Part shown: piece by piece, positions 1 to 21,314 of the stretch
How the letters are laid out: each line of letters opens with the position of its first letter
How positions within the stretch are numbered: the stretch's first letter is position 1
IMG/VR virus record: IMGVR_UViG_3300020474_000149
Coordinates: 1-21,314 of that record
Strand: one strand, 5' to 3'
DNA from: a virus
Length of the DNA stretch: 21,314 bases
The notes under the pieces: model-generated
What the model was told of the DNA's origin: nothing
What the model saw: only the letters and a program-made list of their open reading frames with translations
Databases searched by the model: none
Position numbers and translations under genes: made by a program

Positions 1-475
1 TTTGGTATTGACCCGAATCTCCTACGATTCGACTTGATACGATTGTTGCAGCTCTATTGACAATGAAATCAGCAATTGGTGTGGGGATGTCAACCCAATC
101 AAAGTGCCAAACAATATCACAATCAACTTTGTTGTCAAAGGTATATGTATGTTCAGCTTTATCGTAGAGCTTTCCATCTCTACGGATTACATCTTTGCCA
201 ATACTGGATGCATCGTTGGATAGATCAATCTGTAGGATGTTATTTGGGATAGTAATATTCTTATTTGTATCTGGAGTCATTTCATAATTGAACTCCTTAT
301 TGAATGTCCATCCCTCAGCCTGTACTTCCCGTGAGACTTCTAACAAAGTCTGATAGGCAATCGCAACGTCCGGGTTGGTTTGATCAAGGGTAGTCACAGG
401 CGCTTGACCACATGACTGCAGGATTTGGTTGACAGCAGGTAGCTCTTGCTGAGCATTAGTGGTAGGAAAAGCCAT
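1..475 (-). CDS. Tail tubular protein A (T7 gp11-like), N-terminal part
   Basis: Translation from the ATG at 475 stays open to the window edge, giving 158 residues without a stop. The N-terminus reads MAFPTTNAQQELPAVNQIL, then LQSCGQAPV, and the stretch AYQTLLEVSREVQAEGWTF follows. The 'vN..L...G..PV' start and the 'EVQ.eGW.F' helix are typical of the gp11-type adaptor that forms the ring between portal and tail nozzle in T7-like virions. The gene sits directly after the capsid gene and its terminator, the same position as T7 gene 11. T7 gp11 is 196 residues, so about 40 are probably missing here. No clear Shine-Dalgarno site precedes the ATG; the U-tract of the terminator lies only about seven bases upstream. 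Identity rests on motif memory plus position. Confidence 0.88.
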   Translation of the reverse strand, partial: MAFPTTNAQQELPAVNQILQSCGQAPVTTLDQTNPDVAIAYQTLLEVSREVQAEGWTFNKEFNYEMTPDTNKNITIPNNILQIDLSNDASSIGKDVIRRDGKLYDKAEHTYTFDNKVDCDIVWHFDWVDIPTPIADFIVNRAATIVSSRIVGDSGQYQ

Positions 476-481
476 ATAAAT

Positions 482-508
482 AAAAAAAAGGGACCCCGAA
501 GGATCCCC
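482..508 (-). terminator. Intrinsic terminator between capsid and tail tube genes
   Basis: On the minus strand the RNA would form an eight-pair stem, GGGGAUCC with GGGUCCCU (including G-U pairs), closed by a UUCG tetraloop on a C-G pair and followed by eight U. The stem is at 489-508 and the U-tract at 482-489. It starts 16 bases after the capsid stop codon and ends just before the next ATG. T7 has its T-phi terminator at this same place, between genes 10 and 11, so late transcripts are probably trimmed here in favour of capsid mRNA. Confidence 0.88.
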
Positions 509-524
509 ATAAAGTGTATAAAAA

Positions 525-1670
525 TCAGAATGTAGAAGGAGCAGAAGCACCTACATACAGCTCAACAGCTGCAGCAGGGTTCAGGTAGTCAGCACCCATA
601 GCCAGACGGCCAAGGATAACGTCACCCTGATAGATCACGGAAACGTCACCGTTGGTGACTTGGACTTGAGGACCGATTGCTTCTACGCAACCAGCAGCTT
701 CACGCTGGAAGATAAGACCAGCAGACACTGCACCGAATTCGGAAGCAGTACCGTAGTCATTGTTGATACCAGAAGTAGCACCGGAAGCATCTTCCAGGCT
801 AGGACCGATGAAGTCACCGGTATTGCCAGGAGAGGTTTGACCAGTAGTGCCGCCGTACTTAGTACCGTACTTACCCAAGAACGGAATGTTCATGGACTTG
901 TAGATCTTGATACCAGCGATCTCAATGATTCCGTTGCCACCTTGCAGTGCAGAACCTTGAGCATCACGGTTCACCAGGCCGTTGGAACCAACAGCTTGGA
1001 TCAGTTCGTAGTACTGACGGGGGTTGAGGACAGCCACACGGCCATCACCAGACACTCCCTTTTCGTCCATAGCAGCAGCTGCGTCATAGAAAGCAGCAAC
1101 CAATGCGGAAGAAGAGAATGCATCAGATTCGTTGGTAGAAGAACCAACACGGATCTGAGTACCGCCGGGCTCCACAAAGTTAGTTGCACTAACAGGGGAA
1201 GCAGCACGGGCTCCACGTGCAATAGCACGGAAGATCAGGCGGTCATATTTTTCAGCCAATGCATATCCGATCTTACGTGAGATCTCAGAACGCAGATCAT
1301 AATGAGAAAGAGTCTCATCAAGATCGTAGACAAATGCACTAGAGATCAGGAGATCGTCTACCGTAATTGTCTTCTCGGCCACGGGCGGTGCACCATCCGA
1401 GTTACCCAGAATAGGGTTACCGGGGGTGTGATATTCCGCCTGGGTACGTCCCGTATAGATGAACTGCAATGACTTGCCGTTCTTCAGGGTACGCTTCATA
1501 ACCATGTCGCGGGCGATAGCATTATGCTGGAAGCCTTTAAACATCTCACCACTGAACAGTTTGAGATATAGGGCTCGCCGTTGATCGGTTGTAGGTGTCT
1601 GGCCACCGGCCAGATTACTGGCACCAGGGATTACCTGTGGTGCCTTAGGAGAGGTTAGTTGTTGTGCCAT
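525..1670 (-). CDS. Major capsid protein (T7 gp10-like)
   Basis: This 381-residue protein is the expected size for the HK97-fold capsid subunit of T7-like cyanophages. Recognisable parts are the early stretch RRALYLKLFSGEMFKGF, then GKSLQFIYTGRTQAEYHTPG, the central EKYDRLIFRAIARGAR and the late part with FQREAAGCVEAIGPQVQV. It is preceded by portal and scaffold genes and followed by a terminator and gp11, the T7 order. The psbA/hli block lies between scaffold and capsid. The ATG at 1670 has no obvious Shine-Dalgarno site, although the leader holds two perfect palindromes. No programmed frameshift extension like T7 gp10B is evident, since the reading frame ends only 16 bases before the terminator stem. 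Confidence 0.95.
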   Translation of the reverse strand: MAQQLTSPKAPQVIPGASNLAGGQTPTTDQRRALYLKLFSGEMFKGFQHNAIARDMVMKRTLKNGKSLQFIYTGRTQAEYHTPGNPILGNSDGAPPVAEKTITVDDLLISSAFVYDLDETLSHYDLRSEISRKIGYALAEKYDRLIFRAIARGARAASPVSATNFVEPGGTQIRVGSSTNESDAFSSSALVAAFYDAAAAMDEKGVSGDGRVAVLNPRQYYELIQAVGSNGLVNRDAQGSALQGGNGIIEIAGIKIYKSMNIPFLGKYGTKYGGTTGQTSPGNTGDFIGPSLEDASGATSGINNDYGTASEFGAVSAGLIFQREAAGCVEAIGPQVQVTNGDVSVIYQGDVILGRLAMGADYLNPAAAVELYVGASAPSTF

Positions 1671-1695
1671 TTTAGAGAGTAATTATCATTCGACT

Positions 1696-1711
1696 CTCAA
1701 AGATCTTTGAG
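1696..1711 (-). repeat. 16-base perfect palindrome in the capsid leader
   Basis: CTCAAAGATCTTTGAG is a perfect palindrome, 26-41 bases upstream of the capsid ATG. In RNA it could only form a small AU-rich hairpin; as DNA it could bind a dimeric protein. On the plus strand it is followed by a T-rich run, so it could also stop antisense transcripts. No function is shown. Confidence 0.6.
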
Positions 1712-1742
1712 TTTTATTTAATTGTATTTGTGGTCTATCCCA

Positions 1743-1754
1743 CCGTCTAGACGG
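1743..1754 (-). repeat. 12-base perfect palindrome upstream of the capsid gene
   Basis: CCGTCTAGACGG is a perfect GC-rich palindrome about 75 bases upstream of the capsid start, followed on the minus strand by an A/T-rich stretch. This gene-free segment (1671-1790) is where a strong late promoter would be expected. I could not match it to a known phage RNA polymerase promoter, so it is only a candidate regulatory site. Confidence 0.5.
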
Positions 1755-1790
1755 CAGCTGAGGTGTCCGCGTACGGGCTCAGTGCCATAG

Positions 1791-1829
1791 AGCAGGAGGA
1801 GGAATCGAACCTCCTCTTCACCATCTGCT
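1791..1829 (-). promoter_or_regulatory. T-arm-like bulged hairpin 1
   Basis: The minus-strand RNA folds with outer arms AGCAG and CTGCU (five pairs), an eight-base bulge on the 5' side only, inner arms GAGGAGG and CCUCCUC (seven pairs) and a seven-base loop UUCGAUU. The two stems are contiguous on the 3' side, giving 12 stacked pairs, the length of a tRNA acceptor plus T-stem. GGUUCGAUUCC matches the tRNA T-arm consensus. It starts two bases after the stop of the 59-residue ORF. No anticodon or D arm and no CCA is present, so it is not a complete tRNA. It also lacks a U-tract and is not a classical terminator. Confidence 0.75.
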
Positions 1830-1831
1830 AT

Positions 1832-2011
1832 TTAAACGAGACGATTCTCTGGTTTCGTAGAAGCGTTGTAAGCGGTCTTTGCCGCTGCCTGAGGTGCAAC
1901 ACCCTTAGACTGAAGATACCCACTCATAAACTGCCCTGTAAAGTTCACAGGACTTTTGGCTGGTTGCAGTGGTTGCCGCTGAGCTTGTTGTTTATGACCG
2001 TTTTTATGCAT
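1832..2011 (-). CDS. Small basic protein of unknown function (59 aa)
   Basis: I do not recognise this ORF. It starts at an ATG at 2011, has no clear Shine-Dalgarno site, and is rich in Gln, Lys and Ala (start MHKNGHKQQAQRQP, later GYLQSKGVAPQAAAKTAY). The frame is open further upstream, but only ATG 2011 gives a conventional start. It fills the gap between hairpins 1 and 2, and its stop lies two bases before hairpin 1, as the stops of the other two small ORFs lie near their hairpins. A shorter overlapping ORF (34 residues from the ATG at 2048) is a less likely alternative. Its place between photosynthesis and capsid genes suggests late expression. Confidence 0.5.
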   Translation of the reverse strand: MHKNGHKQQAQRQPLQPAKSPVNFTGQFMSGYLQSKGVAPQAAAKTAYNASTKPENRLV

Positions 2012-2057
2012 TGAATTTTTATGTGTAGTAACAGCAATGGTTTGTTCATTGCCAATT

Positions 2058-2090
2058 GTGAGGAGGGGAATCGAACCCCTCTTGCATCAC
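2058..2090 (-). promoter_or_regulatory. T-arm-like bulged hairpin 2
   Basis: Outer arms GUGA and UCAC and inner arms GAGGGG and CCCCUC enclose the same seven-base loop UUCGAUU as hairpin 1. Five bases on the 5' side face one on the 3' side between the two stems. The sequence is related to hairpin 1 (shared TGGTGA upstream and TTCGATTCC at the loop), while paired bases differ in a compensating way. It begins four bases after the stop of the 20-residue ORF. There is no U-tract. Confidence 0.72.
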
Positions 2091-2094
2091 CAGA

Positions 2095-2157
2095 TCACTT
2101 AGTTGCAGTGTATGGAACACCGCGATAGACAAGACGTACGTGACGTTTTGCTTGCAT
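2095..2157 (-). CDS. DUF4278-like micro-protein (20 aa)
   Basis: The ORF encodes MQAKRHVRLVYRGVPYTATK. The 'L.YRGV.Y' core is the signature of the short DUF4278 family found in cyanobacteria and their phages, whose function is unknown. The start is well supported: a full AAGGAGG site lies five bases before the ATG. It follows a 13-residue ORF and is followed after four bases by hairpin 2. The peptide is strongly basic. It is far below the usual gene-calling size limit and would normally be missed. I infer that it is expressed with the psbA block. Confidence 0.72.
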   Translation of the reverse strand: MQAKRHVRLVYRGVPYTATK

Positions 2158-2162
2158 GGTTT

Positions 2163-2169
2163 CCTCCTT
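2163..2169 (-). promoter_or_regulatory. Strong ribosome binding site for the 20-aa ORF
   Basis: AAGGAGG with five bases to the ATG at 2157 is the strongest Shine-Dalgarno match noticed in the window, and it overlaps the stop codon of the preceding 13-residue ORF. Most genes here have weak sites, so this points to high translation of the micro-protein. Confidence 0.85.
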
Positions 2170-2209
2170 AGAAGAATGAGAGACCCCGTTCCATGTCATC
2201 CCATGTCAT
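2168..2209 (-). CDS. Possible 13-aa leader or micro-ORF
   Basis: The ATG overlaps the stop of the 54-residue ORF in an ATGA arrangement, and the ORF encodes MTWDDMERGLSFF before its stop, which overlaps the strong ribosome binding site of the next ORF. The tight coupling on both sides supports translation, either as a real micro-protein or as a way to carry ribosomes to the next start. It is too short to classify and could be chance. Confidence 0.4.
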   Translation of the reverse strand: MTWDDMERGLSFF

Positions 2210-2370
2210 GCGTCTATAGTTGACTCCAATACCATACGAGTAAATTGTGTCTCCAGGAATTTAATGTCTTCCTGTTCTTGTGGATGTCCACCGGGCCATT
2301 GTTTTCTGTAGAGCCTTAGTGCATCACGAATAATACGAGCACTATTATCGCATACTTGAATGTCAAACAT
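2206..2370 (-). CDS. Conserved-looking small cyanophage protein (54 aa)
   Basis: The 54-residue ORF starts MFDIQVCDNSARIIRDALRL and continues with KQWPGGHPQEQEDIKFLE, ending in VLESTIDA. It resembles short proteins found beside psbA in other cyanophages, as far as I recall, with no assigned function. It appears to be two helices around a Gly-rich turn. It begins 17 bases after the psbA stop codon, so it is likely co-transcribed with psbA, and it overlaps the next ORF by four bases. No strong Shine-Dalgarno site is visible. Confidence 0.62.
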   Translation of the reverse strand: MFDIQVCDNSARIIRDALRLYRKQWPGGHPQEQEDIKFLETQFTRMVLESTIDA

Positions 2371-2387
2371 AGATGAACGGACGAAGG

Positions 2388-3443
2388 TTAGCCGATGGAT
2401 GGTGCTTTAGAAGTAGCAAGATCCAAGGGGAAGTTATGGGCATTACGCTCATGCATGACTTCCATACCGAGACCAGCTCGATTCAGTACGTCTGCCCAAG
2501 TGTTGATAACATGCCCTTGGCGATCAGTGATGGATTGATTGAAGTTGAATCCATTGAGGTTGAACGCCATGGTGCTGACGCCGAGGGCGGTAAACCAGAT
2601 ACCCACGACTGGCCACGCAGCAAGGAAGAAGTGGAGACTGCGGCTGTTATTAAAAGAAGCATACTGAAAAATAAGACGACCAAAATATCCATGTGCAGCT
2701 ACGATGTTATACGTCTCTTCTTCCTGTCCAAATTTATACCCATTGTTAAGAGAAACCGTTTCGGTAGTCTCCCTAACCAAGGAACTGGTGACAAGACTGC
2801 CGTGCATAGCAGAGAACAAAGCCCCACCAAATACGCCGGCAACACCCAACATATGGAAAGGATGCATAAGGATATTATGTTCAGCCTGAAAGACGAGCAT
2901 GTAGTTGAACGTACCGGAAATGCCAAGAGGCATGCCGTCTGAAAAACTACCTTGCCCAAACGGGTAGACAAGGAAAACTGCGGTTGCAGCAGCAACTGGA
3001 GCCGAGTAGGCAACATATATCCAGGGCCTCATTCCCAATCGATAGCTGAGTTCCCACTCCCTACCCATGTAGCAGAAGACGCCAATGAGGAAGTGAAACA
3101 CGACGAGTTGGTAAGGGCCGCCGTTATAAAGCCATTCGTCCAGCGAACCGGCTTCCCACACTGGGTACATATGTAGCCCAATTGCGTTCGAGCTGGGTAC
3201 GACAGCTCCTGAGATAATGTTATTTCCGTACAGGAGAGATCCTGCAACTGGTTCGCGAATGCCATCGATGTCTACGGGTGGTGCGCCAATGAAGGCAATA
3301 ATGAAACAGGTAGTAGCAGCTAGCAGGGTTGGAATCATAAGGACACCAAACCAGCCAACATAAAGTCGGTTGTTTGTAGAAGTAACCCATGAGCAGAACT
3401 CATCCCAGTTACTTCGTTGTTGTCTATTTAGAACAGTTGTCAT
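2388..3443 (-). CDS. psbA: Photosystem II reaction centre protein D1
   Basis: This is a complete 351-residue D1 protein with no intron. It keeps the reaction-centre core, for example [18 protein letters not shown], the [15 protein letters not shown] region, the plastoquinone-binding loop with [19 protein letters not shown], and the C-terminal [14 protein letters not shown] that carries ligands of the manganese cluster. Numbering is one less than usual because of a one-residue N-terminal deletion. The residue equivalent to 130 is Glu (GREWEL), the form linked to high-light D1. The extension after the processing site is only eight residues. In infected cells phage D1 replaces the fast-turning-over host D1 in thylakoids, keeping light energy flowing for dNTP synthesis. 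Hli is encoded just upstream. No strong ribosome binding site is visible. Confidence 0.99.
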
Positions 3444-3510
3444 TGAAGGTAATAGTGCATGGTTATTTGTAATCAGTAAGTAAGACCAGTTTAAAGACTT
3501 GGCTGTCTAG

Positions 3511-3550
3511 AGCTAGGGGAGGAATTGCACCTCCCTTATTCTATTTAGCT
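3511..3550 (-). promoter_or_regulatory. Bulged hairpin 3, upstream of psbA
   Basis: Outer arms AGCUA and UAGCU and inner arms GGGAGG and CCUCCC enclose a seven-base loop UGCAAUU, with a ten-base bulge on the 5' side and one base on the 3' side. The layout matches hairpins 1 and 2, but the loop is not the canonical T-loop. The outer stem overlaps the stop codon of the 49-residue ORF. It separates the hli group from psbA and could define the 5' end of the psbA message. No U-tract follows. Confidence 0.7.
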
Positions 3551-3698
3551 ATTTTTTCTTAGCAGTCTTAGCTGCTTGTTTGAATTGTTTAGCAGTAGGA
3601 GCACCTTTGCTTCCAGCGCTTCGCATCTTTTCTCCACTACCAGACGCAATACGTTTGCGCTTAGCGTGGATGTTTGCATAGAGACCAGGTTTAGCCAT
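3549..3698 (-). CDS. Small basic cyanophage protein (49 aa), DUF6321-like
   Basis: The product starts MAKPGLYANIHAKRKRIASG, continues with GEKMRSAGSKGAPTA and ends in a Lys-rich tail (KTAKKK). Near-identical small basic proteins are common in cyanophages, and I associate them with the DUF6321 label from memory; function is unknown. The charge pattern suggests nucleic-acid or virion association, which is inference. It starts two bases after the stop of the 19-residue ORF and ends inside the outer stem of hairpin 3. It is part of the hli-side group. Confidence 0.75.
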   Translation of the reverse strand: MAKPGLYANIHAKRKRIASGSGEKMRSAGSKGAPTAKQFKQAAKTAKKK

Positions 3699-3700
3699 GA

Positions 3701-3760
3701 CTATTTCTTTTTAGGTGGACGACCTTTCTTTGTTCCGTATGTTCCTTTACCTTGTGGCAT
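3701..3760 (-). CDS. Very small basic protein (19 aa)
   Basis: The ORF encodes MPQGKGTYGTKKGRPPKKK. The pattern 'KGTYG.K.GRPPKK' recurs in many cyanophage genomes as a tiny unannotated or hypothetical gene, to my recollection. The start overlaps the hli stop by one base (TAATG), so translation is probably coupled to hli. The GRPPKK tail resembles an AT-hook-like, minor-groove-binding motif, but that similarity is short. It is missed by most gene callers because of its size. Confidence 0.65.
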   Translation of the reverse strand: MPQGKGTYGTKKGRPPKKK

Positions 3761-3930
3761 TACCAGACTCCAGGGATAATTTGTCCGCTCACAAAATAAC
3801 TGCCAAGAGCAGCAATGATGCCAAGCATAGCGAGCCTGCCATTAAGTCTTTCTGCACGTTCATTGTGAGTTTCAGTAATTTCTTGCATGTACATAGTGGG
3901 TTCGGTGGGCCAGATTTGAGTGTCGTTCAT
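3760..3930 (-). CDS. hli: High-light-inducible protein (Hli)
   Basis: The 56-residue product holds the chlorophyll-binding signature ERLNGRLAMLG within one predicted transmembrane helix (roughly residues 27-47), as in single-helix Hli/Scp proteins of the CAB superfamily. It is thought to bind chlorophyll and carotenoid and to protect photosystem II, matching the psbA gene downstream. The ATG at 3930 overlaps the stop of the beta-barrel-like gene as ATGA. A longer form from a GTG at 3942 is possible, but the ATG overlap is the better start. The protein is short, like other phage Hlis. Confidence 0.95.
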   Translation of the reverse strand: MNDTQIWPTEPTMYMQEITETHNERAERLNGRLAMLGIIAALGSYFVSGQIIPGVW

Positions 3931-4274
3931 CAGAACGTCCACTTGACACCTGCCTTGGTGCCATAAGAAGCTTCATCATCGCCAGTAATAAAAGACAGCT
4001 CGCCGTACAGGCTTACATCTTCCGACAGGGGAACTGCGCCACCAACTTTCCCAGACAATTCCAGCTCAGCATCGCCACCATCAGGCATCACTGCAGCAGG
4101 ACCGCCCTGGATATACCAGCCATCACCTTCATACCCCACGTGATTATCAATCACAGTTCCGCCGTACTCACTACCAGCAAAACCGCTGTTAGCCTCAACG
4201 TTTACATATGGGCCTGCGAGTACAGGGTTTGCAGCCAGCAATGCGGCAGGGAGGATTGCAAAAATTTTTTTCAT
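3930..4274 (-). CDS. Secreted small beta-barrel-like outer membrane protein
   Basis: The 114-residue product begins with a classical signal peptide: MKK, a hydrophobic core to about residue 18, then a likely Sec cleavage after VLA at 20. The mature part of about 94 residues shows some six alternating strands rich in Gly and aromatic residues, and it ends in GVKWTF. A terminal Phe after an alternating strand is the usual BAM-complex signal for outer membrane proteins. The mature chain is shorter than known eight-strand barrels such as OmpX, so it may oligomerise or be a reduced barrel. It is translationally coupled to hli. Its role (receptor masking, exclusion of other phages, or virion part) is unknown. 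Confidence 0.75.
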   Translation of the reverse strand: MKKIFAILPAALLAANPVLAGPYVNVEANSGFAGSEYGGTVIDNHVGYEGDGWYIQGGPAAVMPDGGDAELELSGKVGGAVPLSEDVSLYGELSFITGDDEASYGTKAGVKWTF

Positions 4275-4294
4275 TGTAATTGTGTATGTTTAAA

Positions 4295-5038
4295 TTAGAA
4301 ATTTACGTTTGATCTTTCAAGCTTGGCCATTACTTCTTGGCGGTAAGCAGGGTCACGGTCATACCTTGGGTCTTGCATTGCTGCAACAACCTCAGCTTGA
4401 CTCTTGTATCCCTTAAACGTATCGGTTGGAGCCTTACCTTGAACAAGCTTGCCCTCTACTCCAACCGCGTCACCATATTTATATGACAACGCTTGGATCG
4501 CATAGTATGCAGCGTTGACATCACCTGAATCAATTACTGCATCAAACCTATTGATCTCAGCTTCATCCAGATTTTCTGTTGCCCACTGCATCAACTGCGT
4601 GTACTGAGACTCACCACCAACTAGACCTTTTAGTGACTCAGCATCTGCTTCACTAATTTCTGCATTGACTACAGTGTTGCGGTATTCAAGATACATCTTG
4701 GCAAGTTCAGCAGGATTTGTTTTCGACAACTCTTGGAGTGTCTCTTCATTAAATCCTTTGTCTTGAGATTCATCCCAAAGACGACCCAACAATGAACTTA
4801 CTTCTTCCTCAACTTCAGGTGTCTCTTCACTAGCTTGAGGTTCTTCACTACCTTCTCCTAGTTTCTTCTGTAGTTCTAGATATGCAGCTTCTAGTTCTTG
4901 TGCGTCTTTATATTTTCCAGCAAGCATTGTGTCTTGCTCTTTGGCCATCTCTTCGCCAATTTGCAGAGACTCCTGCTCATCAGTATTTAGCTCCCCTTGA
5001 GTATTTTCATCAGGGAGCATTGACATTACTTCTGCCAT
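4295..5038 (-). CDS. Scaffolding (capsid assembly) protein, T7 gp9-like
   Basis: The 247-residue protein is strongly acidic at the N-terminus (many Glu/Asp, stretches such as EETPEVEEEVSSL) and becomes more basic at the end (MAKLERSNVNF). That polarity, the helical make-up, the KYKDAQELEAAYLELQKKLG motif and the position straight after the portal gene fit T7-type scaffolds, which guide prohead assembly and then leave. The start ATG at 5038 lies five bases after the portal stop. In T7 the capsid gene follows directly, whereas here about 2.6 kb of inserted genes intervene. Confidence 0.9.
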   Translation of the reverse strand: MAEVMSMLPDENTQGELNTDEQESLQIGEEMAKEQDTMLAGKYKDAQELEAAYLELQKKLGEGSEEPQASEETPEVEEEVSSLLGRLWDESQDKGFNEETLQELSKTNPAELAKMYLEYRNTVVNAEISEADAESLKGLVGGESQYTQLMQWATENLDEAEINRFDAVIDSGDVNAAYYAIQALSYKYGDAVGVEGKLVQGKAPTDTFKGYKSQAEVVAAMQDPRYDRDPAYRQEVMAKLERSNVNF

Positions 5039-5043
5039 TTATG

Positions 5044-6609
5044 TTATTGAGTGGGTGGTTGTTGTGGTTGTTGTGCTAGTTCAGGGTTTTTAGATGGATC
5101 ATTAATTGGTGCTTTCATTGCATCAACCTGCATCTGAGCTGCCTGCATCTGCATCTGTTGCTGCTGCATCTGTGCTTGTTCTTGCTGTACTTCCTGCATC
5201 GAACGTACAAGATTCAATACATCAATACCTTGGGCTGCAGCCAATCGCTTAATCACTTCGTCTGTATTGATGAAGTTTGCGATAGCTTCTGGACCAAGTG
5301 TTTGTGCAAGGATTGTCAAGAATGCACTAAGGCTTTCTCGATCCTGTCCACGTCCTAATGCATTGATACCCGCAACAATTGTCGGCTTGACAATGTTCTT
5401 AGGAATCTTCGGGATGTCACCATTCCTTTGTGCATCAGCAAGTTTCTTATTGAGGTATGGAACAAGGAAGTCAACAGTCAGCAAAGAGAATAAACCTCCC
5501 AGCTGTTGTTCCAGTTCCATCTGAGTCATCCTGACTTCTTCCGCTGTGGTGCGTTCCGACTGTCTGATATTCAGAATCAAGAATGCATCACTGATACGTT
5601 GAGACAACGTACCTACCATTTCATATGCTGTACGGAAGTCAGCTGTCTTACCTACCTGAATGACACCAATGTCATCTGGTCTGCCCTGAATGATTGCTCC
5701 GTTACCAGCTGCTGCCAGTGTCGAAGGTTTGGTAGTACTTGATGGACTGACTGTAAACACGACCTTAGCCGCTGCTGCCGATCCCTCTACCAATGCTTGA
5801 GATAAACCCTCAAGAGATTTAAGGTCGCCAATAAATTGACCAACCCTTCCACGCCCGTAGGCTTCGCCATCAACAGTATTGAACCTCAATGGAATCCATG
5901 GATTTACATCGATAGGTGCTTTACCTTGTGAGCCTTTAACTATTTCTTCGTTGACTTCTTGATGCCAGATGAATCGATTGTTGTCTCGCCTGACATGCGT
6001 ATAGACATCAACATCATCATCATAACCACCTTCATCATCGACACGGTTTGGCTCTAATTGTTCTTTAGGTAGCTGTGTTTCAATCAGCTCCTTTGCTACT
6101 CGTTCCTTTGTGACTATTTCAATCACTTGACCGTTCCCATCCCGATCCACTACGTAGCGGTTCAGAGGATATACCTTTATGCCATGCTTACTCATGAACA
6201 CAAGCGCATTACCTGCTACAACTAAGTGCAGAAGTGCTTGGTGTACAGCTACACGATCATCTGATGCAGAGATTGACTCCAGAATAATTCTTTCAACCTT
6301 GGCAAATGCAAGGTCTAATTCTGATTTCATCTCAGGTGCAAAGTCTTGACCGAGTTGACTTTCGTCTAGCTGTAGTTTGAAGAAACTTGTTTGTACAGGT
6401 AGCAATGCAAGCATAAGCTTACTTGCCAAAGTGACACATGCTTTTGCACCTACCGATTGGTATGGTGTCTTTAGCTGTTTCATACCTGAGATATGTTCTT
6501 CATGTCCTTGAATTAAATATGGCAAGGTAAGCTCTGATGCTTGCCGTGCTTCTTCTAAAAATTGAGAACGATCGCTTGATAAATAATCATACCTAGTGCG
6601 TGCGCTCAT
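5044..6609 (-). CDS. Portal (head-tail connector) protein, T7 gp8-like
   Basis: The 521-residue product is close in size to T7 gp8 (536). Family features include the N-terminal TLPYLIQGHEEH segment, KTPYQSVGAKACVTLASKLM, and the stem/clip region RQSERTTAEEVRMTQMELEQ. The last 70 residues form a Gln/Met/Pro-rich tail (around QEVQQEQAQMQQQ), likely flexible. Twelve copies would form the ring through which DNA is packaged and ejected, at the head vertex. It follows a 175-residue virion-type gene by one base and precedes the scaffold gene. Confidence 0.95.
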   Translation of the reverse strand: MSARTRYDYLSSDRSQFLEEARQASELTLPYLIQGHEEHISGMKQLKTPYQSVGAKACVTLASKLMLALLPVQTSFFKLQLDESQLGQDFAPEMKSELDLAFAKVERIILESISASDDRVAVHQALLHLVVAGNALVFMSKHGIKVYPLNRYVVDRDGNGQVIEIVTKERVAKELIETQLPKEQLEPNRVDDEGGYDDDVDVYTHVRRDNNRFIWHQEVNEEIVKGSQGKAPIDVNPWIPLRFNTVDGEAYGRGRVGQFIGDLKSLEGLSQALVEGSAAAAKVVFTVSPSSTTKPSTLAAAGNGAIIQGRPDDIGVIQVGKTADFRTAYEMVGTLSQRISDAFLILNIRQSERTTAEEVRMTQMELEQQLGGLFSLLTVDFLVPYLNKKLADAQRNGDIPKIPKNIVKPTIVAGINALGRGQDRESLSAFLTILAQTLGPEAIANFINTDEVIKRLAAAQGIDVLNLVRSMQEVQQEQAQMQQQQMQMQAAQMQVDAMKAPINDPSKNPELAQQPQQPPTQ

Positions 6610-6610
6610 A

Positions 6611-7138
6611 TCAAATGTTTAGTTGATTAGTTGCAATTCCTCGAATTCTTTGACCAGTTCTATTGAAGGCACTATTATTTGCTCTTGCGTTATTATTTTG
6701 TCCAGCAAACCTAACACCTAGAACTGGGTTTCTCATCAATGGATTCTGTGAGGATTTAAGTGAGTCCTGTAGTCCCAAGAGTGCAGCCATATAGTTGTCT
6801 TCATTTTCCTGCATCTGTTGAGCAAAACTTGCTGACATATCACTCAGCATTTTGTCAAAGTCTGGCATCTCTGGTTCAGGTGCCGGTTCAGGTTCAGGTT
6901 CAGGTGTTGGTGTTGGAGAACCTGTGCTTGACAAATACGCATCGATTTTCGCGATGTCATTCTGGCTATTTACATTCTTAACTCCAGCCGCTGCTGCGTT
7001 GTCCTGATATTTAGACTCTGCAAACTTGGCCTTTAGTTCTGGTGATTGTGTCGCCGAACGTGCTGCAACAATACCTTTTCTATTCTCAATTTTCCGTAGT
7101 CTTTGTTGTCTTGCTAGGCGTCGCTGTCTACTAGCCAT
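6611..7138 (-). CDS. Probable virion or assembly protein upstream of portal (175 aa)
   Basis: I do not recognise a named family. The N-terminus is very basic (MASRQRRLARQQRLRKIENR), the middle is a Pro-Glu/Pro-Thr linker (about residues 75-90), a helical stretch follows (FDKMLSDMSASFAQQMQENE), and the C-terminus is Asn/Arg-rich with NPLMRNPVLGVRFAGQ. T7 encodes small tail or head assembly proteins (7.3, 6.7) just upstream of the portal gene, so a minor virion or tail assembly role is likely from position. The start overlaps the end of the preceding ORF by eight bases. Confidence 0.75.
   Translation of the reverse strand: MASRQRRLARQQRLRKIENRKGIVAARSATQSPELKAKFAESKYQDNAAAAGVKNVNSQNDIAKIDAYLSSTGSPTPTPEPEPEPAPEPEMPDFDKMLSDMSASFAQQMQENEDNYMAALLGLQDSLKSSQNPLMRNPVLGVRFAGQNNNARANNSAFNRTGQRIRGIATNQLNI
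6873..6914 (-). repeat. Hexanucleotide repeat encoding a Pro-Glu/Pro-Thr linker
   Basis: On the plus strand the hexamer GGTTCA occurs four times, at 6873 and three in a row from 6885 to 6902, interspersed with related GGTGCC and GGTGTT units. In the coding frame it gives alternating Pro with Glu, Ala or Thr. Such repeats change length easily by slippage, so linker length is likely to vary between strains. Confidence 0.8.
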
Positions 7139-7319
7139 CGTTTTGCTCCATGTATTGTATTACAAACTCAACAACATTGCGTTGTCCAGCTCTGTACATA
7201 ATCTTTTCTATTGAGTCTTCAGGTGAGGCGTTGTAGAGTGGAAAAGTATCTTCTAATGTACTGACAAGACCTCGGGATTGCATCCCATATGTCTCAAGCG
7301 TACTGAGGGAGATTGACAT
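7131..7319 (-). CDS. Small conserved phage protein (62 aa)
   Basis: Starting from the ATG at 7319 the product is MSISLSTLETYGMQSRGLVS and continues with EDTFPLYNASPEDSIEKIMY and VVEFVIQYME. It is probably helical. The position, between ribonucleotide reductase and head genes, corresponds to the T7 region of genes 6.5-7. The ATG overlaps the end of nrdB by 26 bases; a longer form to 7388 would be almost fully inside nrdB and is less likely. Its stop overlaps the next start. I cannot assign a function, but the frame is well structured and fills an otherwise empty gap. Confidence 0.68.
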   Translation of the reverse strand: MSISLSTLETYGMQSRGLVSTLEDTFPLYNASPEDSIEKIMYRAGQRNVVEFVIQYMEQNDG

Positions 7320-8013
7320 TACTATGCTCGAAGAATGCTGGCATCCGTGCTGACTTGGTGGCGGAAAGCTCGGGAGCTTTTCCTTCATACATCAAGCGAT
7401 CACTGGAATCCAGCCAAAATTTTTTGTCTAAATATTTATCGGTGTTGCTACCCAAAGGTTGCATCACCCAGTTAATAGTTGCCTTCCGAAGCTTGTCAAG
7501 GCTAGGAGAGATATCAAGCCCCAGCTCCCGACAAACAATACTATTGGAAGCAACGTGAATTTGTTCATCTCTAGAAATATCTGCACTTACGGTTCGCATT
7601 CCTGCGTCACCATTAAAGCGAAAGAATGGTAGAAGAACGAAGAAAATTGCACGCTCGGCAACCATCGCTTTGAGGATCGTATGATCCGGATGCGCTGTCC
7701 AAGCATCACGTAGCCGTAACGCTTCAGCCTCAGCCTTTTGATCAACCCCGTAAGCATTGGCAATGTAACCAAGTGCCAGGTCATGGTTTTCTTCGTCCCT
7801 AATGTTTGACTCCAGAAGTTCCCTCGATAGGTACGGTACGTCGGTATCCAATCCATCACGGATAAAATCTCCCACAGGCAGTTCCATGTGTCGTAAGGCA
7901 AGGGCACGTAGCAATGTTTCGTGTGCTCCTCCCTTGCATGTACCAGCAGTTGTTTGTACTGGTGTCCATTTCCTCTTTCGAGTCAGTAGTTTTTGATAAG
8001 GGTTCATTCTCAT
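7294..8013 (-). CDS. nrdB: Class I ribonucleotide reductase small (radical) subunit
   Basis: The 239-residue product has the ferritin-like R2 ligand set: Glu in MELP, ExxH in EENH, Glu in AERAIFF and ExxH in DEQIH, with family-like spacing. Normally a Tyr stands four residues after the first His; here that position is Leu (ENHDLAL). The tyrosyl radical of class Ia/Ib is therefore not possible, and a metal-only (for example Mn/Mn or Mn/Fe) or other cofactor is implied. The C-terminus keeps a Tyr (LPQYA), as R2 tails use for radical transfer. It is much shorter than E. coli NrdB (376). The ATG at 8013 overlaps the nrdA stop as ATGA. It pairs with NrdA to make dNTPs for phage replication. Confidence 0.88.
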   Translation of the reverse strand: MRMNPYQKLLTRKRKWTPVQTTAGTCKGGAHETLLRALALRHMELPVGDFIRDGLDTDVPYLSRELLESNIRDEENHDLALGYIANAYGVDQKAEAEALRLRDAWTAHPDHTILKAMVAERAIFFVLLPFFRFNGDAGMRTVSADISRDEQIHVASNSIVCRELGLDISPSLDKLRKATINWVMQPLGSNTDKYLDKKFWLDSSDRLMYEGKAPELSATKSARMPAFFEHSNVNLPQYA

Positions 8014-9380
8014 TCTTGACAATCACATTGTGGTTCATCTTTAAGTAGGTCTTCCAAATAACTGTCTACATCAGCTTCATCTAGTGCAGCATATGCACTT
8101 GACTTGTCTTGGGTATCGCCCATGACTTGCAGACTGTAGTAAAGACTTGTTTGCGGGGACCGTAGCCACTCTTCGACGAACTCATTGTCGTAGGTCACAA
8201 CATCACTCCAAGAGTTAAAGCTGTATCCATGAAGAAGCCCTGTGTTGTCAAACATCACCATCAGATTGTCAGCTACACGCTTGTACGCATCCCAGCCAAC
8301 TTCTGAAGCAATCTCAACATCACCATATTCATATGTTTGAACACCGAACGTACCGCTATCACGGTCTACCGTCCGGCTAATGGGCGGAGCAATCTCTGGT
8401 GTACATGTATAGCCATCAAGGTCTTTAGACCTGTAGCTGCAGCTTGCGGTAGGGGCGATTGCAAAAGCCCTATCCATTTTGTTTACTCTGGCAATGTTTG
8501 CCGCTGCATTGATGCCAAGTTTGAATTGAACAGCTAGTTCATAAGCAGCTGTTCGGATAACCTTTCCAGTATTAACTGCCTCTAGTGCTTCTCCAAATTG
8601 GTTGTACGTTATGCCGTACCGCCGTAGGAGATTTGCGAGTCCGAGTACTCCCAATCCGACCTGTCGGTCTGTCTCAGATGGGAGGTATTCCCCTGAATCA
8701 CCAACGCCAGTTCGACCATGGAGTTCGCACAGCTGGGACATCCCTTCAATAAAAGCTCGCGGCACGTCGTCAAATTCACAGGCACCGAGAGAGACATGCT
8801 GTAGCAAGCAGGTTCCTCTACTGGGCAGATACACTTCAAGACAAACGTTCCCTCTGATGCGTTTTCCATTCTTGTCATACTTAACTTTGTTTAGCCAGAT
8901 GTCACCTGATTTAATTCCGTGCAGGAGTTCTTCCTTAAACGTACACCCCTCCCACCATTCGGGGGTGATGTTGATGCATCGTTTGACCCAAGGTAGTTCG
9001 GCTCTAGGAGTAGTAATAAACTCAAGAGCATCAGGGTGGGATAAATCAATATGACAAACAATCGCGCCGTTTTTATAAACACCACCGCGCCTGAGTATTT
9101 CATTTAAGGTCGAGTAGATTTTTGCGAAAGATACTGGACCTGATGCAACAAGTCCCTTTCCATTTTCTGCTCCTTTGGGTCGCAGTTTCGACAGGTGGAT
9201 CGCGCAGCCTGCTCCATATCGCAGAGCATGGCTAGCAAACTTCCAGCTTGCTTCGATTCCATTTGGTCCTTCCATTTCGTCTTCAACGACGAACACAGTG
9301 CATGAAACTGGAAGCCGTGACTCTGGATTGTCGAGCCACGATTGAACACGTCCAGTACGTGAGATTAGCGAGGTGGTCAT
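8010..9380 (-). CDS. nrdA: Class I ribonucleotide reductase large (catalytic) subunit, compact form
   Basis: The 456-residue protein has the reductase active site: an early Cys (LPVSCTVFV), the radical site NVCLE (N-x-C-x-E) and the second redox Cys in GTCLLQ. Near the C-terminus a Tyr-Tyr pair (TSLYYS) and two closing cysteines (CDCQE) are the class I signatures for radical transfer and re-reduction. The N-terminal ATP-cone is absent and the protein is far shorter than E. coli NrdA (761), so dATP feedback at the activity site should be missing. Compact cyanophage enzymes of this kind were once labelled class II; the Tyr pair and the adjacent small subunit argue for class I. Confidence 0.93.
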   Translation of the reverse strand: MTTSLISRTGRVQSWLDNPESRLPVSCTVFVVEDEMEGPNGIEASWKFASHALRYGAGCAIHLSKLRPKGAENGKGLVASGPVSFAKIYSTLNEILRRGGVYKNGAIVCHIDLSHPDALEFITTPRAELPWVKRCINITPEWWEGCTFKEELLHGIKSGDIWLNKVKYDKNGKRIRGNVCLEVYLPSRGTCLLQHVSLGACEFDDVPRAFIEGMSQLCELHGRTGVGDSGEYLPSETDRQVGLGVLGLANLLRRYGITYNQFGEALEAVNTGKVIRTAAYELAVQFKLGINAAANIARVNKMDRAFAIAPTASCSYRSKDLDGYTCTPEIAPPISRTVDRDSGTFGVQTYEYGDVEIASEVGWDAYKRVADNLMVMFDNTGLLHGYSFNSWSDVVTYDNEFVEEWLRSPQTSLYYSLQVMGDTQDKSSAYAALDEADVDSYLEDLLKDEPQCDCQE

Positions 9381-9383
9381 TTA

Positions 9384-9749
9384 TTAAATAAGATCAGTAA
9401 GTGTTGGTTCTTTGTAGTTTGGTCCTTTCAGAACCTTGCCATCAGCTCTGTAGATAGGCTTACCGTCTTCTCCAAGCTTTGACATATTTGATTCGTGGAT
9501 ACGATGCATTGCTTCATCGAGATCCCATTCTTGACTAGCTGCCATTTGATAACAGACATACACCAAATCAGCTAGTTCTTTTAGCTGTTCTGTTTCTTCT
9601 TTGAAGTGGTATGCCTCATGGAACTCACTCCATTCTTCATCGATCAATGCTTTTTGTACTGATCTCTGATGGATCCCTGTCGTCAGAGAGTAAGCTGCTC
9701 GGAATTGCTCCGCTTGATCCATTAGGGATCTGTGAATGTAGGAGTTCAT
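9384..9749 (-). CDS. MazG-like nucleotide pyrophosphohydrolase
   Basis: From the ATG at 9749 the 121-residue product contains the all-alpha NTP pyrophosphatase signature: EExxE in DEEWSEF and ExxD in KELADLVYV, which bind Mg2+. The tail GKPIYRADGKVLKGPNYKEP is typical of phage members of this family. It probably hydrolyses (d)NTPs or an alarmone-like nucleotide in the cytoplasm, and its neighbours DUF3310 and ribonucleotide reductase are also nucleotide genes. The frame is open upstream to 9842, but earlier ATGs give a poor N-terminus. The start lies inside the DUF3310 gene, giving a 113-base overlap. Confidence 0.85.
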   Translation of the reverse strand: MNSYIHRSLMDQAEQFRAAYSLTTGIHQRSVQKALIDEEWSEFHEAYHFKEETEQLKELADLVYVCYQMAASQEWDLDEAMHRIHESNMSKLGEDGKPIYRADGKVLKGPNYKEPTLTDLI

Positions 9750-9927
9750 TTTCAAGATAGTGGATAGCCTTTTTAAGGTCGTTAGCCTTTGTGTTATTAC
9801 TTTTGAAACCGGCTCTGCAAATATATTTAATAGCACAGCCAAGGTGATAGTTTAGTTCCCAGTCTCTGATTGCATCCCAGCATTCGATTGATCCTCGGGT
9901 GTAATAGTCGGGTGAATAATGGGCCAT
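9637..9927 (-). CDS. DUF3310 family protein (T7 gp1.7-related family)
   Basis: The 96-residue product begins MAHYSPDYYTRGSIECWDAI and has LNYHLGCAIKYICRAGFKSN followed by DLKKAIHYLENEL, the full DUF3310 pattern. I recall that T7 gp1.7, a nucleotide kinase, belongs to the same family, so a role in nucleotide metabolism is plausible but not proven. The last 30 residues (from about residue 66) are Ser/Pro-rich, lie beyond the domain, and are the part overlapped by the MazG-like gene. The start overlaps the preceding 64-residue ORF by 76 bases. Confidence 0.83.
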   Translation of the reverse strand: MAHYSPDYYTRGSIECWDAIRDWELNYHLGCAIKYICRAGFKSNNTKANDLKKAIHYLENELLHSQIPNGSSGAIPSSLLSDDRDPSEISTKSIDR

Positions 9928-10046
9928 TGTTGTACTAGATTACTAACGGTGTTTGATAGGACATAGTTTTGTCGCTGCAGTGCCATGAAGACAGTAATCA
10001 AATCTTCTCTTTCTGCTTTAGGTAGAAGATCATCCAACCTTCGCAT
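9852..10046 (-). CDS. Conserved small cyanophage protein (64 aa)
   Basis: The product starts MRRLDDLLPKAEREDLITVF and has MALQRQNYVLSNTVSNLV, a helical pattern seen in T7-like cyanophages between exonuclease and nucleotide genes; function unknown. The start was chosen by the ribosome binding site: AGGAG six bases before the ATG at 10046. A longer frame to 10130 would overlap the exonuclease gene by 100 bases and has no such site. It overlaps the exonuclease end by 17 bases and DUF3310 by 76. Confidence 0.72.
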   Translation of the reverse strand: MRRLDDLLPKAEREDLITVFMALQRQNYVLSNTVSNLVQQWPIIHPTITPEDQSNAGMQSETGN

Positions 10047-10800
10047 CTTGAACTCCTGCTCCATCGTTAACTTTGTAACCGGGGGAGGGGGTCCAAGGTA
10101 TGACTCGTTTGTCTGTTGCGTCATAGTCATCGCATGTAAGTATTCGTGCCAGGCGTGCGTTCATCAAAGCAACCTCTTCGCCTAGTTCTTTCTTTGCAAA
10201 GGCTTTAACAACTGTTTCCCAGCTGTATCCATCCTCTTCAAATAATGCAACAGCACGTTTGATTCCAATGCCTGGCACTCCGCTGTAACCATCAGTTTGG
10301 TCTCCAGCTAGTGTTTGTATAAGGTGCCATTTCGCACCCTCTTCTGGTGTGATGTGAAGTGTCTCTTCCATGGTGAAAACATGGCCAGGGATTTGACGCA
10401 TGTCTTTGTCTGGACTAACAATAATGTTGCCAGGATGTTCGGTTGCGTAGATACCCATAGCATCATCAGCTTCTAATTCAGGAAGTCGAATAACCTCATA
10501 CTGTTTGGTCAACTCAGATATAACGCGCCTGTATCCACAGGGCTTCTTACGATTTCGATGACCCTTGTAATCTGGGTAAATTTTTTTCCTGAAATTCTTA
10601 GAGTCACTAAAGAACAAGATAGGTTCGGGTATATCCCAAATGAAAGCTTGTTTGATCTTTGACAACTCTCTAATTACGTGCCCATAAGCCTCACTGAACT
10701 TACTGACTACTGTGATTACATCATCGCCCCAATCAATTTCATCCTCAGCTCCGGCACACGCTTTATAAACAATATAGTCAGCGTCAACCAGTAGTTTCAT
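10030..10800 (-). CDS. 5'-3' exonuclease (T7 gp6-like, FEN family)
   Basis: The 256-residue product shows the 5' nuclease fold: the N-terminal acidic site VDADYIVYKA, the conserved LEADDAMGI and IIVSPDKDMRQI acidic motifs, and the helix-three-turn-helix with GDQTDGYSGVPGIGIKRA that binds DNA. In T7 the gp6 exonuclease degrades host DNA to nucleotides, removes primers and aids recombination. The ATG at 10800 overlaps the polymerase stop as ATGA; the TTG three bases earlier is a less likely start. It lies just after the polymerase, as in T7 gene order 5-6. Confidence 0.93.
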   Translation of the reverse strand: MKLLVDADYIVYKACAGAEDEIDWGDDVITVVSKFSEAYGHVIRELSKIKQAFIWDIPEPILFFSDSKNFRKKIYPDYKGHRNRKKPCGYRRVISELTKQYEVIRLPELEADDAMGIYATEHPGNIIVSPDKDMRQIPGHVFTMEETLHITPEEGAKWHLIQTLAGDQTDGYSGVPGIGIKRAVALFEEDGYSWETVVKAFAKKELGEEVALMNARLARILTCDDYDATDKRVIPWTPSPGYKVNDGAGVQDAKVG

Positions 10801-12080
10801 CAATGCACCTCCGACCAGTCTTTCCCTTGCTTCGCCTCAGCTGCGATTGGCACTCTGAGGTTGTAGTACTCTCCAGCTTCTGCAGCTGCAAGTACCAGGG
10901 ATGCTGATAAGTCGTCTGCGTGGTCTGGGTGGCATTCAAATTGTAATTCGTCATGTATAAATGCGAGCTGTGATGCACACAGCTTCAGTTGTTTAATATG
11001 ATTGTGAACGATAACCATTTGCCGTTTTGCTACGATACCAGCCGATGACTGGAGCAAATAGTTCAATGCTTTGTGTGGACTATCTACTTTGATGTGTCGT
11101 CCATCTATAGCCTTAATATAGCCCTCCTTACTCTTCTCTTTGATTGCCTCCAGAAGTTCCGCAAGTCCATCAATAGCAGAAACGAAAGCTTCTCTAATTT
11201 CCTTACCCTTCTTTTTAGCCTGTCCACTTGTTAGAAGGGGGTCATAGGAATATCCAATTTTTTCGTTGCCTGCCCCATAGATGAAGGCATAGCTGATGGT
11301 TTTAATAGCCCGTCTACTGACTCCAACCTTGTCTGCATTGACTTGATGAATGTCACCGTTGAGTAGAGTTTCGGTAAAAGAATTGCTCCAGCGGCCAAGA
11401 TAGTGGCCGAGCATACGAAGCTCGATACCGCTAAGGTCGGCACCAACCATGATTTGACCTGGCGTAGCTTGGAATAGCTTTCTGAATTCTGGGTCACTTT
11501 TTGTCTGTCCTAAATTCGGTTTACGGTGTGCACATCGATGTGTGTTTGTAGCAACTGAACAGTGGTGATGTATTCGGCTAGCAGTCGTACATAGCCTGAG
11601 CCATGCGTTGGTGCCTTCGGAGATCATCCCCAAGCTCTTCGTAATATCGAGACATTTCAGAAACTCCAAAGCAATCGACGGTCCACCTGATGCAGCCGTC
11701 TCCTTCAGAACAATCTCGTCGATAATCGGCTTCCCAGTAGCTGTCAGCTGTGTCGGCTTCCAGCCATGAAATGTTTGCAGGATCCATGAAATATGATCTC
11801 GTGATGTTGGATTAGTTTCTTTTAGTCTGGTAAATACGGAGCCTTCGACATACCCAGATGTTTTGTTATTTCGTTTAGGAGTAAAGTCTGATCCTGCAAC
11901 GAAAGGGTGCCTGTTGCGTAATAGTTCAACAGTTTCTTCAAGCTCTTTTCTGAGAGTAGATGCAAGTTTCCATGCAGCACGTTGGTCAAAGTACCATCCA
12001 TGTAGTTCTTGTTCAGTTAATATTTGAGCTACGTCGTGCTCAAGCCGTACCCACTCAGGTATTTGTGGAAGTGGTCGCAT
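10800..12080 (-). CDS. Family A DNA polymerase, polymerase domain (T7 gp5 C-terminal part)
   Basis: The 426-residue product holds palm and fingers motifs: motif A in GADLSGIELRMLGHYL (catalytic Asp), motif B RRAIKTISYAFIYG (Arg, Lys, Tyr, Tyr-Gly of the O helix) and motif C IHDELQ. The residue at the E. coli Phe762 position is Tyr, as in T7. It lacks a proofreading domain, which lies in the overlapping upstream frame; relative to it this frame is -1. The ATG at 12080 (MRPLPQIPEW) gives a 52-base overlap; an ATG at 12137 is also in frame. T7 gp5 is one 704-residue protein, so the split is notable. The EWVRLEHDVAQIL segment corresponds to where T7 gp5 resumes after its exonuclease domain. Confidence 0.93.
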   Translation of the reverse strand: MRPLPQIPEWVRLEHDVAQILTEQELHGWYFDQRAAWKLASTLRKELEETVELLRNRHPFVAGSDFTPKRNNKTSGYVEGSVFTRLKETNPTSRDHISWILQTFHGWKPTQLTATGKPIIDEIVLKETAASGGPSIALEFLKCLDITKSLGMISEGTNAWLRLCTTASRIHHHCSVATNTHRCAHRKPNLGQTKSDPEFRKLFQATPGQIMVGADLSGIELRMLGHYLGRWSNSFTETLLNGDIHQVNADKVGVSRRAIKTISYAFIYGAGNEKIGYSYDPLLTSGQAKKKGKEIREAFVSAIDGLAELLEAIKEKSKEGYIKAIDGRHIKVDSPHKALNYLLQSSAGIVAKRQMVIVHNHIKQLKLCASQLAFIHDELQFECHPDHADDLSASLVLAAAEAGEYYNLRVPIAAEAKQGKDWSEVH

Positions 12081-12556
12081 AATTTGGTGGTTACTTTTAC
12101 GTCTTGACAGCAATACGTTTCCATTTCTGGAGACCATTCTTGCCAGTCTGTTGTCTTACCGAACTCACCTTTGTATTCACCTAGCCGATACCCATAAGCT
12201 TCTAAGCTATGCCTGCCGTACATTTGTAGCGGCATGTTGGCAATGCTCCTCTTCTTATCAATATCCAAGATGTCTGTGTGATACAGACGTGATAAGAGCA
12301 ATGTATCTAAAACTAGAGCTTCAGGATTAAACCAAGGATACAGCTTCTTGATTACTGGAATGTCGTATCCAATCACATTGTGCCCGACAATTACATCAGC
12401 ATCTTCTAGACGTTGTACACCCCGAACAATCGGCTCTTCATTGCCTTGATCGTTGTACACAATGGTCTTGTCAGTATCGCTGTCATAAATAACAAGGCAA
12501 TGGATCTTGGTAAGATCATTTAGCAGTCCGTCCGTCTCCAGATCGAATACCAGCAT
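12029..12556 (-). CDS. DNA polymerase 3'-5' exonuclease domain as separate ORF
   Basis: The 175-residue product matches the N-terminal proofreading domain of T7 gp5: motif Exo I MLVFDLETDG, Exo II VIVGHNVIGYDIPVI, and Exo III YCCQDVKVTTKL (the usual Tyr-x(3)-Asp spacing). These acidic residues bind two metal ions. The frame then ends after 11 more residues past HFHKYL. The polymerase domain continues in the -1 frame in the same region. Either the two chains assemble, a frameshift joins them, or a base is wrong in this assembly. The ATG at 12556 begins exactly at Exo I, so there is no missing N-terminus. Confidence 0.9.
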   Translation of the reverse strand: MLVFDLETDGLLNDLTKIHCLVIYDSDTDKTIVYNDQGNEEPIVRGVQRLEDADVIVGHNVIGYDIPVIKKLYPWFNPEALVLDTLLLSRLYHTDILDIDKKRSIANMPLQMYGRHSLEAYGYRLGEYKGEFGKTTDWQEWSPEMETYCCQDVKVTTKLCDHFHKYLSGYGLSTT

Positions 12557-12671
12557 TTTTCCAGATGTATGTTTTATCTACAAACTGTGCTCGTTTAACT
12601 GCCTCAGCTGTAGGTGGGTTAGGTTTAGAAATCAGTTGTTGCGTCGAACTCTTTTTCGATTGCTGTTTCAT
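12516..12671 (-). CDS. Candidate small ORF bridging primase and polymerase genes (51 aa)
   Basis: The ORF opens with MKQQSKKSSTQQL, then PNPPTAEAVKRAQFVDKTYI and WKNAGIRSGDGRTAK. It fills the 68-base gap between primase-helicase and exonuclease, overlapping the former by 47 bases and the latter by 41. The central part looks protein-like and is basic, but there is no strong ribosome binding site and I do not recognise it. T7 has small genes in this interval (4.1-4.7). It may be chance. Confidence 0.4.
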   Translation of the reverse strand: MKQQSKKSSTQQLISKPNPPTAEAVKRAQFVDKTYIWKNAGIRSGDGRTAK

Positions 12672-14211
12672 TAAATTTACAAGTATTTAGGTCGTATTTC
12701 AGTTGGCAAGCCTCACCAACCTCGCCTGAATAGCGGTTTTTAAGGACTCGCACAGTCGTAGCATTTCGTTCAGATCCGCTCTGTTGGTCCCGTTCAAGTG
12801 CAATAACTGCGTCGCTAAGCTGACCGATGCTTCTAGAGCCTCGAAGGCTTCTGAGTTGTACCCTGCCCCCTTCTTCATGTGATTGTCCATTAGGCGGTGT
12901 TGTTGTGTGACATACGAGAAATAAAGCAATACCAGTTCTCTCTACAAGAGACCTAAGTTTTGTCATTGTTGTGTCGATCATTCGACGTTCATCACCATCT
13001 AGACCACTCAATAGAATTGATAAGTGATCTAGGAAGACAACTTTGGTTTCAAGACCAGCTGCCATGTATTCAATACGATTGTAGATATGGTCAGGGTCAT
13101 AACTTCCAAAACCATCAAACAGGTGTAGATTCCAATTTGATATTGTCTTTTCAAAGATCTCCGTTAGCTCGCTTCGTTGTTGCTCTCCGATGTGTAGAGA
13201 CTTTCCTGCGGCGATGGACATGAGTCCGAGAGATGTACGACGCATGGATTCTTCAAGTGCCAAGTAACCGACCCGCTCTCCTTTATCAAGAAGGTGAGCT
13301 GCGATTGCACGACACACGGAGCTCTTTCCGATTCCAGACCCTGCAGTAATTGTAACAAGCTCGCCATACCTAATCCCGTGTAGCTTTGCTTGTAATCCTT
13401 GAAATGGGTAGTCATGATCAGCAGGTGGTGATGGTGTTGTAATTAAGTCAAGTAGTGTTTTGGCATCGACAATGCCATCCGGTTGGAATTGTGAATGATC
13501 AAAATTACAAACCGCTCTGATTGCATCAGTATCATTGGCTTGTAATGCGTCTGAGGCATCCTTGTAATCCTCTAGAAAGCCGATGAAAGCTTTCCCAGGT
13601 GGTAATACCCCAGCCGCTTCTTTTGCAGCCTTCTGGCCCGCTTCATCATTATCGAAAAATATAACTACTTTGTCGTAGTAGTTAACCCATTCGTAGTTAT
13701 TTTGAATGGCTTTCTTTGCTGCTGCTGCTCCATTCGGTATAGAAACCACAGCCCAATTAGGTTGTGCTTCCCACACTGCCATGGCGTCCATCTCCCCTTC
13801 GGTGATGACTAGCCTCTGATCTTTCTCCGTTGTTTTATGGCGAAAGTTCTGCATTCCAAACAGAGACTTTACTTCACCTTCACATCGAAAGTCTTTTTCT
13901 TTTGTCCTTACCTTTGCTCCGACAACCTTTCCAGTACTGTCGAAATAATAGTGGCGTAAGACCTCTCCATCTCTGTAGGTTTTGAAGTGTTCACAGGTTC
14001 GTTCAGAGATTCCTCTTGATTGCAGCCGTCTGGCTGATCCTTGTAGTTGAACATTAGACACGTGATGATTGTGAGTGGATACATTGCCATCAGTTCTTGT
14101 ATGGCATCTAAAACAAAAGGTGTGGCCATCTGAATACAAGCTGTTTGCATCTGATGAGCCACACGCTGGACATGGAATATGTTCTACGAACTCATTCTCT
14201 ACATAAACCAT
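12625..14211 (-). CDS. DNA primase-helicase (T7 gp4-like)
   Basis: The 528-residue protein has all gp4 parts in order: a four-Cys zinc finger (Cys14, 17, 33, 36 in CPAC and CFRC) that reads the priming site; a TOPRIM primase core with ITEGEMDAMAVWEA and IFFDNDEAGQKA; then a RecA-like hexameric helicase with Walker A AGSGIGKSS and Walker B VVFLDHLSIL. It unwinds DNA and makes primers for the polymerase encoded downstream. The ATG at 14211 overlaps the endonuclease stop by 13 bases; a TTG at 14241 is in frame, but the ATG is preferred. It ends in a DATTDF acidic tail, as T7 gp4 uses an acidic tail to contact polymerase. Confidence 0.96.
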   Translation of the reverse strand: MVYVENEFVEHIPCPACGSSDANSLYSDGHTFCFRCHTRTDGNVSTHNHHVSNVQLQGSARRLQSRGISERTCEHFKTYRDGEVLRHYYFDSTGKVVGAKVRTKEKDFRCEGEVKSLFGMQNFRHKTTEKDQRLVITEGEMDAMAVWEAQPNWAVVSIPNGAAAAKKAIQNNYEWVNYYDKVVIFFDNDEAGQKAAKEAAGVLPPGKAFIGFLEDYKDASDALQANDTDAIRAVCNFDHSQFQPDGIVDAKTLLDLITTPSPPADHDYPFQGLQAKLHGIRYGELVTITAGSGIGKSSVCRAIAAHLLDKGERVGYLALEESMRRTSLGLMSIAAGKSLHIGEQQRSELTEIFEKTISNWNLHLFDGFGSYDPDHIYNRIEYMAAGLETKVVFLDHLSILLSGLDGDERRMIDTTMTKLRSLVERTGIALFLVCHTTTPPNGQSHEEGGRVQLRSLRGSRSIGQLSDAVIALERDQQSGSERNATTVRVLKNRYSGEVGEACQLKYDLNTCKFNETAIEKEFDATTDF

Positions 14212-14552
14212 TCGATTGGTATGTTGGTGAATGATGTCCAAGGTATATTCAACTTATCGCAGTATTTAGCATAAGTTGTCTTGGACTTCTTTGAGATAGT
14301 GTTATATGGAGCTTGGAATACCATGCGTATATCAAGCTCAGGGTTTTGTTCTTTGACTGCTTTAATCTTTCGGCGATCGTCACTGTCCCAATACCCTTTA
14401 CATTCCAGGTAGATACCTGAAGGAAGTAAAAAATCTGGTGTGTAATTGTGACTGATTACATAGGGAACCTTAGTAGGTTCATATTCATATTTGACTCCTA
14501 ATCCAACCATCAGATCAGCAACCCTTTCTTCAAGGCCTGATCGAAATGCCAT
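14199..14552 (-). CDS. Endonuclease I, Holliday junction resolvase (T7 gp3-like)
   Basis: The 117-residue product has the T7 endonuclease I active site: RSGLEERVADLM, then YEYEPTKVPY, NYTPDFLLPSGIYLECKGYW with the D...ExK catalytic triad. It acts as a dimer, cutting branched DNA and helping to break down host chromosomes and clean up recombination intermediates before packaging. Its ATG overlaps the SSB stop by one base (TAATG), so it is coupled to SSB. Length is close to that of T7 gp3 (149), slightly shorter. Confidence 0.94.
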   Translation of the reverse strand: MAFRSGLEERVADLMVGLGVKYEYEPTKVPYVISHNYTPDFLLPSGIYLECKGYWDSDDRRKIKAVKEQNPELDIRMVFQAPYNTISKKSKTTYAKYCDKLNIPWTSFTNIPIEWFM

Positions 14553-15124
14553 TAGAAATCATCATCTGGTACAGGTGCTTCAGTTTCAGACACTACGTTC
14601 GGTTCAGATACCTTGTATCCACTTGTAGTGCCGAACAGTGCTGCTACGTCCTCATCATTCATGTCGCCTACATCAACGCCAGCATTGGATGACAATGAGA
14701 CAATCTGAACACCTTTTAGTTTCAAGCTTGTGCCGTATGTCACTCCATCTCGAAGTATGTAAGGCTTTTGGAAGAAAGCTAGCTTTACCTTTGAGCCGCT
14801 GTAAACAGGAGTACGCTCATCAGTAATAATGGTTCCCTCAGTGTCAACAACAGGTGGGCGCGCTTCTGCATTCCAGCTGAACTTAATCCGATATTTACCA
14901 TCTTCAATTTCCTCCCATGGTTCTGGCTTCAGGCTGCTGCGCTTAGGATTTTTGAGCTTTGATTCAGCCCACTTCAGGCCTTCAACCCGGTCTTCCTCAA
15001 GTTGATCGATGATATCTTGACCAACAATAGCGCCAAGAGAATAACCAAATTTAGATGGTTGCATTACAGCTTGATATCCATCGAGGACAACAGGCTGTTC
15101 AGTTACAAATGTGTTTCGTGACAT
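14552..15124 (-). CDS. Single-stranded DNA-binding protein (T7 gp2.5-like)
   Basis: The product from the ATG at 15124 has 190 residues, with an OB-fold-like region containing VYSGSKVKLAFFQKPYILRD and SLKLKGVQIVSLSS. It ends in an acidic tail closing with VPDDDF; the terminal Phe after acidic residues is the hallmark through which gp2.5 contacts polymerase and helicase. It protects ssDNA and promotes annealing. The start overlaps the RNA polymerase stop by one base (TAATG). A TTG six bases upstream is in frame but unlikely. Confidence 0.92.
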   Translation of the reverse strand: MSRNTFVTEQPVVLDGYQAVMQPSKFGYSLGAIVGQDIIDQLEEDRVEGLKWAESKLKNPKRSSLKPEPWEEIEDGKYRIKFSWNAEARPPVVDTEGTIITDERTPVYSGSKVKLAFFQKPYILRDGVTYGTSLKLKGVQIVSLSSNAGVDVGDMNDEDVAALFGTTSGYKVSEPNVVSETEAPVPDDDF

Positions 15125-17493
15125 TAACAAAAAAAATATGTGGATTCAATTACTGACTCAGGTTCAAGTGTGCCAATAATCGGTGGTGTAGATTCAGCGC
15201 CTATTTGTTGCGCCCAATCGGTTAGGTAATCATGCTCTGCAAATAGGTGCATGTATGTCTCGCGAACGATTGCTGATAAAACAGACATGTCAGTAGCACG
15301 ACAAAGTACCGAGTCGTGTATGAGGGAAATCGGAGCGTTGAAGCGTGTTGCAGATAAATGAAGTAATGACGCATCAAGTGAGTGAATTAAGTTTGGTGCA
15401 GTTGCATTTTTGTGATGTGATTTATCTACCTTTTCGCTATCTGTTGTAGCTACTTTGATCTGACATCTACCAAGTAGTTGTAGTTCAATTGTTTCTAATT
15501 GCGGCTTCATTAGCCGTTGAGTAACAATAAACCCAGATGGTGTTTCCCATTTCAACTCGTCCAAACCCCTATCGATTGCAGATGAAACTTCTTTTTCAAT
15601 CCATTTCATTACTTTCATGGGGCCAGGAACAATAACGTCCATGGCATCACGTACAGCCTTGACAACAGCAGTGAGATCTTCCTTTTCAACTTCGATACCA
15701 GCCAGTTTTAATTCACCAGCTTCGTATCTATTTTCAGCCAATGCTTCGCGGATATATCCTCGGTTGCTGAAAGGTTTAGCGTTGTAAGGAACAGTCATCA
15801 CTGTTCTTTTTGTTGTCTTTCTGTCCATATACTGTTGTAAATGAACAGGTACATTAGGTTTAGCTTCTTCAGCGATTACCTTATATGCGTCTTGTGGTCT
15901 ATCACTAGGAAGGACATTGACTAACTTTGCTGTGCTTTTATCTCTTGCTAATCCGGCAAGAATTTGAAGCCCACTGCAAGTTGCGTCTACTGCAATACAA
16001 CTACGTGTGTAATTTCTTTCGCAAGTTATACACGTGTAGTAATACTCCTCGGCTGCACTAAGAAACTGCCAAGGTTCATCAGCAGACTCCCAATCAGATA
16101 AGTTACCAATAGGATCAGTTACAACACGTCGGATCAAATCATGATTGTGAAGAGTCCATTCTTGTCTCTCTTCCATGGTTGATTTGTCTAATCCGTATGT
16201 TGTAGCTACCTGAAAACGTAGCCAACTTTCTGCCTCATGTGTCATAAATGCAGGCTCATAAAAGCTCAATAAGCTTTTACCAAAGTCTGTATCTTGAGGT
16301 GTAAGAAAGGCAGGGATTGGATAAGCTCTCCCACGGTAATCCAGGCTCCACGGTAGGAAAAATTTCTCTCTGTCTTTGAACTCTGCTACTGCGTTCATGG
16401 TCATTCTTGTACGACATGACCGCTTGAACTGCTGAGCATTGACATTCATTACCTCTGCTGCCCTTCGCCTGTAGTCCATCCGAGATTCATAGTTCTCTGC
16501 AATGTCTGCCGGTTTAGGTGGTAGAGGTAACTCAACAACAGGGACAAACTTACCCAATGCAATCCCTTGACCTTGCAATGTCTCTGCGACATCAACAATG
16601 AATGGATTTAGTTTGTAAGCAACCTTCTGAATATGGTTCAGAAACTTGATTGGAGTTTCCCCCTGTATACGGCAGGGATCTGATCTGCGCACCATGTCAT
16701 ACCCCTTCATCACTTCGTTTAGGAGGTATCCGCCCTGACGATCGTGGCTCCAGTCGTTCGGTTCGATCAGCATTGGCCATGCCAAAGGACTGAACAGCTC
16801 AGCAACGGACATGATCTCGTCCCTTTTTTCTAGGAACTCAGGGGTTGGCACGATGTATCGATTTGTTTTCCTGCCTTCACGCCTTAACTCGTTGTCAAAC
16901 CAACCGCTGGAGACACAAATGCAGTCCAGCAACCATCCACCAAGCTTGATTCGGTTGTTCCGTCCCCACGTCTTCCAATGGTCAACGTCATGGCGGTTCA
17001 TCAAGGTACGGACGTTCACCACCTTCTGCTCAGTACCGCTGGCTTTGTGCCAGTAGTTCTTTTTGATGGTGTGTAGCAGCCCTGGCACGCTCCGCTCGTA
17101 GTGGCGAATCATGCACTCGTCTTCGATGGCTTTGCCTATCGCATCCGTTACGTTCTGTAACTGATTTGCCTTTTGTTTGCTGGAGAACACCTTGTCGAAC
17201 GTGACCTTGCACGCAATGGCCGCGGCTGCTGATGGTTCGATGTCTGCCAGGAATTGACGGATCTCAGCAAAAGCAACACCCGTCTTCCCCTTCTTGATGC
17301 GGTGGTTGGTGTCGTTGATTTGCTCTACGACAAGTGGAATCAGTTCCGCGATTGAACTCACCCCATACACCGTTGCCGATGCATAGCTCTTGTCTTGAAG
17401 CTTGACGGTGTTGTCCCTGAGCTTCTCAAGTCCGTGCTTGATTTGCTTGCGTTCGAGTGTTACTTGCTCATCGATTTCGGCAGGTGTAGGCAT
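15124..17493 (-). CDS. Single-subunit DNA-directed RNA polymerase (T7 gp1-like)
   Basis: The 789-residue enzyme has the family motifs in order: LPWSLDYRGRAYPIPAFL (the DxxGR element), catalytic Asp in AVDATCSGLQILAGLARD, motif B TKRTVMTVPYNAKPF with the Lys and Tyr, and catalytic Asp in LIHDSVL. It ends in YFFC, comparable to the FAFA foot of T7. At the T7 Tyr639-Gly640 pair this protein has Tyr-Asn. It transcribes middle and late phage genes from its own promoters, which I could not identify here. It is shorter than T7 (883), mainly in the N-terminal domain. Downstream genes are coupled by a TAATG overlap. Confidence 0.96.
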   Translation of the reverse strand: MPTPAEIDEQVTLERKQIKHGLEKLRDNTVKLQDKSYASATVYGVSSIAELIPLVVEQINDTNHRIKKGKTGVAFAEIRQFLADIEPSAAAAIACKVTFDKVFSSKQKANQLQNVTDAIGKAIEDECMIRHYERSVPGLLHTIKKNYWHKASGTEQKVVNVRTLMNRHDVDHWKTWGRNNRIKLGGWLLDCICVSSGWFDNELRREGRKTNRYIVPTPEFLEKRDEIMSVAELFSPLAWPMLIEPNDWSHDRQGGYLLNEVMKGYDMVRRSDPCRIQGETPIKFLNHIQKVAYKLNPFIVDVAETLQGQGIALGKFVPVVELPLPPKPADIAENYESRMDYRRRAAEVMNVNAQQFKRSCRTRMTMNAVAEFKDREKFFLPWSLDYRGRAYPIPAFLTPQDTDFGKSLLSFYEPAFMTHEAESWLRFQVATTYGLDKSTMEERQEWTLHNHDLIRRVVTDPIGNLSDWESADEPWQFLSAAEEYYYTCITCERNYTRSCIAVDATCSGLQILAGLARDKSTAKLVNVLPSDRPQDAYKVIAEEAKPNVPVHLQQYMDRKTTKRTVMTVPYNAKPFSNRGYIREALAENRYEAGELKLAGIEVEKEDLTAVVKAVRDAMDVIVPGPMKVMKWIEKEVSSAIDRGLDELKWETPSGFIVTQRLMKPQLETIELQLLGRCQIKVATTDSEKVDKSHHKNATAPNLIHSLDASLLHLSATRFNAPISLIHDSVLCRATDMSVLSAIVRETYMHLFAEHDYLTDWAQQIGAESTPPIIGTLEPESVIESTYFFC

Positions 17494-17506
17494 TCAATAT
17501 TGATGT

Positions 17507-17521
17507 GCTAGACGCACTAGA
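17507..17521. repeat. Near-identical direct repeat, left copy
   Basis: GCTAGACGCACTAGA here matches GCTAGACGCAACTAGA at 17735-17750 except for one inserted A, in the same orientation, 228 bases apart. The two flank the tRNA-Leu-like core. Such placement suits integrase or accessory protein (arm-type) binding sites in an attP region. Confidence 0.65.
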
Positions 17522-17533
17522 TTCGTTATTCAC

Positions 17534-17551
17534 CTCTATCCACAAGTGAAT
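17534..17551. promoter_or_regulatory. Candidate operator shared with the regulator/integrase leader
   Basis: CTCTATCCACAAGTGAAT is nearly repeated at 19053-19073 (CTCTAT, three extra T, CCACAAATGGAT). One copy is 41-58 bases upstream of the RNA polymerase start, the other upstream of the MarR-like gene. A regulator could bind both, but two copies are weak evidence. Confidence 0.4.
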
Positions 17552-17576
17552 ACCACTGCGCTGCAGTGAGTGTGGA
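17539..17576 (-). repeat. Nested inverted repeats upstream of RNA polymerase gene
   Basis: Outer arms TCCACA and TGTGGA (17539-17544, 17571-17576) enclose a perfect six-pair hairpin CACTGC/GCAGTG with a three-base loop (17554-17568). It lies in the leader of the RNA polymerase gene and downstream of the integrase, with no U-tract. Possible roles are a regulatory site, an mRNA leader structure, or part of the attachment region. Confidence 0.55.
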
Positions 17577-17622
17577 CTTTTCATCCTGTATTCATCCACT
17601 GGCGGATGGTAGAAAACACGCC

Positions 17623-17662
17623 TTTTTAAGTCGCGTGCGTCTACCGATTCCGCCATGCCCCC
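17623..17662 (-). other. attP core: 5' half of a cyanobacterial tRNA-Leu(UAA)
   Basis: Read on the minus strand, the 40 bases from 17662 down reproduce a tRNA-Leu 5' half: acceptor GGGGGCA, U8, the D-arm GCGGAATCGGTAGACGC, and the anticodon 5' stem with the loop CTTAAAA (anticodon UAA). The match ends just after the anticodon loop, because the following bases cannot pair with the stem. It lies 84 bases after the integrase stop. P-SSP7, a related cyanophage, is reported to carry a 42-base tRNA-Leu match beside its integrase, so site-specific integration into the host tRNA-Leu is the likely use. It is not an intact tRNA gene. A chance reading frame through it (MAESVDARDLK) is a tRNA-Leu artefact. 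Confidence 0.88.
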
Positions 17663-17734
17663 AGGGCTTTCTCAGCGTAGCGAGACGTGGATAAACACAG
17701 GTTGACAGGTGAGGTAGACCTGTTTTCCTGTACC

Positions 17735-17750
17735 GCTAGACGCAACTAGA
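17735..17750. repeat. Near-identical direct repeat, right copy
   Basis: GCTAGACGCAACTAGA is the partner of 17507-17521. It overlaps the end of the integrase gene and the palindrome around its stop codon, so integrase binding here could also affect its own message. Confidence 0.65.
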
Positions 17751-17756
17751 GTTGCG
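17741..17756 (-). repeat. Inverted repeat at the integrase stop codon
   Basis: CGCAACT and AGTTGCG form a perfect seven-pair inverted repeat separated by two bases, overlapping the integrase stop. It lacks a U-tract, so it is not a clear terminator. It overlaps the right direct repeat and may be part of the attachment complex. Confidence 0.55.
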
Positions 17757-18669
17757 ACATCATGCGGTGATCTTGGTCGTTGTTCTGGCTGTAGTAACCC
17801 TCCGTCACGGTGATAGAGGAATGACCAGCCCAGCCCTTGACCTTCATGGATGGCACACCGTCATCCAGTGCCCATGTGATAAAAGAGTTTCGCAACGTCT
17901 TCCACATGTGACGATCTGTGACAGTTCGATCCTCACGGTTCATGAGGTTCAGCACCCGTTTCCATCTGCGATGCAGGTTCCATTGGTTAGGAAACTCATC
18001 AAAGACAATGTCATGGAACCCACGATCTAAGCCTGAGCGGGCTTTGAGTAGGGGTACAAGACGTGGATGGATGGGCACCTCGCGGTAGTTCCGTCCTTTG
18101 GTACGTGTTGCAGATGTACCACCTACAAGCAAGAGGTTGCCTCGCCAGTCGATGTCATCCACATGCAAGCGTCGGCATTCAGCCTGACGTAGCCCTGAGT
18201 AGGCGCTCAGCTCGATGGCTTCTGCCATTGCATCGTCGCCACGTTCACGGGCTATTTGCACCAACCGATCAACCTGTTCCTTTGTATAGAAAGCTGGACG
18301 ACGGCGCTCAGTTTCTCTTAGCTTCTCAATGACAGGAATGCCTCTGATGTAGCCACTACGGGCACACAAAGACAGAACTTTCTTGACAGTTGAGATGGCA
18401 CGGTTCAGGGTTGCAGGTGTGTTGCCTGTGACCTCTTTGATTTCAGCAATGGTTTCATGCAGAAAATCATGGTCAATCATTGTGAGTGGTGGATCACCCC
18501 AATGCTCTTTTAGCTTTTGAAAGTTGCGTATGTTGTTCTGATTACCAGATGGCAATTCAGACTCACGCCACGTTGGCAATGTCTGCAACGTGTGGTGGAA
18601 ACCCTCAGAGAATTTAGTGATCTTTTCGGGTTTCACGTATTCCGTCGCCGGAATGATTGTGAAGTCCAT
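17746..18669 (-). CDS. int: Tyrosine recombinase (phage integrase)
   Basis: The 307-residue protein has an N-terminal SAM-like core-binding part (to about 110) and a catalytic domain. Visible residues are Arg in YSGLRQAEC, Lys in TRTKGRNYREVPI, Arg in KTLRNSF, His in GWAGHSSITVTEGYY and the Tyr in that last segment. The first His of the usual HxxR box is Lys here. It should recombine the adjacent attP with a host tRNA-Leu. The start overlaps the end of the MarR-like gene by 56 bases, linking their expression. Its ribosome binding site is weak. Confidence 0.95.
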   Translation of the reverse strand: MDFTIIPATEYVKPEKITKFSEGFHHTLQTLPTWRESELPSGNQNNIRNFQKLKEHWGDPPLTMIDHDFLHETIAEIKEVTGNTPATLNRAISTVKKVLSLCARSGYIRGIPVIEKLRETERRRPAFYTKEQVDRLVQIARERGDDAMAEAIELSAYSGLRQAECRRLHVDDIDWRGNLLLVGGTSATRTKGRNYREVPIHPRLVPLLKARSGLDRGFHDIVFDEFPNQWNLHRRWKRVLNLMNREDRTVTDRHMWKTLRNSFITWALDDGVPSMKVKGWAGHSSITVTEGYYSQNNDQDHRMMSQL

Positions 18670-19021
18670 TTAATTCATTAAGTAAGTCGTTTTTAATACG
18701 AACACCTAACGGCGTCAGTCGTAGTTGTAATCTACGTCCGTGGAAAGGGTCTTCCTCCTTTGTGATTAGGTTGAGTCCTGCGACCTTGTACCGATTTTGT
18801 GCACTCAGGTAATCAGTGTTACGACTGCCAGATGCAACGCTGAGTCCTAGGTCTTGCTCCATCTTTGCCTTGTGGCATTTGTCATGAGAGCAGACATATA
18901 GGAATACTTGCAACGCTTGCAATGGCATGTTTCCGTCTGGTGACAAGGCGCGAACAAGTTCAATCGCCTTAAATACCAGGAGGGAATCTTCGTCTGTTAC
19001 TGCACCCCTGAGTGGGTCCAT
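18614..19021 (-). CDS. MarR-like winged-helix regulator
   Basis: The 135-residue product has helices, a helix-turn-helix region around KMEQDLGLSVASGSRNTDYL, and a wing with DPFHGRRLQLRLTPLG, the MarR-type pattern 'D..GRR..L.LT..G'. It could control integrase or early transcription, given its overlap with int and the leader features upstream. The Gly/His-rich C-terminus (HNHSGDGIRETRKDH) is where it overlaps the integrase gene, so that part is less constrained. The ligand or DNA target is unknown. The ATG at 19021 follows GGGGAGG at 19039-19045, with an unusually long 17-base spacing occupied by a small hairpin. Confidence 0.75.
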   Translation of the reverse strand: MDPLRGAVTDEDSLLVFKAIELVRALSPDGNMPLQALQVFLYVCSHDKCHKAKMEQDLGLSVASGSRNTDYLSAQNRYKVAGLNLITKEEDPFHGRRLQLRLTPLGVRIKNDLLNELNGLHNHSGDGIRETRKDH

Positions 19022-19028
19022 GGGCTGT

Positions 19029-19041
19029 AGGTCTTGGACCT
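19029..19041 (-). promoter_or_regulatory. Leader hairpin overlapping the ribosome binding site of the MarR-like gene
   Basis: AGGTC and GACCT form a five-pair hairpin with a three-base loop between the GGGGAGG site and the ATG. GGTCC near the site can alternatively pair with GGACC just after the ATG. Forming the first hairpin would bring the distant site nearer the start. These are short pairings and only suggestive. Confidence 0.35.
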
Positions 19042-19052
19042 CCCCACTCTAA

Positions 19053-19073
19053 CTCTATTTTCCACAAATGGAT
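19053..19073. promoter_or_regulatory. Candidate operator, second copy
   Basis: CTCTAT, three T, then CCACAAATGGAT resembles 17534-17551 in the RNA polymerase leader (16 of 18 aligned bases, one three-base gap). It sits between the terminator after the small-gene operon and the MarR-like start, where an int-operon promoter would be. Confidence 0.4.
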
Positions 19074-19084
19074 GGATAGATTAG

Positions 19085-19105
19085 AAAAGCATCGCTTATC
19101 GATGC
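19085..19105 (-). terminator. Weak intrinsic terminator after the early small-gene operon
   Basis: GCATCG and CGATGC pair in a six-base stem with a five-base loop (19089-19105), followed on the minus strand by UUUU and then CUAAU. The short U-run makes it a weak terminator. It lies 30 bases after the stop of the ribbon-helix-helix gene and would separate the early operon from the regulator/integrase genes. Confidence 0.6.
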
Positions 19106-19135
19106 CGAGGTAGAAGTCTCCGAAAGAGATGATGG

Positions 19136-19366
19136 TCAAATGGTTTTGTCTTGAAATTCGACTTTTAAATGATAAGCGTTAGAACCTTCTGGATATTCAC
19201 CGGATAGGAGCAACGTTAAAAAACGTTTATCCGTTTTGCACAGTTCTCGAAACTTCTCAGCTATGCATTGATAACAAAACTCACTTAAGGAAACGTTCAG
19301 AATCGCACATGTGGCTTTGAGTAAACTATGGCACTCAGGGGCAATGTTGAAGTTGACTCGTTTCAA
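19136..19366 (-). CDS. Ribbon-helix-helix-like small DNA-binding protein
   Basis: The 76-residue product starts KRVNFNIAPE, a beta strand with alternating polar residues, followed by two helices (HSLLKATCAILN and SLSEFCYQCIAEKFRELCK), the layout of MetJ/Arc-type ribbon-helix-helix dimers. Four Cys residues in the helical part are unusual. The start is TTG: AGAGGAG lies five bases before it and no suitable ATG exists, so this start is well supported. It is the last gene of the early operon and may repress early transcription. Confidence 0.68.
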   Translation of the reverse strand: MKRVNFNIAPECHSLLKATCAILNVSLSEFCYQCIAEKFRELCKTDKRFLTLLLSGEYPEGSNAYHLKVEFQDKTI

Positions 19367-19389
19367 ATGCTCTCCTCTGAGAATAGTTA

Positions 19390-19518
19390 TTAGCCTAGGT
19401 CAGATAGGTCATCTTTGTACTGTTCCAGCATGAGTGTGATAAGTTCTGTCCTACGTGGGTGCATTTGTATCGACTCGTACAATGTGTCGCAGAGGAAGTT
19501 ATAGGTCCCCCTCGTCAT
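19390..19518 (-). CDS. Small protein of unknown function (42 aa)
   Basis: The ORF starts MTRGTYNFLCDTLYESIQMH and ends EQYKDDLSDLG. It lies between the 107-residue and ribbon-helix-helix genes and overlaps the former by 20 bases. It is mildly acidic at the end with amphipathic helices. No family is recognised. The fit into an otherwise empty gap in a tightly packed operon supports it. Confidence 0.55.
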   Translation of the reverse strand: MTRGTYNFLCDTLYESIQMHPRRTELITLMLEQYKDDLSDLG

Positions 19519-19822
19519 CGTCTGCTGCTGCTGAGATTCCGTGCTGTGCTTCATGGGTGGTGACGACAAGTTCTAAATTTGTGTTAAGGGCTAGTTGTGC
19601 AATCTTTTTATTGGCTGCGTGTGGCTGTTTGTAAACAAATTCCTTGACTTTCTTTGTGTGCTTGTTAGTTGTGCGAATCAAACAGAACACGTCCATGGGC
19701 AGTTCCCACCCTGCGACCTTCCATTCCATTACCTCTTCAAAAAGGTGTGTCTCAAACATCTCATCAGGGATGGATTTCCACTTCTTCCAGTTGTTTTTAA
19801 AGTAGGGCTTTTTACCATTCAT
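19499..19822 (-). CDS. Conserved hypothetical early protein (107 aa)
   Basis: From the ATG at 19822 the product is MNGKKPYFKNNWKKWKSIPD, with FEEVMEWKVAGWELPMDVFC and then IRTTNKHTKKVKEFVYKQPH, and an acidic end DDDEGDL. I recall similar cyanophage proteins without a function. Its start overlaps the preceding stop by three codons' worth of sequence, as in the rest of the operon. The basic N-terminus and acidic tail suggest interaction with host proteins or nucleic acid, which is inference. Confidence 0.72.
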   Translation of the reverse strand: MNGKKPYFKNNWKKWKSIPDEMFETHLFEEVMEWKVAGWELPMDVFCLIRTTNKHTKKVKEFVYKQPHAANKKIAQLALNTNLELVVTTHEAQHGISAAADDDEGDL

Positions 19823-19967
19823 CACAGAGTCGTACGTCCTTTAATGTGCAGTTCCTATCGTCAGATAATTCCATGGCATTGTATGCAGCTTCCATAGAAT
19901 TACGTGCAAGAATGTAGATAGTATCAAGAGAATAAAAACCTTCGTTTTCATTACTCAATGTCACCAT
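19812..19967 (-). CDS. Small conserved-type phage protein (51 aa)
   Basis: The product starts MVTLSNENEGFYSLDTIYIL and contains ARNSMEAAYNAMELSDDRNC and TLKDVRLCDEW. The 'A.s.eeAa..A.e.s' helix followed by 'lkdVrl' is a common pattern of tiny phage proteins with a beta-alpha-beta layout. A longer frame to 20159 overlaps the 60-residue gene and is less likely. It starts 28 bases after the preceding stop and overlaps the next gene. Confidence 0.6.
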   Translation of the reverse strand: MVTLSNENEGFYSLDTIYILARNSMEAAYNAMELSDDRNCTLKDVRLCDEW

Positions 19968-19995
19968 ATATTCTTGCAGCGGTGATTGTGAAAGC

Positions 19996-20178
19996 TTATA
20001 AGTTTCCTCCTGGCTTTCTCCTTCGTGCTGCTCTTGGTTTGGGTTTAGGTTTTTCAATGAATTCCTTTTTAACAAGTTCTTGATAAATAGGCGTCCATTT
20101 ATGTTCAGGGAAATGATGCAACCAACAACTGATTGCATTCTTGACGAAGTAATCGTCATCTAATGATTTCGCCTTCAT
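19996..20178 (-). CDS. Small basic protein of unknown function (60 aa)
   Basis: The ORF starts MKAKSLDDDYFVKNAISCWL with HHFPEHKWTPIYQELVKKEF and a strongly basic end PKPKPRAARRRKPGGNL. The ATG overlaps the previous stop as ATGA. The helical N-terminus and Pro/Arg/Lys-rich tail suggest nucleic-acid binding. T7 early genes of this size often block host proteins, so a host-takeover role is possible but not shown. Confidence 0.65.
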   Translation of the reverse strand: MKAKSLDDDYFVKNAISCWLHHFPEHKWTPIYQELVKKEFIEKPKPKPRAARRRKPGGNL

Positions 20179-20282
20179 AAACAGTCAGCTGTTTTATGTT
20201 GCAATGCGTGTGAATATTGACGTGCAATTCGTGCATTGCGTCGCTTCTTGTTTTGTAAGTATGTGATGAATGCTAATGTCAT
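20175..20282 (-). CDS. Small basic protein (35 aa)
   Basis: The product begins MTLAFITYLQNKKRRNARIA and ends HALQHKTADCL. A short hydrophobic start is followed by a basic patch. Its start and stop both overlap neighbours by four bases (ATGA). Function unknown; the coupling on both sides is the main support. Confidence 0.55.
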   Translation of the reverse strand: MTLAFITYLQNKKRRNARIARQYSHALQHKTADCL

Positions 20283-20398
20283 TTGTTTGAGTAATAACGT
20301 GATGTGATGCGATTGGAACGCTGATAAACAGTTGCCGTAGCAAATAGCCCTACCATTCCAATAATGGCAAGGATGATTGTGGATTCATTAAATGTCAT
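20279..20398 (-). CDS. Single-pass membrane micro-protein (39 aa)
   Basis: The product MTFNESTIILAIIGMVGLFA continues TATVYQRSNRITSRYYSNK: one hydrophobic helix (about residues 7-25) followed by an Arg/Lys-bearing tail, so the C-terminus is probably cytoplasmic. It overlaps the previous gene by 11 bases and the next by four. Early membrane peptides may affect host envelope functions or exclude other phages, but no family is recognised. Such a clean transmembrane pattern is unlikely by chance. Confidence 0.65.
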   Translation of the reverse strand: MTFNESTIILAIIGMVGLFATATVYQRSNRITSRYYSNK

Positions 20399-20510
20399 CA
20401 ATGTCCTCTTTCAATACATAGAATCTTTCATCATTTATTTGAGCTTCGTATTCTTCATACTCATGCTCTGCAATCCATTCCAGCATTGCATCAGATAGTG
20501 GTTCAGTCAT
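20388..20510 (-). CDS. Small acidic protein (40 aa)
   Basis: The product begins MTEPLSDAMLEWIAEHEYEE and ends VLKEDIDDI, with roughly one third Asp or Glu. Small acidic early phage proteins often mimic DNA or bind host enzymes (for example T7 Ocr or gp2 in broad terms), but there is no sequence relation here. The start overlaps the upstream stop as ATGA. Confidence 0.6.
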   Translation of the reverse strand: MTEPLSDAMLEWIAEHEYEEYEAQINDERFYVLKEDIDDI

Positions 20511-20650
20511 TTAATGAAGTCAATGAATACGTGTCCCTGTCCGTAAAAACCTTCGTAGTAGCTCTTGGCTTGCTTTGTCATGAACCAATCACGCTCTCGC
20601 GTAATTACTTGACGCTTGCCTGTAGAACTTCGATGAACAATGAGGTACAT
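20507..20650 (-). CDS. Small protein of unknown function (47 aa), first of the operon
   Basis: The product begins MYLIVHRSSTGKRQVITRER and continues DWFMTKQAKSYYEGFYGQGH, ending VFIDFIK. It looks like a compact alpha/beta micro-protein. It is the first ORF after the terminator at 20688-20717, so a promoter should lie in the 40-90 bases upstream, though none is clear. Its stop overlaps the next start as ATGA. Confidence 0.6.
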   Translation of the reverse strand: MYLIVHRSSTGKRQVITRERDWFMTKQAKSYYEGFYGQGHVFIDFIK

Positions 20651-20687
20651 GGCTGCGTCCCTGGTGAGTGTGAGCGTCGAATGGAAA

Positions 20688-20717
20688 AGAAAAAATAACT
20701 ATCCATTTCTGGATAGT
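20688..20717 (-). terminator. Intrinsic terminator after the antirestriction-like gene
   Basis: ACUAUCC and GGAUAGU form a seven-pair perfect stem with a six-base loop (20698-20717), followed on the minus strand by UAUUUUUUC. It begins 18 bases after the stop of the gene at 20736-21131 and isolates that gene from the small-gene operon. Confidence 0.88.
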
Positions 20718-20735
20718 ATTAGTATTAGAAACTAA

Positions 20736-21131
20736 TCAATAGTTGTTGTGAAAGAAATAAGTTGTATCTTTATATATGAAGGAAAAGAAATCGAAACGGT
20801 AGTAAGTATTCCAGACTATTTGCCAATCAATGCAGCCTTCTAAATGTGAAGGAATCTCAGTGCAATTAATCTCGTTATCAATGTACTCAGCAAACTCAGC
20901 TTCTGCACCGTAGTTATCAGTTTGATACCACAATGCATCTTCTAGTCGTTCAGCTGATGTGATGCCGTAATCATCAAGAAGAGCCATAAACTCTTCGTAT
21001 TCGTCAGCATCGAAACCAGTGTGGATTCTGTCGTTGATTTCATCAATCAACAGCTGTGTGTCTTCGTCTTTTGCATCATACCAAGCCTCGAAAGACTCAG
21101 TAGCACGAGGTAAAACAGTTTGAGTCGTCAT
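20736..21131 (-). CDS. ArdA-like antirestriction protein (probable)
   Basis: The 131-residue product is very acidic. After FEAWYDAKDEDTQLLIDEIN it carries YGAEAEFAEYIDNEINCTEI and IPSHLEGCIDWQIVWNTYYR, with a final DFFSF, resembling the 'AE.yve....lP..l..yiD...y.rD' end of ArdA proteins, which mimic DNA and block type I restriction enzymes. The match is partial and from memory; the whole protein is shorter than typical ArdA (about 165-180). Its early position, first to enter the cell, and its own terminator suit a restriction-blocking role. Other acidic host-inhibitor functions are possible. Confidence 0.65.
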   Translation of the reverse strand: MTTQTVLPRATESFEAWYDAKDEDTQLLIDEINDRIHTGFDADEYEEFMALLDDYGITSAERLEDALWYQTDNYGAEAEFAEYIDNEINCTEIPSHLEGCIDWQIVWNTYYRFDFFSFIYKDTTYFFHNNY

Positions 21132-21193
21132 TGAGTGAATAGAGGTGAAAGGAGTTAGTGCTAAGAAGTAAGCGAATGAGTGTGAGATATTAA

Positions 21194-21314
21194 TTAGAAT
21201 GCATAGTTAAGATGCTCACAGCTGCCATAAGATGCAGACTTAGAGTTGCAATAAAGCAAGACATCATTAACCCAGAAACCAAGACTGATGTTTGGTTGCA
21301 TCAGCAGATTGAGA
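21194..21314 (-). CDS. Unknown small ORF at the window edge
   Basis: The frame is open from the window edge to a TAA at 21194. From an internal ATG at 21301 it gives MQPNISLGFWVNDVLLYCNS followed by KSASYGSCEHLNYAF. The composition is protein-like (two Cys, many Ser/Asn/Tyr), but it has no ribosome binding site and may be the end of a longer gene. The stretch 21132-21193 between it and the next gene shows no structure I can support. Confidence 0.35.
   Translation of the reverse strand, partial: LNLLMQPNISLGFWVNDVLLYCNSKSASYGSCEHLNYAF

Follow-up and report, generated by a model that had tools for sequence, protein, structure and literature searches.

The window, that is, the whole stretch of DNA analysed here, is a 21,314-base virus record from IMG/VR that derives from a T7-like cyanophage. 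Its genes are ordered on the minus strand as regulator and integrase, RNA polymerase, primase/helicase, DNA polymerase and exonuclease, followed by a MazG-like gene, the α and β genes of a ribonucleotide reductase (RNR), portal, scaffold, psbA and capsid; the names of the RNA polymerase and the primase/helicase were given from sequence and synteny, without a family scan. The closest records, those of Synechococcus podoviruses and of uncultured Mediterranean phages, match the window with a mean identity of 75–76% over at most about half of its length. The MazG-like gene, upstream of α, belongs to the same nucleotide-metabolism block, and phage S-CBP4 has a pyrophosphohydrolase in the same place.

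Some other genes of the window deserve mention. The DNA polymerase is split (10800-12556, minus strand), with an exonuclease domain (12029-12556) and a polymerase domain (10800-12137) that lie in different frames and overlap; the S-TIP37 record carries a note that its polymerase is possibly translated in two frames. Between scaffold and psbA, positions 3930-4274 (minus strand) encode a 114-aa protein with a signal-peptide-like start (phrog_417, function not assigned). At 17746-19021 (minus strand) the integrase (phrog_1, E 6.1e-37) adjoins a small regulator of transcription (phrog_9665); the phage group is mostly lytic.

Features of the reductase genes are collected in Table 1. The β ORF spans 7294-8022 on the minus strand and offers two initiation codons: the ATG at 8013-8011, which yields 239 aa and is the likely start, and an inner ATG at 8007, which yields 237 aa and from which the β residues are numbered throughout. 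The annotation of P-SSP7 shows an identical 4-base overlap of α and β, and through this overlap the two genes are likely to be translationally coupled.

Table 1. Coordinates of the reductase genes, their neighbour and key residues in the window
Feature	Position	Strand	Evidence
MazG-like nucleotide pyrophosphohydrolase	9384-9842	-	phrog_671, E 2.1e-34; PF01503, E 8.5e-10
Class Ø RNR catalytic subunit α, 456 aa	8010-9380	-	7urg_A, phmmer E 1.8e-240, 801 bits
α C27	9300-9302	-	
α C180	8841-8843	-	
α C191	8808-8810	-	
α Y414-Y415	8136-8141	-	
α C452	8025-8027	-	
α C454	8019-8021	-	
ATGA overlap of α stop (8012-8010) and β start (8013-8011)	8010-8013	-	Sequence
Class Ø ferritin-like radical-generating subunit β	7294-8013	-	phrog_6799, E 1.3e-134; ends NLPQYA
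β Trp14, aligned to radical-path Trp48 of E. coli R2	7966-7968	-	230/230 rows with residue
β Glu42, metal ligand 1	7882-7884	-	226/226 homologues; P-SSP7 E42 in PMC6370689 Table 3
β position 46, four after ligand 1 (Gly46)	7870-7872	-	Homologue alignment
β Glu72 and His75, metal ligands (ExxH)	7783-7794	-	Homologue counts; NrdB/NrdF alignment
β Leu79, site of radical Tyr122 of E. coli R2	7771-7773	-	Homologue counts; NrdB/NrdF alignment
β Glu118, metal ligand	7654-7656	-	226/226; NrdB/NrdF alignment
β Asp147 (radical path, D237-like) with metal ligands Glu148 and His151	7555-7569	-	Each 226/226
β Tyr236, penultimate residue, Tyr356-like inter-subunit radical relay	7300-7302	-	228/228 rows with residue; PMC9531940

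Judged by its sequence, the α product is the orthologue of the α subunit of Synechococcus phage S-CBP4 (7urg), and the active-site cysteines C27, C180 and C191 were assigned by correspondence to that solved structure. In the 189 α relatives that were aligned, these cysteines, N178, E182, the tyrosine dyad (YY) and the two cysteines of the tail are conserved almost without exception, and the dyad is kept in 255 of 256 αs. The C-terminal pair has the form C-D-C (452-454); among relatives the tail is CXC in 124 cases and CXXC in 131. The RNR barrel PF02867 is the only Pfam domain above the cut-off, and the same scan found no ATP-cone. An earlier note on this DNA had described just such a subunit, with a Tyr-Tyr pair and a C-terminal Cys pair and without the cone, and had argued that the enzyme escapes inhibition by dATP. 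Since the cone is missing, overall activity would indeed probably not be shut off by dATP. The specificity site is retained; the structure of the S-CBP4 α contains bound TTP (PMC9531940).

In β, the ligand series Glu, ExxH, Glu, ExxH that the note had read corresponds to E42, E72xxH75, E118 and E148xxH151, and the Leu that it had placed four residues past the first His is L79. When the window β was aligned blind by MAFFT with the NrdB and NrdF of E. coli, to which it is 16–19% identical, L79 fell on Y122 and W14 on W48, and E72, H75, E118, D147, E148 and H151 were invariant in the three proteins; the note had named an alignment that places a Tyr at the radical site as a refutation, and no Tyr appeared there. 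Relatives were then drawn from IMG/VR, GTDB contigs and phage records, making a set of 230 distinct βs with identities down to 38%. At the radical position 205 of the 230 have Leu and the other 25 have Phe; none has Tyr. All 226 near-complete distinct homologues have E42, E118, D147, E148 and H151, while E72 and H75 are present in all 230 rows with a residue at those sites; Asp71, a second-sphere residue directly before the ExxH motif, is likewise found in 230/230. Such conservation of the ligands is not due to chance. Burnim et al. had described ‘Phe or Leu’ at the radical site, which the present counts confirm with more sequences.

Orthologues of β are found in 55 phage records at identities of at least 50%, and at 36% in Microcystis phage Mic1, a freshwater phage in which α is absent within 3.5 kb and the genes around β are on the other strand. 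In both deposited S-CBP4 genomes the β gene runs in two frames near its 3′ end (1204-1915 of locus L341, NC_048183.1, and 2504-3216 of locus L100, NC_025464.1), so that the annotated products, of 193 and 205 aa, respectively, lack the relay tyrosine; the split is either a sequencing error or real. The β of P-RSP2 (about 2501-3207 of locus L103, HQ332139.1) is also in two frames, with the break in mid-gene, and that record annotates neither α nor β.

An AlphaFold2 model of the window β, built from 42 homologues, has a mean pLDDT of 91.5 and a pTM of 0.87, with low confidence in the tail from residue 226 onward. It predicts a four-helix core (29-53, 59-86, 110-132 and 135-161) in which each helix bears one ligand-carrying element. 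In a Foldseek search against the PDB, R2 proteins were seen throughout the best 50 matches listed. The first was the Mn/Fe R2c of Chlamydia (4d8f, E 6.7e-4), with the remaining R2 subclasses close behind; its edge is marginal and the TM-scores are modest (0.45–0.63), so the subclass is not readable from this search. A profile search of the PDB with β gave only non-significant matches (Chlamydia R2c 2ani, E 0.12), and at the curated cut-off of PF00268 the window β was unmatched, with four of 13 relatives matching weakly (best E 6.4e-4). The matches from a single-sequence phmmer search (Izumo, E 0.02) were rejected as due to chance. Literature searches turned up no paper for the Francisella R2 structure 9dws.

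As its α is orthologous to 7urg, the window enzyme belongs to the group called ‘Cyano SP’ by Harrison et al. (2019) and class Ø by Burnim et al. (2022). Every sequence feature of class Ø examined here is present in the window pair: an α within the range of ∼410–470 aa that is orthologous to that of S-CBP4 and has no ATP-cone, a tail with a CXC or CXXC pair together with the YY dyad, and, directly downstream, a β of 237–239 aa with L79 and a PQYA end, where a single residue follows the relay Tyr. In the β tree the window sits among P-SSP7-type phages. We thus read the pair as a P-SSP7-like cyanopodovirus RNR of class Ø (Cyano SP) whose β works by a metal-dependent mechanism in general (probability about 0.9). 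The class I label of the earlier note agrees with the six metal ligands and the predicted R2 fold of β; α, on the other hand, may lie outside class I proper, the class Ø α forming in the whole-family tree a clade separate from both class I and class II (PMC9531940).

Both relatives have been described. Harrison et al. reassigned the RNR of P-SSP7, until then annotated as class II, to class I, identified its β, reported the absence of the Tyr, tabulated the pattern of its metal site and put forward a new subclass, which in their β trees fell outside class Ic with an unstable placement (PMC6370689). Like the window, P-SSP7 has the α-β order with the 4-base overlap, the YY dyad, no radical Tyr and a class II mislabel; the ligands E/E/H/E/E/H and second-sphere D/D are identical (PMC6370689), and the difference is in sequence alone, the βs being ∼78% identical. 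Burnim et al. solved the S-CBP4 α, named class Ø and described the Leu/Phe at the radical site, the short β tail and the CXC motif (PMC9531940; PDB 7urg). S-CBP4 shares with the window an orthologous α with no ATP-cone and a CXC tail, and a short, ferritin-like β with one residue past the relay Tyr and Leu/Phe at the radical position; no substantial difference was found, with βs ∼80% identical. The lack of the Tyr and of the ATP-cone, the CXC ending of α, the shortening of β and the wrong class II labels had all been published in 2019 and 2022, a fact that the earlier note missed. It had observed correctly an enzyme already described; its warning about mislabelling is borne out by public records that read ‘ribonucleotide reductase class II’, ‘nrdJ’ and ‘hypothetical protein’, and its inference of manganese is a plausible and reasonable one.

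The outer part of the radical path is complete, but the usual place next to the metals has no residue that could be oxidised; the simplest mechanism would then be one with a metal-centred oxidant. The dinuclear metal site within the short ferritin-like bundle of β would react with O2 or a reduced oxygen species, and the oxidising equivalent would stay on the metals, the radical tyrosine being absent. From there the hole would pass by way of H75, D147 and W14 to Y236, cross to Y415/Y414 of α and reach C180, whose thiyl radical would reduce ribonucleotides with the use of C27/C191; the C452/C454 pair would then re-reduce the active site.

The Cyano SP group is, in the words of a 2026 preprint, ‘yet to be biochemically characterized’, and a metal-centred, manganese-containing cofactor is our best guess. 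Ligand 1 is Asp in classes Ia/Ib and Glu in Ic/Id; four residues past the first His, classes Ia, Ib and Ie have a radical or DOPA Tyr and the window has Leu79. The earlier note had cited classes Ic, Id and Ie together as R2 proteins without this Tyr. That is true of Ic, where alone it is absent outright, but class Id conserves the Tyr unused and class Ie modifies it to DOPA (PMC6370689, PMC8463856). The class Ic R2 (Chlamydia trachomatis NrdB, Mn(IV)/Fe(III)) combines Phe at the radical site with Glu at ligand 1, and the window has an equally redox-inert residue with the same Glu (L79 and E42). Because the Leu/Glu pair resembles this Phe/Glu pair, an Mn/Fe cofactor is preferred, as a first choice at roughly even odds. 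Class Ø βs differ from class Ic R2 in being ∼100 residues shorter, in lacking the C-terminal α-binding tail, in an identity of only ∼16% and in having Asp71 before ExxH where class Ic has Glu.

A dimanganese cofactor of the class Id kind (Flavobacterium johnsoniae, Mn2 IV/III), which would be assembled with superoxide, is a tentative second choice. The ligand-1 Glu of the window fits it as well, and being common to Ic and Id does not separate Mn/Fe from Mn2; NrdI was not recognised among the window ORFs examined. The residue four past ligand 1 is Lys in 84 of 226 relatives, with the spacing of E67/K71 in F. johnsoniae, where Lys71 is proposed to attract superoxide, and an invariant Pro two residues past ligand 1 could favour a local helix break as in class Id. 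However, the window lineage has Gly at this position (139/226), the Tyr of class Id is missing, and helix 1, which is unwound in metal-loaded class Id, is predicted to be unbroken in AlphaFold2 models of both the Gly type and a Lys type. With Gly for Lys and helix 1 continuous in models of both lineages, we found no structural support for an Id-like site in the window phage. An Fe2 or other cofactor, the third choice, is unlikely.

The Lys βs make one clade in the β tree (support 96/99). All αs of the Lys lineage end in CXXC, where the tail is readable, and CXC is confined to αs paired with Gly/Ala βs. As a lead only, Lys would mark one well-supported half of class Ø that excludes the window lineage, a possible addition to the published picture. 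It is quite unlikely, though conceivable, that class Ø harbours two metal-only chemistries: the Lys half (Syn5, SS120-1 and S-CBS4 types, with CXXC tails) would use Id-like Mn2 with superoxide, and the Gly half (P-SSP7 type and the window phage) an undescribed Leu/Glu site, e.g. Mn/Fe with the second-sphere Asp.

It is improbable that the radical resides not on the metals but on another protein residue near them, such as the Tyr six past the first His (Y81). This Tyr is conserved in 222 of the 230 βs, but Phe (six) or Leu (two) replaces it in the others; at 100 degrees per residue in the modelled helix 59-86 it would point ∼180 degrees away from E72, with L79 on the metal face, and this predicted geometry led us to set it aside. 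The least probable reading is that the enzyme is of class II, dependent on adenosylcobalamin, and that the small gene downstream has no connection with it: the class II labels of public records, the best NCBIfam match of α (NrdJ_Z, at 71 bits far below the cut-off of 400) and the greater homology of α with class II reported by Burnim et al. (PMC9531940) are outweighed by the YY dyad, on which a finger-loop cysteine of 7urg stacks at the would-be cobalamin site (PMC9531940), and by the adjacent R2-like β with all six ligands and the predicted fold, and we rejected it, in agreement with the earlier note, which had taken the enzyme to be β-dependent.

The benefit in iron-poor ocean water that the note had attached to manganese is unsupported; the 2026 preprint does find Cyano SP anti-correlated with modelled iron, and explains this by the distribution of the hosts and by the metal pools inside cells. 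Our comparison of 230 βs, with no Tyr, the radical path kept and the Lys/Gly split, leaves the published picture unchanged. Class Ø is reported to be the most minimal RNR architecture, and its carriers are abundant marine cyanophages whose hosts have B12 enzymes. With regard to the cofactor of this class, the comparison leaves a metal-centred oxidant as the narrower guess and picks out two lineages, those with Lys and with Gly beside ligand 1.
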